Below, piece after piece: positions 1-64,000 of a stretch of DNA of 64,000 bases. The stretch lies in NCBI GenBank assembly GCA_913061265.1, contig CAJXVS010000002.1:62001-126000 (forward strand), written 5' to 3'. The stretch comes from an uncultured Halobacteriovorax sp. Its GTDB lineage: Bacteria; Bdellovibrionota; Bacteriovoracia; Bacteriovoracales; Bacteriovoracaceae. A model generated the notes under the pieces. The model did no database searches. It saw only the letters and a program-made list of their open reading frames with translations, and was not told where the DNA came from. A program made the position numbers and the translations under genes. Every line of letters starts with the position of its first letter. The stretch's first letter is position 1.

Positions 1-819
1 ATCTAATTTTCTAAGAGGAGAGTCCTCTGGAAGGGGCTCATTTGCGAAAACATCGAAACCTGCGCCTCTTATCTTTTTATTCTTGAGGATATCAAGAAGG
101 GCCTCTTCATCAACGATACCGCCACGGCTAGCATTAATAAGAACCGCATCACTTCTCATTTTCTCTAAAAGTGTTCTATTAACCATTCCCTTAGTCACGT
201 CCATTAAGGGAGTATGAAGAGAGATGATTTCACATTCTTCAAAAAGCTTCTCTAATGATTCAGCTTTTCTTGCATAAGGAAGATCTGATTTTTCTACAAA
301 AGGGTCAAAGAAAACTAGGTCTGGTTCAAAGCCAGCTAATCTCTTTGCAAAGATCTGCCCGATTCTTCCGAAACCTACAACGCCAACTTTCTTATTAGAA
401 AGTTCAACGCCTACAAACTTTGATTTATCCCAACCGCCATTCGCCATTGTAGAATGGGCCCAGGCAGTTTTTCTAAGAACTGTCATGGCCAAAGCTACTG
501 CATGTTCAGCCGCGGAATTATTATTGGCGCCAGGTGTATTTGAAACCTTTACGTTCTTTTGAGCACAAGCAACTTTATCTATATTATCTGTCCCTTCACC
601 AGCACGAATAACGTACTTTAAGTTTGGCGCCAATTCTAAAAGATCAGGAGTCACTGTTGTGGCTGATCTAATAACGAGGGCATCAGTAGTGGGGAGTAGT
701 TTTTTAAGTTCTTCTTGGGAAATTTTTGGTTCTGGGTGAACATTAAATTCATCCATGCTTCTAAGTGAAGCAAACAAATTCTTGTCGAACCCATCGGCAA
801 TAACGATTGAGGGTTTCAT
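1..819 (-). CDS. serA: D-3-phosphoglycerate dehydrogenase-like protein (5' part, runs off the window)
   Basis: The open frame begins at ATG 819 and runs without a stop to base 1 (273 codons), so the C-terminus lies outside the window. A GGAGA ribosome site sits at 826-830. The protein is a D-isomer-specific 2-hydroxyacid dehydrogenase. The N-terminal half contains the IRAGEGTDNID substrate-loop region, with the conserved arginine. The Rossmann motif GFGRIGQ follows near residue 150, and later come the INASRGGIVDE catalytic-arginine segment and FDVFANEP. By family this would oxidise 3-phosphoglycerate as the first step of serine synthesis. Related members act on glyoxylate or hydroxypyruvate, and the missing C-terminus, where ACT domains would lie, prevents a firm choice. 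Confidence 0.82.
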   Translation of the reverse strand, partial: MKPSIVIADGFDKNLFASLRSMDEFNVHPEPKISQEELKKLLPTTDALVIRSATTVTPDLLELAPNLKYVIRAGEGTDNIDKVACAQKNVKVSNTPGANNNSAAEHAVALAMTVLRKTAWAHSTMANGGWDKSKFVGVELSNKKVGVVGFGRIGQIFAKRLAGFEPDLVFFDPFVEKSDLPYARKAESLEKLFEECEIISLHTPLMDVTKGMVNRTLLEKMRSDAVLINASRGGIVDEEALLDILKNKKIRGAGFDVFANEPLPEDSPLRKLD

Positions 820-900
820 TTTTATCTCCAGAGATTTACGATAGATAATACCGTGGGTGATACTAGCCCTATTTTTCTAGCTTATAAAGGTATAATACTT

Positions 901-1536
901 ATGTCAGATGATATTAGGACCTCGCAGTTTTTCGAGCCCCATGACCAACTTCTTATTCAGCAAGTCAAAGAATGGGGAGAGATCATTACCAACTTTGAAA
1001 CCCGTAATAAATACCAAATCTTAAGTCCTAGTGGCGGTGAGTTAGGCTTTATGGCAGAGCAAGGGAAGGGGATCGGGGCAACATTAGTTAGGATGTTCTT
1101 ACGGACGCATCGCCCAATGAAAGTGACGGTTTGGTGCTCGGAGCGTAAAGAACTTTTAAGTTTAGAGAGGCCATTCTTTTGGTTCTTTTCAGACTTAACT
1201 GTAAGAGATAGCGCCGGGAAGATTCTCGGTCATGTTTATCGAAAATTTGGAATCATTCATAAAAAATATGATCTTTGTAATGATAAAGATCAAATCTTTG
1301 CTCGGGTGAATACTCCTATATGGAGGCTTTGGACTTTTAAAATCTTAGATAGTTCTGACAGAGAGATTGGTACAGTTTCTAAGAATTGGGGAGGCCTTTT
1401 AAAAGAGATCTTCACTGATGCTGATCGCTTTCAAGTTAGTTTTAAGGGGAGGTCCTGGTTAGAAAAGGCAGTGATTTTCTCTGCTGCCATTAGTATTGAT
1501 ATGGATTTCTTTGACGACAATCAAAGAAACAATTAA
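901..1536 (+). CDS. Phospholipid scramblase-related (LURP-one-like) protein
   Basis: This 211-residue protein matches the bacterial scramblase-like family over most of its length. The visible pattern is a PFFWFFSDLTVRD strand, then GxxLGHVYRKF, then PIWRLWTF, then a C-terminal WGGLLKEIFTDADRF block that is the most conserved part of the family. The frame can be opened further upstream from GTG 853. ATG 901 is preferred because AAAGG lies about 10 bases before it and the extra N-terminus looks unlike protein. There is no signal peptide; the last hydrophobic stretch may be buried. Molecular function in bacteria is unknown, and lipid scrambling should not be assumed. The gene is transcribed away from serA and ends at its own hairpin terminator. 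Confidence 0.72.
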   Translation: MSDDIRTSQFFEPHDQLLIQQVKEWGEIITNFETRNKYQILSPSGGELGFMAEQGKGIGATLVRMFLRTHRPMKVTVWCSERKELLSLERPFFWFFSDLTVRDSAGKILGHVYRKFGIIHKKYDLCNDKDQIFARVNTPIWRLWTFKILDSSDREIGTVSKNWGGLLKEIFTDADRFQVSFKGRSWLEKAVIFSAAISIDMDFFDDNQRNN

Positions 1537-1547
1537 CTCCAGTATTT

Positions 1548-1580
1548 GAACCCCTTTATTGAAAAGGGGTTCAAGCTTTT
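1548..1580 (+). terminator. Rho-independent terminator of the scramblase-like gene
   Basis: An inverted repeat GAACCCC/GGGGTTC (1548-1554 and 1566-1572), extended by the TTT/AAA pairs, is followed by a T-rich stretch. It lies 12 bases after the stop codon at 1536. Confidence 0.75.
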
Positions 1581-1632
1581 CTTAAGTAGAAATAAATAAA
1601 AATTAGTCTTTTTAAATACTCTATTATTCTTA

Positions 1633-1660
1633 TTGCAGCTAATTCTCCCCCTGATATAAT
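1633..1660 (+). promoter_or_regulatory. Sigma-70-type promoter for the 1672 gene
   Basis: TTGCAG at 1633-1638 is followed after 16 bases by a perfect TATAAT at 1655-1660. The expected start of transcription is only a few bases before ATG 1672, and no Shine-Dalgarno sequence precedes that ATG. The message may therefore be leaderless or nearly so. Confidence 0.5.
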
Positions 1661-1671
1661 TATAAGTACTT

Positions 1672-3237
1672 ATGAAAACAAAATTATCTACAGTCCTGAT
1701 ACTTCTTTTTGCTTCAACTTCGTTATTCGCTCAGCGGATAGATGTGGAGCAAGTTAAGAAGATGCAAATTGAGAAGAAAGAGCGTAGCGCTGCAGATGAA
1801 GCAGAACAACGAAAGCGTGCTGCGGAAAAACTTGAACAAGCAAAACTTCGTGAGGCCATTGGTCTTGGGAGGATCAGATATTGTACCCTTCTTCCTTTTG
1901 AATATAAGAAAGACCAAGAGCTTGTAGATAATACTCTTTTCTCTGTAGAGAAGTTTCTTGTAAAAAATACTGTTTGTCGTTTTCATACTGATAATGAACT
2001 CTTTTCAAAGATGCGAGAGAAATCCCAAGGGATAAATTTTTACCTAGATCAACAAAAAGTAAGAAGGATTGTCGCTGACAAGCTTGAAGTTGGCTCTCTT
2101 CTTCATATCAGATTTTTTGATAGGCAGGATGGATCATTAAAAGTGACCTTCAAGGTTCTTGGTGAGAATGGTAGAGATTATTACTATGAACAAGAAAGAA
2201 TATTTTTCAAAAAAGAATCTAAAGAAATCAGTGATCAACTCGTCGCTTGGATAAAAGAATTTGATGAGGCTCTACCTTTTGATGCTGCTGTCTCTCAAGT
2301 GTTTGAAGATAAAGTTAAGTTTAATCGTGGAAAAGAAATCGCTGATTTTAATAATCATATCTTTATCATCAAGAGGTTAGTCAAAAAGAAAAGAACAACT
2401 GAAGAGCCAGATAAGGTGATTGGTTTTATTACTAAAGACATTGCCCGTGGCACCGTTCTTCGTGTTGAGAATAATGAAACGATCGGTCTTATTAGAAATT
2501 ATAAAAAACTTATTCAGCCAGGTGATTGGATTAAGATTGAGGATTACGATTATTATGGCAAAGAAGTCGCTGACGAGTATACGCCAAAACTTGGTCACTT
2601 TGAGATCGGAGCACTCTTTACTCAGGTAAAGGGGATCGGAAATGACTTTGATGGTCTAAGTTATGGCGGGTTTGCAGCCATGAAGATTAATTTCCCTCAT
2701 CAGTGGTACTCCTATATTTATTCTGAAAGAAGATTTGGTAGCTTTTCAGGAAGTTCATTTACGACTGCTGGTCAAAATGTAAAACTATCTTCCCTCAATT
2801 ATAAGGCCCTCGTAGGTAAAACATTCTCTTATGAGAAATGGTTAAGGGATATCTATATAAGTCTTTATGGAGGCTACTCAAGGTACCAACATGGCTTTGG
2901 CTCAACTGCTCTTACAGGCTTTAAAGATGTCTCCCTTCATGGAATTACCTTAGGCGCCTTAGGTCTTCTAGAGATGACTAATCAATTGAGTCTATTCGCA
3001 AGATTTGAATTCATTCCACTTCCGTGGTTGGCCATCGACCCCGACAGTTTTGGAGATCCTTCTTATAAGTATGTATATCAATTTGAAAGTTCAATCGTCT
3101 TTAAACTCAATAGAGCATGGTCTATTCGAGGCGGCTTTCAATACACGATCAATATGGTGAAATACGAAGAGCCTGTTCTTAGAAGATTTAAATACAATGA
3201 ATCGCTATTTAAGCTAGGTCCTATGTGGGCATTCTAA
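1672..3237 (+). CDS. Secreted protein with coiled N-terminus and likely C-terminal outer-membrane barrel
   Basis: I do not recognise the family. The 521-residue product begins with a clear signal peptide (MKTKLSTVLILLFASTSLFA), then a charged, Lys/Glu-rich helix at about residues 25-65. A soluble region follows up to about residue 310. The last 200 residues contain many alternating aromatic/hydrophobic strands (for example IYISLYGGYSRY and LSLFARFEFIPL). The chain ends in Phe, the usual C-terminal residue of barrels handled by the Bam machine. I infer a periplasmic domain joined to a small outer-membrane barrel. It is a single-gene unit with its own promoter (TTGCAG/TATAAT) and a terminator downstream. 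Confidence 0.6.
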   Translation: MKTKLSTVLILLFASTSLFAQRIDVEQVKKMQIEKKERSAADEAEQRKRAAEKLEQAKLREAIGLGRIRYCTLLPFEYKKDQELVDNTLFSVEKFLVKNTVCRFHTDNELFSKMREKSQGINFYLDQQKVRRIVADKLEVGSLLHIRFFDRQDGSLKVTFKVLGENGRDYYYEQERIFFKKESKEISDQLVAWIKEFDEALPFDAAVSQVFEDKVKFNRGKEIADFNNHIFIIKRLVKKKRTTEEPDKVIGFITKDIARGTVLRVENNETIGLIRNYKKLIQPGDWIKIEDYDYYGKEVADEYTPKLGHFEIGALFTQVKGIGNDFDGLSYGGFAAMKINFPHQWYSYIYSERRFGSFSGSSFTTAGQNVKLSSLNYKALVGKTFSYEKWLRDIYISLYGGYSRYQHGFGSTALTGFKDVSLHGITLGALGLLEMTNQLSLFARFEFIPLPWLAIDPDSFGDPSYKYVYQFESSIVFKLNRAWSIRGGFQYTINMVKYEEPVLRRFKYNESLFKLGPMWAF

Positions 3238-3249
3238 TTCTTAAGAATT

Positions 3250-3283
3250 AAAAAAGGCCACTTTCTCAAGCGGCCCTTTTTAA
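3250..3283. terminator. Bidirectional terminator between convergent genes
   Basis: An A-run, GGCC, a loop, GGCC and a T-run lie between the stop at 3237 (+) and the stop at 3299 (-). The A-run on one side and T-run on the other allow it to work on both strands, although the stem is short and imperfect. Confidence 0.6.
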
Positions 3284-3298
3284 TCTACGTTCTTAAAT

Positions 3299-3646
3299 TT
3301 AACAAGCGATAGGTCTAAGCTCTAAGCTTAATTGAATCCTATTAAGGGTCTCTTGAAACTCATTGAGAGTTGGAAGATTACCGAAATGGGTATTCTCGCA
3401 AGTTGATTGGGAAATAAAATCGTAGATCTCGATTGGCTTACTCGCTTCACTATTTTTAGTGAAAGCTTTCCAGTTAGACTTCCCTGTCCTCCTGATGCTC
3501 CTAAACAGACTTTGTACCACTTCTTCTCGGGTTTTAACCCCAAGACCGATTACGTCGCCGCGATCGGATAATTCTAGAAACCAAACTCGATAATTCATTC
3601 TTTGAGTTGGGTCTTTAGAAGTTTCTACAGCAATGGCCATGTACAT
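3299..3646 (-). CDS. Hypothetical protein, 115 aa
   Basis: No family is recognised. The start is set at ATG 3646 because a strong GGGAGG sequence (complement of 3651-3658) lies directly upstream; the frame continues to 3700 but that part lacks a ribosome site. The protein is soluble, with a strand-rich N-terminus (YMAIAVETS, NYRVWFLELSD) and a helical second half (FQETLNRIQLSLEL). It contains a single mid-protein Cys in STCENTH and ends in Cys. The long structured upstream region (3729-3856) would be its 5' leader if the promoter lies beyond it. Confidence 0.55.
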   Translation of the reverse strand: MYMAIAVETSKDPTQRMNYRVWFLELSDRGDVIGLGVKTREEVVQSLFRSIRRTGKSNWKAFTKNSEASKPIEIYDFISQSTCENTHFGNLPTLNEFQETLNRIQLSLELRPIAC

Positions 3647-3728
3647 AAACGCCTCCCGTTTAAATGAACAAGGCTCGTTCTTTCTCCGGAGAAATTGCAA
3701 GCAGGGAGAAGTGCATTGTGTGTGTGCA

Positions 3729-3856
3729 GTTTACCCGTGTTCATCCTGAACTTGGGTCTTCCCCTTTTCTAATTAAATCTTAGAACGTGTAAACCCCCAT
3801 GTGCACGGCTTTTCGGCTAACACTTTCTGACGCAAAGTAGATAGATTGTCAGAAAA
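3729..3856 (-). ncRNA. Candidate structured RNA or leader upstream of the 115-aa gene
   Basis: This intergenic stretch (3647-3939 has no gene) holds three nested or adjacent inverted repeats. An outer stem pairs 3729-3738 with 3785-3794 (9 of 10 pairs). A small hairpin GTTCA-tcc-TGAAC sits inside it at 3739-3751. A perfect 8-base stem TTTCTGAC/GTCAGAAA pairs 3824-3831 with 3848-3855. No known riboswitch class is recognised. The strand is assigned only because the nearest downstream gene, with a good ribosome site, is on the minus strand. It could equally be a free small RNA or protein-binding sites. Confidence 0.3.
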
Positions 3857-3939
3857 CTTGGAGCCACAAAATCTTACTAGTTGAATTTAGAAGGGTAATT
3901 AGGGCCAGAAGGTCTTCATTCATAGCGCAAAAACAGAGT

Positions 3940-4485
3940 CTATAGGTCGGCCAATAGGCTTTTTAAGTGATCATCAAGAGAGTTTATCAGGCTTTCAGAG
4001 ACGGGAAGCTGACGATACTTAATCTTTGATAAATCAAAGATCTTTTTGGCAATTATAGAATGAGTTTTATCTGAATGCTTATCAGATAAGAAAACGATTT
4101 CTTTTACTTTAGAGCTCGCGATTAATTTAGCGCATTCATTACAAGGAAACAGGGTGACGTAGGCAGTAGCATTCTTAAGAGGAGCTTTAGCGTGCAAGAT
4201 AGCATTGGCCTCTGCATGAACAACATAACCATACTTTTGATTTTCTAAACCAACGGAAGAATCTTTTCCCCAGGGCAGTTGAGTTTCATCAATACCCGCT
4301 ATAAAACCGTTATAACCCATAGTTACTTGATGATTATTTTCATCAACAAAGACAGCACCAACTTTTGTACTTGGGTCTTTAGAACGAAAGCTAGCGATCA
4401 TCGCTTGAAGCATAAAGTATTCATCCCAATTGAGGGCGCTCTTAACTTCAATATGATTTATGTTTTCGTCAGTTGTTTTGGTCAT
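3940..4485 (-). CDS. Deoxycytidylate (dCMP) deaminase family protein
   Basis: This 181-residue cytosolic zinc deaminase has the full cytidine-deaminase active site. His90-Ala-Glu92 supplies one zinc ligand and the proton shuttle, and Cys115 and Cys118 (PCNECAK) supply the others. The N-terminal segment with DEYFMLQAMIASFRSKDPSTKVGAV is typical of ComEB/dCMP deaminases, with an NGF loop at about 59-61. The expected reaction is dCMP to dUMP, feeding thymidylate synthesis. Riboflavin- or tRNA-type deaminases are less likely because the PCxxC spacing and N-terminus fit the dCMP type. It lies 14 bases downstream of the protease gene on the same strand, so the two may be co-transcribed. Confidence 0.82.
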   Translation of the reverse strand: MTKTTDENINHIEVKSALNWDEYFMLQAMIASFRSKDPSTKVGAVFVDENNHQVTMGYNGFIAGIDETQLPWGKDSSVGLENQKYGYVVHAEANAILHAKAPLKNATAYVTLFPCNECAKLIASSKVKEIVFLSDKHSDKTHSIIAKKIFDLSKIKYRQLPVSESLINSLDDHLKSLLADL

Positions 4486-4499
4486 GAATTGAAATTACC

Positions 4500-5495
4500 T
4501 CAGTTTTTATCAATTGGGTATATGCTATTGATCTTTTTTAAATCTCCAGTACTTAGAGTCCCTGAGTTTGGCGCATAGGTATCTCCATTGACCCTGACGA
4601 TGGAGAAGTCGCCTTTAACTTGAGAAAAGGCAAATTGGTTATAGAGCATAATGCTTTGAAAATCGAAGGGGTGTTTCTTAAGATCTAAGTTTGCATTCTT
4701 TATTTTCTTAAACTGCAGATGATTCTTGGGGTCAATATTTTCCCAGAGGATAGCGATAAACTCATCTCTATCTTCACGGTTTTGCTCATGAAGGAGTCCT
4801 ATCGTGTGAAGCATCTCATGGATAATCTGACTTTTCTTACAACCGCTAGAGAGGCTAATGGCCTGCTCGCCGCCAATCTTCCCTAAGGGAGAGTAGCAAT
4901 TAAGAGGACCTTCTTTGAAACGGACAAAGTCTTTTTCATTGTCTCGAGTCTTGAAGCGGAGTGAGGTGCTTGAATTCATAAGTTGAACAGCTTCTTTTAT
5001 ATCCGTCTCATTTGATAAGTTCTCATCAATAACATAAGGAATTTCGCCATTTTTCCAAAGGGTAGGCTTCGGAAGGATAAGTGGCTTTCCTGAATTGGCG
5101 TTATCAACATAACGGTCTAGGTCTTTGACTTGGCCGATAATTATATCTCCATGAGCAATGACGAGATCATCCACAATGGTCACGCTCGTTATGATTAAGT
5201 TTCCATTCTCATCTTGAAGATGAATACTTATCTCATCAACAGGAGGTTTGATCTTTGTAGGAAATGATCTTTGTAGGCTTTCCGCCTTCTTGATCTTAGG
5301 TGGTGTCGTCTTCTTTACGATGACCCTCTTAACGGGCGTTGCTTCTTTCTTAGGGGCTTCTTTTTTTATGATTGCTGTTTTCTTGATTGCAGGCTGAATC
5401 TTTTCTTCTTCAATAGGGACGGATGATCTTTTCCAATAAAGGTAGAAGAAACAGGTAAGGGCCATAAGGCTTAATAGGGGAAGTGCTTTTTTCAT
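4500..5495 (-). CDS. Astacin-type (M12A) zinc metalloprotease, membrane-anchored or secreted
   Basis: The 331-residue protein starts with a short hydrophobic segment (residues 4-20), then a Lys/Pro-rich linker (about 25-85) and a prodomain-like region. The catalytic domain carries the extended astacin signature with His226, Glu227, His230, His236 and Glu237 (IIHEMLHTIGLLHEQNR). The Met-turn SIMLY at 281-285 supplies the family's tyrosine ligand. Astacins cleave extracellular protein substrates. An Asn-Cys-Tyr (200) and a Cys219 may form the usual disulfide. The linker suggests the enzyme stays tethered to the inner membrane or reaches through the wall. A role in prey or host protein degradation would be inference only. 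Confidence 0.85.
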   Translation of the reverse strand: MKKALPLLSLMALTCFFYLYWKRSSVPIEEEKIQPAIKKTAIIKKEAPKKEATPVKRVIVKKTTPPKIKKAESLQRSFPTKIKPPVDEISIHLQDENGNLIITSVTIVDDLVIAHGDIIIGQVKDLDRYVDNANSGKPLILPKPTLWKNGEIPYVIDENLSNETDIKEAVQLMNSSTSLRFKTRDNEKDFVRFKEGPLNCYSPLGKIGGEQAISLSSGCKKSQIIHEMLHTIGLLHEQNREDRDEFIAILWENIDPKNHLQFKKIKNANLDLKKHPFDFQSIMLYNQFAFSQVKGDFSIVRVNGDTYAPNSGTLSTGDLKKINSIYPIDKN

Positions 5496-5539
5496 TACAT
5501 ACTAGCTTAGCTTTCTTTAGATTTAAGAGCTAGAGGCAA

Positions 5540-5572
5540 AAAAAAAGCCAGTCATAAGACTGGCCTTTTTCT
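5540..5572 (-). terminator. Terminator after hppA
   Basis: The perfect stem GCCAGTC/GACTGGC (5547-5553 and 5558-5564) has a run of ten A on its left, which is a T-run on the minus strand, and T's on its right. It lies 20 bases after the hppA stop and could act on both strands. Confidence 0.85.
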
Positions 5573-5591
5573 TTATTTAATTTTTTATTTA

Positions 5592-7592
5592 TTAAAGTAG
5601 TGGAGCAATAACAAGAGCTACAATACTCATAAGCTTAACCAGGATGTTCATGGCTGGACCAGAAGTATCCTTGAACGGGTCACCTACAGTATCACCAGTA
5701 ACAGCTGCCATATGGGCATCAGTACCTTTTTTCTCACCAGGAATATGACCTTGCTCGATAGCTTTCTTAGCATTATCCCAAGCACCACCGGCGTTTGACA
5801 TAAAAAGAGCTAGAAGAACACCAGTAACAGTAGCACCACCAAGCATTCCGCCTAGTCCCGCTTTACCAAGAACAAGTCCAACAACTACTGGAGCTAGAAG
5901 AGCTACAACACCTGGAAGAACCATTTCTCTAAGAGAAGCGTTTGTTGCGATAGCAACACATCTTTCAGTATCTGGTTTCCCAGTTCCTTCCATAATTCCT
6001 GGAATTTCTCTAAACTGACGTCTAACTTCTTCAACCATTTCTTGAGCTGCTTTACCAACAGCGCTTAGTGTAGTCGCTCCAACAAAGAATGGAAGTGTTC
6101 CACCAATGAAAAGACCGATAACAACTTTTGGATCCATGATATTAATCACTTCAAGTCCAACAGCAGTTGAGTAAGCAGAGAACATGGCAAGAGCTGTAAG
6201 AGCAGCAGAACCGATGGCAAAACCTTTACCAACAGCAGCAGTTGTATTTCCGATAGCATCAAGACCATCAGTAATAGCTCTAACTTCTGGACCTAGTTCA
6301 CTCATCTCAGCAATACCACCGGCGTTGTCAGAGATTGGTCCGTAAGCGTCTACTGTCATTGTAACACCTGTAGTAGCAAGCATCCCAACAGCAGCAATAC
6401 CGATTCCGTAAAGACCAGCAAACTCATTAGCGAAATAAATCCCTAAAGAGATTAAAAGAATTGGAGGAATACATGAGTACATACCAACAGCAAGACCAGC
6501 GATGATGTTCGTCGCAGGACCTGTTTTACCAGCTTCAGCAATTCCCTTAACTGGACCAAATTCACCAGCCGTAAAATACTCAGTGGCTAAACCAATGAAT
6601 AGACCAACTAGAGAACCAAGAACCATTGCGTAGAATGGACCCATGGCATATGGAAAAACTGTAAAGGCCATTGCATCAACAGCAACATAAGAACCAGCGA
6701 AAAGACCAACGATACCAACAACTGGAGCAAGTCTTAGTGCCCATGCAGGATCAACGCCTTTAAGAAGGTTCATTGAAAGAATTCCTAGCACAGAAGCTAG
6801 AAGTCCAATTGTAATAACGATAAGAGGAAGAGTAACGGCTCCTGAACCAGCGGCTAAAGAAGATCCGATAAACATAGTAGCGATAACTGAACCAACATAT
6901 GATTCAAAGATATCAGCGCCCATACCAGCAGTATCACCAACGTTGTCACCAACATTATCAGCAATAGTTGCAGGGTTTCTAGGATCGTCTTCTGGAATAC
7001 CAGCTTCAACTTTCCCAACAAGGTCAGCACCAACGTCAGCAGCTTTAGTATAAATACCACCACCAACTCTAGCGAAAAGTGCAATCGACGAAGCGCCCAT
7101 GGCAAAACCATTTAGAGCTTCAAGTGTTGTTGCACCTGCAAGATATTTATAAAGAAGAGCAACACCAATAAGACCAACTGAAGCTACGGCCATACCCATT
7201 ACTGATCCACCATAGAAAGCAACTGAAAGTGCTTTACCTTGACCAGACTGAGCAGCTGCTTCTGCTGTTCTAACGTTTGCTTTAGTAGCGGCTTTCATAC
7301 CGATCCATCCGCAGAACATTGATGAGAAAGCACCAACGATGTAACAAAGTGCTGTGTTAGTTCCTAACTTGAAAAAAAGTAGGCCTGTAACTACGGCAAG
7401 AAAAACGAGAAGGATTGAATATTCCTTCTTGAGAAAGGTCATTGAACCTGACTCGATTAGACCTGCGATATCGGTCATCTTTGCATTACCTGCCGGTTGC
7501 TTAACTACCCAAGCATAAGTCATAAGGGCGAAAATAAATCCCATCAAACCAATGTATGGACTAAAAGCCAAAAAAGATTGTGTTGCTTCCAT
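5592..7592 (-). CDS. hppA: Membrane-bound, ion-translocating pyrophosphatase (K+-dependent type)
   Basis: This 666-residue, roughly 16-helix inner-membrane protein hydrolyses pyrophosphate and pumps H+ or Na+. Substrate-binding motifs are all present: [11 protein letters not shown] (about 185-195), [16 protein letters not shown] (about 213-228), [12 protein letters not shown] (about 412-424) and [14 protein letters not shown] (about 629-642). The segment [10 protein letters not shown] (about 445-454) has Ala where K+-independent enzymes have Lys, so potassium dependence is expected. The pumped ion cannot be told by eye. AGAAGGAGAG lies just before ATG 7592. The gene stands alone, is divergent from murJ, and ends at a strong terminator. 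Confidence 0.95.
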
Positions 7593-7651
7593 TCTGAAGT
7601 CTCTCCTTCTAAAAAGTGTTATAATTTCCTAAATAGGTTTTTTGCTTCTAC

Positions 7652-7682
7652 TATAATGATAATTGTTGAGAAAAATTATCAT
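7652..7682. promoter_or_regulatory. Operator-like palindrome in the hppA/murJ divergent region
   Basis: A perfect inverted repeat ATGATAAT/ATTATCAT (7656-7663 and 7675-7682) overlaps a TATAAT at 7652-7657. It lies between the divergent starts at 7592 and 7737. By eye, 7652-7670 matches the Fur-box consensus at about 13 of 19 positions. Fur control of a pyrophosphatase or flippase is not expected, so the regulator is unassigned. Confidence 0.3.
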
Positions 7683-7736
7683 ACACTTTAGAGAGCGTAA
7701 AACATTTTCAATCTTTTATGTAAGGGAAGTTACTCG

Positions 7737-9308
7737 TTGGGCACTGAGCAAAATTCAACAAAAAAAGTTTTAGGCTCTTCGGCCAAGATGGCAGCAGCTA
7801 CTTTTGCTAGTCGGATTCTTGGCTTAGTGCGTGAGCAGGTCATGGCAGCTACTTTTGGCGCTAGTGGTATCACAGATGCTTTTGCTATCGCTTATCGTGT
7901 TCCTAATATGCTTAGAGATCTCTTTGCTGAAGGGGCTTTCTCATCAGCCTTTGTCCCCATCTTTACTGAGGCTAAGCTCACCGACCCCTTAGCAGCAAGA
8001 CGATTATTATGGTCTCTCTTTATTTTGCTGGGAGGCATCACTCTCTTGCTCTCTGTTGGGATCTTTGTTTTTGCAGAACCACTTGTTCACTTCTTTACAG
8101 ATACCAAGTTCACTGAAGATCTAGAAAGGCTTGAGATTACTATTAATTTAGTAAGAATCATGTCTCCCTTCTTGGTCTTTATATCTTTGGCCGCTTTATT
8201 TATGGGCGCACTTAATTCCTTGAAGATCTTCTTTGTTCCCTCCCTTGCTCCGGCCTTTTTTAATATGGTGATGATCGCTTCGATCATTATCCTGCCTGAG
8301 GTTTTAGAAGGAAGGGGAATCCATCCTGTTTATTGTTTAGGCTTTGGTGTACTAGTGGGAGGCTTTATTCAAATGATCATTCAGCTTCCGATGATCTTTA
8401 AACAAGCCTATGGTCCTCTTGGACCTGTTTCATTATTTAATGAATACACTTCGAGGATTATAAATAGAGTTGGCATTGGAACTATTGGAATTGCGGGAAC
8501 TCAGATCAATGTTCTTATCAATACCATTCTCGCCACTGGAACTATGGTTGGGGCCGTCTCATGGCTAACTTATGGGTTTAGGCTTTTTCAATTTCCCGTT
8601 GGTATCCTTTCTGTTTCAATTGCAGGATCTAACTTGGTTCATTTTAGTGATGCTTGGAAATCTAATGATGAAGAAAAGGCTAAGGGTTATTTAGCCACGA
8701 GTTACTTTCTTTCTTTTCTCGTGATCTCGCCGGCCTTTGCTCTTTTGTATGCCATGGCAGAGCCGACAGTCTTCTTAGTCTTTCAAAGAGGGGCTTTTGA
8801 CGCCCATGATACTTATATGACCACCGAGGCCCTTCGCTATTATTTATACGGTCTTCCTTTTTATGGTCTTTATAAGATCTTTGCTCCGACTTTCTTTACG
8901 TTAGATCGGCCTAAGATCCCAGTATTTATCTCTCTTGGATCTATCATCTTTAATATTGTCTTTTGCGTCAGCCTAGTTCCTCTTTATGGATTTAAGATCT
9001 TGGCTCTCGGAACTAGTGTTTCCATGTTTCTCAATTCAACGGCCCAGTCTGTTTTTCTCAGAAAGTACTTAGATTTGAAGGGAAGCTTCTTTTTTAATAT
9101 AAGAATTGGAAAAACAATCCTTGGGGGAGCGTTGTGTTATTTAGTTGCCGCCTTCCTCGTCTCTCGTCTGCCCTTGATGGAGGGGAACTTCGTTCAAAAT
9201 GTTTTTTACTTTTGTGTGACTGGTCTTAGTGGAGCCCTGACTTATTTAATTTCCATGGGAGTCATGGGTGAGTTGACGCCACTTAAAAGACTTTTAAAAC
9301 GCGGTTAG
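7737..9308 (+). CDS. murJ: Lipid II flippase MurJ
   Basis: This 523-residue polytopic membrane protein of the MOP superfamily is predicted to move lipid II across the inner membrane for peptidoglycan synthesis. The N-terminus is diagnostic: SRILGLVREQVMAATFG, then TDAFAIAYRVPNMLRDLFAEGAFSSAFVPIF. These carry the arginines needed for flipping. About 14 membrane helices are visible. The start is TTG 7737, with AAGGGAAG (7722-7729) seven bases upstream; no in-frame ATG has a comparable site. The gene appears monocistronic and divergent from hppA. Confidence 0.93.
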   Translation: MGTEQNSTKKVLGSSAKMAAATFASRILGLVREQVMAATFGASGITDAFAIAYRVPNMLRDLFAEGAFSSAFVPIFTEAKLTDPLAARRLLWSLFILLGGITLLLSVGIFVFAEPLVHFFTDTKFTEDLERLEITINLVRIMSPFLVFISLAALFMGALNSLKIFFVPSLAPAFFNMVMIASIIILPEVLEGRGIHPVYCLGFGVLVGGFIQMIIQLPMIFKQAYGPLGPVSLFNEYTSRIINRVGIGTIGIAGTQINVLINTILATGTMVGAVSWLTYGFRLFQFPVGILSVSIAGSNLVHFSDAWKSNDEEKAKGYLATSYFLSFLVISPAFALLYAMAEPTVFLVFQRGAFDAHDTYMTTEALRYYLYGLPFYGLYKIFAPTFFTLDRPKIPVFISLGSIIFNIVFCVSLVPLYGFKILALGTSVSMFLNSTAQSVFLRKYLDLKGSFFFNIRIGKTILGGALCYLVAAFLVSRLPLMEGNFVQNVFYFCVTGLSGALTYLISMGVMGELTPLKRLLKRG

Positions 9309-9364
9309 TCTTTAATAAACCTTCAAAGAAATTAAGAAGTTGCTTGTGGTATCCCCGAGTTTTG

Positions 9365-9419
9365 AGGTAAACTACAATTGGATTTTAATATGCGCCTCGC
9401 ATTGAATAGGGGTTTACCT
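9365..9419 (+). promoter_or_regulatory. Inverted repeat spanning the leader of the 9421 gene
   Basis: AGGTAAAC at 9365-9372 is the exact reverse complement of GTTTACCT at 9412-9419. The right arm ends one base before the ATG and overlaps the spacer behind the AGGGG ribosome site. It could fold over the start site or bind a dimeric regulator. Confidence 0.3.
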
Positions 9420-9420
9420 A

Positions 9421-9876
9421 ATGAAAACGGATTTTGAAACACTCAAAGCCCTCGCAACTTATACTATCGATCATCTCAAAGAAAAGGGAATGATCGAGTT
9501 TGAAATATCAACACGTGAAGCTGTGATTGATTCTATGGCAACTGAATTTGGAGTTAGTTTCGCAACTGACGAAGATATTCGTGATCAAGCTATAGAAGAA
9601 GTTGAAGATAAGATGGGGGTTGATAACCTTCCTGACGATGTCACTGAATCAGAAATGTTTAACCATGCTAGAAAAGAGATCATTAAATCTTTTAGTGGTG
9701 AAAATATTGGTGGCCTTTATTTAGTTGAATCACTTCATCAGATTGCTCACAGAATGACTAAGTACTTACTTGATTCTGAGCATATTGAAGATGTTTTTGG
9801 TACTGACGAAGAATTAGTTACTTTTCTTGTTTCAGTTATCAGATCTTTCAATCCTAAGAGAGAGCACAGAGATTAG
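9421..9876 (+). CDS. Conserved small acidic protein, possibly DUF507-like
   Basis: The 151-residue cytosolic protein is mostly helical and very acidic. The N-terminal half (ATYTIDHLKEKGMIEFEISTREAVIDSMATEF) resembles DUF507 proteins, which carry a helix, the phrase KGLIEF and then acidic helices. The match is judged by eye only. The second half contains a possible histidine-rich helix (SLHQIAHRM). AGGGG lies eight bases before ATG. There is no obvious partner gene: murJ upstream ends 112 bases away, and the next gene is convergent across a structured spacer. Confidence 0.5.
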   Translation: MKTDFETLKALATYTIDHLKEKGMIEFEISTREAVIDSMATEFGVSFATDEDIRDQAIEEVEDKMGVDNLPDDVTESEMFNHARKEIIKSFSGENIGGLYLVESLHQIAHRMTKYLLDSEHIEDVFGTDEELVTFLVSVIRSFNPKREHRD

Positions 9877-9882
9877 CGGCCT

Positions 9883-9980
9883 GCAGTCAAAACAGTCCTG
9901 TGGGCTGTTTTGATGCCGAGCCGTCGTAAAGGCTCAAGGAAGCGTTAGCGCCCGTAGAGACACGCGGAGTATCTACGCAA
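9883..9980. repeat. Structured GC-rich intergenic element (candidate palindromic repeat or small RNA)
   Basis: About 100 bases between convergent genes form a row of hairpins. A perfect 9-base stem TCAAAACAG/CTGTTTTGA pairs 9887-9895 with 9905-9913. Next is GAGCC/GGCTC (9918-9922 and 9931-9935). Last is CGTAGA/TCTACG (9953-9958 and 9972-9977). The stretch is visibly richer in G and C than its surroundings and has no terminator-style T-run after the strong first stem. No second copy is seen in the window. It may be a REP-like repeat family member or a non-coding RNA. Confidence 0.45.
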
Positions 9981-10027
9981 AAAATCAAGACCGATTTAAA
10001 AAGAACACAAGCAAAGTATTTTACTTA

Positions 10028-10594
10028 CTAAACAACAACCCCAAACTTCAAAATAGCCTCTTCAAAAAACGGCCCCTCAATCCCACCATTAAGAACACCA
10101 CTACGACTTGAACAAAAGATACATTCACCAGTTTTTACAAAGCGATAAAGAATTCCATCAAAATAAACTCGTTCGACTTCGTCCTCTGTTGCCGTTCCTT
10201 CGATGCGGACAATCTCAATTAAGTTTTCTTTAACATAAGGATTATCTTTAAAGTCAGTAGGGTTGTAGATAACACCTGAGTCTCTATCGAAGATGAGGTT
10301 TAACTCGACGATCTTTTCTTTAAAGAGTTGTTCAATAGGAGTTCCTGTCTCATCTACAAAATAATAAAACTTAGCAATCCAATCATAACGGGTGTCTTTT
10401 CTTTCAAAACTAGCATAGTCAGTTTCCGAGTGTGTTTGAGTCCACCATTTTGGAATCAAAAAGCTCAGACTATTAAAATTAAAAGTCACCGCCGTCTTTA
10501 AATAGTCATTTTTTTCATTCTTGATGGTGTACATCGTATAGAGACCCAAAAAAAGAAGTCCTATAATGACGAGCCATTCTGTTAGTTCACCCAT
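10028..10594 (-). CDS. Hypothetical membrane-anchored protein
   Basis: The family is not recognised. The 188-residue protein has one N-terminal membrane helix (about residues 6-24, WLVIIGLLFLGLYTMYTI) followed by a soluble domain. That domain is rich in aromatic residues and strands (FNFNSLSFLIPKWW, DWIAKFYYFVDE). A CIFCSS motif occurs near residue 158. The domain probably lies outside the inner membrane. No strong ribosome site precedes ATG 10594. The stop is convergent with the 9421 gene across the structured element. Confidence 0.5.
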   Translation of the reverse strand: MGELTEWLVIIGLLFLGLYTMYTIKNEKNDYLKTAVTFNFNSLSFLIPKWWTQTHSETDYASFERKDTRYDWIAKFYYFVDETGTPIEQLFKEKIVELNLIFDRDSGVIYNPTDFKDNPYVKENLIEIVRIEGTATEDEVERVYFDGILYRFVKTGECIFCSSRSGVLNGGIEGPFFEEAILKFGVVV

Positions 10595-10696
10595 GTGAAA
10601 AGTATAGTGGAGGGCCGCTCTTTTTGCATTACTCTTGATTAATTGACTTTTTTTCCTCGTAAATTCAGTAATTTACGTAGTTTATCCAATTCTTAT

Positions 10697-10724
10697 TAAA
10701 GTTTGTTCGAAAATATGCCGAAAT
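10697..10724 (+). promoter_or_regulatory. Sigma-28 (FliA)-like promoter before the glycine-rich gene
   Basis: TAAAGTTT at 10697-10704 matches the flagellar-sigma -35 consensus exactly. After 12 bases (consensus 11), GCCGAAAT at 10717-10724 matches the -10 consensus GCCGATAA at six of eight positions. It lies about 70 bases before ATG 10795. fliA itself is in this window (32299). Confidence 0.5.
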
Positions 10725-10794
10725 AACGAATGATATAGAACCTGCAACGCATAGGTAGTGAAATAAGTCGTTGTTAGTAGATTGGAGAGCAGTC

Positions 10795-12603
10795 ATGAAT
10801 TATATGAACTGGTTAAGGAATTCAAAGATAGTTGTTTTAAATGCTATCTTCCTTTTAGCAGCCTTACACTCGCAAAGCGCCCAAGCGGAACGCTTCGATG
10901 ATTGTAGCGGCATTAATCAGAATAGATACCCAACGGAATACCGTGCATGTTTACGAGCAGAGATTGCTGGTGGCGGAGCAGGTGGAGGCGGTGTCGATTG
11001 TATTGATTGTTTATTCCAAGAAGAGAAAGGAACTGACTGGGGGGATATCGTAGCCGGTATCGCTGGACCATTAGCTTTTTTCGGATCTGCTTATGTTGGT
11101 GCTAGATACCAGTATAAAGGACAGAAGGCTTGGGCCGGAGCTTACGAGCGCGGACAAACGGAGTGTACTACCCGCTTCAATAGTTATTTAGATTATTCAA
11201 TTACTCGTGGAGGAAATCCTATTCTTCCAGAGCAGGCCCAAGGGCTAAATGATACATGTAATGGCGGAGGCCTAGGTGGCGGAGGCGGCGGAGGATTTGC
11301 TGGTTTCGGTGGTCAGGTTGGAAATGGATTTGGTGGATTTGGTAATCCTTATGGGAGTGCTGGATATTCAGGTGGATTCATGGGCGGAATGCAAGGTCCT
11401 TATATGGGCGGCGGCGGCGGTTATGGCGGCGGTTTTGGTATCGGTGGCGGTACTGGCTTAGGATATGGCGGCGGAATGTACGGACCAGGTTTTGGTGGCG
11501 GCATGGGCGGCGGTATCGGCGGCGGAATTAACATTGGAATTGGAACTCCTGGCTTTGGTGGCGGTTTTGGCTATCCAGGTGGTGGAGGTTTTGGCGGAAA
11601 CATGGGCGGCGGATTTGGTTACCCAGGTGGAGGCTTTGGCGGCGGCATGGGTGGATACCCAGGTGGCGGCATGGGCGGTGGATTTGGTTACCCAGGAATG
11701 GGCGGCGGAATTGGCGGCGGAATCAATATAGGCTTACCTAGCATTGGAATTGGCGGAGGCTTCGGAGGTTATCCTTACGGAGGCGGTGGTTTCGGTGGAG
11801 GTGGTTACCCAGGCGGTTACGGAATGGGTGGCGGCATTAATATGGGCGGTGGATTTGGTTACCCAGGAATGGGCGGCGGAATTGGCGGTGGTATTAATAT
11901 CGGCGGCGGCATGGGTGGTTACCCCGGCGGTGGCTTTGGCGGCGGCATGGGTGGATACCCAGGTGGCGGTTTTGGCGGTGGAATGGGTTATCCAGGCGGA
12001 GGCTTTGGCGGTGGAATTAACATCGGTGGCGGTCTTGGTGGTCCAGGAATGATTAATGGTGGAATTGGAATAGGTGCTGGTGGAGGCTTCGGTGGTCCAG
12101 GCGGCGGTTATTTTGGAAATACAGGTGGATATCCTTATCCAGGTTACCCAGGTGGTGGCGGTGGCTTTAACGGCGGCGGTGGCTTCAATGGCGGCGGTGG
12201 ATTTAACGGCGGCGGCGGCTTCAATGGCGGCGGCGGTTATAACGGTGGTTACCCAGGTTACCCAGGTGGCGGAATCGGTGGTTACCCAGGTGGTGGTCAA
12301 GGTGGATTTGGCGGAGGCTATAATCAGTCAGGTCAAATTGCAGCTCAAAGGTATCAAGGTCAAATGCAAGCAGGTCAAGCACAGCAATCAGCTATCTATG
12401 ATAGTTATGGAAGAGCAGGTGCTAATTACCAAGCAGGAATGCAAGGTCAAGCTGGTGGAGCCTTCGGTGGCGGAGCTGGTTACGGTGGCTACGGTTACGG
12501 GCAAGGCGGACAGAGTCCTTATGGTTACGGCGGCGCTAATTACGGAGCTGGCAATCTAGGATTACATTTCTCAGTCGGCGGTTATGGCGGCTTTGGTTAC
12601 TAA
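10795..12603 (+). CDS. Very large glycine-rich secreted protein
   Basis: The 602-residue product starts at ATG 10795, with GGAGAG five bases upstream. It has a signal peptide ending near HSQSAQA. An N-terminal segment of about 150 residues holds six or more cysteines (DDCSG, RACLRA, CIDC, TECTT, DTCNG) and a short hydrophobic stretch (GIAGPLAFFGSAYVGARY). The remaining 430 residues are glycine-dominated and built from imperfect repeats such as GGGFGYPGGG, GGMGGYPGGG and GGGINIG. After a Gln/Ala-rich patch near residues 510-555 it returns to Gly/Tyr. Such composition suits a disordered or fibrous cell-surface or extracellular polymer. No known adhesin or silk-like family can be assigned. A perfect terminator follows. 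Confidence 0.8.
   Translation: MNYMNWLRNSKIVVLNAIFLLAALHSQSAQAERFDDCSGINQNRYPTEYRACLRAEIAGGGAGGGGVDCIDCLFQEEKGTDWGDIVAGIAGPLAFFGSAYVGARYQYKGQKAWAGAYERGQTECTTRFNSYLDYSITRGGNPILPEQAQGLNDTCNGGGLGGGGGGGFAGFGGQVGNGFGGFGNPYGSAGYSGGFMGGMQGPYMGGGGGYGGGFGIGGGTGLGYGGGMYGPGFGGGMGGGIGGGINIGIGTPGFGGGFGYPGGGGFGGNMGGGFGYPGGGFGGGMGGYPGGGMGGGFGYPGMGGGIGGGINIGLPSIGIGGGFGGYPYGGGGFGGGGYPGGYGMGGGINMGGGFGYPGMGGGIGGGINIGGGMGGYPGGGFGGGMGGYPGGGFGGGMGYPGGGFGGGINIGGGLGGPGMINGGIGIGAGGGFGGPGGGYFGNTGGYPYPGYPGGGGGFNGGGGFNGGGGFNGGGGFNGGGGYNGGYPGYPGGGIGGYPGGGQGGFGGGYNQSGQIAAQRYQGQMQAGQAQQSAIYDSYGRAGANYQAGMQGQAGGAFGGGAGYGGYGYGQGGQSPYGYGGANYGAGNLGLHFSVGGYGGFGY
11270..12330 (+). repeat. Degenerate GGN-rich tandem repeats inside the glycine-rich gene
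   Basis: The DNA is made of short variants of GGTGGCGGA-type units encoding Gly-Gly-X. Recurrent blocks encode GFGYPG, GGMGGYPGG and four consecutive GGGGFN units (about 12150-12240). The third base varies often between repeats, which argues for old, selected repeats rather than a recent copy expansion. Confidence 0.7.
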
Positions 12604-12633
12604 TTAAACAAAAACAAAAAGAAGATCTAAGTG

Positions 12634-12664
12634 AAGGCCCTGTTTATCAGGGCCTTTTTTTTTG
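12634..12664 (+). terminator. Terminator of the glycine-rich gene
   Basis: The perfect 9-base stem AAGGCCCTG/CAGGGCCTT (12634-12642 and 12648-12656) is followed by a long T-run. Confidence 0.92.
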
Positions 12665-12676
12665 TTAAGCTGACTT

Positions 12677-14509
12677 ATGAGTAAATCAGGTCCCATTCAA
12701 GAAAAGCTTTTAGATAAGGCCAAGACCCTTCCAAGAAAGCCTGGTTGCTATCTTATGAAGCGAAAGAATGGGCAGGTTATCTATGTGGGGAAGGCCAAAG
12801 ATCTTAAGGCCAGGGTGACAACCTACTTTACCCAATCCACAAAGGCTCCGAAAACAGAGATCTTAGTTTCTCATATAAAAGAGTTTGAGTTTCTCTTAAC
12901 GGAAACAGAAGCAGAAGCTCTTGTCTTAGAGAATAACTTAATTAAGAAATATTCTCCTAAGTATAATGTCCTGATGAAGGATGATAAATCCTATCCCTAC
13001 GTTGTGATCAATCATAAAGAAGAATTTCCTAGACTCGAATACAAAAGACGGGTTGTTAGAAAGAAAGGGACTGAGGTCTTTGGCCCCTTTGTTTGGGGAT
13101 CTAACATCTCTGAAGTTCTTAGGATCATGACTAAGTCCTTTCAGTTGCGTGATTGTAATCTTAGAGAGTTTAAGAGCCGGAAAGAGCCCTGTCTTCTTTA
13201 TCAGATTAAGCAATGTAGCGCTCCTTGTGTGGGTAAGCGTAACCTAGAAGATTACCAAGGAGATCTTAGCGATGCTCTTAATCTTTTTAGGGGAAAGGGG
13301 ACTAAGAGTTTAAGGATTCTTAAAAGCCGAATGAATAAGGCCGCTGAGAAAGAAGAGTTCGAGTACGCCGCACAGATTAGAGACTATATTACAATCTTAG
13401 AAGAGTTTCTCGATTTCTCAAAACAAAAGAACGTAGAGCTCAATAGCCCTGATGCCAATATTGATATACTTGCCTTTCACCCTGGTAAAATTGAAATCGA
13501 CATGGCCATCTATATGATTAGAAATGGTATTCTCTTAGGGCATAAAGATTTTCATTTTCCAACTGTAGAATGCCATGATGAATTAGAAGAAGAGCTGATT
13601 GGTTTTTTCTTTCAATACTACTCAAATTCCCATGATAGCTTTCCCGATAATATAATCACTCCTTTTGAGCCTAGTAATAATAAACTCTTTGAAGAGGCGT
13701 TAGAGGGAATCTTTAAAGCTAAGGTGCAAGCACCAGGGAAGAAGTATGAAGGGCTTGCTAAATTGGCCAATGACCAAGCTGTTGAACATCAAAGGGTTCG
13801 AACAACAAATCAAGATAGTATCTATAACGGACTTAATAAATTAAAAGACTTATTAAGCCTCAAAGAAAGACCAGTGCTTCTTGAATGTTATGACGTCGCG
13901 ATCTTTCAAGGAAGTTCTCCAACGGCATCACAGATTGTTTTTCGTGATGGAAAAGCCGTCAAGAAAGATTATCGCCACTATAACTTAAAAGAATTACCTG
14001 AAGGAAATAACGATTTTGCCATGATGAAAGAAGTGCTCTCAAGGCGAATGGATAATGGGAACCTTCCCGATATCTTCATCGTTGATGGGGGAAAGGGACA
14101 AGTTTCCATGTTTCAAGAAGTCTTAAAGGACTTTGAATCCACTATTCCCGTTGTAGGAATTGCTAAAGCAAAGACAGCTAAGGGAACGGAGGAGCGGCTT
14201 ATCATTCCAGGAAGGGCTAATCCTTATATTTTAACTAAGAATCCACCTCTCATGAGAATCATTGTTTCTATGAGAGACGAAGCGCATAGGTTTTCGAGAA
14301 TCCTTCATCATAAAGGTGAAAAGAAAAAGACCTTGAATACTTGGTTTGATGGGCTTCCGGGGATTGGTCCTAAGACAAGGGCAAAACTCTTAATCAAATT
14401 AGATAAGTCGAAGGATGAGTTAAGAGAGTTATCTCTTCTAGAGCTCCAAAGCTATTTCGAGGTTTCTGAAAAAGTAGCGAAAGTACTCTACAAAGAATTA
14501 AAAAACTAG
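12677..14509 (+). CDS. uvrC: Excinuclease ABC subunit C
   Basis: The 610-residue protein makes both DNA cuts in UvrABC nucleotide excision repair. The GIY-YIG nuclease domain is at about residues 15-95 (KPGCYLMKRKNGQVIYVGKAKDLKARV). The UVR UvrB-contact helix pair is near 218-235 (EEFEYAAQIRDYI). The RNase H-like second nuclease domain spans about 395-545 and includes VDGGKGQ. C-terminal helix-hairpin-helix motifs (GLPGIGPKTRAKLL) end the chain. The length is normal. ATG 12677 lies just after a terminator and has no strong ribosome site. Confidence 0.97.
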   Translation: MSKSGPIQEKLLDKAKTLPRKPGCYLMKRKNGQVIYVGKAKDLKARVTTYFTQSTKAPKTEILVSHIKEFEFLLTETEAEALVLENNLIKKYSPKYNVLMKDDKSYPYVVINHKEEFPRLEYKRRVVRKKGTEVFGPFVWGSNISEVLRIMTKSFQLRDCNLREFKSRKEPCLLYQIKQCSAPCVGKRNLEDYQGDLSDALNLFRGKGTKSLRILKSRMNKAAEKEEFEYAAQIRDYITILEEFLDFSKQKNVELNSPDANIDILAFHPGKIEIDMAIYMIRNGILLGHKDFHFPTVECHDELEEELIGFFFQYYSNSHDSFPDNIITPFEPSNNKLFEEALEGIFKAKVQAPGKKYEGLAKLANDQAVEHQRVRTTNQDSIYNGLNKLKDLLSLKERPVLLECYDVAIFQGSSPTASQIVFRDGKAVKKDYRHYNLKELPEGNNDFAMMKEVLSRRMDNGNLPDIFIVDGGKGQVSMFQEVLKDFESTIPVVGIAKAKTAKGTEERLIIPGRANPYILTKNPPLMRIIVSMRDEAHRFSRILHHKGEKKKTLNTWFDGLPGIGPKTRAKLLIKLDKSKDELRELSLLELQSYFEVSEKVAKVLYKELKN

Positions 14510-14520
14510 GACGTCATGTC

Positions 14521-14733
14521 CTAATTTATAATATGAATTGATTTCTTATTTCCAGCTCCGCATTCGGGACATCTGGCTGACTCTTGAACAATTAAATTCT
14601 TATAGTCTGAGAGGTGTGAGTGAACAAGCTTGCTTCCACAAGTTGGGCAATCATCAATAATCTTTTTTACTTGAGCGATGTCTCCGAAGTATTCTTCAAA
14701 GTGTTCGAATTTGTAGTCAGAATCTGCAGGCAT
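14521..14733 (-). CDS. Small zinc-ribbon protein
   Basis: The 70-residue protein has two CxxC knuckles, CPTCG at about 29 and CPECG at about 56, which should bind one zinc ion. The acidic, aromatic N-terminus (YKFEHFEEYFGDI) could bind a partner. GGGGGG lies just before ATG 14733. It is convergent with uvrC, with 11 bases between the stops. Function is unknown. Confidence 0.6.
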   Translation of the reverse strand: MPADSDYKFEHFEEYFGDIAQVKKIIDDCPTCGSKLVHSHLSDYKNLIVQESARCPECGAGNKKSIHIIN

Positions 14734-14876
14734 TTTGACCCCCCTTTGGGTGTATCAACAGTTAGTTGCTAATACCTTATTCGGGTTATTTAGGATGCTC
14801 TTTACAAGAGTCCCTAATAATGGGACTGTTGGGACAAAATTACCGTGGGTTAAACTTGCCTTTTTGTGGAAGAGAT

Positions 14877-15665
14877 ATGGACTGGGAAGATACTTTTAGA
14901 AGACAGAGAAAAGAATCTGAAAGCGTTTATACGCTCCGTGGTCTCGATGATATCGAATATGGTAATGCAGCTCTAGAGCCCGCAACAGAGGCTCTCAAGG
15001 CCCCCATAGAACCCCCTAAAAATGAAGAAATTAAAGACCAAGCGGAAACCTCGGTTTCTACTGAAAAAGAGAAAGTGCTCTCTGGCCTTAAAGATTTAGC
15101 TGAAGATCAGCTTAAAGAAACTGGCGGTCCCTTTAAGTTTCCTGGGGGCGAAGTTAAAGTTGTTGAAAACGACCCAGACCTATCAGAAGTCATTGATCTT
15201 GAAGTTCAAAAAGATTCAAAGAAATTACAAGTTCTCTTTGTTTATAATTATTCCGCCGACGCCCTTCTTCTTCCTGAAGGAGAGCGTGCAAATGCTCCAA
15301 GCGAACAGCTGCTTGATCGTATGATCTCGGCTATGAAGATGGAGAGTGATAATTTTGAAAAACTAGTTGTTGAATCTGGAGAGAGAGAAGTCTTCTTAAA
15401 GCATTTAGCCTCTAGAGAAGTTGAAGTGGTGGTTCCTATGGGAGCTATTGCCACTAACCTAGTACTTGGTAAGCAAGAGCGCATAAGCATGGTTCACGGT
15501 AAGTTCTTTGATAAAGAGTTAACTTATAAAAATGATCAGGTAAGGCAATTCAAGATTGTCCCCGTCTTTAATCCTGAAATGATTTTAATCAATCCGAGTA
15601 TGAAGCGTTCAACATGGACGGACCTACAAAAGATTATGGATCACCTAGGGATCATTCCTAAATAA
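14877..15665 (+). CDS. Uracil-DNA-glycosylase-superfamily-like protein
   Basis: The 262-residue protein has a low-complexity acidic N-terminus (to about residue 115). Its C-terminal domain resembles family 4 uracil-DNA glycosylases: LLPEGERANAPS, VVPMGAIATNLVLG, a short HGKFF turn, VPVFNPEMILINPSMKR and a closing WTDLQKIM helix. The usual GEAPG active-site loop and the four iron-sulfur cysteines are not visible, so catalysis is doubtful. ATG 14877 (GGAAGAG upstream) is chosen over earlier TTG 14766 and ATG 14820 starts, which lack ribosome sites. It might bind DNA ends or be an inactive relative; the fold call is by pattern only. Confidence 0.55.
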   Translation: MDWEDTFRRQRKESESVYTLRGLDDIEYGNAALEPATEALKAPIEPPKNEEIKDQAETSVSTEKEKVLSGLKDLAEDQLKETGGPFKFPGGEVKVVENDPDLSEVIDLEVQKDSKKLQVLFVYNYSADALLLPEGERANAPSEQLLDRMISAMKMESDNFEKLVVESGEREVFLKHLASREVEVVVPMGAIATNLVLGKQERISMVHGKFFDKELTYKNDQVRQFKIVPVFNPEMILINPSMKRSTWTDLQKIMDHLGIIPK

Positions 15666-15761
15666 AGAGTGCGAAATAGGCTCTCTTGTATGTATTCTTA
15701 TAGTAGTTTAAAATTTTATCAGTCTTATTAAGAGACTAAATCTACACTGACAGGACGGTTA

Positions 15762-16955
15762 GTGGTGTTTTCAAAGCGAATGGTATTTATTCTTTTCCTC
15801 TTCTGGGGAACATCTTATGCGGGGCTTAGACCTTCGAAGTATAGGCATTTGTCGATTTCCAATCCTAAGATCAAAGTTCGTATAAGTGATAACCTAGAAA
15901 AAGTTAATATCTCTGGGACTGATCTCAAAAGAACTCTTCATGTTAACAGTAATCATAAGAAATTCAGTGGCCGAAAAAGAATCAGGTTTAACTGCCAAAG
16001 TTTTACCAAGAAAAATAAAGATAAGATCACAAGACCGGTTCTTTTAGCCTCGGTATCTTCAGCAACGGGCCTGGTTTCACTTGGAAAGGTTAAGTATCAA
16101 GGGCGTCTTCACGTAGTAACATCTCCAAAAGATGAGTCTTGCGATGTGGTTCAAGAAGTTAATCTTGATTCTTATATCTCAGGACTCTTATCTAAAGAGA
16201 TGAACGGAGCATGGCCAGTTGAAGCGCTAAAAGCTCAGGCCGTGGCAGCAAGAACTTACGCCATTTATAAGCAGGCAACTCAGCAAGTTTCAAAGAGTCT
16301 TGGTTATCAGGCCTATTACGATTTGGAGAGTTCAGAGAAACATCAGGTTGGTGGAGACTTCTTTGCCACGACTTTGAATACTGATGTCGCTACTAAGGAA
16401 ACATCTGGCTATATCTTAGTCACTGATAAAGGCAATCTTACTGAGACCTTCTTTCACGCAAAATGTGGAGGGAAGACATTAATGCCTTCTTCTGTATGGG
16501 AAAATAAGGTTGAAGGTTATAAAGGCGTATCATGTCCTTTTTGTAACACTCATGGAAAGAAGAACTGGACGGAGAAGATTACGACGGCCAAATTTGTTAA
16601 GTTTCTAAAATGGGCAAAAAGAAAGAAACATATTAGCTTTCGATCCAAAGACTTAAGGAATATTAGGTTAATGAAAGATAGCCTTAACGCGAATACACTT
16701 AAAATTTATTTAGGATCAAAACCTTTGGTTCTTAAAAAGCCTCTTGTAAGAAGATATTTTGGTCGCTTTACAATGGCCTCTAATAACTTCAAATTAGTCA
16801 GAACGAACAGAGGCTTTCAAGTTGAAGGAAGGGGCCTCGGTCACGGTGTAGGGATGTGTCAATTAGGCGCTCTTGATTTGGCCGATCGCGGTTGGGGTTT
16901 CAAGAAAATTTTGGCACACTACTTTCCTGGCCATAAACTTATAAAGCTCTATTAA
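15762..16955 (+). CDS. SpoIID/LytB-domain protein (peptidoglycan glycan-strand enzyme or amidase enhancer)
   Basis: This 397-residue exported protein has a signal peptide (residues 1-20), a linker region and a SpoIID domain from about 125 to the end. The catalytic-glutamate region is intact (LSKEMNGAWPVEALKAQAVAARTYA), as are the HAKCGG and CPFC cysteines and the C-terminal GRGLGHGVGMCQLGA block. SpoIID of sporulators is a lytic transglycosylase; LytB proteins stimulate amidases. The start is GTG 15762, with AGGA upstream; ATG 15780 is an alternative. It is followed after three bases by an amidase gene, so the two form a clear functional pair. Confidence 0.88.
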   Translation: MVFSKRMVFILFLFWGTSYAGLRPSKYRHLSISNPKIKVRISDNLEKVNISGTDLKRTLHVNSNHKKFSGRKRIRFNCQSFTKKNKDKITRPVLLASVSSATGLVSLGKVKYQGRLHVVTSPKDESCDVVQEVNLDSYISGLLSKEMNGAWPVEALKAQAVAARTYAIYKQATQQVSKSLGYQAYYDLESSEKHQVGGDFFATTLNTDVATKETSGYILVTDKGNLTETFFHAKCGGKTLMPSSVWENKVEGYKGVSCPFCNTHGKKNWTEKITTAKFVKFLKWAKRKKHISFRSKDLRNIRLMKDSLNANTLKIYLGSKPLVLKKPLVRRYFGRFTMASNNFKLVRTNRGFQVEGRGLGHGVGMCQLGALDLADRGWGFKKILAHYFPGHKLIKLY

Positions 16956-16958
16956 TCT

Positions 16959-17696
16959 ATGATTAAGAAAATACTTATTCTATTCCTCGTGCCTTTTCAA
17001 TTATACGGGTACACCATTCTCCTTGACCCTGGTCATGGTGGTGAAGATGATGGAGCAAAGGGAGAACTTGCAAATATAAAGTTCTCTGAAAAAGACTTGG
17101 CCCTTACCTTGGCCAAAAAGATCTCAAAGAGAATCTCTAAGAAACATAGGGTCTATTTAACAAGATCCTATGATAAGTCAGTGACTTTAGAAAAAAGGGC
17201 AGAGATTGCTGAAAAGCTCAGCGTGGATCTCTTCGTCTCTATCCATGTTAACGCCAGTACGAGAAAGTCAGCCAATGGCTTTGAAACCTATTATCTTGAT
17301 CACCATAAAGATGCTGCCGTAAAGAAGATCGAATCAGTTGAAAACAGGAACTTGAAAGGACAAGAATTAGTCGTTCATCAAATCCTAACGGACCTGATCG
17401 TTGATAGGACAACTAAGAGTTCTCGCAGACTAGGGCAAGCTATTCATAGCCGCTTTAGTAAGGGAATAAAAAGTAAATTTAGAGTGAAAGATAGAGGCCT
17501 TAAACCAGGGCTCTTTTATGTTCTTGCTTTAACTAAAAGACCTGCTGTTTTATTAGAGATTGGATTTATTTCGAATTCAAGAGAGTTAAAGAAGTTAACC
17601 TCAGAAAAATTTCAGGACGAGTATGCTAGGAACGTCGCTGATGGAATCATGGCCTATCTCAAAGTTTTGAAAAAAGAAAAACCACCACTTTTTTAA
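16959..17696 (+). CDS. N-acetylmuramoyl-L-alanine amidase (Amidase_3)
   Basis: The 245-residue exported zinc amidase has a short signal peptide (residues 1-18) and no AMIN or LysM targeting domain. All catalytic parts are present: DPGHGG (first His), FSEKDLAL (Glu), SIHVNAS (second His) and LLEIGFISN (catalytic Glu). It cuts the bond between N-acetylmuramic acid and the stem peptide. The lack of a targeting domain and the three-base gap to the SpoIID-like gene suggest the partner directs or primes it. Cell separation, wall remodelling, or cutting prey wall in a predator are possible; the sequence cannot choose. Confidence 0.93.
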   Translation: MIKKILILFLVPFQLYGYTILLDPGHGGEDDGAKGELANIKFSEKDLALTLAKKISKRISKKHRVYLTRSYDKSVTLEKRAEIAEKLSVDLFVSIHVNASTRKSANGFETYYLDHHKDAAVKKIESVENRNLKGQELVVHQILTDLIVDRTTKSSRRLGQAIHSRFSKGIKSKFRVKDRGLKPGLFYVLALTKRPAVLLEIGFISNSRELKKLTSEKFQDEYARNVADGIMAYLKVLKKEKPPLF

Positions 17697-17718
17697 TTAC
17701 TCATTCCATACTCTTTCA

Positions 17719-17798
17719 AAATAGAATGCAAGTTTGACTTACGTCACCCTTGCATCCTATTTGGAGAGGGGAGAGAGTATTCTACCATCTTGGTAGTA
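17719..17798. terminator. Two hairpins between convergent amidase and lipoprotein genes
   Basis: A long imperfect stem pairs 17719-17732 with 17749-17762 (ATGCAAG/CTTGCAT core). A tight CTACCA-tct-TGGTAG hairpin follows at 17782-17796. Neither is followed by a clear T-run, so intrinsic termination is uncertain. Confidence 0.4.
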
Positions 17799-17806
17799 AT
17801 CTTAAA

Positions 17807-18358
17807 TTATAAACATTGTGATGGTGGTTGGAACCTTGATCCTACTGGGATCTGTCCATACTGGTAACTTGGTACATATCCAAAAAGGACATCGCCAGCA
17901 TTAATTCTACCTGGACACTGAGCCTTGTTAGGCACGTTGAGATCAACACTTAGTGTGCTTGTGATCGTAGGTGTTCCACCTTGTAACATATTATCAATCG
18001 AAGCATCCCCAGTTAAACAAAGGGTAAGGATCAATTGAAGAGTGTTGTTACCATGATCTCTAATCATGGCCGTGTCACCAGTTTGAGCATCGATACCTAT
18101 ATAGGTAGCGTAAACTGCTGAACCATTAATTCCAGCCGGGATCAATTGACCATTGTTATAGTCAAAAGCTCTCTGTACTGGGCTAGCGCAACTTGCTGTT
18201 CCAGTTCCATTACCAAAAGTAAAAGGACTGATAGAAGGTGCAACTGCATCTGCTTTCTTGTCTGATTTTCCGCAGCCTACTAAAAGTAGTGCAGTAAATC
18301 CTAGGGTAAGGGCTTTCTTAGCAAAGGCCTTTACGGTAGATGATTTAATCGTTTTCAT
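17807..18358 (-). CDS. Predicted lipoprotein of unknown function
   Basis: The 183-residue protein has a signal peptide ending in a good lipobox (ALLLVGC, Cys near residue 29), so it should be lipid-anchored. The mature part is Gly/Thr/Asn-rich with four further cysteines, probably forming disulfides, and no recognised domain. GGAGAGAG lies just upstream of ATG 18358. A sigma-54-type promoter match at 18396-18410 is placed to give a leader of roughly 25-30 bases, so expression may need an NtrC-type activator. Confidence 0.72.
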   Translation of the reverse strand: MKTIKSSTVKAFAKKALTLGFTALLLVGCGKSDKKADAVAPSISPFTFGNGTGTASCASPVQRAFDYNNGQLIPAGINGSAVYATYIGIDAQTGDTAMIRDHGNNTLQLILTLCLTGDASIDNMLQGGTPTITSTLSVDLNVPNKAQCPGRINAGDVLFGYVPSYQYGQIPVGSRFQPPSQCL

Positions 18359-18395
18359 TTCTCTCTCCTGTTTTAATTTCTATGTATTACTTAAT

Positions 18396-18410
18396 GCAGG
18401 AGCTGTGCCA
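18396..18410 (-). promoter_or_regulatory. Sigma-54 (RpoN) -24/-12 promoter
   Basis: Read on the minus strand the sequence is TGGCACAGCTCCTGC. The -24 element TGGCAC is perfect, GG and GC are separated by exactly 10 bases, and the -12 element is CTGC in place of TTGC. It lies about 40 bases before the lipoprotein ATG at 18358. Confidence 0.6.
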
Positions 18411-18639
18411 TTTCCTGACAGGTATATCTGAGGATGTTTATGAGTTATTACAGTAACTTAGGAGACAGCCTGTAAGAGGATAGGTGCTAAGGATTCTTCA
18501 GCTGTCTAAAAATTAGTCAAATAATGGAGAAGATTGATAGGTCACTGAACAATTCTGCACGGATAGTGCCTAAAAATGACCTAGGCTATAATAAAGTATC
18601 AATATTATTAGAAAAATACCTAAACTAGGCTTTATTAAG

Positions 18640-19578
18640 ATGAAAAATAAGCACATCCTATCGCTCAAGAACCACCTTAAGAAAGCTTATAAAGATGAAG
18701 AAGTTCACTTTAGGCTAAAAACTACTCTAAAGATGACTCTTATTCCTATCATCACCGGTTGCGTGATGCTTGGCTTTCTTTGGGTTCTTCTTCAATTGAA
18801 CCTCTACTTCTTTGAGGCTAACGGATATTCAGGCTGGCGCGCTTTTAGAGTAGCTTACTATGACTTCATTGTAGGTAGGACTATTAAGCTTGCTCCTTAC
18901 TTATGTCTTTTTCTGATTGTCGTGGCGATAACTGGTCTTTATGTTTCAGACTTACTTCTAAGACCTTTTAGAGTTATTGGTGTTTATTGCGAAAAAGTAA
19001 GTAGTGGGAAGGAAGCTAGCTATGATCCAGACTTTTTTACAGACTTAAAGCTACTCACTAGTTTTTCTGAGCTCTTTTTCTTGGCCATAAATAATGCGAG
19101 AAAAAACAACGCCAAGCTAGGACCTATGGATATTCCTAAAAAGTATACGAAGATTCATCAGCCAGTCTCTGAGACTGCTTTTTTCCTACAGTACTTTGTC
19201 TATATTCTGATTGCTTCTTCTTGCGCCTATGTCGCTCTTCATATGATGACTGTCGATATTCATCAGGAGATTATTAACCTGGCTGGGGAGACACTAAATC
19301 AAAAGCATTCGATGAAGTACTTCTTTGGAAAGCAAAGTGAAGTCCTTAGAGATGTTTTAAATGTGGTCATGGTCTGTCACCTTATCCTTTATACTATCTT
19401 GGCCAGGCATCTCTATTTTAAGGTCTGTGGTCCCGCCTTTGGTATCTTTGCAACCATGAGATCCTTCTTAAAGGGCAACTATGATGCTCGGGTACACTTG
19501 TTAGGTTTTTATTACCTAAGACCGCATTGTCGTAAAATCAATCGATATCTAGACCTAATGCAGAAAGAATTGACCTAG
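18640..19578 (+). CDS. Integral membrane protein with two HAMP-like segments
   Basis: The 312-residue protein has four membrane helices in two pairs: about 30-55 and 82-105, then about 180-200 and 240-262. Each pair is followed by a HAMP-like helix-linker-helix. The second is clearer (KVCGPAFGIFATMRSFLKGNYDARV and on). No kinase, cyclase or chemotaxis output domain follows. It looks like a duplicated sensor input unit without output and may pass signals to a partner through the membrane. A TATAAT lies at 18587-18592 and the intergenic region before it has no gene. The family is not recognised. Confidence 0.55.
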   Translation: MKNKHILSLKNHLKKAYKDEEVHFRLKTTLKMTLIPIITGCVMLGFLWVLLQLNLYFFEANGYSGWRAFRVAYYDFIVGRTIKLAPYLCLFLIVVAITGLYVSDLLLRPFRVIGVYCEKVSSGKEASYDPDFFTDLKLLTSFSELFFLAINNARKNNAKLGPMDIPKKYTKIHQPVSETAFFLQYFVYILIASSCAYVALHMMTVDIHQEIINLAGETLNQKHSMKYFFGKQSEVLRDVLNVVMVCHLILYTILARHLYFKVCGPAFGIFATMRSFLKGNYDARVHLLGFYYLRPHCRKINRYLDLMQKELT

Positions 19579-19667
19579 TTAACAATAATTTGACTTAGAC
19601 TTCATGGCCAAGAATCCGATCTAGGCTTATGATAGAAACCATTAACTTTAATGAGAGGAATTTTAAA

Positions 19668-20468
19668 ATGAAATCAATTAGTAAAACTATAGCTTTGTTA
19701 ATGGTAGGAATCCTTGCCTTCAGCTGTACATCAGAAAAGCAGATTAAAGATCAAGTAAAGAAAGCCCTTGAGGATGATCCGATGCTTTTTATTTCGGCTA
19801 TCGAAAAGAATCCGGTTGCCTTTGCTGAAGCCATGAGAGGAGCTATCTCTAAAGCTCAAACTGAACTTAAGAAAAAACAAGAAGATGATGAAGCTAAAAA
19901 GCTTGAAGAAAAATTTGATAAGCCTTTAGTTCCAGAAATTAGAAAAGATGAAATGATTAGAGGAAAGAAAGATGCTCCTCTTACATTAGTTGAATATTCA
20001 GATTACGAATGTCCATTCTGCTCTAGAGGATTCAACACAGTTATGGAGCTTATCGCTAAGTATGGAGATAATATCCGTTTCGTTTATAAGCATCTTCCTC
20101 TTAGCTTTCACAGAAATGCTATGATCGCTTCTCAGTATCATGAAGCCATTAGGTTACAGAGTGAAGCGAAGGCTTGGAAGTTCCATGATGAGATCTTTAA
20201 GAATCAAGGTAAGCTAAAAAGTGGCGAAGCCTTTCTTAAGAATCTAGCTAAAGAAGTTGGCGCTGACATGGGTAAGCTTGCAAAAGATGTAAAATCAAAA
20301 GAAGTTCAAGACCGTATTGCAGCTGATATGAAAGAAGCAGCAGGTTTTGGGATGCAAGGTACACCGGGATTTCTTTTAAATGGTATTCCAGTTAAAGGTG
20401 CCTACCCAGCTAGCTACTTTTTCGACATCGTAGAAAAGTTGAAGAAAAAAGGTAAAGTTAAGATTTAA
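19668..20468 (+). CDS. DsbA-like thioredoxin-fold lipoprotein
   Basis: The 266-residue protein begins at ATG 19668 with AGAGGA eight bases upstream; an earlier ATG at 19629 gives an unlikely extension. The signal peptide ends in LAFSC, a slightly unusual lipobox. A coiled, charged stretch (about 25-95) is followed by a thioredoxin fold with CPFC active site (YSDYECPFCSRGF), an inserted helical domain and the cis-proline loop GTPGF. By family it is a thiol-disulfide oxidoreductase in the periplasm, similar to DsbA/DsbG or BdbD. Whether it oxidises or isomerises is not decidable. Confidence 0.85.
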   Translation: MKSISKTIALLMVGILAFSCTSEKQIKDQVKKALEDDPMLFISAIEKNPVAFAEAMRGAISKAQTELKKKQEDDEAKKLEEKFDKPLVPEIRKDEMIRGKKDAPLTLVEYSDYECPFCSRGFNTVMELIAKYGDNIRFVYKHLPLSFHRNAMIASQYHEAIRLQSEAKAWKFHDEIFKNQGKLKSGEAFLKNLAKEVGADMGKLAKDVKSKEVQDRIAADMKEAAGFGMQGTPGFLLNGIPVKGAYPASYFFDIVEKLKKKGKVKI

Positions 20469-20477
20469 TTTCATAAC

Positions 20478-20508
20478 GCGGGGCCTTTACGGCCCTGCAT
20501 TATTTTCT
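20478..20508 (+). terminator. Terminator after the DsbA-like gene
   Basis: The stem GCGGGGCC/GGCCCTGC (20478-20485 and 20491-20498, one mismatch) is followed by ATTATTTTCT. Confidence 0.65.
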
Positions 20509-20594
20509 CTCCAAGATACAATAACTCCATATATTTTGTTTTTTAGTCTTTTTGTGGAAAAATAGACTAAGACTTTTAATTCAGTGAGGAAATC

Positions 20595-21029
20595 ATGGAA
20601 GATGGCACTTATTCAAATCTAGGTACTAAGCAAAACCAAAACAGCATGCCTGTAGGAATGTCTTCGAGGTTAGATGATGACTTCGGTCTTGGGACAATCA
20701 TAGAGGAGTGCACAAAGGATAACTGGGAGAGCTTTTCAGAACAAAAGCTTTTTAAAGCGCTCTGCTTTGAGTTTAAAAGCCTTTTAGAAATTGAAAAACT
20801 TCGTGAACTTGTTCAAGACTTAGTTCAAATCGATCATCATCTCCACTTAATTATAGATCAATCCCGAACGAGCGCTAAAGATTTGGGCCTTGAAGGGTTT
20901 TATCAAAACTTATCCACACTCTTTATACGCATGGCCCTAGAGGAAGAAGTTAATTCCGATTCTATGAAACGCGCCATCGAAATCGCACTTGAAGAAGAGA
21001 TTTACTCTTGGCAAGAGCGCCTTCAGTAA
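20595..21029 (+). CDS. Hypothetical protein, 144 aa
   Basis: No family is recognised. The start is ATG 20595 with GAGGAAA just before it. The first 35 residues look disordered and the rest is strongly helical and acidic (ELVQDLVQIDHHLHLIIDQ, ALEEEVNSDSMKRAIEIALEEEI). It lacks a signal peptide and is probably a soluble helical bundle. A 7-base inverted repeat TTAGTCT/AGACTAA (20543-20549 and 20564-20570) in its upstream region could be an operator. It is followed by the HU gene 132 bases later. Confidence 0.55.
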   Translation: MEDGTYSNLGTKQNQNSMPVGMSSRLDDDFGLGTIIEECTKDNWESFSEQKLFKALCFEFKSLLEIEKLRELVQDLVQIDHHLHLIIDQSRTSAKDLGLEGFYQNLSTLFIRMALEEEVNSDSMKRAIEIALEEEIYSWQERLQ

Positions 21030-21161
21030 GCTCCGTAGAAAGTTATCCACATTTTATTTTTTCCAAAAAAAGTTTTGCGGCTATTGTCATAGCGGCCAAA
21101 ATAAACGACCATTTTATTATTCTAATAACTACACACAACACACGATCCAGAGGGAGTTGGA

Positions 21162-21440
21162 ATGAACAGAAAAGAATTAGTAGAAGGTATCCTAGAAGAC
21201 AAATCACTTAGTCACATGACAAAGAAAGAAGCCGATCATTTCGTAGCAACAATGCTAGATGTGATTAGAAAATCAGTTAAGCGTGGTGAAGACGTTTCAT
21301 TGATTGGTTTTGGAACTTTCTCAAAAGCACGTCGTGCTGCCAGAATTGGAGTTAACCCTTCAACAGGTGAGAGAATCAAAATCAAAGCTAAGACTCTTCC
21401 AAAATTTCGTCCAGGTAAAGCTTGGAAAGAAATGATGTAG
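21162..21440 (+). CDS. hup: HU-family DNA-binding protein
   Basis: The 92-residue protein has the full HU/IHF fold. An N-terminal helical dimer region starts MNRKELVEGIL. The core is VSLIGFGTFSKARRAARIGVNPSTGE, and the beta arm with RIGVNPSTGERIKI ends near the DNA-intercalating proline. The end FRPGKAWKE is typical. It bends and compacts DNA in the nucleoid. GAGGGAGTTGGA precedes ATG. HU and IHF subunits cannot be separated by eye; the single gene and ALK-type start favour HU. Confidence 0.92.
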   Translation: MNRKELVEGILEDKSLSHMTKKEADHFVATMLDVIRKSVKRGEDVSLIGFGTFSKARRAARIGVNPSTGERIKIKAKTLPKFRPGKAWKEMM

Positions 21441-21441
21441 G

Positions 21442-21493
21442 AATCTTTTTTAAAGATTTTTGAAAACGAGGCTCCTTTTTAGGAGCCTTTTTT
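21442..21493 (+). terminator. Double terminator of the HU gene
   Basis: A first AT hairpin AATCTTT/AAAGATT (21442-21448 and 21452-21458) ends in TTTT. A second, strong stem GGCTCCT/AGGAGCC (21470-21476 and 21481-21487) is followed by TTTTTT. Confidence 0.88.
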
Positions 21494-21702
21494 GTGCAAA
21501 AAGCCCTCGATCTCCGACTAAAACACTCTCTCAATTCGTCACTTTCATGACCCCCGGGCAAATCTTGCCGGCAAATACTGACCTAAATGGTAGAAATTAC
21601 CATCTTTTCTGCCCCCATCTTGATACTTTTCCAAGGAATGCGTATAATTTTTGACATGGAGAGGTGAAATAATTTCCTCTCAATGATCCACGGATGGAAT
21701 GA
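21494..21702 (+). promoter_or_regulatory. Upstream region of the flagellar operon
   Basis: No gene is seen here. It contains a TTGCCGGCAA palindrome near 21566, a hairpin ATGGTA-gaaat-TACCAT at 21588-21604, and a GTATAAT element near 21642-21648 that could be a -10 box. I see no convincing sigma-54 or sigma-28 element, so the promoter class of the fliL operon stays open. Confidence 0.35.
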
Positions 21703-22257
21703 ATGGCAGACGAAGAACTTCAAGACTTAGATAGTGGTGCAAAGAAAGCTGCGCCGGCTTCTGGAAAGAACCCCCTTTTAACAATTCTTGTTTTAGTAAA
21801 CACGATTGCAATGTTTGGCGTTGCCTTCTTTCAATATCAAATGCATCAAAAGATTTCAGCAGTTCCATCGGTACAAGATGTTGTCTCTGCTGAGATGAAA
21901 AAATTAGAAGACGGTGAAGCAAAAGAAGAAACAGGTGAAGCTGTTGAAGAAGATGGACTTCTCTTTCCTCTAGAGGGCTTTACAGCAAACTTAGCTCAAG
22001 GGGATGGACCAAGAAGATTCGTTCGCCTAACCGCAGTTCTTAAGTTTTCAAAAGAATCTAATGAAGATGAGTTCAAGGCTCGTAAGCCTCAAATAAGAGA
22101 TACCATCATTAGTACTCTGAACTCTAAAAGACCTGAAGACTTATTAAAGTTAGAAGGAAAGAATTTCTTAAAAGAGGAGTTAAAGTCGGCGATCAATTCA
22201 TTTTTAGTTGATGGTCATATTATCGATATATTTTATGTGGGCTTTCAAATTAATTAG
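21703..22257 (+). CDS. fliL: Flagellar basal-body-associated protein FliL
   Basis: The 184-residue protein has one membrane helix (about 24-43, PLLTILVLVNTIAMFGVAFF), a charged linker and a periplasmic stomatin-like domain. The diagnostic end is KPQIRDTIISTLNSKRPEDLLKLEGK followed by LKEELKSAINSFL. FliL surrounds the stator units and supports torque at high load. It opens the flagellar operon, 63 bases before fliM. Confidence 0.92.
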   Translation: MADEELQDLDSGAKKAAPASGKNPLLTILVLVNTIAMFGVAFFQYQMHQKISAVPSVQDVVSAEMKKLEDGEAKEETGEAVEEDGLLFPLEGFTANLAQGDGPRRFVRLTAVLKFSKESNEDEFKARKPQIRDTIISTLNSKRPEDLLKLEGKNFLKEELKSAINSFLVDGHIIDIFYVGFQIN

Positions 22258-22279
22258 GCCCTAAGTTGAGTACAGGTTA

Positions 22280-22298
22280 CTGATCCAGGATGGATCAG
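22280..22298 (+). other. Intercistronic hairpin fliL-fliM
   Basis: The perfect 7-base stem CTGATCC/GGATCAG with a 5-base loop lies between the fliL stop and the fliM ribosome site, with no T-run. It may stabilise or process the mRNA and tune the fliL:fliM ratio. Confidence 0.45.
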
Positions 22299-22320
22299 CC
22301 TAAAGATCCCAGGAGGGGAT

Positions 22321-23313
22321 ATGGCGCAGGTTTTAAGTCAAGACGAAGTCGATGCACTCTTAAATGCAGTAAATGATGATGCAGGTGATGACCTACTAGG
22401 TGATGGTGGCGATTTTGGCATGGACGAGGATATTGATGAAAATATCCAATCTTATGATCTAACAAATCAAGATAGAGTTATCCGTGGGCGAATGCCTATC
22501 CTTGAGATCATCTACGAAAGATTTATTAGATCTTTTAGAGTCTCCTTATCAAATTCCCTTAGAAAGATTTCAACGATATCGATGATCTCAACAGATCTTC
22601 TAAAGTTTGGAGAGTTTGTTAACACTCTTCCGATACCTTCATGCATGTGTATCATGCGTTTTAACGAGCTTAGAGGCCCAGCGCTTCTCGTTTTCGAGTC
22701 AAAGCTTGCCTATGCCATCATCGATTCATATTTTGGTGGAACGGATCGTCCCTTCACTAAGATCGAAGGGAAAGAATTCACTTCTATTGAATTGGCCTTC
22801 ATGAAGAAAGTCATGGATATGGCGATCAATGATCTAGAAGAAGCATGGGCGCCAGTTCATAGAATTGATGCTCAATATTTAAGAACGGAGATTAACCCGC
22901 AGTTCGTTGGAGTTGTTCCTCCATCTGACGTTATTATCGCAACCACTCTTGAAGTTGAATTTGAATCAGCTTCAGGAACAATCATGATCGTTATTCCTTA
23001 TTCAACGATCGAGCCGATTAAGCAAAAACTAAGTTCATCATTTCAAACAGATAATGAGATGGCTGACTCCATTTGGACTCAGGCCATGAATGAGCATATT
23101 AGAGACGTTGAATCCACTATCGTTGTTAAGCTCGGTGAAGCTGAGATGACTGTTGGAGATCTTGTGACTCTTGAGAAGGGAGATATTATTCCCCTTAATC
23201 AAGAAGCCTCAGGGGAAGTTAGTTTAACAGTTGAAGGCGTTGAAAAGATGAAATGTCTTATTGGTGTACATAAAGGCAATAGGGCCATTCAGATTTCAAA
23301 AAAAGTTAATTAA
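22321..23313 (+). CDS. fliM: Flagellar motor switch protein FliM
   Basis: The 330-residue cytoplasmic C-ring protein starts with the CheY-P-binding peptide (VLSQDEVDALLNAV). A CheC-like middle domain (about 45-230, with LRGPALLVFESKLAYAIIDSYFGG) and a C-terminal SpoA domain that contacts FliN follow. An AGGAGGGG ribosome site precedes ATG. All parts are present and the length is normal, so a chemotaxis-controlled rotor is expected. Confidence 0.97.
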   Translation: MAQVLSQDEVDALLNAVNDDAGDDLLGDGGDFGMDEDIDENIQSYDLTNQDRVIRGRMPILEIIYERFIRSFRVSLSNSLRKISTISMISTDLLKFGEFVNTLPIPSCMCIMRFNELRGPALLVFESKLAYAIIDSYFGGTDRPFTKIEGKEFTSIELAFMKKVMDMAINDLEEAWAPVHRIDAQYLRTEINPQFVGVVPPSDVIIATTLEVEFESASGTIMIVIPYSTIEPIKQKLSSSFQTDNEMADSIWTQAMNEHIRDVESTIVVKLGEAEMTVGDLVTLEKGDIIPLNQEASGEVSLTVEGVEKMKCLIGVHKGNRAIQISKKVN

Positions 23314-23331
23314 GGATTTATAGGAGATATT

Positions 23332-23721
23332 ATGGAAAATACAAACGATGAGAATAAAACAGAACCAGGACTAACAGCAGTTGAAGGTTTAGATACTGTT
23401 CAAGTTCAAAAGTTAGCCGATGAAGTAGCTGCAGGTGACGATGCTCTTAATAAACTAAAGGTTCAAAACCTAGACTTTATTCTAGATATCCCTCTAAAAG
23501 TTACAGTTGAGCTTGGAAGAACAAGCGTTGTTATTAAAGACTTACTACAGTTAGGGCAGGGTTCAGTACTTGAACTTGATAAATTAGCTGGTGAGCCACT
23601 TGAAATCCTTGTTAACGGAAAACTTGTTGCAAAGGGTGAAGTTGTTGTTGTGAACGAAAAATTTGGGATTCGTTTAACAGATATTATTAGCCCAATTGAA
23701 AGAATCGAAACACTTAAGTAA
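23332..23721 (+). CDS. fliN: Flagellar motor switch protein FliN
   Basis: The 129-residue protein has an acidic N-terminal extension and a C-terminal SpoA domain. The clear FliN signature is [22 protein letters not shown], then [42 protein letters not shown]. It forms the lower C-ring with FliM and docks FliH-FliI export complexes. Confidence 0.97.
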
Positions 23722-23734
23722 GACGGAGTCTTAG

Positions 23735-24868
23735 ATGAAGAAACTAGTACTGCTCATAACTTTTACTCTACTTGTTGGCTCTAATGCTTTTGCGAAATCA
23801 AAAGTTAGGTCAATCGAGTATAAAAGCGATCGTAATCAACAAGGAACTCTTGTTATCGATTTAAAGGGACCTCTTAGTGAGACTCCTGAGCTTCTTGTAA
23901 AAGATAATATGATTCAAGTCTCTGTTCCAGATAGCTTTGTTTGGCCAAAGATTGAAAAGAAGATCTCTGTTAAGAAAGACTTCGACGCCACAGTACTGGC
24001 CTATCAGTTTAATAAAGAAACGGTTAGGGTTCGAACCATGCTTCCTTTTTCACTAAAGGGAAAAGAAGCTGGAGTTAATGTGACTCTGAAAGACCGTCAA
24101 ATTGTAATTAACTTTCCTAGAGGAAAAGTTATTCAAAAAGTCTCTAATTCTAAGTCTTCGAAATCTGTCACGGCCTACGATGAAACTTATTTAGAAGAGC
24201 TTCTAAAAAACAAAAAAACCATGCAAAAAGAATATGGTAGCGAGTTGGCTCCTGCAGGAACTACTGCAAACAAGGCCCGGACAGCGGTTAAAGAAGATCA
24301 AGTCAAGATGGCCCTAAGTGCTCAAGATAAAAAGAGCGACAACTCATCTAAGTCGTCGTTTTCAGTGATGAGCTACATTGGTAAGTTTGTTGCATTCTTA
24401 GGAGTAGTCCTCCTCCTTTTTTATGGAGTCGTAACTCTTATGAGAAAGGGAGTAATGAAGAAGGGCAAGCTCGGATTCTTAAACAATCAAAAAATGGTGG
24501 AAGTATTGAGTACAACTTATGTAGCCCCTAAAAAATCAGTCATGATGGTAAGAGCCCACAATCAGGTTTTTCTTGTCGGTTCTTCAGATGCTGGTCTTCA
24601 ACCACTTGGAGAGATCAGTGATGTTAGTGGGCTTTTAAAAGACGGTGAAAAGAAAGTAGCAGGAAACAATTTTGATACTTCTCTTTTTGACGCTGATAAC
24701 GGAAATAAAGAATTTAAATTAAAAGATATGACAGAAGCTAAAACGGAAGAGACCACGGATGGCAACCCAAGTTTAGCTGCTCTACTTGCAGAAAATACAA
24801 TTGAAGAAAAAGTTAAGCTATCGGATCAGATCAAGAACAAGGTCAAGAACCTAAAAAGCTTTCAATAA
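23735..24868 (+). CDS. fliO: Flagellar biosynthesis protein FliO, long form with N-terminal periplasmic domain
   Basis: The 377-residue product sits between fliN and fliP. A signal peptide (1-20) leads into a strand-rich domain (about 25-130) resembling AMIN-type modules. A Lys/Ser-rich linker and one membrane helix near 218-238 (FVAFLGVVLLLFYGVVTLM) follow. After the helix comes the FliO core (KMVEVLSTTYVAPKKSVMMVRAHNQVFLVG). FliO helps build the FliP-FliR export gate. Most FliO proteins are far shorter, so the N-terminal half is a lineage addition that may bind peptidoglycan or the rod. Confidence 0.8.
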   Translation: MKKLVLLITFTLLVGSNAFAKSKVRSIEYKSDRNQQGTLVIDLKGPLSETPELLVKDNMIQVSVPDSFVWPKIEKKISVKKDFDATVLAYQFNKETVRVRTMLPFSLKGKEAGVNVTLKDRQIVINFPRGKVIQKVSNSKSSKSVTAYDETYLEELLKNKKTMQKEYGSELAPAGTTANKARTAVKEDQVKMALSAQDKKSDNSSKSSFSVMSYIGKFVAFLGVVLLLFYGVVTLMRKGVMKKGKLGFLNNQKMVEVLSTTYVAPKKSVMMVRAHNQVFLVGSSDAGLQPLGEISDVSGLLKDGEKKVAGNNFDTSLFDADNGNKEFKLKDMTEAKTEETTDGNPSLAALLAENTIEEKVKLSDQIKNKVKNLKSFQ

Positions 24869-24882
24869 AAAAAGGACGTAAC

Positions 24883-25635
24883 ATGGTTGTCAGGATGACG
24901 GCTTGGTTAAAATGGATTTTACCTTTAATGATTTCTGGACCCTTATTCGCCCAGAAAGCGACAGGTTTAAACCTCCCAGGTTTAGCAGTAAATTTTGGAC
25001 AAGGAGCTGATCTAGTAGATAGCCTCCAAGTTCTCGTTCTTTTCACAGTATTAACAATGGCTCCCGCGATCTTAATTCTTTGTACTTGTTTTACAAGAAT
25101 CATCGTTGTGCTCTCATTTATGAGACAGGCCCTAGGGACTCAGAACTTACCGCCTAATCAATTACTCATTGGTTTTGCCATGTTCTTATCAATCTTTGTT
25201 ATGAAGCCTACAGGAACCGCTATTTATGATCAGGCGATTCAGCCTTATATGGCAAAGAAGATCTCAACAGGTGTTGCTCTAGATAAGATTGAATTTCATC
25301 TTAGAGGCTTTATGACTAAGCAAGTTCGTAAAGCTGATATCGCTCTTTTTTATGATGTAACGGGAGAGAAAGCTCCAAATACAGTAGCTGATGTTCCTAT
25401 TCATTTTTTAATCCCTGCTTTTATTATTTCTGAACTTAAGACGGCCTTTCAAATTGGCTTTCTTCTCTATATCCCATTTTTGATTCTAGATATGGTTGTG
25501 GCTTCAGTTTTAATGGCCATGGGTATGATGATGCTTCCTCCGGTTGTTATCTCAATGCCTTTTAAATTATTACTCTTTGTTTTAGTAGATGGTTGGCAGC
25601 TAGTAACAGGATCTCTTCTGAGATCGTTTCATTAA
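24883..25635 (+). CDS. fliP: Flagellar export gate protein FliP
   Basis: The 250-residue protein has a cleavable signal peptide and the FliP/SctR helices. The signature runs from LTMAPAILILCTCFTRIIVVLSFMRQALGTQ through PPNQLLIGFAMFLS to MMMLPPVVISMPFKLLLFVLVDGW. It forms the pentameric export gate with FliQ and FliR. It follows fliO by 14 bases. Confidence 0.97.
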   Translation: MVVRMTAWLKWILPLMISGPLFAQKATGLNLPGLAVNFGQGADLVDSLQVLVLFTVLTMAPAILILCTCFTRIIVVLSFMRQALGTQNLPPNQLLIGFAMFLSIFVMKPTGTAIYDQAIQPYMAKKISTGVALDKIEFHLRGFMTKQVRKADIALFYDVTGEKAPNTVADVPIHFLIPAFIISELKTAFQIGFLLYIPFLILDMVVASVLMAMGMMMLPPVVISMPFKLLLFVLVDGWQLVTGSLLRSFH

Positions 25636-25644
25636 GGATAAGTT

Positions 25645-25917
25645 ATGGGATTTGATGCAGTATCAGGAATTACTCACGAAGCGGTCAAGGTCGCTTTGAT
25701 GATCTCTGCGCCAATGTTACTTGGAGCACTATTCATGGGTATCTTAGTTTCTTTATTTCAAGCAGTGACTCAGATCAACGAGCAGACGCTTTCTTTTATT
25801 CCAAAGATTCTTGTGATCGTTGGAGCCTTAGCTATTTGTGCTCCTTGGATGACAGATACATTAACAACTTTTACGAGAGACTTAATTGTAAGTATCCCTT
25901 CAGTAGTAGGTAGATAG
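25645..25917 (+). CDS. fliQ: Flagellar export gate protein FliQ
   Basis: This 90-residue, two-helix membrane protein has the FliQ family core (APMLLGALFMGILVSLFQAVTQINEQTLSFIPKI). AAGGATAAGTT lies just before ATG. It wraps around FliP-FliR in the export gate. Confidence 0.96.
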   Translation: MGFDAVSGITHEAVKVALMISAPMLLGALFMGILVSLFQAVTQINEQTLSFIPKILVIVGALAICAPWMTDTLTTFTRDLIVSIPSVVGR

Positions 25918-25919
25918 AC

Positions 25920-26696
25920 TTGAACGTACAGGTAATTGATCAACAAATTCTTATAGCATTCTGGTTGGCCTTTAGTCGCTGTCTTGCTGTGATTTTTCAA
26001 TTGCCAATCTTTGACGGTATGAGCATCCCTGCAGTTGTTAAAGCTATGACAACTCTTATGATCACTTATGCTTTCTTCCCTTATATTCAAAGTGAGATTC
26101 TCGTAGATATAAATCATTTTGGAGTAGATAACTTTTGGAGCTTAACGGCTTTTTATACCTTCTCTGGATTAATCATTGGTTATCTAGTTAAGTCGATCAT
26201 GAATATGTTCATCTCAGCTGGTTCTATCATTACTCAACAAGTTGGTTTTGCCGCAGTTAGATACTTTGATCCATCAAGTGGATCTCAAATCGGTCCTTTT
26301 GAAACAATGATTCAGTGGACGATGTTAATCATCATCGTAACTTCTGGAGCACTCCTTCCTATGTTTAAGGGAGTCTTCAATAGCTTCTTTAGTATTCATA
26401 TGCATGATATTGGAAAGATGGCCCATTCAACTGTTTTCTTCATGGACCTTTTTAAAAATATTTTCTTATCGGCGCTTATGCTTGCGTCGCCTTTAATTTT
26501 TACAAATCTTTTAATTATGTCTGTCTTAGGAATCATCGCAAGAACGGTTCCTCAAATGAATATTATTATGGTCAGTTTCGTAGTGAATATTGGCCTTGGA
26601 CTATTAATCTTTGCAGCTAGCTCGGAAGAATTTTTTCAGGTTGGCTTCAGAGTTTACACTGAACAGCTGGGACATTGGTTCCAGTTTCTGACGTAA
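25920..26696 (+). CDS. fliR: Flagellar export gate protein FliR
   Basis: The 258-residue polytopic protein starts at TTG 25920, two bases after the fliQ stop, which implies translational coupling. FliR features include FWLAFSRCLAVIFQLPIF at the N-terminus and GFAAVRYFDPSSGSQ with the conserved plug region. RTVPQMNIIMVSFVVNIGLGL is near the end. Confidence 0.95.
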   Translation: MNVQVIDQQILIAFWLAFSRCLAVIFQLPIFDGMSIPAVVKAMTTLMITYAFFPYIQSEILVDINHFGVDNFWSLTAFYTFSGLIIGYLVKSIMNMFISAGSIITQQVGFAAVRYFDPSSGSQIGPFETMIQWTMLIIIVTSGALLPMFKGVFNSFFSIHMHDIGKMAHSTVFFMDLFKNIFLSALMLASPLIFTNLLIMSVLGIIARTVPQMNIIMVSFVVNIGLGLLIFAASSEEFFQVGFRVYTEQLGHWFQFLT

Positions 26697-26704
26697 GGAA
26701 GTAG

Positions 26705-27784
26705 ATGGCCGACGAACAGGATTCAGGCGAAAAAACCGAAGACCCCTCCCAAAGTCGTATAGACGAGTTTAGGAAGAGGGGTGAGGTTGCTTCATCAAAA
26801 GAATTAGCAAGTGTGCTAATTATGTCAGCGTCTTTTTTGACGTTGGCCCTGTCTATTATCTTTATCTACGAAATCATGAGTGAGTATCTTGAATGGCTTT
26901 ACGGCCTTGATATTGCTATCGCTTACGAAGAAAAACAATTAACGGTTATCTTTGAGAAGACGGCTTGGGCAGGACTTAAATGTACAGCTCCTATCTTCTT
27001 TGTTGTGGCTTGTGTTTCAGTCATTGCTAACGTTGCTCAGGTAGGTTTTCTTTTCTCTCCAGAAGTTCTTGAGTGGAAGCCAGAGAGGATTAATCCTGTG
27101 AGTGGAGTTAAGAAGCTCTTCTCAATGAAATCAGTTGTAGAGGCAATCAAAGGTCTCTTTAAGTTTGTTTTCATCCTTTCGATTGTGACTTACTTTTTAA
27201 AAGACGATATCAATACTTATTCAGGTTTCTTTCACTTAGATTTCGTCTCTTCATTTATGCACGGTAAATGGATTGTCTTTAAATTAGCTTTTTCAATAAT
27301 CCTTGGGATGATCATCATCGCCATCAGTGATTTTGCTTATCAAAAGATCAGCTATAAGAAAAAACTCATGATGACAAAAGAGCAGGCCAAAAAAGAACAT
27401 AAAGAAAAAGATGGTAACCCAGAGATCAAGCAAAGAATTCGTAATGTTCAAAGGGAAATGGCTCAGAGAAGAATGATGCAAGATATCCCAGATGCGGATG
27501 TAATTGTTACCAACCCTACACATATTAGTATCGCTTTGAAGTATGATACTGCAACGATGATTTCTCCAGAAATTATTGGAAAAGGGGCCGATCACCTGGC
27601 CATGAGAATCAGAGAAATTGCTAAAGAGAACAATATCCCCTTAGTCGAAAATGTACCTCTAGCAAGATCATTATATAAATCAGTAAAAGTCGGAGAGACA
27701 GTTCCAAGGTCTGCCTATAAAGCAGTCGCAGAAGTACTGGCCTTTGTTTACAAGTTAAAGAAAAAGAAAAAAGCCGTTAGCTAA
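26705..27784 (+). CDS. flhB: Flagellar export switch protein FlhB
   Basis: The 359-residue protein starts with ADEQDSGEKTEDPSQSRIDEFRKRGEVASS, the classic FlhB opening. Four membrane helices follow, then a cytoplasmic domain with the self-cleaving NPTH motif at about 269-272. Cleavage between Asn and Pro switches export from rod/hook to filament substrates. The C-terminal KLKKKKKAVS tail is short and basic. Confidence 0.97.
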   Translation: MADEQDSGEKTEDPSQSRIDEFRKRGEVASSKELASVLIMSASFLTLALSIIFIYEIMSEYLEWLYGLDIAIAYEEKQLTVIFEKTAWAGLKCTAPIFFVVACVSVIANVAQVGFLFSPEVLEWKPERINPVSGVKKLFSMKSVVEAIKGLFKFVFILSIVTYFLKDDINTYSGFFHLDFVSSFMHGKWIVFKLAFSIILGMIIIAISDFAYQKISYKKKLMMTKEQAKKEHKEKDGNPEIKQRIRNVQREMAQRRMMQDIPDADVIVTNPTHISIALKYDTATMISPEIIGKGADHLAMRIREIAKENNIPLVENVPLARSLYKSVKVGETVPRSAYKAVAEVLAFVYKLKKKKKAVS

Positions 27785-27804
27785 GACGGATTTAGGAAAA
27801 TAAA

Positions 27805-29880
27805 ATGAACAAATTATTTGATCGTTTAAAATTTTTAGGACAGAACTCAGATCTCTTAGTAGCTCTAGGTTTAATGTTTGTTTTAGGAGTCATGGTTGTT
27901 CCTGTTTCTCCTTGGGTTCTTGATCTTTTTCTAGCTTTAAGTTTATCAATTTCAATCGTAATCCTTTTAATGAGTGTCTACGCAAAGAGACCTCTAGATT
28001 TTAGTACTTTTCCATCAATTCTTTTAGTGATGACCTTATTTAGATTGTCACTCAACGTCGCCTCTACAAGAAATATTCTTTTACGTGGTGGTAGTGATGG
28101 AACTGCAGCTGCTGGGGATATTATTAAGTCCTTTGGTGAGTTTGTTGTTGAAGGGAATTATATTGTTGGGATTACGGTTTTCTTAATCTTAGTCATCATT
28201 AACTTTATGGTTATTACAAAAGGTGCTGGTCGAGTGGCTGAAGTTGCTGCCAGATTTACCTTGGACGCTATGCCTGGTAAACAAATGGCGATTGACGCTG
28301 ATTTGAATGCCGGTCTTATAGATGATGCTACTGCCAAGCTTAGAAGAAAAGAAATTGGCGAAGAAGCTGACTTCTACGGTTCTATGGATGGTGCTTCGAA
28401 ATTCGTTAGAGGAGATGCCATCGCTGGTATCTTAATTACGGCCATCAATATCTTAGTTGGGATTATCATTGGTGTTGTTCAAAATGATATGAGCTTTGCC
28501 ACTGCAACTGAAACCTTTACTCTTCTAACAGTAGGGGATGGTCTTGTAACTCAAGTTCCTGCTCTTATCATCTCGACTGCAGCTGGTATCATCGCTACAA
28601 GAAACACATCTGAAACGGCTCTTGGTGTTCAGATTATCGATCAATTTAAAGTTCATCCAAAAGCTTTATATATAGCTTCTGCAGCTCTCTTTATCTTTTC
28701 TTTAGTTCCAGGTCTTCCTAAGCTTCCTTTTATGGCAGCAGGTGCGGGGCTCTTTTACATGGGTTACTCAATTCAAAACACTACAGATAAAGAGGAACTG
28801 GAGTTAGAGCAAAGATCTGCTGAAGATCAAAAGGCAGCTCCAGAGAACTTAGAAGACCTCCTTGGTTTAGAATTAGTAGAGTTAGAAGTTGGTTATGGAC
28901 TTGTTAACCTTGTTGATTCAGATCAAGACGGTGATCTTCTAGAGAGGATCACTCATATTAGAAAACAATTTGCTCTTGATTGGGGTGTGATCATTCCGTC
29001 AGTTCAAATTAAAGATAATCTTGAGCTTGCTCCTGGTGGTTATAGCGTAAAAGTAAAAGGCATTGAAGTAGCGAAGGGTGAGCTTATGAGCGATCACTAT
29101 CTTGCTATGGACCCAGGTTCTGTTATTGAAAAGATGGATGGAGTTGAAACTGTTGAACCAGTCTTTGGATTACCGGCCGTTTGGATTACTGATGAGCAGA
29201 GAGACGATGCTCAATACAATGGATATACAGTAGTAGATTTATCAACTGTTGTTGCAACCCACTTGACTGAAATCCTCAAGAACAATCTTCATGAACTCTT
29301 TGGAAGACAAGAACTAGTTAGAATCATGGACAATTTCAAAGAAACTAACCCAAAAATCGTTTCAGACCTCATACCAGACATATTATCGCTTGGTGTTGTT
29401 CTCAAAGTGTTGCAAAATTTACTAAGAGAAGGTGTTTCAATAAGAGATTTACGGACAACCTTAGAAACTTTGGCCGAGTATGGTCCAGTTTCAAAGGATC
29501 CAGATCAGCTTACTGAGATGGTTAGGCAGGCTCTGTACAGGACGATTACGGAGGCAATTAGAAGTGATCAAGGTGACATTCCATTATTCACACTTGATCG
29601 AGGAATTGAAGAATCGATTGCTAACAATATTATCCAGACAGAGAAGGGGCAGCAGTTAAGCCTCGACCCGAAAATTACGCAAACAATTTTAGCAAGCCTT
29701 AACGAAAGAATCGAAGAGGCCACAAATATGGGAGAGAAAATGATCGTGCTTTGTTCACCTGTTGTACGTAATCATTTTAAGAAGCTGACAGAAAAGTTTA
29801 TTCCCAACTTGGTAGTGATTAGTCATAACGAACTAAGTTCTGATGCAAATATCAGATCTTTAGGCACAGTGAGGTTATAG
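27805..29880 (+). CDS. flhA: Flagellar export protein FlhA
   Basis: The 691-residue protein has an eight-helix N-terminal region and the conserved loop after helix 4-5 (AARFTLDAMPGKQMAIDADLNAG). The soluble nonameric ring domain starts near residue 340. It is the motive-force-using gate for export. Its end, SSDANIRSLGTVRL, joins flhF with one base between the genes. Confidence 0.97.
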   Translation: MNKLFDRLKFLGQNSDLLVALGLMFVLGVMVVPVSPWVLDLFLALSLSISIVILLMSVYAKRPLDFSTFPSILLVMTLFRLSLNVASTRNILLRGGSDGTAAAGDIIKSFGEFVVEGNYIVGITVFLILVIINFMVITKGAGRVAEVAARFTLDAMPGKQMAIDADLNAGLIDDATAKLRRKEIGEEADFYGSMDGASKFVRGDAIAGILITAINILVGIIIGVVQNDMSFATATETFTLLTVGDGLVTQVPALIISTAAGIIATRNTSETALGVQIIDQFKVHPKALYIASAALFIFSLVPGLPKLPFMAAGAGLFYMGYSIQNTTDKEELELEQRSAEDQKAAPENLEDLLGLELVELEVGYGLVNLVDSDQDGDLLERITHIRKQFALDWGVIIPSVQIKDNLELAPGGYSVKVKGIEVAKGELMSDHYLAMDPGSVIEKMDGVETVEPVFGLPAVWITDEQRDDAQYNGYTVVDLSTVVATHLTEILKNNLHELFGRQELVRIMDNFKETNPKIVSDLIPDILSLGVVLKVLQNLLREGVSIRDLRTTLETLAEYGPVSKDPDQLTEMVRQALYRTITEAIRSDQGDIPLFTLDRGIEESIANNIIQTEKGQQLSLDPKITQTILASLNERIEEATNMGEKMIVLCSPVVRNHFKKLTEKFIPNLVVISHNELSSDANIRSLGTVRL

Positions 29881-29881
29881 G

Positions 29882-31303
29882 ATGTACGTACAGAAGTTTG
29901 AAGCGGATTCATTGGACGAAGCCCTCAAAACAATTAAAAGAGAATTAGGGCCCGATGCGATTATCCTTAAAACGGTAACCAATAAAGGTCTTAAAGGCGC
30001 TTTTAAGAAAAAAAGAATCGAAGTCACTGCTGCTATTAGTGAAGGTAACTACACTAGTAAGGCAAATGTCGATAATGTTCTAAGTGATAGTGAAAAAGAT
30101 ACTTTTTATTCAGATGATGCTTCTTATATTAAACAACAAATTCACTCTCATAATCAAAGCTCACAAAGATCTAACTCTGCAAATAACTCAAATGCAACTT
30201 ACGGTGGAATGGCCCTTAACAAGCAAGTTAAGAGCGTCAAGGATATGGGATCAAAGTTAAAGTCTTCACTAGATGACTTTCTTAGCGCTCCAGCTCCTTC
30301 TCAAAGAGAAGAAATAAGAGAAGAACCTATCAGAAGAGCGCAACCACAAGCTGCTGTAGAACAAAGCTTAGGTGTTGATAACTTTGTTGATGAAGAACCA
30401 ATGCTAATGGAAGCCGATAGCTCATTAGTTGATTTACAAAAAAAGAAGATCGATGACCTTGAAAGAAAATTATATGAATTAACACAATCAGTTGAACGCT
30501 TAGATCAAAAAGAGCCAATTGGGGTTTATGAACTAAGAACAACTCTTAGAAGCTTAGATATTAGTGACTCATATATTCAAAACCTAGTTAAGAAATCTCT
30601 TTTCGAACTCGATGAAAATCAAACAGCTGATGCTGATACAGTATTTGAGTTTGCCCTTAGAGAAATGATTAAAAGCGTTAATGTTGAGATGCCATTGTTT
30701 TCAACAATCGATGAAACCTCTAACCCTGCTATCACTGTTCTTGTCTCTGATAGTTCAAGTGGGCAGACTTCGATGCTACAGAAGATCGCCGCTTTAAAAG
30801 AAGACTCTGTACTCATTAGAAATACTGAGTTTGATAGTAATAATAGCTTTGCAGAAAAAGTTTTTGGTCTAAACGTCATTCAGACCAATGGGATTGCAGA
30901 GATTGTAGGCGAGTGTCGTAAGGCAATTGAAGCTGGGAAAACAGTCTTTGTTGATTACAAAGCTGGCAATGATGAACTAAACGCAGATGGTGTACCAAAC
31001 CAAACAAAGAAATTTATTGATGGCCTTGGTAGAGCTTTTGATAATGTGGAAGTCTTGGTCACTCTTTCAGCAATTCATTCTGAATTGTATAATAGAAAGG
31101 TAGTTGCGAAGTATAGAGGCTTATCAAATGGTCTTGTTATTTCTCACCTTGATGAGTGTTTAAATTTTGGAGCTCTTTTCAATATTGGCGAAGATCATCC
31201 AGAGCAACCGTTTAAATTTTTTGGAACTGGGGAAGTCGTACCTGACGACCTTGAGTCCGCAACAGCTGAAAGGATTTTGGCTGGTATATTTCAATTCGGA
31301 TAA
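29882..31303 (+). CDS. flhF: FlhF-family SRP-type GTPase with degenerate P-loop
   Basis: The 473-residue protein sits between flhA and flhG, as FlhF does. The start (YVQKFEADSLDEALKTIKRELGPDAIILKT) and end (GTGEVVPDDLESATAERILAGIF) are diagnostic FlhF. The nucleotide site is damaged. The P-loop position near 287-297 reads SDSSSGQTSM, where active FlhF has a glycine start and GKT, so the lysine is replaced by Gln. The G3 region reads VDYKAGND in place of DTAGR. The SHLDE guanine-recognition region is retained. FlhF places the polar flagellum; this copy probably cannot hydrolyse GTP in the standard way. Confidence 0.87.
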   Translation: MYVQKFEADSLDEALKTIKRELGPDAIILKTVTNKGLKGAFKKKRIEVTAAISEGNYTSKANVDNVLSDSEKDTFYSDDASYIKQQIHSHNQSSQRSNSANNSNATYGGMALNKQVKSVKDMGSKLKSSLDDFLSAPAPSQREEIREEPIRRAQPQAAVEQSLGVDNFVDEEPMLMEADSSLVDLQKKKIDDLERKLYELTQSVERLDQKEPIGVYELRTTLRSLDISDSYIQNLVKKSLFELDENQTADADTVFEFALREMIKSVNVEMPLFSTIDETSNPAITVLVSDSSSGQTSMLQKIAALKEDSVLIRNTEFDSNNSFAEKVFGLNVIQTNGIAEIVGECRKAIEAGKTVFVDYKAGNDELNADGVPNQTKKFIDGLGRAFDNVEVLVTLSAIHSELYNRKVVAKYRGLSNGLVISHLDECLNFGALFNIGEDHPEQPFKFFGTGEVVPDDLESATAERILAGIFQFG

Positions 31304-31365
31304 TGGGAGTCCTTTTAATTTCTAAGTGGAAATAAAAAGATAAACCATTAAATTGAGGAGACAGG

Positions 31366-32280
31366 ATGTCGACTAAAAATGCCACTGAATGGCTTATGTC
31401 ACACAAGCGCTTTGATGCGCACCAATTAAAAAAAATACCTAATCGTACTTACAGTATTGCTATTACAAGTGGCAAAGGTGGAGTCGGTAAAACTTCTGTC
31501 AGTATTAAAATGGCAAAGGTTTTAGCTGAAGATGGATACCGAGTTCTCTTAGTAGACTTTGATACCAACCTCTCTAACACCGCAGTGAAGCTAGGTCTTC
31601 CCATTAACGATAATTTTTATGATCTTCTAAGCTCTAAAAAGAAGTTTGAAGATTGCATCCATTCAGATGGCAACTTCCATTTATTAAGTGCCTGTAATGG
31701 AAATCTAAATATGCTTGATAACGAAGTTGGTCTTGATAAGATCATCATCGATATCATGGGTGAGCATGAAAAAGAATATGACTTTATTCTTCTTGATTGT
31801 CCAGCTGGTCTTAGTAAAGAATCTCTTTCACTAAGCGCTTATTGTGACTATCGATTTGTCGTCGTGACGCCAGACCGATCTTCAATCACTGATAGCTATT
31901 CACTTATTAAAATATTAAATCAAAAGTATGGCGTGACTGAAAATCACCTCCTTTTAAATAAAGTTTCTTCGAACAGACAGTATGAAAGGCTCGTTAAAAG
32001 CCTGAGCGAAACAGTAAACAATTTTCTTACTTGCCGCTTACAAGTACTCGGTGGTCTCTCGTATGAGAACCAAGAAGTCGACCATTTTGACAGGTTACTG
32101 TTAAAAGATGCCGGTTCGAGGATTCATAAGAACATTCTTAAAGTGATAAAACGATTTACCGAAAAAGACATTGGTACCTCTTTCTCAAACCAAGAAAACC
32201 TTGTTGGAGAAGAGACTCTAGTACCCTACGCCCCTAAAAAATTAGGCGTAGATGACCTTGAACAGGATGTTCAACTCTAG
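31366..32280 (+). CDS. flhG: FlhG/FleN MinD-type ATPase (flagellar number regulator)
   Basis: The 304-residue protein has an intact deviant Walker A (TSGKGGVGKT, about 34-43), the VDFDTN loop and Walker B (FILLDCPAG). FlhG limits flagellar number and, in known systems, activates FlhF through an N-terminal DQAxxLR helix. Here the matching position (about residues 5-11) reads NATEWLM, with the Asp, Gln, Ala and Arg all changed. This parallels the degenerate FlhF. AGGAG lies before ATG. Confidence 0.9.
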   Translation: MSTKNATEWLMSHKRFDAHQLKKIPNRTYSIAITSGKGGVGKTSVSIKMAKVLAEDGYRVLLVDFDTNLSNTAVKLGLPINDNFYDLLSSKKKFEDCIHSDGNFHLLSACNGNLNMLDNEVGLDKIIIDIMGEHEKEYDFILLDCPAGLSKESLSLSAYCDYRFVVVTPDRSSITDSYSLIKILNQKYGVTENHLLLNKVSSNRQYERLVKSLSETVNNFLTCRLQVLGGLSYENQEVDHFDRLLLKDAGSRIHKNILKVIKRFTEKDIGTSFSNQENLVGEETLVPYAPKKLGVDDLEQDVQL

Positions 32281-32298
32281 AAAGCTAAGGAGCGCTTG

Positions 32299-33084
32299 AT
32301 GTCATCACTTTCGAAAAAACTTAAAAACTTAAAGGATTATCGTTCAACAGTAGACCCAAAGGTTAAGGACGAGATCATTATTGAGTATGCGCCCCTGGTA
32401 AAATTTATTGCCCAAAAGATTGCGTCAAGATTGCCAGCCAATATTGAGCTTGATGATCTTATTTCATGTGGTGTTATTGGTCTTATGGATGCTATCGAAA
32501 AATTCGATCCTACAAGAGATAATAAGTTTAAAACATATGCAGAATTTAGAGTAAGAGGAGCTATCCTTGATGAATTGAGAGCTCAAGATTGGGTTCCTAG
32601 ATCAATTAGAGAAAAAGCAAAATTAGTTGAAAGAACATATGCCAAATTAGAGTCAGCTCTAAATAGGCCAGCTACTGATGATGAAATGTGCCAGGAACTT
32701 AACTGCACACAAGATGAATTTCATGATCTCCTAAACAAAGCAAAATCAGTTTCGTTATTAAATATTGATGACTCAGCCACTTTTAATCGTGGTGATAAAA
32801 AACTTATGGCCGGACTTATGGATGACAGCAGAACAGTCAATCCATTCACAGCTGTTAGTCATAAAAATATCAGAGACAAGCTTAAAGAAGGAATTGGAAC
32901 ACTTCCTGAAAAGCAAAGACTAGTTCTTTCGCTTTACTACTACGAAGATCTAAACTTAAAAGAAATTGGATCGGTCTTAGACGTGACTGAGTCAAGAGTT
33001 TCACAACTTCATACTCAAGCAATCTTAAAGTTAAAAGGTAAACTCAGAGGAGTCTTAGACTCACCTGAGGATATGGCAAGCTAG
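32299..33084 (+). CDS. fliA: Flagellar sigma factor sigma-28
   Basis: This 261-residue sigma-70-family protein of the FliA type has region 2 (LDDLISCGVIGLMDAIEKFDPTRDNKFKTYAEFRVRGAILDELR), region 3 and region 4 (LPEKQRLVLSLYYYEDLNLKEIG, with VSQLHTQAILKLK). It directs late flagellar and chemotaxis genes. AAGGAG at 32287-32292 favours ATG 32299 over TTG 32296. No FlgM anti-sigma gene is seen in the window. Confidence 0.96.
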   Translation: MSSLSKKLKNLKDYRSTVDPKVKDEIIIEYAPLVKFIAQKIASRLPANIELDDLISCGVIGLMDAIEKFDPTRDNKFKTYAEFRVRGAILDELRAQDWVPRSIREKAKLVERTYAKLESALNRPATDDEMCQELNCTQDEFHDLLNKAKSVSLLNIDDSATFNRGDKKLMAGLMDDSRTVNPFTAVSHKNIRDKLKEGIGTLPEKQRLVLSLYYYEDLNLKEIGSVLDVTESRVSQLHTQAILKLKGKLRGVLDSPEDMAS

Positions 33085-33091
33085 GAAGAAT

Positions 33092-34033
33092 ATGGAATTA
33101 AGCTCAAGTGGCCAGTTTATGAAGGACTTCAAGCACGGAATGGATGCTATTGAAGACCTTCACCGATTGGCCAATCCGAGCTTAAGTCCTGTTATTAGCC
33201 GGGTCCATTATCACTTGGCTGAAATCAGAAGAAAAGCAACAGAGAGCCTTGAAGATCATCCTGGTCTTAAGCCTTTAAAGTCTAAGATTAAAGAAGAATT
33301 TAAGTTTCTCATTGAAGAAGCAGCTCTAACAATTGAGAACTGTCAGCAATTGGTCATAACAGATAACAATGCAAAGCTTAACCTTATGCAATGGGGTAGG
33401 CTTATTGAAACTGTACCTTTAGCCATTCAACTTATTTCCCTATTTCCGATTAAAGGAATGATGGAAGTTAATTACACTAATAAAAGCCTCGTTATCAATT
33501 CGAATTTAAAAAGTTATCATGAACTAGATAAAATTAAGGCGGAGGTTTACGCTTTTAGCCGAAAACTATTTCATTTAAAATGCCTTCCTACTTTTGAAAT
33601 AGTAGGAGCTCATAAAGTTCAATTTAAGTTTGATTTCTCACACGTAGATGATTTCACTTACTCAATAGATCTTAATAAAAAGAGAGTAAATCTCTCAAAT
33701 ATATTTCCTGATTATCAAATACCAATTCAAAAAATCGAAGCAATAGACAACCAAACTGCTCTGATAATGAGTGCAAAAGGTGAATTTTATTATTTTGAAA
33801 AGCTAAAAGCCTCTACAATTCAGACAGCAATTCTCAATGGTGCTAAGCCAGCTCTTTTCCATTTTCCCTTCCTATTTCGCCCCCTCTCCATCATAATACC
33901 AAGAGAAGGAGAAATAGCTCCTTTAGACGGATTTATAGGCACAGGATGTGAAAAACTATTAACCGATCAGGACTTTGGTAAGCCATCAAAACCTGTTCAT
34001 GCTTTAGATATCTTTTCCATTCTGAGTAAGTAA
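33092..34033 (+). CDS. Unknown protein at the end of the flagellar operon
   Basis: No family is recognised. The 313-residue soluble protein starts seven bases after fliA (GGAAGA before ATG). Its first 110 residues are helical (FKHGMDAIEDLHRLAN, YHLAEIRRKATESLED) and the rest is strand-rich (PTFEIVGAHKVQFKFDFSHVDDF, VNLSNIFPDYQIPI). No membrane segment or signal peptide is present. Tight coupling to fliA suggests a role in flagellar control or assembly; this is context only. Confidence 0.6.
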   Translation: MELSSSGQFMKDFKHGMDAIEDLHRLANPSLSPVISRVHYHLAEIRRKATESLEDHPGLKPLKSKIKEEFKFLIEEAALTIENCQQLVITDNNAKLNLMQWGRLIETVPLAIQLISLFPIKGMMEVNYTNKSLVINSNLKSYHELDKIKAEVYAFSRKLFHLKCLPTFEIVGAHKVQFKFDFSHVDDFTYSIDLNKKRVNLSNIFPDYQIPIQKIEAIDNQTALIMSAKGEFYYFEKLKASTIQTAILNGAKPALFHFPFLFRPLSIIIPREGEIAPLDGFIGTGCEKLLTDQDFGKPSKPVHALDIFSILSK

Positions 34034-34062
34034 TCCCTTTTTAAAATTTATCTGGAGTAAAA

Positions 34063-36390
34063 ATGAAACCTGCTCATTTTTCTAGCGTTCATAAGTTTTT
34101 CGTATTTGTTGGTGTTGTAGCCTTATTATTTGTTGGCTATGGAATCAATAGCTTCTGGTTTGAAGGTTCACATAATATTGAAAATGTAGCCACGACTTAT
34201 GAGACAGCAGTCAAATTCAATAGACTAAAAGATTATAAATTCCCCATTAAGATTAAAAAACTAGCTGAAGAAGATAGAGCTAGAGAAGCTATTAAGTTAG
34301 CTGAAGAGTTTAGCAAACAAATTAGAGTTTTAAATAATGAAGTTGATAGTGATGAGTATAGTGCTTTAAATAAATCTCTTTTAGATTCAAAGAAAATGCT
34401 TGTTGGAATGATTTCTCAGCCAGAGTTGAAAAAGATCATAGGCGTTTTAAAAACAAAGATCGCAAATTTTAGAAATTTCGTACAACAAAACTCTTGGAGA
34501 AGGCTAACTCGAAATAGTTTAAGACTAGAAGCTAAGCTGCAACATCATCCTAGTAAGAGCCCTGGCTACTATACGAGTAGGCGTATAAACGGCTTAATGA
34601 AGGGACTCTCAAGCGATGTCAATTTTATGCAAGACATAACAGGAAAGTCAGTTCTTAAGGACTTTGATAAATCTAGGATTCTCATTAAGCTACGCGCCTT
34701 AGATACAGAAATTAAGATGCTCGAAAGCTATAACTCTGCTCTCAATGCTTTTACAGCTTCAACAAAAGGTTTGAACGAAAATTATACTTCTTGGAGTAAT
34801 GAGATTGGTCCGATGATTGTTAATAAGAGAATGTCTCTTGAATCTGGATCAAAAAGTATTCTCTTTGGCCTCATGGGCTTTACAGCTTTTTTACTACTCT
34901 CTATTGCTGGAAGTTTTTACTTTTTAAAAAGAGACCGTTTAAAAACAAATGCCGAAAGAGAAGAATATGCTATCTCCTTACTTAAAAATAATATTCTCCC
35001 AATAGAAGTTAAGCCAGTAACTGAGGCGACTCCAGAATTTCAAAGAGATATTGATAAATACAGAGAATATATTCATAAGAGAATGAGTTTTGGAACTGTC
35101 TTTCAAGAGGCCATGCCTTTTTCTTCAATGCTCTTAGATTCGAACCTAAATTTAGTTTGGGCCAACGGTCACTTTTATGAGTCTTGGAATCTAGAAGAAA
35201 AGAAAGATGAATCTTTAACTTGGGATTCACTCCAACGGTATACAAACCTTGGCGAGAACGATCCCATCCTTGAAGCCATTAATCATGACATCGCTGGAAT
35301 TTATCAAATTCAAGTAAAACCAGAGAATAAAGAAGAAGCCGCTCCTTTTGAGATGTACGTCTCTCCAGTAAAATACGCTGGTCAAAAAAGGCTTATGGTT
35401 ATCTTCTATCCACTTCGTAACCTTGAAGATACTCTAACAAATCAGACACGTAGCTTAGTTGGTCCTGTTTCAAGAACTCTAGAGGCCCTAACTAATAATG
35501 CCTTTGACGATATTTTTAAAGAAAAGATTGCATCAGACTTTGAGGTGGCAGGAATTGAAGATATCTTTCAGAAGTTTAAAACTTATGATGAAGTTATAAA
35601 TAATGAAAGGTCATGCTTACTTCAAGAAATTGATGGACTCGATATTGAAATCACTGATCTTGAAAAAACGATAAAAGATGTTGCCGACTTAACTAAATTT
35701 AAGACAGAGCTACAGACTTTGATCAATAAAAACTTTACAGTAGCAAAAGGGACGATCATTCAATCAGTTGAAATGAGAAATAAGATTGAATCACTTTTTA
35801 AAGAAAGCATGAAGACAACTAAAGAACTCTACAAGGAGCAAGATGATCTCATCATCTCTTCAAGTAGAATTCAAAATGTCTTAAGTGATAATGAAAAAGC
35901 CTTCGATACAGTTATCTCTCATAAAGAAGGGTTAAAGAAACTTAAAACCTTAGTCGATGATTATAGAACTCGAATGGTAAGAACTGTTGAACAAACACTT
36001 ATCTTCAATAAAGGACTTGATCCTCAATTTGAGCAGGCCTTAGAGAAGATAAAACTAGAAGTTAGAGGCTTCGATCAAACTCTTAAAGACTTCTCCCAAG
36101 TTGTAACAACAATGGACGTCTGTCTTTCAAAAGTAGGTCTTATCCTAGAAAAAACAGATACTCCTGATCTTCGAGAAGTGCGTAAGAGGTTTGATAGCTA
36201 TAGAGAGTTTATCGAAATCAATATGTATGATGCTCAAGTCATTGGGCAAGATAGCCAAGCCATTGATGAGACGATGGTAGGGGCTTTAAAGAATCTTTTT
36301 GAGTCTTTTTCTGAAGATGGATCTGTTTCTAAGGAAATTTCTTTCTTAGTAAACGACGAAGAAGCGCCTAAGCCTGAACTAAGAGTTTAA
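34063..36390 (+). CDS. Large membrane sensor-like protein with PAS-like and coiled-coil domains
   Basis: The 775-residue product has two membrane helices, about 11-30 and 266-288. They flank a helical periplasmic region of about 230 residues, as in chemoreceptors. The cytoplasmic side holds a PAS-like fold at about 345-460 (FSSMLLDSNLNLVWANGHFYESW). Long coiled coils follow to the end (DGLDIEITDLEKTIKDVADLT and others). There is no HAMP domain, no chemoreceptor tip (the conserved QTNLLALNAAIEAAR-type segment) and no kinase. It is a likely co-transcribed neighbour of fliA and the unknown 33092 gene. It may be a diverged receptor or scaffold. Confidence 0.6.
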   Translation: MKPAHFSSVHKFFVFVGVVALLFVGYGINSFWFEGSHNIENVATTYETAVKFNRLKDYKFPIKIKKLAEEDRAREAIKLAEEFSKQIRVLNNEVDSDEYSALNKSLLDSKKMLVGMISQPELKKIIGVLKTKIANFRNFVQQNSWRRLTRNSLRLEAKLQHHPSKSPGYYTSRRINGLMKGLSSDVNFMQDITGKSVLKDFDKSRILIKLRALDTEIKMLESYNSALNAFTASTKGLNENYTSWSNEIGPMIVNKRMSLESGSKSILFGLMGFTAFLLLSIAGSFYFLKRDRLKTNAEREEYAISLLKNNILPIEVKPVTEATPEFQRDIDKYREYIHKRMSFGTVFQEAMPFSSMLLDSNLNLVWANGHFYESWNLEEKKDESLTWDSLQRYTNLGENDPILEAINHDIAGIYQIQVKPENKEEAAPFEMYVSPVKYAGQKRLMVIFYPLRNLEDTLTNQTRSLVGPVSRTLEALTNNAFDDIFKEKIASDFEVAGIEDIFQKFKTYDEVINNERSCLLQEIDGLDIEITDLEKTIKDVADLTKFKTELQTLINKNFTVAKGTIIQSVEMRNKIESLFKESMKTTKELYKEQDDLIISSSRIQNVLSDNEKAFDTVISHKEGLKKLKTLVDDYRTRMVRTVEQTLIFNKGLDPQFEQALEKIKLEVRGFDQTLKDFSQVVTTMDVCLSKVGLILEKTDTPDLREVRKRFDSYREFIEINMYDAQVIGQDSQAIDETMVGALKNLFESFSEDGSVSKEISFLVNDEEAPKPELRV

Positions 36391-37012
36391 GACAGTTCTC
36401 AAACTCTTTTTTTAAATCATCTAAGTTGCCGCTGTTATTAATTTGAAAATCAGCGGCTTTTCTTTTCTCTTCTATATCCATCTGTGCATTTAAGATCTTT
36501 TTAGCAAGTTCAATATCTATAGAGTCTCTCAATAGTAAGCGCTTAGTTTGAATCTCTCTTGAAGTGTAGACACATATTGATAGATCAACCTTAGGAGCAA
36601 GGTTCTTCTCAAAGAGAAGAGGGACGTCGTAGACGAGAAGGCGAGGGTTTCCAAGACTAGAGTAGAACTTATCAAAGGCTAGCTTCATTTTTGAGTAAAT
36701 AAAACCTTCAATTAGTTCCCTATTTTTATCATCTGAGAAAGCTACTTTTCTAAGTAGGTCAAAACGGATGGTCTTTTTTTCTATAGTGCTTGGCCAATGC
36801 TTCTCAACAAAGATTAAAGCTTCCGGCATCTTATAGACTTCTTTTACTAAAGCATCTGCGCTTATAACGGGAATACCAAATTCTTCAAATAACTTAGCCA
36901 CGGTCGACTTACCCGTCGCTATCCCACCTGTTAATCCGATAACAGGATGCTCTACTTGGTAGAGCCTATCAGCTTTTGATAATTTGATTAATTCTGGTTT
37001 AAGCTCTTTCAT
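36368..37012 (-). CDS. coaE: Dephospho-CoA kinase
   Basis: The 214-residue P-loop kinase (IGLTGGIATGKSTVAKLFEEFGIPVISADAL) catalyses the last step of CoA synthesis. DVPLLFEKNL and the RD motif near SIDIE are in place. The start overlaps the end of mazG by 14 bases, so they are translated together. The 3' end overlaps the convergent 34063 gene by 23 bases, an antisense overlap of coding ends. Confidence 0.95.
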   Translation of the reverse strand: MKELKPELIKLSKADRLYQVEHPVIGLTGGIATGKSTVAKLFEEFGIPVISADALVKEVYKMPEALIFVEKHWPSTIEKKTIRFDLLRKVAFSDDKNRELIEGFIYSKMKLAFDKFYSSLGNPRLLVYDVPLLFEKNLAPKVDLSICVYTSREIQTKRLLLRDSIDIELAKKILNAQMDIEEKRKAADFQINNSGNLDDLKKEFENCLKLLVQA

Positions 37013-37808
37013 CTATCTTTACTTGATCCCAAAAATGATCCATTTCTTTTTGATTCATTTGATTAATATCTTTCCCATCATCTTTGATAAGGATTTCCAT
37101 TTTTTGAAACCTCTTTAAGAATTTTTTATTAGCAGCTCTGCAGGCCTCTTCAGGATCAATATTTAAATGCCTAGCGAGTTGAGCGGCTGAAAAGAGAAAG
37201 TCTCCCATCTCTTCGAACATTCTCTCAGCGGACAACTGACTGCTGCTAGCATTGTGAGTGACAATTTCTTCTTTTAATTCCTGCCACTCTTCTTCTACTT
37301 TGTATGAAACCTGGGCGGCATCATCCCAATCAAAATTGATCTTATTGGTTTTCTTACCAATCTTATTTGCTGCAAAGAGAGCAGGGAATTTTAAGTAAGA
37401 ATCATCGATCAAGCTTTTAGGAGATTCACCTTTTTCTTGGCTCTTTATATCTTCCCAATTGCTAACAACTTGATCGGCATCTATTCCCTCAACCTTTTCT
37501 TTAAAAACATGTGGGTGGCGCCTGATCATCTTGTCTGCAAGATTCTTTGAAACTGATTCAATATCAAAGTCTTTTTTCTCAGAAGCAAACTGACAGTGAA
37601 GAAGAACCTGAAGTAGAACATCTCCAATTTCATCTTCCATCTCAGCCGTATCATTATTCTCAACAGCAGCTATGAATTCATAGGACTCTTCAACTAAGTA
37701 CTTGAGAAGCGATTGATGAGTTTGCTTTAAATCCCAAGGACACCCCTCAATTGGGTCTCTCAGTTTCTTGACGACCTGTGTAAGTTTATAGAATTCTGGC
37801 ATTTCCAT
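36999..37808 (-). CDS. mazG: Nucleoside triphosphate pyrophosphohydrolase MazG
   Basis: The 269-residue protein has two MazG domains. The N-terminal one has CPWDLKQTHQSLLKYLVEESYEFIAAV and EMEDEIGDVLLQVLLH, with the EExxE and ExxD magnesium motifs. The C-terminal domain has EEEWQELKEEI and FEEMGDFLFSAAQLARHL. It cleaves NTPs to NMP and pyrophosphate to clean the nucleotide pool. It is divergent from ybeY. Confidence 0.95.
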   Translation of the reverse strand: MEMPEFYKLTQVVKKLRDPIEGCPWDLKQTHQSLLKYLVEESYEFIAAVENNDTAEMEDEIGDVLLQVLLHCQFASEKKDFDIESVSKNLADKMIRRHPHVFKEKVEGIDADQVVSNWEDIKSQEKGESPKSLIDDSYLKFPALFAANKIGKKTNKINFDWDDAAQVSYKVEEEWQELKEEIVTHNASSSQLSAERMFEEMGDFLFSAAQLARHLNIDPEEACRAANKKFLKRFQKMEILIKDDGKDINQMNQKEMDHFWDQVKIDERA

Positions 37809-37865
37809 GAGCTTCGCCTTTGATATTGTTGTCAGATATACCTACTATAGGTAAACGGAAATAAC

Positions 37866-38408
37866 ATGATTGTACAACAAATCAAAAACAAGAACTTTGT
37901 CTTAGACGTCCTCGATAATGGACGGGTGAATCACTGGGTCAAAAGAACAAAGCTAAAGAAGTACTTAAGTGCTTGTTTACCTGTGTTTGAAGAGTTCTTA
38001 ATGAGTAAGACAGGTTTAAATCTTAAAGGGCTTAACGCTTCAGAGATTGAAATGAGCTTGACTCTCTGTGGCGCTTCAAAGATCCGCTCTTTAAATAGAG
38101 ATCATAGAGGCAAGGACAAGAAGACTGATGTGCTCTCTTTCCCGGCTCACGAAGATTTAAGAGTAGGAGCAGACGGGCCAGTCTTTGGCGTGTTATCTTT
38201 AGGCGATATTATAATCTGTAAGGAAGTCGCGGACTCCCAAGCTAAAGAGTTTAAAATAGAGAGAGAAGATGAAGTTGTGCATTTATTGGTTCACGGCTTT
38301 TTGCATGTACTTGGATACGATCACGAAGTATCCTCGAGCGAAGAAAAAATAATGCAGGACCTTGAAGCAAAGCTCCTAAAGAAGATTTCAAATAAATTAA
38401 AGAGGTAG
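37866..38408 (+). CDS. ybeY: Endoribonuclease YbeY (rRNA maturation factor)
   Basis: The 180-residue protein has the zinc motif HGFLHVLGYDHE (three His) and the family context NRDHRGKDKKTDVLSFP. It matures 16S rRNA 3' ends and takes part in 70S quality control. It ends two bases before the prfB ATG, so both are in one operon. Confidence 0.95.
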   Translation: MIVQQIKNKNFVLDVLDNGRVNHWVKRTKLKKYLSACLPVFEEFLMSKTGLNLKGLNASEIEMSLTLCGASKIRSLNRDHRGKDKKTDVLSFPAHEDLRVGADGPVFGVLSLGDIIICKEVADSQAKEFKIEREDEVVHLLVHGFLHVLGYDHEVSSSEEKIMQDLEAKLLKKISNKLKR

Positions 38409-38410
38409 TG

Positions 38411-39557
38411 ATGGATCAGGCTTTAAAGATTAGATTAGATGAGTGTAAGTCAGATATAAAGTCATACGAAGGTAAGCTTTCGGCACTTCGGAGGTCGCTT
38501 TGAAATTGATGCTAAGAACCATCGTCTAAGAGAAATCGTTGAACTAGAGGCCCTTGAAGGTTTTTGGGAAGACTCTGATCATGCCGCCAAGATTCAAAAA
38601 GAAAAATCAATCGTTCAAGACGTTACAAATACCTATAATAAACTCCAAGAGCTTTGGGATGAGTTTGAAGTTCTAACCGAATTTGCTGAGTCTGATGGAG
38701 ACGAAGCCTCTGCTCAAGAAGCAACCGAGGTCTATACAAACTTCTTAGAAGCCTTCTTAAGCGCAGAACAGAAAGTATTACTTTCTGAAGAAGTCGATCC
38801 GAATAACGCCATTATTTCAATCAACGCTGGCGCCGGTGGAACCGAATCCTGTGATTGGGCATCAATGCTCTATCGTATGCTCTCTCGATGGGCTGAATCA
38901 AAGAAATTTAAGGTGCAAGTTCTCGATGTTCAAGACGGAGATTCAGCAGGGATTAAATCAGCAACTTTCATGGTGACCGGGAATTACGCCTACGGAATGA
39001 TGAAGTCTGAAACCGGTGTTCATAGACTAGTTAGGATCTCTCCCTTTGATTCAAATGCAAGAAGACATACAAGTTTTGCCTCTGTTTTTGTCTCTCCTGA
39101 AATAGATGATGATATTGAAATTGAAATCGCTGATAAAGATATAAGAATTGATGTTTACCGCTCTGGTGGAGCAGGTGGGCAGTCAGTCAATACGACGGAT
39201 TCCGCGGTAAGGATCACTCACAATCCTTCAGGCATCGTTGTGACCTGCCAAAATGAAAGAAGCCAATTGCATAATAAGGTTCAGGCCATGAAGGTTCTAA
39301 GGTCTAGGCTTTATGATTTAGAAATGGAAAAGCAAAAGGCCATCGACGCTGAAGTTGAAGCTAACAAGAAAGAAATTGGTTGGGGCGCTCAAATTAGAAG
39401 TTATGTTCTTCATCCTTATAAGCTAGTTAAAGATCACCGCACAAATTTTGAGATGGGCCAAGCAGAAAAGGTTCTCGATGGAGACCTCGATAACTTTATG
39501 GATTCATTTTTAAGATGGCAGGTTCAAAAAGATATTAAAGATGAAGGGGAGTTATAG
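38411..39557 (+). CDS. prfB: Peptide chain release factor 2, with programmed +1 frameshift
   Basis: The gene begins at ATG 38411. Frame 0 ends at an in-frame TGA at 38501-38503 after 30 codons. The +1 frame is open from GAA 38502 to the stop at 39557, giving about 381 residues. The joined protein has the RF2 tripeptide SPF (RISPFDSNARRHTSF) and GGQ (SGGAGGQSVNTTDSAVRI). RF2 releases peptides at UGA and UAA. The +1 frame continues directly from the frame-0 reading, with a classical frameshift site, so this is a functional gene and not a pseudogene. lolC/E starts immediately after its stop. Confidence 0.96.
38490..38503 (+). promoter_or_regulatory. prfB: RF2 autoregulatory +1 frameshift site
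   Basis: GGAGG (38490-38494), a 3-base spacer, the slippery CTT (38498-38500) and TGA (38501-38503) reproduce the classic RF2 arrangement. Low RF2 lets the ribosome slip by +1 on CTT; high RF2 terminates at TGA. Confidence 0.95.
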
Positions 39558-40766
39558 ATGTTTAAAGATTTCTTCTCCGTTTTATTCTTAGAAAGATCTT
39601 CCTACAGGTTTGCTGTAGGAGTCTTATTAGGTTTTGCTTTTTCCATTGCAGTCATCCTATCCACAGTCGGGATCATGGACGGTTTTGTTAAGACTCTTAA
39701 GCTTGGCCTTAAAGCATCAACGGGAGATATTTACTTTTACTCTAGAGATGGCTTTTTTGAATTCAAGGGGGAATCTCTCGATGCCCTCGAAACCTTAAAT
39801 ATTGATGAATACACCAAGTTCGTTCAATCAGAAGGTTTTGTCTTAGTAAATGAAGTGTCTAAAGGCGTATTGGTTAAAGGAATTGAGCCTGAAACCTTCT
39901 CAAGGGTAACAGGCATTTCTTCAAAGCTCTCAAAAGGGGAAGTTCGACTAGGGATAGAATTAGCTAAGTTCTTAAAGGTATCTGTTGGAGATCAATTAAC
40001 GGTCGCTTTTGGAAAGGGTAATAAAGATTTAAATGGTCTTCCTCTATTACAGAGGTTTACTGTCTCTGGTCTTGTGGATCACGGAATATACCCAAAGAAT
40101 ATGCGCTTGATGTATATGGATTTAGCTGAGCTGCAATCAATCCTAGGCATAGAAAACGAAGTCAATATGGTCTCCTTAAATATTCCAAGTGCTCGCAAGT
40201 ATGATTTTAGCAAAGACCCAGACCTCTATACCACCAAGGTCGAAGAGACTATTCATCAACTTAGAGAGTCTTTAGGTTATAAATATTCTGTTCAAGCCTT
40301 TTGGAACGAATTCTCAACTCTTCTCAGTGCGGTTAAGCACGAGAAGTTCATGATAGGAATGATTCTTCAACTGATCGTTGTAATCTCAATCTTCAATATC
40401 GTGGCCTTTATTATCTTTGTGAATGAAAAAAGAAGTAGAGAGCTTTTCTTGTTCAAGGCCTTAGGCTTAAGTCAGTCAAAGATGAGTTCAGCTTGGTATA
40501 AGTTTGTTTTTCTTTTATGGATAAGCTCCTGTCTTATCTCTATAGGTCTGGTCTACCTCTTTGGAATTGGACTTGAGCATCTCTCTATTTTCCAACTTCC
40601 TGGAGACGTATATAAGCTAGGTACATTAAAAATTTCTCTGGAGTTAACTGATTATCTCTTGGTATTTGCTTCAGCCCTTGTTTGGCTTTTAATGTTGTCG
40701 TGGTTTAGTATGAGAAGGCTTCGATTAAAATCAGTTCTTTATGGATTAAGAAAGGAATTTGCGTGA
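39558..40766 (+). CDS. lolC: Lipoprotein-releasing ABC transporter permease LolC/E type
   Basis: The 402-residue FtsX-fold permease has one N-terminal helix (about 18-38), a large periplasmic domain and three C-terminal helices (about 268-290, 315-340, 365-385). It pairs with LolD to extract lipoproteins from the inner membrane and hand them to LolA. Only one permease gene is present, so it may act as a homodimer (as in LolF systems) or have a partner elsewhere. It begins at the base after the prfB stop. Confidence 0.85.
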   Translation: MFKDFFSVLFLERSSYRFAVGVLLGFAFSIAVILSTVGIMDGFVKTLKLGLKASTGDIYFYSRDGFFEFKGESLDALETLNIDEYTKFVQSEGFVLVNEVSKGVLVKGIEPETFSRVTGISSKLSKGEVRLGIELAKFLKVSVGDQLTVAFGKGNKDLNGLPLLQRFTVSGLVDHGIYPKNMRLMYMDLAELQSILGIENEVNMVSLNIPSARKYDFSKDPDLYTTKVEETIHQLRESLGYKYSVQAFWNEFSTLLSAVKHEKFMIGMILQLIVVISIFNIVAFIIFVNEKRSRELFLFKALGLSQSKMSSAWYKFVFLLWISSCLISIGLVYLFGIGLEHLSIFQLPGDVYKLGTLKISLELTDYLLVFASALVWLLMLSWFSMRRLRLKSVLYGLRKEFA

Positions 40767-41443
40767 GTTTAATAGAAATCAGTGATGTTAAAAAAAGCTT
40801 CTCAAAAGTATTCGCTCTTAACGGAGTCAGTACATCTTTAGAAGCGGGAGAGCAGTACGCGATTCAAGGATCTAGTGGTTCTGGTAAAAGCACACTTCTT
40901 TATCTTCTCGGAGGTCTCGATAGACCTACTGAGGGAAGTATACTTATTGATGGAAAAAACTTAGCGACTTATAACGACGAAGAGCTAGCTAGTTATAGAA
41001 ATAGAAATGTTGGCTTTGTTTTTCAATTTCATTTCCTGCTTCCTTCCATGAACTGTATCGATAATATCTTTTTGCCGGCAAAGATTGGCGGCGTGAGTCA
41101 GGATAAGTTAAAAGGTGAAGTTGAAGATTTAGCAGAGCGTTTAAAAATTTCTCATTGTTTAAAGAAATATCCTTATGAATTATCTGGCGGTGAGCAGCAG
41201 CGAGTCAATATTATTAGGGCGCTTTCGTTAAAGCCAAAGATCTTACTGTGCGATGAGCCAACTGGGAACTTAGATTCAGAGAACAGCCTGAATGTAGCTC
41301 AGATTCTCAAATCCTTAGCTAAAGATTTCAATTCAACTTTAGTTGTTGTGACGCATGACACGGCAGTGGCTAACGAATTTGATAACCAATTGTTCATGAG
41401 CGACGGAATGATGCAGCCGGCCCCTCCGAAACTTCCTAATTAA
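40763..41443 (+). CDS. lolD: Lipoprotein-releasing ABC transporter ATPase LolD
   Basis: The 226-residue ATPase has Walker A (SSGSGKST), the Q-loop with FQFHFLLPSM, the signature LSGGEQQR and Walker B (ILLCDEPTGNLD), and an H-loop (VVTHD). It starts at GTG 40763 and overlaps the permease stop by four bases. FQFHFLLP is characteristic of LolD. Confidence 0.93.
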   Translation: MSLIEISDVKKSFSKVFALNGVSTSLEAGEQYAIQGSSGSGKSTLLYLLGGLDRPTEGSILIDGKNLATYNDEELASYRNRNVGFVFQFHFLLPSMNCIDNIFLPAKIGGVSQDKLKGEVEDLAERLKISHCLKKYPYELSGGEQQRVNIIRALSLKPKILLCDEPTGNLDSENSLNVAQILKSLAKDFNSTLVVVTHDTAVANEFDNQLFMSDGMMQPAPPKLPN

Positions 41444-41562
41444 GAAGCTTTTAACCTTTGTAAGAATAGAAAATTATTGATATTTTTCAATACCGGTGCA
41501 ATTTATTCGACTAATCTATCTATGTAGATTTTAGACACCGCAATTTTTACTATAGAGGACTA

Positions 41563-43860
41563 ATGCCGCAAAGAGAGACTCTTTCCGCTACATTACTATT
41601 TCTTTTTCTATTCTCACTGCTTCAGTCAGGGAATGCTTTTGCTGTTGAAGATATCGGACCAAGAAAGAATCTTTTTCGAATTGATGTCGTTGATGTTGTT
41701 GGGCTTAAGAAAGTAGAAAAAGAAGCTGTTCTTGAAAAGATAAATGTTAAGCCCGGTATGATGCTTGATAACTATGTTCTTAAAAAAGACATAGAGAAAA
41801 TCTACTCTTTAAAATACTTTGAATTCGTTGAAGCTCACTCAGCTGTTAGGGCCGGGAAGAAGAACCTTGTCTTTAAAGTTAAAGAGAAGCCAATTGTTGC
41901 CAAGATCTTCTTAGACGGAAATCAAGAAATAGAAGAAGAAGATATTGTTAGTCAGATGAAGACTAAAGAGTTTTCAATCCTCGATATCAATACTCTTCAA
42001 AATGATGTTGGAGCTATTCAAAAGCATTACGAAGAGAAAGGCTTTTATCTAGCGACTGTTAGTTATAGCTTAAAGAAGATTAATTCAGAAAATGTTGAAG
42101 TCACTTTTAAGATTAGAGAATATGACAAGGTAAGAGTTAAGCAGGTCGTCTTCCTCGGTAACGAAGCCTTTAGTAATACTCAACTAAAAGATATCATGGA
42201 AACGAGAGAAGAGAGTCTCTTCTCCTTTATGTCAGGTTCAGGGAACTTTAAAGAGTTTAACTTTCAAACTGATATCGAAAGAATCAAATACTTTTATAAG
42301 ACTAAAGGTTACTTGCAAGTAAATGTAGGCAACCCAGAGATCACAGTAAGTGATGATAAAAAATGGGTCTTCATCACGGTAAAAGTGACAGAAGGTCCTC
42401 AGTTCACAGTTAATGAAGTTACCTTTCAAGGAGAAATTCTTTTTCCTGAAGATAAGCTTAGATCTGAAATTAGCATGAAACCTGAGATAACTTACTCAGA
42501 GGAACTCCTAAGAAAAGATATTCAGAAACTGACAGAGATGTATCAAGATGAAGGTTATGCCTTTGCCAACGTCCTTAGAACTCTTCATGTAGTACCCGGT
42601 GAAAATAAGGTTGATATTGAGTTTTCTTTTGAAAAAGGAAAGCTCGCTTATTTTGGGAAGATCATTGTTAAAGGCAATAGCAAAACAAGAGATAAGGTCA
42701 TTAGAAGAGAACTTAAGGTTCAAGAAGGGGCGCGCTTCAGTGGTTCTGATCTTCGAAGATCAAGAGAGAATGTGAACCGACTTGGTTTCTTCGAACCTAA
42801 TAGTGTTGTCTTCAATACAGTTTCTCCTAAAGGTAAAGATGACGTCCTTGATGTAGAGATTAGTGTTAAAGAAAGAAATACTGGGCAGATCTCTTTAGGA
42901 GCTGGTTACTCGACTGCAACTGGTGGTTTCCTTCAAGCTTCAATCGCTCAAACTAACTTTAATGGACTTGGTCAGAACTTAAGTTTTAGCCTCTCACTTT
43001 CAGACACAAACAAGACATATAATTTAGGTTTCACCGAGCCCTACCTCTTCGATAGTAAGTGGACAGCAGGCTTTGATATTTTTAGACAGCAAAACGAAAC
43101 TAGTGAATCTTTTAGTTACAGAAAAGATGGTTTTGCTCTTAGAGTTGGTTATCCAATCTTTGATTACACCAGGCTCTTTGTTACTTATAAGTTAGAAGAT
43201 ACTGAGATTAAGGCAGTAAACGATCCTTCTGTTATAGAGGCTGTTGAAAATGGTATAGCTTCTTCTATTAAGACTTCTATTGTTAGAGATAAGCGTGACA
43301 ATAGAATGGAGCCTAAGAACGGTTACTACTTATCCGCCTCATCAGAATATGCCGGTATTGGCGGAGATAAGAAATGGTTAAAGAACGATCTAGACGCGAG
43401 ATACTTTAAGAATCTTTATGGTGACTTTGTTTTAAGATCACGTTGGTACACATCAAAACTAGAAAAGATTGGCGGACAGGCGATCCCAAGAACTGAGAAG
43501 TTCACTCTTGGTGGGGCTAGAAACCTTAGAGGTTTTAGTTTTGAAGCTGTAGGACCAAAGATTACGAATACTAAAAATGGAATAACTCGAACCTTTAATG
43601 CAGGGTCTCTTTTCGCCAGTTATGGTTCTTTAGAGATTGAACATCCTCTTGCCAGAGAAGCTGGTCTTAAATGGGTTGTCTTCATGGATGCTGGGGATGC
43701 CCATATCATCGATGATTACGATATCCACCTCGATTGGGGCTTTGGCTTTAGATGGTTCTCTCCAATTGGTGTTTTAAGGTTTGAATTTGGCTATCCGCTC
43801 AATCATAAATCGACGAATCCTGGTAGCCAATTTCATTTCGATATAGGACAATTATTTTAG
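41563..43860 (+). CDS. bamA: Outer-membrane protein assembly factor BamA
   Basis: The 765-residue protein has a signal peptide (to about 25), five POTRA domains (about 34-435) and a 16-strand barrel ending in FDIGQLF, with the C-terminal Phe. Lid-loop and barrel features include GGARNLRGF and the closing FGFRWFSPIGVLRFEFGYPL. It folds outer-membrane proteins. GAGGA lies just before ATG. It starts the outer-membrane cluster. Confidence 0.97.
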   Translation: MPQRETLSATLLFLFLFSLLQSGNAFAVEDIGPRKNLFRIDVVDVVGLKKVEKEAVLEKINVKPGMMLDNYVLKKDIEKIYSLKYFEFVEAHSAVRAGKKNLVFKVKEKPIVAKIFLDGNQEIEEEDIVSQMKTKEFSILDINTLQNDVGAIQKHYEEKGFYLATVSYSLKKINSENVEVTFKIREYDKVRVKQVVFLGNEAFSNTQLKDIMETREESLFSFMSGSGNFKEFNFQTDIERIKYFYKTKGYLQVNVGNPEITVSDDKKWVFITVKVTEGPQFTVNEVTFQGEILFPEDKLRSEISMKPEITYSEELLRKDIQKLTEMYQDEGYAFANVLRTLHVVPGENKVDIEFSFEKGKLAYFGKIIVKGNSKTRDKVIRRELKVQEGARFSGSDLRRSRENVNRLGFFEPNSVVFNTVSPKGKDDVLDVEISVKERNTGQISLGAGYSTATGGFLQASIAQTNFNGLGQNLSFSLSLSDTNKTYNLGFTEPYLFDSKWTAGFDIFRQQNETSESFSYRKDGFALRVGYPIFDYTRLFVTYKLEDTEIKAVNDPSVIEAVENGIASSIKTSIVRDKRDNRMEPKNGYYLSASSEYAGIGGDKKWLKNDLDARYFKNLYGDFVLRSRWYTSKLEKIGGQAIPRTEKFTLGGARNLRGFSFEAVGPKITNTKNGITRTFNAGSLFASYGSLEIEHPLAREAGLKWVVFMDAGDAHIIDDYDIHLDWGFGFRWFSPIGVLRFEFGYPLNHKSTNPGSQFHFDIGQLF

Positions 43861-43891
43861 AATTTTGGACAGTCTTTAGGAGCGCGTCATT

Positions 43892-44404
43892 ATGAGAAGT
43901 TTACTCTTAGTTTTTACAATTTTTAGCTTTATTATTTCTTCCCCAGCATTCGCTAAGTTTGTTGTAGGTAAGGTTGATATACAAAGAATTTTACTTTCAG
44001 TAAGTGAAGGGAAAAGAGTTAGAGATCAGCTTAAGAAGAAGTTTGAAGAAAAACAAAAGGTTCTTAAGAAAGAAGAAAAATCTATTCGTAAAGAACAAGA
44101 AAACTTTGAAAAAAGAAAGAACCTTCTTTCTGATAAAAAGAAAAATGAAGGCGGACAGAAGATTCAGGAAAAAATCCTAAAGCTTCAACAGAAGTCAGTT
44201 CAGTACCAAAAAGAAATGCAAGGAATGGAAAACAAACTTAAGAAGCCAATCCTTGAAAAACTTAAGTTAGTTATCGACCAGGTTTCAAAGAAATCAGGTG
44301 TGGATATTACTTTTGAAGTAAGTACTGCTCCGGTCGTTTACGCAAAAGATTCAAAAGACCTTACTAATGATGTTATTAAGGCTTACGACTCTAAACATAA
44401 GTAA
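43892..44404 (+). CDS. skp: Periplasmic chaperone Skp/OmpH
   Basis: The 170-residue protein has a signal peptide (to about 22) and VGKVDIQRILLSVSEGKRVRDQL. It then has the long Lys/Glu-rich coiled tentacles (about 50-130) and a closing strand region. Skp trimers hold unfolded outer-membrane proteins for BamA. Its place between bamA and lpxD is conserved in many Proteobacteria. Confidence 0.93.
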   Translation: MRSLLLVFTIFSFIISSPAFAKFVVGKVDIQRILLSVSEGKRVRDQLKKKFEEKQKVLKKEEKSIRKEQENFEKRKNLLSDKKKNEGGQKIQEKILKLQQKSVQYQKEMQGMENKLKKPILEKLKLVIDQVSKKSGVDITFEVSTAPVVYAKDSKDLTNDVIKAYDSKHK

Positions 44405-44432
44405 GAACATAAATTTTTAGATAATTTTATTG

Positions 44433-44455
44433 AGGGGGAGCTTATGGTTCCCCCT
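44433..44455 (+). promoter_or_regulatory. Hairpin masking the lpxD ribosome site
   Basis: AGGGGGA (44433-44439) and TCCCCCT (44449-44455) form a perfect 7-base stem. The 9-base loop contains ATG 44444, and the left arm is the Shine-Dalgarno sequence. Translation of lpxD from this ATG would need the stem to open. Confidence 0.5.
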
Positions 44456-45454
44456 TGCTATATGAGAACTATGAAATTTGAAAATATTAAAAAAATCTTA
44501 ACAGATATTGAAGTTTTAGAAGGCAAGATCGATGACCTCAATATTAATGGTATTTCAGACTTAGATAATTTGTTTGAAAATGGACTTCTTTTTATAAAGA
44601 ACAAAAAATTCTTGGCTCAGGTTTTAGAAATCGAGCTTCCAAAGATAAACCTCTTAATCTCTACTAAGCTTAAGGATTCAGTTCCTGCTTTGAAGCAGAA
44701 GTCTCCCTTAACTATTTGTTCGGTAGAGAATATTGATCTAGCAGTCAGTTTGGCGTCCAAACCTTTTTATTTAGAAAAGATGAGTAAGGCGCATTTTGAG
44801 TCGAGCATTTCAGCTACAGCTATCATCCACGAGGGTGCCTTTGTTGGAGTTAATACAACGATTGGTGATAATACGATCGTCCATCCTGGAGCAGTAGTTA
44901 TGGATAACTGCTTCGTTGGAAATGACTGTGAACTCTTTCCTAACTCAACTCTTTATCCATTTGTTGAGTTAGGAGATCATGTTCGCATTCATTCTGGATC
45001 AATTATTGGTGCTGATGGTTTTGGTTATAACTTCGCAGGTGGAATCCATCATAAAGTTTGGCATATGGGCGGAGTAAAGATCTCTTCTCATGTTGAAGTC
45101 GGTGCTAACTCTCAAATAGATGGGGGAACCTTTTCTCCTACTTTAGTTGGAGAAGGAGCTAAGTTAGATAATAACGTGCAGATCGGACATAACTGTAAGC
45201 TTGGAACTGGAGTCATGATCTGTGGTCATGTGGCCATTGGTGGAAGTTCGAGAATCGGAGACTTTACAGTCTTTGGCGGTAAGTCTGGCATGGGTGATAA
45301 TATGGAGCTTGGTCCTGGTTGTCAGGTTGCTGGTGGCTCCTTAGTTAATTGTGATTGGCCTGCAAAGACGACCCTTGGTGGTCATCCTGCAAGACCCCTT
45401 AAAGAATGGATGAGAGGGATTGCCTTTGTTAGAAAAGAATCCCTAAGAAAATAA
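44444..45454 (+). CDS. lpxD: UDP-3-O-acylglucosamine N-acyltransferase LpxD
   Basis: The 336-residue protein has an N-terminal uridine-binding domain (to about 105) and a left-handed beta helix of hexapeptide repeats (about 115-310). The catalytic segment is HSGSIIGADGFGYNFAGGIHHKVWHMG. It adds the N-linked acyl chain in lipid A synthesis. ATG 44444 follows the GAGGGGG sequence; ATG 44462 or 44471 are also possible and would remove an odd N-terminus (VPPCY). Confidence 0.94.
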   Translation: MVPPCYMRTMKFENIKKILTDIEVLEGKIDDLNINGISDLDNLFENGLLFIKNKKFLAQVLEIELPKINLLISTKLKDSVPALKQKSPLTICSVENIDLAVSLASKPFYLEKMSKAHFESSISATAIIHEGAFVGVNTTIGDNTIVHPGAVVMDNCFVGNDCELFPNSTLYPFVELGDHVRIHSGSIIGADGFGYNFAGGIHHKVWHMGGVKISSHVEVGANSQIDGGTFSPTLVGEGAKLDNNVQIGHNCKLGTGVMICGHVAIGGSSRIGDFTVFGGKSGMGDNMELGPGCQVAGGSLVNCDWPAKTTLGGHPARPLKEWMRGIAFVRKESLRK

Positions 45455-45465
45455 TCGAGGTTTAT

Positions 45466-45954
45466 ATGCTGATGAATAAAGAACAAGTCATGAATTTTAT
45501 CCCTCATAGGGAGCCTTTCTTATTTATTGATTCAGTTGAGTCAGTTACTTATCCAGGAATCGAAATAAAGGAAGGAGAGCTCTTAGAGCCTAAGCAAACA
45601 TTAAATGCGGAAATTGTAGCTCATTATAGAACCAAAGAAGATCATCCAATCTTTGCAGGTCATTTTCCAGGTAACCCAATCCTTCCAGGTGTTGTTCAAA
45701 TCGAAATGATGGCTCAAGCTGCAGCTTTTGCCTTAGTTGGAACAATAGAAGATCCATCAAAAAGTAATATGGAAGTCGTTCTTCTTTCTGTTAGTAATGC
45801 AAAATTTAGAAAGCCTATTGGCCCCGGAATGGATCTTATTATAAAAAGTAAGTGTGTAAAGATCAGAGGCCCTTTTAACTCTCACGAGTGTCAAATTATT
45901 ATCGGCGATACCATTATTTCTGAAGCAACTGTTATGGCTTCAGTAAAGCTTTAG
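45466..45954 (+). CDS. fabZ: 3-hydroxyacyl-ACP dehydratase FabZ
   Basis: The 162-residue hot-dog fold protein has catalytic His66 (FAGHFPGNPILPGV) and Glu80 (QIEMMAQ). It dehydrates 3-hydroxyacyl-ACP in fatty acid elongation, competing with LpxA/LpxD for the same substrates. It lies in the conserved lpxD-fabZ-lpxA order. Confidence 0.96.
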   Translation: MLMNKEQVMNFIPHREPFLFIDSVESVTYPGIEIKEGELLEPKQTLNAEIVAHYRTKEDHPIFAGHFPGNPILPGVVQIEMMAQAAAFALVGTIEDPSKSNMEVVLLSVSNAKFRKPIGPGMDLIIKSKCVKIRGPFNSHECQIIIGDTIISEATVMASVKL

Positions 45955-45961
45955 GAGTCTT

Positions 45962-46756
45962 ATGTCTGTAAGTATTCACCCTACGGCCCTTGTTAGTGAG
46001 GGAGCAAAGTTTGGGAAAAATGTATCTATCGGAGCTTATTCAATAGTAGGCGAAAATGTTGAGCTAGGTGATAATTGCACAGTTCATCCTCATGTTATTT
46101 TAGATGGCGTTCTCATTGCTAAGGATAATAATGAATTCTTTCAATTCAGTTCAATAGGCGCTCCTCCTCAAGATAAAACTTATAATAACGAACCAACTCA
46201 AACCTTGATTGGAAGTGGCAACCTCTTTAGAGAATATGTCTCAATCCATAGAGGAACCTTAAAAGAAAATAAAAAGACTGAGATTGGTGACCGTAATATG
46301 TTTATGGCCCATGTTCATCTTGGTCATGATGTAAAAGTTGGCAATGATTGTGTCTTTGCTAACTCTGTTAATCTAGCCGGTCATGTAAAGATCGGAGACA
46401 AGGTTGTCTTAGGTGGTGGTTGCCAGATTTCTCAATTTGTATCTCTAGGAAGAGGTGCTTATCTTGGTGGTGCCTCAGCAGTCGATAGAGATATCCCCAT
46501 TTTTTGCACTGGTTATGGAAACCGAGTCAGGCTTAAAGGCATCAATATTATTGGCCTTAGAAGAAATGGTTATTCAAAGCAAGTTATCTCAGAAGTTGTA
46601 GATTTTTATAGAATGATGGAAGCAAATGCACTTTCACCGAGGGCCTTCATCGATCATGAAGAGCTAATGGAAGAATTTGTAGAAAATGAAATCATTCAAG
46701 AAATGGCCTCTGAAATTAGACGTAGTGAAGTAGGAATTGCTCCCTTTATGTCGTAA
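45962..46756 (+). CDS. lpxA: UDP-N-acetylglucosamine acyltransferase LpxA
   Basis: The 264-residue protein is a hexapeptide-repeat left-handed beta helix with a C-terminal helical tail. Catalytic His lies in FMAHVHLGHD, and GGGCQISQFVSLGRGAYLGGASAVDRDIP continues the helix. It adds the first O- or N-acyl chain. With a gnnA-like gene next door its sugar acceptor could be the 3-amino analogue UDP-GlcNAc3N; that needs an assay. Confidence 0.95.
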   Translation: MSVSIHPTALVSEGAKFGKNVSIGAYSIVGENVELGDNCTVHPHVILDGVLIAKDNNEFFQFSSIGAPPQDKTYNNEPTQTLIGSGNLFREYVSIHRGTLKENKKTEIGDRNMFMAHVHLGHDVKVGNDCVFANSVNLAGHVKIGDKVVLGGGCQISQFVSLGRGAYLGGASAVDRDIPIFCTGYGNRVRLKGINIIGLRRNGYSKQVISEVVDFYRMMEANALSPRAFIDHEELMEEFVENEIIQEMASEIRRSEVGIAPFMS

Positions 46757-46764
46757 GGAATATT

Positions 46765-47721
46765 TTGGAAAAAATAAAAGTAGCCGTTATAGGTTGTGGA
46801 TTTTTAGGGAAGTGGCATGTGCAAAAAGTTTTGGGCCATCATAGTGCTGAGCTTGTTTGTATCGTTGAAGCCAGTGCTAAAGGTGCCGCGAGGGCCTCTG
46901 AGCAATTTCCTAATGTTAAGGTAGTCTTAGACCTCAATGAAGTCCTTGATCAAATTGATGCTGCTCTTATTGTAACGCCAACCTCAAATCATTTCTCTTT
47001 AAGTGAAACGCTTATTAAAAATAATAAGCATGTCTTTTGTGAAAAGCCTTTAACGGACTCTATCGAAACGGCTCGTAAACTTGAAGAATTGAGTAAAGCC
47101 GATCCAAGTTTAGTCATTCAAGTGGGGCATAGCGAGAGATTTCATCCGGTGTGGAAAACACTTAAAAATAATCCTAAGATTTCAGAGCATTTAAAAAGTG
47201 ACTCTACTATAACAATCAATCGTTACGCTCCTTTTAAAGGAAGAGCTACTGATGTGGATGTTGTAAGTGATCTAATGATTCACGACCTAGACCTCTTATG
47301 GTTTCTCCTAGAAGAAGCGCCCTCAAGCGTTCAAGCAAAGGGGCATAAGATAAGTACGGATAAGTGGGATCATGTAACGGCTTCATTAAGCTTTGATTCA
47401 GGTCGTTCAGCCATTGTGACTTCGGGGAGAGGTCATATTCAGGAAGCTAGGTCATTAGAGATCATAGGTTCAAAGGGCTGCCTTTTTGTAGACCTTATGA
47501 ACTATAGCTACTCTTTTGCAGCGCCAGGTGAAACTGGGGATCAAATTGTAAAACATCCTTATGAGAAAGCTGACCATCTCCAGGAAGAACAAAATCATTT
47601 TTATCATTCAATTTTAAATAATACAGAATCAGTTGTTCCCATTAAAGACGGGGTTCAAGTGGTTCATTGGATTGATTGTATTCAAAAATCATTGGAGTCT
47701 AGGAGCTCTGTTAAAATATAG
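46765..47721 (+). CDS. Gfo/Idh/MocA oxidoreductase, GnnA-like
   Basis: The 318-residue NAD(P)-binding protein starts at TTG 46765 after AAGGAA. The Rossmann motif GCGFLGKWH, the EKP motif (FCEKPL) and a DLMIHDLDLL active-site helix place it in the Gfo/Idh/MocA family. It sits between lpxA and lpxB. In Acidithiobacillus, GnnA of this family, next to lpxA, oxidises UDP-GlcNAc for amination at C3 by GnnB. No gnnB-like aminotransferase is adjacent here, so the role is a prediction from position. Confidence 0.75.
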   Translation: MEKIKVAVIGCGFLGKWHVQKVLGHHSAELVCIVEASAKGAARASEQFPNVKVVLDLNEVLDQIDAALIVTPTSNHFSLSETLIKNNKHVFCEKPLTDSIETARKLEELSKADPSLVIQVGHSERFHPVWKTLKNNPKISEHLKSDSTITINRYAPFKGRATDVDVVSDLMIHDLDLLWFLLEEAPSSVQAKGHKISTDKWDHVTASLSFDSGRSAIVTSGRGHIQEARSLEIIGSKGCLFVDLMNYSYSFAAPGETGDQIVKHPYEKADHLQEEQNHFYHSILNNTESVVPIKDGVQVVHWIDCIQKSLESRSSVKI

Positions 47722-48873
47722 ATGACTAACCCTAACTGTTTAATTATTGCCGGCGAGCCTTCTGGAGAAGAGCATGCCCTTAGCTTCTTTGATGAATTAA
47801 CATCAGAATGCGAAGAAGTAGAGTTTTGGGGTGTAGGGGGAGAGCTATTAAAAGAAAAGGGAGTTTCTCTCATTTATCATCTAAAGGATTTTAGCAGCTG
47901 GGGTTTTAGTGAAGTCATTCTCAAGATTCCTTTTTATAAAAAAGCCCTAGAGCGAATGGAAAAAGAAGTTCTTGATAGAGGCACTAAAGTGGCCATCTTA
48001 ATTGATTTTCAGGACTTCAATCTAAGACTAGCTCAAAGGCTAAGCAAGAAAGGTGTCAAAATCCTTTATTATGTAGCGCCTCAGGCTTGGGTTTGGAAGC
48101 CTTGGCGAGCAAAAGCTATAGAGAAAGCCGTTCATACTCTTTTCACTATTCTTCCTTTTGAAAAAGAATGGTTTGAATCAAGAGGGGTAAGCCGAGTTTA
48201 TGGGGTCAATCATCCTCTTTATTTAACCTACAAAGATGAGCTGGCACAAGGACTACCAGCTAGAGAATTTGAAGAACTTGAAAACGGAATTGATCTTCTC
48301 TTATTGCCTGGCTCTAGAAACTTCGAAGTTAAATACTTATTACCTGAATTTATTCAAACGGTGAAAACCTTAAAAACTAAAAAGAATGTAAGAGTTCATT
48401 TGGTAAAATCTCCAAATGTTGATCCTAATCTTTATAGTCCATATGAAGCACTGATTGATTTTATCTACGAAGATAAGAACCTGCCCGAGGCGCTTAGAAA
48501 AGCGCATCTTTGTCTGGCCGCAAGTGGGACTGTAACCTTGGCCTGCGCTCTCTTTGAAGTGCCGACTGTGGTTTGCTATAAAACGTCTCTTTTAAATTCT
48601 TATATCTTTTATTCTTTTGTAAATTATAAGGGACCAGTGGCCTTAGCAAATATTGTTCATCAAGAAAGGCTCTTTCCGGAACTGATCCAAGATATAGTAG
48701 ATCAAACAAATATCTTCAAAACTTTAAATCAGTGGATCTCTGATAAAGAGTCCTACTCAAGAATAAAGAATAAGCTTAAAGAAACGAAAGACCTCTTAAA
48801 AGGGGATAGTTCTGAAACTGGAAAGTACATGGCTTCGATCATAAACTCTTCTTATGAAGGAGATAGAAAATGA
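47722..48873 (+). CDS. lpxB: Lipid-A-disaccharide synthase LpxB
   Basis: The 383-residue GT19 enzyme has ITAGEPSGE-like IIAGEPSGEEHAL at the start and VEFWGVGGELL. YYVAPQAWVWKPWRA and LLLPGSRNFEVKYLLPEF follow. It joins UDP-diacyl sugar with lipid X. It abuts the GnnA-like gene and overlaps lpxK by four bases. Confidence 0.96.
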   Translation: MTNPNCLIIAGEPSGEEHALSFFDELTSECEEVEFWGVGGELLKEKGVSLIYHLKDFSSWGFSEVILKIPFYKKALERMEKEVLDRGTKVAILIDFQDFNLRLAQRLSKKGVKILYYVAPQAWVWKPWRAKAIEKAVHTLFTILPFEKEWFESRGVSRVYGVNHPLYLTYKDELAQGLPAREFEELENGIDLLLLPGSRNFEVKYLLPEFIQTVKTLKTKKNVRVHLVKSPNVDPNLYSPYEALIDFIYEDKNLPEALRKAHLCLAASGTVTLACALFEVPTVVCYKTSLLNSYIFYSFVNYKGPVALANIVHQERLFPELIQDIVDQTNIFKTLNQWISDKESYSRIKNKLKETKDLLKGDSSETGKYMASIINSSYEGDRK

Positions 48874-49928
48874 CCGGCTTCTTGAAGTTTTTTAGTTTTC
48901 TCTTAATCCCTATTTCTTTACTTTGGGAATGGTCTTATAGGTTAAGAAGATTCTTTTATAATTACGATGTCTTTGCCTCAAATGAATATCACGTGCCTAT
49001 TATTTCTATTGGTAACGTAACCTTTGGGGGAACAGGGAAGACTCCTTTTACCATGTGGTTATCAGAGTATTTAGAAACTCTTGAAAAAGACGTTCTTATC
49101 TTAATGAGGGGCTATAAAGGAAAATTAGAGCATTCAAGTGGAATAATTAAGGCGGATAGACGGCTTGGTTTTAATCCTAAAGAATACGGAGACGAAGCAC
49201 TTCTTCTTGCCCGTAGGTTAAAGAATGCTTCTATTGTCGTTGGTAAAAAGAGATCAAAGAATCTCGATTACTATTTTCCACGGGTAAAGCCTGACGTTGT
49301 TCTTTTAGATGATGGTCATCAGCACCTAAAGATAAAAAGAAATCTTAATATTGTTCTCTTTGACGCGTTGATGCCCTTAAATAGATATAAAGTGGCTCCT
49401 CGGGGTTATATGCGTGAAGGCTTTCGCGCTATGCTCGATGCGGATCTTGTTATCATCGGGAGAGTTGATCAAGTAGATCCAACACAACTTCAAAATCTAA
49501 AGAATCTTATCTTTAAGAATTTGCCAACGAACCTGCCGGTGGCGGAAATGCGTTATCGTCCTAGAGGGTTTTATTCCTCTACCTATCAAAAGAAGTTTCA
49601 TTTAAAAGAAATAACAGGAAAGAAGGTCATTTGTGTTGCTGGAATAGCTTCGCCTGTATCATTCTTCAATTTAATTGACTCTCTTGGTGCGGAAATAATC
49701 AAGACTGAATCATTTCCTGACCATCATGATTTTAATCAAGATGATTTAGCTGATGTGCTAAAATTAGCTGATGAACATGACGCCTATATTGTCACGACTG
49801 AAAAAGACATGGTTAAGATGAGAAAGATTGCTGAGGATCCAAGGATCTTATATTTAGAGATACAAGTTGAGTTTTTAAATGGGGAAGACCTTGTTAAGAA
49901 AGCTGTCGATGAGGTGGTAAAGCTTTGA
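48870..49928 (+). CDS. lpxK: Tetraacyldisaccharide 4'-kinase LpxK
   Basis: The 352-residue membrane-associated P-loop kinase has ISIGNVTFGGTGKTP near 45-58 and VLLDDGHQHLKIKR near 146. A C-terminal catalytic lobe ends with VTTEKDMVKM. It phosphorylates the 4' position of the lipid A precursor. ATG overlaps the lpxB stop. Its presence implies phosphorylated lipid A at some stage. Confidence 0.96.
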   Translation: MTGFLKFFSFLLIPISLLWEWSYRLRRFFYNYDVFASNEYHVPIISIGNVTFGGTGKTPFTMWLSEYLETLEKDVLILMRGYKGKLEHSSGIIKADRRLGFNPKEYGDEALLLARRLKNASIVVGKKRSKNLDYYFPRVKPDVVLLDDGHQHLKIKRNLNIVLFDALMPLNRYKVAPRGYMREGFRAMLDADLVIIGRVDQVDPTQLQNLKNLIFKNLPTNLPVAEMRYRPRGFYSSTYQKKFHLKEITGKKVICVAGIASPVSFFNLIDSLGAEIIKTESFPDHHDFNQDDLADVLKLADEHDAYIVTTEKDMVKMRKIAEDPRILYLEIQVEFLNGEDLVKKAVDEVVKL

Positions 49929-51031
49929 ACAAAATACTTATCCTTCTCATATTAATTATTAGTTCATGTTCTTCTACTGAGGATAAAGTCTTCTCTGATC
50001 AAGTTTCTCCGGATCTTGCGGAAACTTTTAATATCGAAAATAAGAAATTCGCAAAGTTTATCGTCGAGGAAAAAGAAGAAGAACCTAACCCTTCTGTAAA
50101 AGAAGAGACGGTTAAGGTTAAAAAAGAAGAGAAGATTTCTAGGCAAGATATAAAAGTAAAAAAGATCATTAATATTAGCACTAAGAAAGAAGTCATTGAA
50201 ACTAAGATCGATCCTAGTAGGACTGCTATTGAGAAAGAGGGTCTACCTGAGGATTATCCCAAAGAGTTACTTGATCTTGATATCGATTCTAAAAAGACAT
50301 GGAAGAATTATTCTCCCTTTTATAAAGTTGGTGAAGAGTTTCTTTTCGCCATCAATTATCTTGGGATAACAGCTGGTCATGTTCGTTTTGTTACGACAGG
50401 AAACCTAAAGATTGCTAAGAGAGATGCCATTCATTTTAGAGCTCTTTTTAAGACCAGTAAGTTTTATAAATACGTTTATGAAGCCGATGATATGGTTGAA
50501 ACCTATGTTTCTTCTAAAGACTTTCTTCCTATTAAGTATTCACTTGTTCAAAGAGAGTCTAATAAAGATGTGGATGACCTTCAGCTCTTTGATCAAGAAG
50601 AGAAGAAGACCTATCTCTTTTATAAGCGCCTTAAGAAAAAGAATAACGAAGTTAGAAATATTGAAAAAGAAGCCTATATTCCAAAGTATTATCAGGATTT
50701 TATGTCGACGCTCTTCTTTGTTAGGGGATTACCCTTGAAAAAGGGAGACGTTTATAAGTTTCCCGTTTTTACGAGAGGAAAGTTTTGGCGCCTTACTGTC
50801 ACCGTCGCTAGCGTGAATGATGAAGTTAAGGCCCTTGGGGTTTGGAAAAAGGCTATTAGATTAGATACTGTGGCCATGCCTCCAAAATCAGATACAAAGA
50901 AACAAAAAAGTACTATTAGCTTTTGGTATTCCAATGATGCCGACCGAATCTTTTTAAAACTAAAGGCGAAGCTTAAGTTTGGCTCTGTTGAAGGTGAAAT
51001 CGAAGAGCATATTCCTGGAAGAATGCCGTGA
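49925..51031 (+). CDS. DUF3108 lipoprotein
   Basis: The 368-residue protein starts at TTG 49925 (overlapping the lpxK stop). Its signal peptide ends in a lipobox (LIISSC, Cys near residue 15), followed by a long Lys/Glu-rich linker (about 40-115). The DUF3108 domain is at about 125-360 (YKVGEEFLFAINYLGITAGHVRF, YVSSKDFLPIKYSLVQRE, HIPGRMP). Its place after lpxK and the barrel-like repeats suggest a role in outer-membrane lipid handling, but no DUF3108 function is established here. Confidence 0.82.
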   Translation: MNKILILLILIISSCSSTEDKVFSDQVSPDLAETFNIENKKFAKFIVEEKEEEPNPSVKEETVKVKKEEKISRQDIKVKKIINISTKKEVIETKIDPSRTAIEKEGLPEDYPKELLDLDIDSKKTWKNYSPFYKVGEEFLFAINYLGITAGHVRFVTTGNLKIAKRDAIHFRALFKTSKFYKYVYEADDMVETYVSSKDFLPIKYSLVQRESNKDVDDLQLFDQEEKKTYLFYKRLKKKNNEVRNIEKEAYIPKYYQDFMSTLFFVRGLPLKKGDVYKFPVFTRGKFWRLTVTVASVNDEVKALGVWKKAIRLDTVAMPPKSDTKKQKSTISFWYSNDADRIFLKLKAKLKFGSVEGEIEEHIPGRMP

Positions 51032-52200
51032 AAAAAAAGATCCTCTTTGTTTGTCCAACGAATAGGTGGGAAGCCAGAGAGAGAAGCCTTGTTCACGATA
51101 TTAAGATTGCCCTCGCTAGAGGTAGTGAAGTTGTCTTCTACGGCCTAAAAGATTCTCCTATTGATAAGCACCTCTATAGCGATAAGATAAAAAAGAACTA
51201 TCATCCTGGTCTTGTTCAAACACATTTCTTTTTATGGCCAAAATTGACCATTCTCTCTTCACTTTTAGAAGATACTGAATTGGCCTTAGTTCATTGTTAT
51301 AAGCTGAACATTCTTTGGCCCATATGCTTCTTTCTTCGAGGTAATAAAGAAGTCTCTGTTATTCATTCGCAGTATTTTGAACTTAAAAAGAATTACCGTG
51401 TCCTATGGCATAGGCTTCTGATTAGACGCTGCGATATGATCTTTGTTCCGTTTGAACATTTAGTTAAAAACTCCTGGAGTCGTTTAGGCATGCCTGCTCG
51501 TAAGATTGAAGTCAGGCCGCCGTTATTAATTGAAGATGAAAAGTTTAACGAAGAAGCGGTGATCTTTGATAAGTTCGAGCAGTTCTATTCTATTGGCATC
51601 TATGTCTCTGACTCAGATAAAAGTGTGCACAAATTTTGGTCTTATATAAAAGCTTTAGAAGTTTCCAATGAATACTTTAATTGGAAAAAACCGATCAAGC
51701 TTGTCTTTGTAACTGAAGGCCTATGGTCAGAGAAATCTGTCTATCAGGGACTAAAACAAAAAGTTTTAGAAACCGGGGTTGAAGAGCATGTTGTTTTCTA
51801 CTCAGGTGGAAAGCCTTCAAATTATATTCAGCACTTTGATCTTTGGATGAGCTTGTTAAAAGGAGAGGGACTAGATGACTTCTCTTTAATGGCCATCAGT
51901 ATAGGAACGCCAATCTTAGTTCCGAGGCACCCCTCAACAGTTGAATTCTTCTCCGTTTATGGGAAGGTCGGCGAGACCTATAAGAACAACGATGTGAGGG
52001 AAATAGTACGAATGTGGGAGAAGTTATTATCCGACCCGGATACTTATCAAGACCAAATAGAAATGGCCTCCGGACAGATCCGCAAAGAGCACTCCTATGA
52101 AAACCAAGAAAATCAGTACTTTAGGGCCTATGAAAAAGTGGTCATGAGAAGAGAGCGTTACCGCCTCAGAAAGGCTGGTTCTACGGCCCCAAAAAACTAG
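51028..52200 (+). CDS. GT-B glycosyltransferase (family 4-like)
   Basis: The 390-residue cytoplasmic enzyme starts at GTG 51028, overlapping the previous stop. The N-terminal Rossmann lobe has LFVCPTNRWEARERSLVHD. The C-terminal lobe has LVFVTEGLWSEKSVYQGLK and the nucleotide-sugar-binding E-x7-E-like segment KGEGLDDFSLMAISIGTPILVPRHPS. It may add a sugar to lipid A or core. Donor and acceptor are unknown. Confidence 0.8.
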   Translation: MKKKILFVCPTNRWEARERSLVHDIKIALARGSEVVFYGLKDSPIDKHLYSDKIKKNYHPGLVQTHFFLWPKLTILSSLLEDTELALVHCYKLNILWPICFFLRGNKEVSVIHSQYFELKKNYRVLWHRLLIRRCDMIFVPFEHLVKNSWSRLGMPARKIEVRPPLLIEDEKFNEEAVIFDKFEQFYSIGIYVSDSDKSVHKFWSYIKALEVSNEYFNWKKPIKLVFVTEGLWSEKSVYQGLKQKVLETGVEEHVVFYSGGKPSNYIQHFDLWMSLLKGEGLDDFSLMAISIGTPILVPRHPSTVEFFSVYGKVGETYKNNDVREIVRMWEKLLSDPDTYQDQIEMASGQIRKEHSYENQENQYFRAYEKVVMRRERYRLRKAGSTAPKN

Positions 52201-52206
52201 ATTTTA

Positions 52207-52236
52207 TTGTACAACTCCCTGTAATTTCGATATTCT
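52207..52236 (+). promoter_or_regulatory. Promoter of rpsA
   Basis: TTGTAC at 52207-52212 is followed after 18 bases by TATTCT at 52231-52236. This gives a leader of roughly 85-90 bases before ATG 52331. Confidence 0.5.
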
Positions 52237-52265
52237 GCGCGCGTTTTCGTATTGATCTTAGTCCT

Positions 52266-52325
52266 CCCGCAGTAGCGGAATCTAAGACATTAAAAGAATG
52301 GTGACTACGGTCACCGCAAGGAGGG
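52266..52325 (+). promoter_or_regulatory. rpsA leader with two hairpins
   Basis: CCGC-agta-GCGG at 52267-52278 is followed by GGTGAC-TACG-GTCACC at 52300-52315. The second is a perfect stem closed by a C(UACG)G tetraloop of the very stable UNCG type. AAGGAGG at 52318-52324 lies directly after. The set resembles an autoregulatory ribosomal-protein leader, as known for S1 in enterobacteria. Confidence 0.5.
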
Positions 52326-52330
52326 TTGTT

Positions 52331-54067
52331 ATGCAACCAACAGAATTAAAAGCAAAGTGGATGGACGGTTTTGATATCGTCTTCGGCGAAGAAGAAGAAA
52401 CGGCAGAGACAACTGATTTTTCAAAGTTAATGGAAACTCAGGTATCGAAGAAATTTTCAGAAGGTGAAACTTTCAACGGTAATGTTATCTCCATCGGTCA
52501 AGACTACGTAATGGTAGACATTGGCTACAAGCAGGAAGGTCTAATTCCTGTAAGAGAATTCCAAAATTTTGATGGAACTCTTAAGATTAAAGAAGGCGAC
52601 GAAATCGAAGTTTACCTAGAAAAACTAGAGTCTAAACTTGGAAACCTTGTTCTTTCTAAAGACAAAGCAGAAATTCTTAAAGCTTGGGATAAGATCTCTG
52701 ATGCTTGTGAATCAGGTGTTCCTCTTGAAGGTACAGTTGTTGCTAAAGTTAAAGGCGGATTATCAGTTGATATCGGTGTTAAGGCATTCTTACCTGGTTC
52801 ACAAATTGATCTTCGTCCAACTCGTTACCTTGATAAGTACATTGGTAAAACAATGCAATTTAAAGTTATCAAGTTTAACAAAAAACGTGGAAACATTGTT
52901 CTTTCTCGTCGTGCTATTCTTCAAGAAGAGCGTGGTAAATTAAGAGGAGAGATTCTATCTCAAATCCAAGAAGGAATGATTGTTAAGGGTATCGTTAAAA
53001 ACATCACAGATTACGGTGCATTCATCGATCTAGGTGGAATTGACGGTCTACTCCATATTACTGATATGAGCTGGGGACGTGTTAAGCATCCTTCAAATCT
53101 TCTTAATATCGGTGACGAAATTGAAGTTAAGATTCTTAAGTTTGATTCAGAAAAAGAAAGAGTATCTCTTGGTCTTAAGCAAGTTCAGCCTAACCCATGG
53201 GAAGTTGCTCCTGAAAAATACCAACCTGGAAAAGTTGTTTCTGGCGAAGTTGTTTCTGTTAAAGATTACGGAATTTTCATTGAACTATCTGACGGAATCG
53301 AAGGTCTTATTCACGTAAGTGAAATGAGCTGGACTGGCGCTATCAAGAATCCTGCTAAGCATTTTACTGTTGGTGAGAAGATTGAAGCTCAAGTTCTTGA
53401 AGTTGATGTTGAGAACAAGAGAATTTCTCTTGGAACAAAACAACTTCAGCCTAACCCTTGGACTGACATCGAAAAGAAATACCCAATTGGCTCTAAAGCT
53501 AAAGGTAAAGTTAAGTCTGTTGTTGAATTCGGAATCTTTGTTGACCTTGGAGAAGAAGTGGACGCTCTCGTTCATATCTCTGATGTTAGCTGGAATAAGA
53601 AAGCCGTTAACCTTGTTGAGCAATTCAAAGAAGGCGACGAGATCGAAGGTATGGTTCTTACAGTTGATAAGGACAATACAAAATTCTGTCTTGGTCTTAA
53701 GCAACTAGAAGAAGATCCTTGGAAAAAAATCGAAGAAAGACTTCCTGTTGGAACAGTTATCGAAGCACTTGTTGTTCGTGTAACTGACTTTGGAGCTTTC
53801 GTTGAGCTTGAAACTGGTATCGAAGGTCTTATCCATATCTCTGAACTTTCTGAAGAAAGAGTAGAGAAGCCGGAAGACGTAATCAAAAAAGGTGACACAG
53901 CTAAAGCTATGGTTATCTCTCTTGATAAAGATGCTAAGAAGATTGCACTTTCAATTAAATCAGCAGTTGATTCTGAGAACAAAGGTGGACACTCCGAAGT
54001 TACTCAATCAGCTACACTTGCTGACAAACTGAAAGGTTTCAATGTTGCTGGTAGCGACGACGAGTAA
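52331..54067 (+). CDS. rpsA: 30S ribosomal protein S1
   Basis: The 578-residue protein has six S1 OB-fold domains from about residue 35 to 560 (for example IVKGIVKNITDYGAFIDLGGIDGLLHITDMSWG and the related later repeats). It binds mRNA and guides ribosomes to weak leaders. AAGGAGG six bases before ATG 52331 decides the start over an upstream ATG at 52298, which lies in the leader. Six domains are the length usual for Proteobacteria. Confidence 0.96.
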   Translation: MQPTELKAKWMDGFDIVFGEEEETAETTDFSKLMETQVSKKFSEGETFNGNVISIGQDYVMVDIGYKQEGLIPVREFQNFDGTLKIKEGDEIEVYLEKLESKLGNLVLSKDKAEILKAWDKISDACESGVPLEGTVVAKVKGGLSVDIGVKAFLPGSQIDLRPTRYLDKYIGKTMQFKVIKFNKKRGNIVLSRRAILQEERGKLRGEILSQIQEGMIVKGIVKNITDYGAFIDLGGIDGLLHITDMSWGRVKHPSNLLNIGDEIEVKILKFDSEKERVSLGLKQVQPNPWEVAPEKYQPGKVVSGEVVSVKDYGIFIELSDGIEGLIHVSEMSWTGAIKNPAKHFTVGEKIEAQVLEVDVENKRISLGTKQLQPNPWTDIEKKYPIGSKAKGKVKSVVEFGIFVDLGEEVDALVHISDVSWNKKAVNLVEQFKEGDEIEGMVLTVDKDNTKFCLGLKQLEEDPWKKIEERLPVGTVIEALVVRVTDFGAFVELETGIEGLIHISELSEERVEKPEDVIKKGDTAKAMVISLDKDAKKIALSIKSAVDSENKGGHSEVTQSATLADKLKGFNVAGSDDE

Positions 54068-54097
54068 GAATTAAGAAAAATTATTCTTATATAAAGG

Positions 54098-54125
54098 GGG
54101 CCGAACTTATGTTCGGCCCTTTTTA
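54098..54125 (+). terminator. Terminator after rpsA
   Basis: The perfect 9-base stem GGGCCGAAC/GTTCGGCCC (54098-54106 and 54111-54119) is followed by TTTTTA. Confidence 0.92.
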
Positions 54126-54204
54126 TTCCAAGTACTTACAATAAAATACTTTATCTTTTAGGTAGGGTACCGATAAGACCTTATAATCAACTTACGAGGT
54201 CTAT

Positions 54205-54522
54205 ATGAAACTCTTTTTAGGCGCCATTCTCCTGCTCACAAGCTCCCTTAGCTTTGCTGATGAAAGCCTTCAGATTAAGCTTTTAGAGGAGAGGATCAAG
54301 GCCCTAGAGGCTCAAAATGGAAGTACCGCCACCTCTAATGGACTTAGGGTTAAAGACCTCGGTGGACACAAGATTCAGAATCAAAGAAGACCATCAGCCG
54401 AACCTGCTCCTGCTATGTCAGCCGCTCAGCAAGCCGATATAATGAAGCAACTCAATCAATTCAAATCTAGAAGAAAAGAAGAAGTTAAGCTCTTAGATCA
54501 GATGGATTCAGAGGGCTATTAA
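54205..54522 (+). CDS. Small exported coiled-coil protein
   Basis: The 105-residue protein has a clear signal peptide (1-18, SLSFA cleavage), a short coiled coil (QIKLLEERIKALEAQNG) and a basic linker. Its C-terminal helix is charged (MKQLNQFKSRRKEEVKLLDQM). ATG 54205 follows GAGG. Its stop directly abuts the next ATG, so the two genes are coupled. Family unknown. Confidence 0.6.
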   Translation: MKLFLGAILLLTSSLSFADESLQIKLLEERIKALEAQNGSTATSNGLRVKDLGGHKIQNQRRPSAEPAPAMSAAQQADIMKQLNQFKSRRKEEVKLLDQMDSEGY

Positions 54523-55185
54523 ATGAAGACTTTAATTATACTAATGGCCTTTACTGCTCAGCTTGGATTTGCAGCAGATGTTTTTGAAAGTGGTTCAGGC
54601 TCTGAATTTTCCATGAAATCTAACGGCATCTCATCAAAACTCAATATCTATATAACCGAATCAAGCTTTACTCGCCTTGGAATTGAATACTATTTTGAAA
54701 CCTCAGGCTTTATTCAAAAAAAGATGTGGCAACAATTTATTCTTGGTATCCACAACGATGGTCCACTAAGCGTTGAAGCGGCTTATGTGAAAACTCCTGA
54801 GTTAAAAAAAGCTGAACAATTAACCTCAGAATACTTAAACGTAAATAAAGGGGTAAAGTTAGAGCAGTTCTTCTTCTCAAATAAATCTCAGATAGATAAG
54901 TTTAAAGTAGGCAGTGAGAATATCGAAGTGCCTGCCGGTAACTTACAGGCCACCCATTATCAAAAGAAGAACAACGGCCAAGTGGTAGACTTTTGGATTA
55001 GTGATAAAGTTAAACCGATTGGTCTTGTTAAACTAAGCTCTAAGAACCCAAAGGTGATGGAGCAAAACTACGAGATTGAACTGGTTTCTCTTTTAGTAAA
55101 TGTTAAGGCAACAATCGATCCTAAGAACTCTGGTCCTTTGACGGATGAAGGTAAGAAGGCTCTTGCGATTCCTCTAAAAAAATAG
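54523..55185 (+). CDS. Exported strand-rich protein
   Basis: The 220-residue protein has a signal peptide (to about 18) and a beta-rich domain. The C-terminal pattern GSENIEVPAGNLQATHY, then VDFWISDKVKPIGLVKLSS, is shared by a range of periplasmic lipid- or hydrophobe-binding-type folds, similar to the DUF3108 style. No family is assigned. It starts at the base after the previous stop. Confidence 0.6.
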   Translation: MKTLIILMAFTAQLGFAADVFESGSGSEFSMKSNGISSKLNIYITESSFTRLGIEYYFETSGFIQKKMWQQFILGIHNDGPLSVEAAYVKTPELKKAEQLTSEYLNVNKGVKLEQFFFSNKSQIDKFKVGSENIEVPAGNLQATHYQKKNNGQVVDFWISDKVKPIGLVKLSSKNPKVMEQNYEIELVSLLVNVKATIDPKNSGPLTDEGKKALAIPLKK

Positions 55186-55186
55186 A

Positions 55187-55579
55187 TTAATTTTTTTTAG
55201 TATTCTTTCTTAGAATTATCCAATTTGTTAGAAGTTGTAAAAGATGAATTGGGTTAACTAAAAAAGAAACAAAAACAACGTGTCCCACTACATTTTGATT
55301 ACTTCCAATATAATTGGAAATTACAGCAGAAATATAAAATATAAATAAGTAAGTTAATTGAATTAGGAATGAATTTAAAAAAGGACTCTTAAAACTTTTT
55401 AATTTTCTATCTAAATACATTGAGTAAGAAAAAGAAACTAGAGCGAAAAGAGCTTTAATCTTTAGATCTGGAATGAAGATTGAGAACAAAAGCCAGGGGA
55501 AAAAATTAATCTTGAAAAATAAAGAACTAAACAGAACTCTTGAGTTTTGAAGCCTTGATGGTTTATTCACAACCACCAC
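55187..55579 (-). CDS. Small integral membrane protein
   Basis: The 130-residue protein starts at GTG 55579, inside the end of the preceding gene (17-base overlap), and has about four membrane helices. It is rich in Phe, Leu and Ile with few charges. No family is recognised. The overlap with the 86-residue gene makes co-translation likely; the weak ribosome site lowers confidence. Confidence 0.45.
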   Translation of the reverse strand: MVVVNKPSRLQNSRVLFSSLFFKINFFPWLLFSIFIPDLKIKALFALVSFSYSMYLDRKLKSFKSPFLNSFLIQLTYLFIFYISAVISNYIGSNQNVVGHVVFVSFLVNPIHLLQLLTNWIILRKNTKKN

Positions 55580-55823
55580 AAGTGGGCTTTTCGTTGTGAG
55601 ATTCTACTTCTTCTTCAATCTCCGAGCGGAGCTTTTCTCTGTCAGCTTCATTCATACCAAGAGTATTTCCAAGAGTTTCAGGAAGGCTTGGTCTTGTAAG
55701 AGTAACCTCAATCCCCATTTCTTCAAGCTCTTGAGCCTTGGCGTAGGCAGCTTCAACTTCATCCATTTTGAACTCGTAGAGCAGCTGAGCTTCTGAGTCT
55801 AATATTTTTATTTTACTTTCCAT
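55563..55823 (-). CDS. Small acidic protein with C-terminal CGGC
   Basis: The 86-residue protein starts at ATG 55823 (GGAG upstream). It has helices (DEVEAAYAKAQELEEMG), an acidic middle and a C-terminal TCGGCE. The two cysteines could bind metal or form a redox pair. The family is not recognised. It is divergent from the receiver gene, with only 26 bases between the starts. Confidence 0.6.
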   Translation of the reverse strand: MESKIKILDSEAQLLYEFKMDEVEAAYAKAQELEEMGIEVTLTRPSLPETLGNTLGMNEADREKLRSEIEEEVESHNEKPTCGGCE

Positions 55824-55849
55824 GGGTTACTCCGTAACTTCAGCCTATC

Positions 55850-56191
55850 ATGACTAAAGCAAAAAGACTTTTCTGTATTATAGAAGAAGATATGGTGCGC
55901 ATGTTCTTTGAGACGGTGTTAGGTGATGCCGGCTGGGAAGTCTATGCCCTTGGAACTATTGAAGATGCTTCTTTTCGAATCCCTGAGTTTGAGCCCGATA
56001 TCCTTATCTTTGATACGGGTTTAGTCGCTCCGCAGCGAGATGAGATCGCTGGATGGAAGACAGGCAAGGCGCGGAAGATCGGTCTAGGCTTTTCGGGGGA
56101 GAAGGAACTCTGGGGATCTGAGATTGACGCTTTTTTAGAAAAGCCCCTTGAACCCTTAACACTATCTGACAAAATCCTATCCTTGCTTTAG
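55850..56191 (+). CDS. Single-domain response-regulator-like protein
   Basis: The 113-residue protein has the receiver layout: an acidic patch CIIEED near residue 11, a phosphorylatable Asp in ILIFDTG near 53, and LysPro in FLEKPLEP near 95. No output domain follows, so it would act as a phospho-relay or stand-alone switch, as CheY or Spo0F do. No Shine-Dalgarno precedes ATG. Confidence 0.65.
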   Translation: MTKAKRLFCIIEEDMVRMFFETVLGDAGWEVYALGTIEDASFRIPEFEPDILIFDTGLVAPQRDEIAGWKTGKARKIGLGFSGEKELWGSEIDAFLEKPLEPLTLSDKILSLL

Positions 56192-56200
56192 AATTTATCT

Positions 56201-56299
56201 ATGAAAGAAAATTGGAAATTTACAGTCTTTGGAATCCTGATCACTCTGGCGATTTTCTTTGGTGCTCTTGTTTTTCGAACGGATATTTTTTTAAAGTAA
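56201..56299 (+). CDS. Microprotein, 32 aa, single membrane helix (possible frameshift product to 56433)
   Basis: ATG 56201 starts nine bases after the receiver stop and gives KENWKFTVFGILITLAIFFG followed by ALVFRTDIFLK, then stop at 56297-56299. Basic start, hydrophobic centre and short tail fit a one-helix membrane protein. Near the end a T7 run in the codons ATT TTT TTA forms the slippery heptamer T TTT TTA. The -1 frame is open after it to a stop at 56431-56433 and reads like protein (KVSPIEKGPAFQPGLS and on). The real product may thus be 76 residues. No ribosome site is evident. Confidence 0.45.
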   Translation: MKENWKFTVFGILITLAIFFGALVFRTDIFLK

Positions 56300-56587
56300 G
56301 CCCCATAGAGAAAGGCCCAGCTTTTCAGCCGGGCCTCTCAAGTGCGGAATGGGAAGTTAGTAAGAGTGGTTCGTCTCTTACAGTCTTAAAAATGCAGCTA
56401 CCTTTTCAACTTCAGCTTCCCTTGCGGGATTAAAAATAACGTCAACTATTTTTTCTGCAATTTCTTAACTGAGGAGAATTTAATCCACAATGGAAATTTT
56501 ATCCATATCTGTGAACTTATGATTCATCATTTCTTCGTCATGTCGTCACTTGGGAAATGGTGACGAATTAGTAGTGATTATAGTGGG
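56300..56587. other. Intergenic region between convergent genes
   Basis: Besides the -1-frame extension to 56433, it contains a hairpin AGGCCC/GGGCCT (56313-56318 and 56331-56336). A 7-base inverted repeat TCGTCAC/GTGACGA (56543-56549 and 56560-56566) is also present. No gene or clear terminator is seen. Confidence 0.4.
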
Positions 56588-57916
56588 TTACAGGTTATTT
56601 AACTCTTCAAAGATAGGGTCTGTTGGAGAGAGGATAAACTGCCCAAGACCTAGTCCATTAAAAATAAAGTCAGGAACTCTTATTCGATAAAAGATTCCAG
56701 TTTCTAAATTAGTAGTGGCTTCAACGTTTGTCTTTGAAACAATAAGTGAATGGGCCTGACCTGCATCGTATTTTACGAAAAGTTCATAAGTACTTTGTTG
56801 TTCTAAAAAGTAATTAATAATACTTTCGCGAAGATGAGTAACATCTTCTTCAATCATACTTGAAACAAGATAACTATTAGGGACAGAGCGCTGAATGATC
56901 TTGCCCTTAAAGGGATCATCAAGCTTATCTTTTTTATTAAAGACTGTAATTCTTTCTTTATCATTTAAACCAAGTTCACCTAGAACTTGATCAGTAACTT
57001 CCATATGCTTCTTATAGTGAGGATCACTAACATCACAAACAACAATAAGAAGGTCTGCTTCGAGAGCCGATTCAAGAGTTGTTTTAAATCCATCAATAAG
57101 AGTATTGGGTAAGTTTGAAATAAACCCCACTGTATCAATTAAGATCATCGGTGGTTTTGTGTCTGGGTTTAAAGTTCTAAATGTTGAATCAAGAGTTGCG
57201 AAGAGTTTATCTTCTTCAAGAATATCGACTCGGCACATTCTATTCATTAAAGAGCTCTTACCTGCGTTGGTATAACCCACGAGGGCCGCAGTGATGGCCT
57301 TATCTTGTCTCTTCTTTCTTTGTTCAACACGGGATTTTTCAACCGTCTTTAATTCTTTCTTAAAGTGTTCAATTCTCTCACGAATAATACGGCGATCTAG
57401 TTCAATCTGCTGCTCACCCTCTCCACCTTTAACACCAACACCACCTCTTTGACGGCCAAGGTGAGACCAAAATCCTGAGAGTCTTGGAAGAACATATTTA
57501 AGGCGAGCGATTTCAATTTGAATCTTAGCTTCTTTAGTCCGAGCATGCTGGGCAAAGATTTCTAAAATAACATGAACTCTATCCACAACAGAGAGGTCAG
57601 TAATCTTTTTGATATTTCTAATCTGAGAAGAAGTTAGTTCGAAATCAAAGACTAAGAGTTTTGAGCCTTCAGCTTTTGCTTTCCTTGCAATCTCTTCTAA
57701 TTTACCAGTTCCAAGAAAGGTTCCTGCTTCGATGGTCTTTCTTGATTGAAAATACTGTTCACCTGCTTTAACGCCAAGAGTTCTTAGAAGCTCACGGAGT
57801 TCAATTAAGGACCTAGCTGTTTCCGCTTCAGTTTTATGTTCAGGCATCTTAGGACAAACAATACTAACCAGGCTGGCTTGGTATTCTCTACTTATATGGA
57901 ATTCATCATCTAGCAT
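56588..57916 (-). CDS. hflX: Ribosome-associated GTPase HflX
   Basis: The 442-residue protein has the HflX N-terminal nucleotide-binding-like domain (EARSL-type ETARSLIELRELLRTLG, GTGKLEEI) and a coiled linker with GGEGEQQIELDRR. Its G domain (about 208-385) has ALVGYTNAGKSS, LFATLDST, DTVGFISNLP and NKKD. It splits stalled ribosomes after stress. It overlaps panC by 11 bases, though its function is unrelated. Confidence 0.95.
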   Translation of the reverse strand: MLDDEFHISREYQASLVSIVCPKMPEHKTEAETARSLIELRELLRTLGVKAGEQYFQSRKTIEAGTFLGTGKLEEIARKAKAEGSKLLVFDFELTSSQIRNIKKITDLSVVDRVHVILEIFAQHARTKEAKIQIEIARLKYVLPRLSGFWSHLGRQRGGVGVKGGEGEQQIELDRRIIRERIEHFKKELKTVEKSRVEQRKKRQDKAITAALVGYTNAGKSSLMNRMCRVDILEEDKLFATLDSTFRTLNPDTKPPMILIDTVGFISNLPNTLIDGFKTTLESALEADLLIVVCDVSDPHYKKHMEVTDQVLGELGLNDKERITVFNKKDKLDDPFKGKIIQRSVPNSYLVSSMIEEDVTHLRESIINYFLEQQSTYELFVKYDAGQAHSLIVSKTNVEATTNLETGIFYRIRVPDFIFNGLGLGQFILSPTDPIFEELNNL

Positions 57917-58784
57917 ATTTTATTTCTACCAATTTATTATCTATCAACCTCGTTTTCCCAACTTTAAGTGCCCCGGCCAAGATAATGGTATGGGTTCTCT
58001 CTGTAGGTTCTTCTAAGGTTTTAGCATCAAGAATTTCAAGGTAATCCCAAGCGGGAGATTCTTTTGTCATGGATGCAGAGTTTAAGGCCTTCTCATATGA
58101 TTCAGGCCAATAGTTATTTCGAATCAATTCTTTAATTGATTCTAGTGTTGAAGGTAAGCTTAAGGCCACCAACTTATCATCTTTATTTAGGTATTGGTTT
58201 CTACTGCTGAGGGCTAGCCCTTCAGTATCTCTTTTAGTCGGCATCGGGACTAATTGGATATCGAGCTTAAGGTCTTCCATCATTTTCTTAATGACCAGAT
58301 ACTGCTGATAATCTTTTTGACCAAAGTAGGCCTTGTGCGGCTTTATGATACTAAAGAGTCTGTAGACAACAGTAGTAACTCCATCAAAATGACCTGGGCG
58401 GTTAGTTCCGCAGAGCTTATTTGTTAAATCTCCAACAGAGATCCTTGTACTAAAGCCCGGCGGAAAAACTTCTTCAGGGTTCTCTGGAGCAAAGATAGTA
58501 AGAAGCTTTCCTTTGAATTCTTCTTGTCTATAAAGTTCTTTAAGAACCTGATTATCTCGCCCTAGAGTTCTTGGGTATTTTTCAAAGTCTTCGCTTGGTC
58601 CAAATTGCTTTGGGTTTACGAAAATGGAAACAATCGTATTGTCATTATGGCGAAGAGATTCTTTGACGAGGCTCATATGACCTTTATGAAGATTTCCCAT
58701 GGTAGGCACAAATCCAATTGTTCCTGGTCTTAGGTTCTTTCTAAAGACATCAAATTGATTAAGAGTTCTTAAGATTTCAATCAT
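57906..58784 (-). CDS. panC: Pantothenate synthetase
   Basis: The 292-residue enzyme joins pantoate and beta-alanine with ATP. PTMGNLHKGHMSLV is the HIGH-type motif, VVYRLFSIIKPHKAYFGQKDYQQ is the conserved core, and SSRNQYL is the KMSKS-like site. It overlaps the end of coaBC by four bases. Confidence 0.96.
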   Translation of the reverse strand: MIEILRTLNQFDVFRKNLRPGTIGFVPTMGNLHKGHMSLVKESLRHNDNTIVSIFVNPKQFGPSEDFEKYPRTLGRDNQVLKELYRQEEFKGKLLTIFAPENPEEVFPPGFSTRISVGDLTNKLCGTNRPGHFDGVTTVVYRLFSIIKPHKAYFGQKDYQQYLVIKKMMEDLKLDIQLVPMPTKRDTEGLALSSRNQYLNKDDKLVALSLPSTLESIKELIRNNYWPESYEKALNSASMTKESPAWDYLEILDAKTLEEPTERTHTIILAGALKVGKTRLIDNKLVEIKYAR

Positions 58785-60010
58785 GACAGAACCTTTCCAA
58801 TGATAAGCGCCGCAAGTTCTTCTTTATTTAACTCAGCCCTTAGGAATTGATTATTTTCTAAGAAGAGATATTGGCCCCTATCTGTAGCGAAGCCTTGTAG
58901 CTCTCCACCTGTTAGGCCGTTGTTCACTTTAGTTCCAACAAGGAGATCAACCGGCTTTCTTGATTGCTTCTCTTGCATTAGGGATTCACTAAGATCAGTT
59001 TCAGCAGCAAAGCCCACTACCTTTTGATCAGGTCTTCTTATCTCTAGGATACCTTTTAAGATATCAGAGGCCTTAGTGATCATAAGAGAATCGCTAAGAT
59101 CAGATTTCTTTATCTTTTGATTCTTAATATCAAATTCAATATCGCCTATGGCAGCACTTGAAATATAGCAGTCAGCTTCTTTAAAGGAAGACTCAACAGC
59201 GTCTTTCATCTGGCTATTGGTTTTTACATAGATGATCTTTATATTAGGTATATTGATGAGTAAGTTTAATTTTGAGGTGCTTTCTTCACCAGCAATAAGA
59301 ACAACCTTATGACCTAGTTTAAGCGCTTCTTTAGCTAAGTAATAACCTGTTAGACCTGAAGATCTATTTGTTAAGTAGCGGACTGAGTCTAAGGGGGCTT
59401 TAGTAGCTCCTGTACTGATCAGAATACTCTTAGGATTTTTAACTTCTTTAAAGCAGTCTGTGATCTCAACAATCTCTTCTACAGAGGCAAGCTTTCCTTC
59501 TCCCTTATCCCCGCAGGCCAAGAGACCTGAACTTGTAGGGTGAACGAAGAGAGAGAATTTTTGGCTTAGATTATTTAAGAGTTTTAAATTTTCTATAGTA
59601 AAAGGATTGGAGAGCATCTCAGTATTCATAGCTGGAAAAAAGAGAAGCTCAATATTAGCTGGCAAGGCCAGAAGAAGAGATGAGAGAAGATCAAAAGCTT
59701 CGCCTCTTACGATCTTTGCTAAAAAGTTTGCAGAGAGAGGAGCAACCACAACTCGATCGCACCACTTTGCTAGAGTGACATGAAGAACAGTTCCTTCTAA
59801 GTCATTTTTTTCAGCTGGATAAATAAAGTCATCCCCAGCTAAGTAAACTTCTTCGCAGCCAAGATAACGGAAGACTTCAGGGCGCACGAACTTCTCGCTT
59901 CCTTTAGTTAAGACCACTCTAACTTGATGGCCTTTCTTAAAAAGCTCTCTAGCAATATCTAATGATTTGTAAGCGGATATTGAACCGCAAACTCCGAGTA
60001 TGATTCTCAT
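58781..60010 (-). CDS. coaBC: Bifunctional phosphopantothenoylcysteine decarboxylase/synthase CoaBC
   Basis: The protein has about 409 residues from ATG 60010 (an upstream TTG at 60028 adds six). The N-terminal flavoprotein CoaC domain has LGVCGSISAYK and the PAMNTEML motif. The C-terminal CoaB domain starts near 205 with ISTGATKAPLDSVRYLTNRSSG. It makes 4'-phosphopantetheine from phosphopantothenate and cysteine. Confidence 0.94.
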   Translation of the reverse strand: MRIILGVCGSISAYKSLDIARELFKKGHQVRVVLTKGSEKFVRPEVFRYLGCEEVYLAGDDFIYPAEKNDLEGTVLHVTLAKWCDRVVVAPLSANFLAKIVRGEAFDLLSSLLLALPANIELLFFPAMNTEMLSNPFTIENLKLLNNLSQKFSLFVHPTSSGLLACGDKGEGKLASVEEIVEITDCFKEVKNPKSILISTGATKAPLDSVRYLTNRSSGLTGYYLAKEALKLGHKVVLIAGEESTSKLNLLINIPNIKIIYVKTNSQMKDAVESSFKEADCYISSAAIGDIEFDIKNQKIKKSDLSDSLMITKASDILKGILEIRRPDQKVVGFAAETDLSESLMQEKQSRKPVDLLVGTKVNNGLTGGELQGFATDRGQYLFLENNQFLRAELNKEELAALIIGKVLS

Positions 60011-60051
60011 AGGCGCTATATATTTCAAATAATTAGCTTATTGGCAACGGT

Positions 60052-60756
60052 TTATTGTTGCGCTGAGTTGATAAAGACTTCTTGAAGACCTAAATGCACG
60101 ATATTCGGTTTCAGGACAAGCTCTTCAGGGAAGTAATTCTGGTGCCAGGAGGCCAATCCTCCAGAGAGGACGATGACTTCAGGATGAAAGAGGTCCCACC
60201 ACTTTTCGTAAAGGCCTCTTTCGGCCAGTTGGATAGAGGCCTTCATAGCGTCTTCAGTTGACCTTGGAATCATTTTATCTTGAACTTGGCTTGTTAGATC
60301 AAGTTCGGGTAGCTTTGCTCCGCCTTTGAAAGAATCAATAAGAGTCGAAGTTCCAGGAAAGATATGACCACCTTCAAATCCGTCTCTTGTGACTAGATCA
60401 ATAGTCGTAAAGGTTCCTGCATCGACCACCATGGCGCGGTTAACTTTTCTAGATTTAATCCATTCTTGAAAGACTTGGTAGCAAGCTGCCAAGCGGTCTT
60501 CGCCAATACTTTCACCATAATTAACAGGCATATCTAGAAGAGAGTTATCGATCAGGTGTTCTTTTATATTGATAAACTTAGGGCCATCCCATTTCTCAAA
60601 AGACTTACCCACATTAGAGTAGAGAACGGTCGTTATATTTTGATTTTCTTCTTTTTTAAAATCTTTTAAAGGGCATACAGAGAGAGGGCCTTTTGAATAA
60701 AGGCCCACAGTTGTATTTGTGTTTCCACTATCAATGGTTAAGAGATTTTCCATCAT
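60052..60756 (-). CDS. coaX: Type III pantothenate kinase
   Basis: The 234-residue ASKHA-fold kinase has TIDSGNTNTTVGLY, MVVDAGTFTTIDLV, GGHIFPGTSTL and VLSGGLASW. It phosphorylates pantothenate and is not inhibited by CoA in known members. It overlaps panB by 26 bases. Confidence 0.92.
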   Translation of the reverse strand: MMENLLTIDSGNTNTTVGLYSKGPLSVCPLKDFKKEENQNITTVLYSNVGKSFEKWDGPKFINIKEHLIDNSLLDMPVNYGESIGEDRLAACYQVFQEWIKSRKVNRAMVVDAGTFTTIDLVTRDGFEGGHIFPGTSTLIDSFKGGAKLPELDLTSQVQDKMIPRSTEDAMKASIQLAERGLYEKWWDLFHPEVIVLSGGLASWHQNYFPEELVLKPNIVHLGLQEVFINSAQQ

Positions 60757-61540
60757 TATATGGGTTAATGTTTTTATTTTTTTCTATATATTTTTCTATA
60801 GCTGTTTTCTTTAATTCATAAAAATTGGCAACAGGCTGACAGAACTTTGGAGGGTCTTGCTTTCCCATATGTAAAAGATCGTTGGTAACGAGAACTTGTC
60901 CGTCCGTAAAATCACCAGAACCAATACCTATAGTGGGAATGCTAATGGATTCGCTAATCTTTTTAGAGAGCTCTTCTTTTACGCATTCAAGAACAACACA
61001 AAAAGCGCCCGCTTTCTCAAGGGCTATGGCCTCTTGAAGAAGCTTCTCTTGAGATTTCTCATCTTTACCATGAACATAGTAACCACCAAGTTCATGAACT
61101 GATTGAGGAGTAAGACCTATATGACCCATAACAGGAACTCCTGTTTCAGTTAGTCTCTTGATTAGTTTTAATTGATGCTCGCTAGCGCCTTCTAATTTAA
61201 TGGCCTCGGCTTTAGATCTTTGAAAAAGCTTAGTGGCATTTTCAATTCCCGATTCAAAGGTTGAATAGGTTCCAAAAGGAAGATCGGCTACGACAAATTT
61301 ATTCTTGGCCCCTCTTTTTACAGCGGAAGAAAAAACGATCATCTCTTCAAGCGAGACTTCGACAGTTGTCTCGTAACCTAAGATGACATTCCCTAAGCTA
61401 TCTCCTACGAGAAGAAGATCAATATCTGTTTCATCTAATAATTGAGCGGTTTGAAAATCATAGCAGGTAAGCATCTGTAATGGGCTTGAACCTTTTTGTA
61501 TCTTCGTGGCCCTTAGGCTTCTTGTCGTATGAATCTTCAA
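60731..61540 (-). CDS. panB: Ketopantoate hydroxymethyltransferase
   Basis: The 269-residue TIM-barrel protein has LTCYDFQTAQLLDETDIDLLLVGDSLGNVILG with the magnesium aspartates. KLEGASEHQL and VMGHIGLTPQSVHELGGY follow. It makes ketopantoate from 2-oxoisovalerate. It starts at TTG 61540, overlapping the stop of the reductase-like gene by four bases. Confidence 0.95.
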   Translation of the reverse strand: MKIHTTRSLRATKIQKGSSPLQMLTCYDFQTAQLLDETDIDLLLVGDSLGNVILGYETTVEVSLEEMIVFSSAVKRGAKNKFVVADLPFGTYSTFESGIENATKLFQRSKAEAIKLEGASEHQLKLIKRLTETGVPVMGHIGLTPQSVHELGGYYVHGKDEKSQEKLLQEAIALEKAGAFCVVLECVKEELSKKISESISIPTIGIGSGDFTDGQVLVTNDLLHMGKQDPPKFCQPVANFYELKKTAIEKYIEKNKNINPYNDGKSLNH

Positions 61541-62484
61541 AATAAATCCTTAGATAGCTCTTCGTGAGTTTGGCTTAACTCTTGGTTTTGCCAGAACTCT
61601 AGAACCTCATTCTTAAGCTTTGAAATATCTGTTTCATCGCATTCCTTAAAGAAGTTTTTATCCCAAATATCTTCAATAAGGCCATCCAAAGTTTTTAGAT
61701 ACTCTGGGCTAAGTAATTGTTTTTGTGCTTTCTCTCCCCCGATAAGGGCATTGGGGCTTATTAGTTTAAAGAACTCCACTGGACCCATCTTTACCATGGC
61801 ATCACAGATGAGTTTTGTTTCAAGCCAGCACTCCATATAGGCGGCTTCTTTAGGGATGCCCTTAGCGCGCAGTTTATTATAACTAGTGAGAGCGGCGTAG
61901 GGGATGAGGCCACAAAGTAGGGCCTGCTCCGAAAAGAGATCGGCCCTCATCTCTTGTTCAAAGCTAGCACTATAAGGTCCCGCTGTTATCCCAATTGATC
62001 CTGAGAGTGCATCAAGAAATTCTTTATCGCTCAATTCATTAAGAGCAAACTCGGTCGAGTATAAGGCCCCAAGCTTTCCTTTCGTTTCATATTGAAAGCG
62101 CACTTCAGAGGCAATGGCCTTGGGTGCTAGAAGAAGGTGAGAGTACTTTGAGTAGGAATTTTGCAAGGAGGACTTTGTTACACTATACCCGTGAGCGTAA
62201 ATGATTCGAGATCCATCCTTAATATAAGGGGAGTTTAGTTTTAAAAAATCTTCATGAAGATGATCTGGAATTAAAAGTAAGATGGCAGATGAGCTGGGAA
62301 AGTTAGCCTTTCCTAGTTCGAAACTCTTAAATCCCAAAGACGAAACGGTCTCTAATGAAGGACTATTTGCTCGCAGTCCAATAAGAACTTCGTGACCTGA
62401 GTCTCTTAAATTAAGGGCCCATGCCTTGGCCTGAGATCCAAAACCGATCATGACAAGGGGCGCATTGATGATAGAATTCGTCAC
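61537..62484 (-). CDS. IlvC-family reductoisomerase-like protein, predicted ketopantoate reductase
   Basis: The 315-residue protein starts at GTG 62484 with AAAGG upstream. GFGSQAKAWALNLRDSGHEVLIGLR is a class I ketol-acid reductoisomerase NADPH-binding start. The catalytic and metal residues are conserved as His98, Lys122, Asp182, Glu186, Glu218, Glu222 and Ser243, giving the usual class I set with a nearly constant offset. Changes include Ala for the third Rossmann Gly (SQA for SQG). It is the first gene of the pantothenate operon and overlaps panB. No panE is seen. I infer ketopantoate reduction; branched-chain amino acid synthesis is the alternative. Confidence 0.8.
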   Translation of the reverse strand: MTNSIINAPLVMIGFGSQAKAWALNLRDSGHEVLIGLRANSPSLETVSSLGFKSFELGKANFPSSSAILLLIPDHLHEDFLKLNSPYIKDGSRIIYAHGYSVTKSSLQNSYSKYSHLLLAPKAIASEVRFQYETKGKLGALYSTEFALNELSDKEFLDALSGSIGITAGPYSASFEQEMRADLFSEQALLCGLIPYAALTSYNKLRAKGIPKEAAYMECWLETKLICDAMVKMGPVEFFKLISPNALIGGEKAQKQLLSPEYLKTLDGLIEDIWDKNFFKECDETDISKLKNEVLEFWQNQELSQTHEELSKDLF

Positions 62485-62551
62485 TTTCTTTACCTTTATT
62501 CTTAGTCATCAAATAGCTATCATGCTGGCTTAAATGCAGCAAGGATAAGGC

Positions 62552-63358
62552 ATGAGTAATCAGACCCTTTTAAATGGAGTAGAGCCTTCTAAAGAAGAGC
62601 TACTCTCACTTTTAAATTCTAAAGAAATTCTTAGAGGAAAGACTCCTTTTACAACCTTGCTCATCACTAAAGGAAAGATTCCTTTTTGGGATCAGCATCT
62701 TGATAGGTTAAAGAAATCATTTTGTTTTCTCTATAAAGATCTAGAGTTTTCTAAACTTGAAAAAAAATTAGAGCAAGCCAAAAAGATTGGAACAAAAGAA
62801 AAGTCTAAAGTTAAATCAATGCGCTTAACCATGATCAGATCTAAAGATAAAGTCGATCTCTTAACTCAAATTGAAGAACACAAAAAGAATGATCTTTCGC
62901 CCTTAAAACTAAGAACTTGTTTGCATCCACAAAGAAGCAGCTCATTGCCTAAATTTTTAAAGAATGGAAACTATCTAGAGATTTCTCTAGAAGTTTTAAA
63001 AGCTACTGAACTTGATTTAGATGATTGTCTTTTTCTCGATAGAGAAGGTCATGCTGCTGAATGTTCAACAAGTAATATCTTCTTTAGAAAAGGGAGCCGC
63101 TTTTTTACACCGACTTTAGAAGGACCTGTCTTAGATGGAATCACGAGGTCTGTTGTTTTAGATATTATGAAGGGACTTGGTCAGGCCGTAGAAGAGATTA
63201 ATATTAGCAGACCAGAATGGGAAAATATGGATGAAGCCTTTATCACCAACTCATTAAAAGGGCTTGTTTCAGTTTCAGAAATAGATGGAAGAGGCTTTTC
63301 TGAAGAGTCTGATTTTCTTGCTCAGATAAAGAAAGAATATGAAGGAAGGCTCGAATGA
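62552..63358 (+). CDS. Class IV aminotransferase (IlvE/PabC-like)
   Basis: The 268-residue PLP enzyme has FLKNGNYLEISLE with the catalytic-lysine segment, then LDREGHAAECSTSNIFF, GPVLDGITRSVVLDI and the closing AFITNSLKGLVSVSEID. This is the layout of branched-chain aminotransferases and aminodeoxychorismate lyases. GLVSVSEI and the shorter length lean towards the PabC side. It is divergent from the reductoisomerase-like gene, so a linked substrate is possible. Confidence 0.85.
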   Translation: MSNQTLLNGVEPSKEELLSLLNSKEILRGKTPFTTLLITKGKIPFWDQHLDRLKKSFCFLYKDLEFSKLEKKLEQAKKIGTKEKSKVKSMRLTMIRSKDKVDLLTQIEEHKKNDLSPLKLRTCLHPQRSSSLPKFLKNGNYLEISLEVLKATELDLDDCLFLDREGHAAECSTSNIFFRKGSRFFTPTLEGPVLDGITRSVVLDIMKGLGQAVEEINISRPEWENMDEAFITNSLKGLVSVSEIDGRGFSEESDFLAQIKKEYEGRLE

Positions 63359-63564
63359 ATAAAAAGCTCGAAGTAAAATGCCCAAACTGTGAAAAGAAGT
63401 TCAATTATTATGATGGAGAATTCAGGCCATTTTGTTCAGACCGCTGCCAAATGATTGATTTAGGCCAATGGTTCAACGAATCCTATGCTGTTCCAACCAA
63501 AGAAGCCCTTAGTGAAGAAGATATCGATGAAGTGGTTAAGAAGCTCGAATCAGACTCTGAATAA
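63355..63564 (+). CDS. yacG: DNA gyrase inhibitor-like zinc protein YacG
   Basis: The 69-residue protein has VKCPNCEKKF and RPFCSDRCQMIDLGQW, giving the four-cysteine zinc site (C-x2-C and C-x3-C) of YacG. E. coli YacG binds GyrB. The family is usually next to coaE; here it overlaps the aminotransferase by four bases, as part of one operon. Confidence 0.92.
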   Translation: MNKKLEVKCPNCEKKFNYYDGEFRPFCSDRCQMIDLGQWFNESYAVPTKEALSEEDIDEVVKKLESDSE

Positions 63565-63630
63565 ATCAAAGTAAAATCATCAAGAATATTAGTTGATCAT
63601 TTCTCTTTTAAGGGAAGTTAATCCTCTGCA

Positions 63631-63659
63631 TTGACGTGCTTCCGGGCCAAACTTATAAT
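63631..63659 (+). promoter_or_regulatory. Near-perfect sigma-70 promoter
   Basis: TTGACG at 63631-63636, a 17-base spacer, and TATAAT at 63654-63659. It is the strongest match seen in the window and drives the gene at 63708. Confidence 0.75.
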
Positions 63660-63707
63660 TATATTAAGTATTTGTGCCCACTAATGACGGCAATTCAAGG
63701 ATTGAAT

Positions 63708-64000
63708 GTGAAAGAGACGATTAATTTAATTTTAACAAAATTTACAGATGAAACCTTATCTATCTCTATAGGATTGATGGGATTACTTTTTGTCATACTC
63801 ATAGCTTACTGGGTTTATTACAGAAGAAAATTTAACGATCTTAAGCACCAGATACCAGCGCAAGTTGTAAAAAATTATTTAGATTCAATCATTCAAAATT
63901 CTTCTGCTCTTAAGTCTTCTCTTTTTAGAGGAGGGGGACTTGATATTGAAGATGGTATTCCTTCAGTGATGCCAACTTCAGAATTAAGAGGAACACCTGT
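63708..64000 (+). CDS. Membrane-anchored protein of unknown function (5' part, runs off the window)
   Basis: The frame opens at GTG 63708 (AAGGA upstream) or at in-frame ATG 63684 and stays open to the end. It has one membrane helix near residues 18-36 (ISIGLMGLLFVILIAYWVYY), a basic stretch and a helical region (PAQVVKNYLDSIIQNSSALKSSL). The C-terminus is missing. No family is recognised from this part. Confidence 0.6.
   Translation, partial: MKETINLILTKFTDETLSISIGLMGLLFVILIAYWVYYRRKFNDLKHQIPAQVVKNYLDSIIQNSSALKSSLFRGGGLDIEDGIPSVMPTSELRGTP

Follow-up and report, generated by a model that had tools for sequence, protein, structure and literature searches.

FlhF of the Bacteriovoracaceae is a fixed pseudo-GTPase form, the product of neither sequence error nor decay. 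In the FlhF analysed here the P-loop reads SDSSSGQT, lacking both the lysine and the leading glycine as the original prediction had it, and the ORF and the alignment agree on this reading. The replacing residues, S289 and Q295, were found in 96/96 distinct FlhF of the family and lysine in 0/96. Judged by its sequence, the protein is classed among pseudo-GTPase homologues of FlhF and not among GTPase FlhF, because its G1 departs from GxxxxGK(S/T) and no family member has the lysine.

The flhF locus and the change in the P-loop

The window, a stretch of 64,000 nucleotides from a genome of 3.97 Mb, carries the genes flhB-flhA-flhF-flhG-fliA in this order in the ORF list, with flhF placed between flhA and flhG/fliA. 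The names flhA and flhB are putative, read from the sequence alone.

27805..29880, + strand: flhA, ORF, upstream neighbour of flhF (name read from sequence)
29882..31303, + strand: flhF, pseudo-GTPase form, 473 aa (ORF; NCBIfam TIGR03499 match; 31-row family alignment)
31366..32280, + strand: flhG/fleN, MinD-type ATPase, 304 aa (ORF; best solved relatives FleN 5j1j and FlhG 4rz2)
32296..33084, + strand: fliA-type sigma factor, downstream neighbour of flhG (Pfam Sigma70 r2, r3, r4)

A 313-aa protein encoded 3′ of fliA (33092-34033) matched no Pfam family above the cut-off. The named relatives of the window FlhF belong to the family Bacteriovoracaceae (Halobacteriovorax, Bacteriovorax), the nearest named one being from Halobacteriovorax sp. 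SP2999 with 77-80% identity. The NCBIfam FlhF model TIGR03499 matches the protein with E 7.8e-20 and 72 bits, below the model cut-off of 174 bits.

The first alignment combined 31 family genomes with 13 FlhF from other Bdellovibrionota families, and in it the lysine was missing from all of the former and present in all of the latter; after the addition of 80 named loci and extra outgroup loci, the final count covers 96 distinct Bacteriovoracaceae and 72 other Bdellovibrionota. The replacement loop of the family, S-[ED]-x-x-x-G-Q-[ST], is strictly conserved, and its second position is acidic (E/D290) in 91/96 members. Q295 is encoded by CAA (63) or CAG (33), a single base away from the lysine codons. 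It is present also in the cultured isolates Bacteriovorax BSW11_IV (L066) and DB6_IX (L075), as well as in records that bear the names Halobacteriovorax marinus and Bacteriovorax stolpii. FlhF from the other Bdellovibrionota families have GxxxxGK[ST] intact, with both G and K in 72/72.

A sequence error or a misaligned P-loop in the source genome is refuted and deserves practically no credence. Nothing was found in its favour, the Gln is common to isolates and MAGs, and no close relative with an intact GKT turned up among the 96. A true P-loop elsewhere in the protein is ruled out as well: the 31-member alignment, the profile alignment with FlhF 2px0 of B. subtilis, which pairs its P-loop with the SDSSSGQT loop, and the predicted beta1 and alpha1 (residues 284-289 and 295-305) all fix the same column. 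The original prediction had proposed mapping the change on a tree. In a tree computed with G1 omitted the family forms one clade (stem 2.15, support 100), for which one P-loop change is enough, and this stem is among the longest in the phylum-wide FlhF tree. That change falls at the base of Bacteriovoracaceae, where a single event on the stem accounts for it.

Nucleotide pocket, fold and selection

The features of FlhF are as follows; the definitions of motifs G1-G5 were taken from PMC10910532.

29882..30052, + strand: FliG-interacting domain (FID), residues 1-57 (matched by profile to 9en1, the crystal structure of the Shewanella FID, E 0.002)
30200..30283, + strand: motifs YGxxGLNKxV (residues 107-116, 30200-30229) and LDDFL (residues 130-134, 30269-30283) in the disordered linker (family conservation)
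30500..30706, + strand: helical N domain, residues 207-275 (high-pLDDT AlphaFold2 helices; structure-alignment ranges begin at 207-212)
30731..31291, + strand: pseudo-G domain, residues 284-470 (AlphaFold2 model against FlhF structures; dN/dS)
30746..30769, + strand: G1 position, SDSSSGQT for GxxxxGKT, residues 289-296
30803..30871, + strand: G2/switch I, shortened and without DxxR/K, residues 308-330 (motif counts; G1-to-beta3 length)
30953..30964, + strand: G3 position, DYKA for DTAG, residues 358-361 (alignment)
31142..31153, + strand: G4 position, SHLD, residues 421-424 (alignment; Asp424 kept)
31223..31234, + strand: G5 position, GTGE, residues 448-451, which fits Gx(G/S)(K/E/Q) (PMC10910532)

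The damage is not limited to the P-loop. The G2-like DxxR/K is present in 7/96 family members versus 61/72 other Bdellovibrionota; the window FlhF has neither this motif nor the stricter DTxR, and about 6 residues fewer separate G1 from beta3 in the family (median 36 versus 42). The predicted alteration of the DTAGR region is borne out, as DTAG aligns with D358-Y-K-A, where the Asp is kept and the Gly lost. Residue 360 is basic in 93/96 family members (Lys 55, Arg 38), while in other families it is mostly Pro, Thr or Ala. The G4 consensus (N/T)(K/Q)xD is likewise gone, with the Lys mostly turned into His, Asn or Tyr, and this Lys is weakly kept also outside the family (38/72 other Bdellovibrionota). 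D358, D424, G294, S/T296 and the GTG(E/P) loop of G5 are conserved in the family. Because D358, D424, S/T296 and the GTG(E/P) loop are retained, weak or non-canonical nucleotide binding is possible. Taken together, the motifs suggest that FlhF would not hydrolyse GTP and probably would not bind it.

E/D290 and K/R360 co-occur (Fisher p 0.006, a value inflated by shared ancestry) and may form an internal salt bridge that fills the phosphate site. In the pseudo-GTPase domain pG1 of p190RhoGAP a Glu-Arg salt bridge obstructs the guanosine site and switch I carries a deletion (PMC5593906); the pair in FlhF, taken from co-occurrence alone, would lie on the phosphate side.

The basic residue 360 could also be read as a substitute for the P-loop lysine, as in WNK kinases, in an FlhF that still cycles as a rewired active GTPase. 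Its presence in 93/96 members and the strict conservation of so odd a P-loop are consistent with this reading, but neither G2 DxxR/K nor the co-catalytic Gln of DQAxxLR is present, and the residue varies between Lys and Arg and accompanies an acidic 290, so that we regard it as improbable. Somewhat better placed, though still rather unlikely, is an FlhF resembling the class ii pseudo-GTPases of the Rnd type, in which the G4 Asp and G5 would hold GTP in a locked, active, non-hydrolysing dimer. The conserved D358, D424, G294, S/T296 and GTG loop would suit it, and for Pseudomonas and Vibrio GTP binding without hydrolysis is enough to place the flagellum (PMC12713375, PMC6092412). It is opposed by the Ser in place of the first G1 Gly in 96/96 members, by the acidic second position of G1, by the absence of the G2 element in 89/96, and by the lost G3 Gly and G4 Lys.

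The fold itself is predicted to remain that of an SRP-GTPase NG domain. The AlphaFold2 model of FlhF has a mean pLDDT of 80.9, with the N and G domains mostly above 90, and aligns with the FlhF structures 2px3, 8r9r and 2px0 with Z 19.5-19.6 over 223-227 residues (VIA-align); FtsY structures reach Z on par with these against the same model. The best-conserved stretch of the protein is the FID (mean majority fraction 0.83). The linker has pLDDT mostly below 50, and between 88 and 95 of the 96 family members share the conserved letters of its two motifs, which are absent elsewhere. The motifs are candidate docking sites for a partner. The coiled stretch also matched hemagglutinin HA2 chains in the profile search; these matches were disregarded as coiled-coil look-alikes.

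The G domain is under strong purifying selection: its dN/dS is 0.01-0.06 in 12 close pairs and its dN is lower than that of the whole protein. We therefore consider it highly improbable, and largely refuted, that FlhF is decaying toward loss under relaxed selection with its function relocated. The long stem and the few family genomes without an FlhF match would agree with decay; the low dN/dS, the invariant Gln and the presence of an uninterrupted flhF in almost every near-complete family genome argue against it. FlhF was not found in the family genomes G009, G027, G029, G059 and G109, which are possibly non-flagellated or incomplete. A Pfam SRP54 search of the source genome recovered Ffh and FtsY only and no second FlhF, and none was found in 59 family genomes either, where the extra matches were degenerate FlhF, contig-edge pieces and short P-loop matches to other ATPases.

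FlhG and its N-terminal helix

FlhG stimulates the GTPase of FlhF through its DQAxxLR helix. The FlhG of the window is closest among solved structures to FleN 5j1j (E 1e-39) and FlhG 4rz2, and two of its features were compared across the family.

31375..31401, + strand: N-terminal helix, residues 4-12, with W9-L10 in place of DQAxxLR (conservation and model)
31471..31494, + strand: Walker A GKGGVGKT, residues 36-43 (KGGxGK(S/T) intact)

Walker A was correctly predicted to be intact, and it is so in 90/90 family FlhG. The DQAxxLR position was likewise rightly called changed: it reads NATEWLMS in the window, and DQAxxLR occurs in 0/90 family members. It is not simply lost, however, as at that N-terminal site 88/90 carry a near-invariant Trp-Leu pair (86 found by pattern search, plus L070 and L075, both overlooked by it), and W9 is invariant in FlhG alignment A4. 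In the FlhG model the helix of residues 4-12 sits on a flexible tether and has low confidence. The C-terminus (residues 272-304) is predicted to be disordered, with no membrane-targeting helix seen in the model. A conserved stretch in the C-terminus, about EQEVQ, resembles a protein motif, but may instead reflect overlapping start signals of fliA.

The claim that both halves of the GTPase cycle were lost together did not hold. DQAxxLR is missing in 37/55 reliably read FlhG of other Bdellovibrionota (L148, in the wrong frame, was excluded), and the FlhF beside them keeps GK[ST]. Loss of DQAxxLR is thus common in the phylum and uncoupled from loss of the P-loop. What stands of that claim is the degradation of G1, G2, the G3 Gly and part of G4 in FlhF and the absence of DQAxxLR from FlhG.

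The pair varies in other ways across the phylum. In several other Bdellovibrionota lineages the FlhF P-loop is intact and no flhG adjoins it; flhG is absent beside flhF at L035, L036, L134, L145, L149 (f12) and L188 (f15), as well as at L037, L153, L164, L168 and L174 in f8. The next gene at these loci has a long low-complexity N-terminal extension, often with 'QKYK' or 'QKYRE', which at L037 continues into sigma-factor-like sequence. Elsewhere in family f8 (L147, L154, L171, L175, L178) and in f19 (L192) an intact FlhF is followed by an FlhG-like protein in which DQAxxLR is kept and Walker A lost or degraded. The sequences suggest that these are pseudo-ATPases keeping just the FlhF-activating tip. 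That of L192, missed by the FlhG model, has a DQAEKLR helix and a GAGKS loop for KGGVGK.

Within Bacteriovoracaceae, flhG is absent between the pseudo-GTPase flhF and fliA at one locus of genus g32 (L048, genome G033). The FlhF there has 375 aa and a shortened linker, and the preceding gene is a 173-aa ORF, not flhA. We looked for a close FlhG in the G033 genome and found none.

Proposed placement of the flagellum without a GTP cycle

We consider it probable, with some reserve, that FlhF in this family is a dedicated pseudo-GTPase that acts as a constitutive, nucleotide-independent scaffold, with the ATP cycle of FlhG as the off-switch. The FID would recruit FliG-FliF and the NG domain would bind a polar partner without nucleotide, as in the Shewanella NG-HubP interaction, while FlhG would take over the off-switch and the control of flagellar number; its ATP cycle would, by way of the Trp-Leu helix, stand in for stimulated GTP hydrolysis. 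Placement without GTP hydrolysis, as originally suggested, is the likeliest reading because G1, G2, the G3 Gly and part of G4 are degraded and DQAxxLR is missing from FlhG. FlhG is likely the remaining switch, though not a universal one, since no close FlhG was found in G033, which keeps FlhF.

In Shewanella the first 60 residues of FlhF bind FliG, and the binding of NG to HubP is independent of nucleotide (PMC11236974). Against a scaffold counts the reported need of GTP binding for polar localisation in Vibrio and Pseudomonas (PMC12713375, PMC6092412); in Vibrio a catalytic-Arg mutant of FlhF still places flagella and binding-motif mutants fail (PMC6092412). The genome was searched for HubP with a FimV C-terminal model and for FipA with DUF2802; neither gave a match, which is uninformative, as control genomes also fell below the cut-off. 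A single polar flagellum is described for Bacteriovorax species (PMC7175336, PMC12642874).

A wider version of the scaffold reading is possible, if somewhat short of likely. It holds that a nucleotide-free FlhF scaffold places the polar flagellum family-wide, that the cycle has moved to the FlhG ATPase via a new Trp-Leu helix docking on the pseudo-G domain, and that the FlhF-FlhG circuit of Bdellovibrionota has been dismantled in several ways, by loss of the GTPase motif, the ATPase motif, the activator helix or FlhG itself.

The protein resembles FlhF of B. subtilis (2px0/2px3) and S. putrefaciens (8r9r) in the gene order flhA-flhF-flhG-fliA and in the N-terminal FID, linker, N domain and G-domain fold. 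Unlike canonical FlhF, it has Gln for Lys and Ser for the first Gly, lacks G2 DxxR/K and the G3 Gly, carries new conserved linker motifs and scores below the family cut-off. FlhG shares with 5j1j and 4rz2 the Walker A, the MinD fold and the short N-terminal helix carried by a flexible tether, and differs in the Trp-Leu pair and the C-terminus predicted to be disordered. With the pseudo-GTPases p190RhoGAP (class i) and Rnd (class ii) FlhF has in common the GTPase fold, lost G motifs and a shortened switch I; unlike them it is SRP-type, bacterial and the sole FlhF of its genome, not an extra domain. No description of a pseudo-GTPase FlhF was found in the literature searched, whose coverage excluded most subscription journals.

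In models of polar flagellation, GTP binding causes FlhF to dimerise and to move to the pole, a state that FlhG ends by triggering hydrolysis. Bacteriovoracaceae are a natural case in which to ask what part of the FlhF GTP cycle is essential, because their sole FlhF has been without the P-loop Lys since the origin of the family and the described species have a single polar flagellum. The tight conservation of an FlhF without this Lys suggests that the flagellum can be placed without a GTP switch, and an SRP-type pseudo-GTPase is thereby available in cultivable predatory bacteria.
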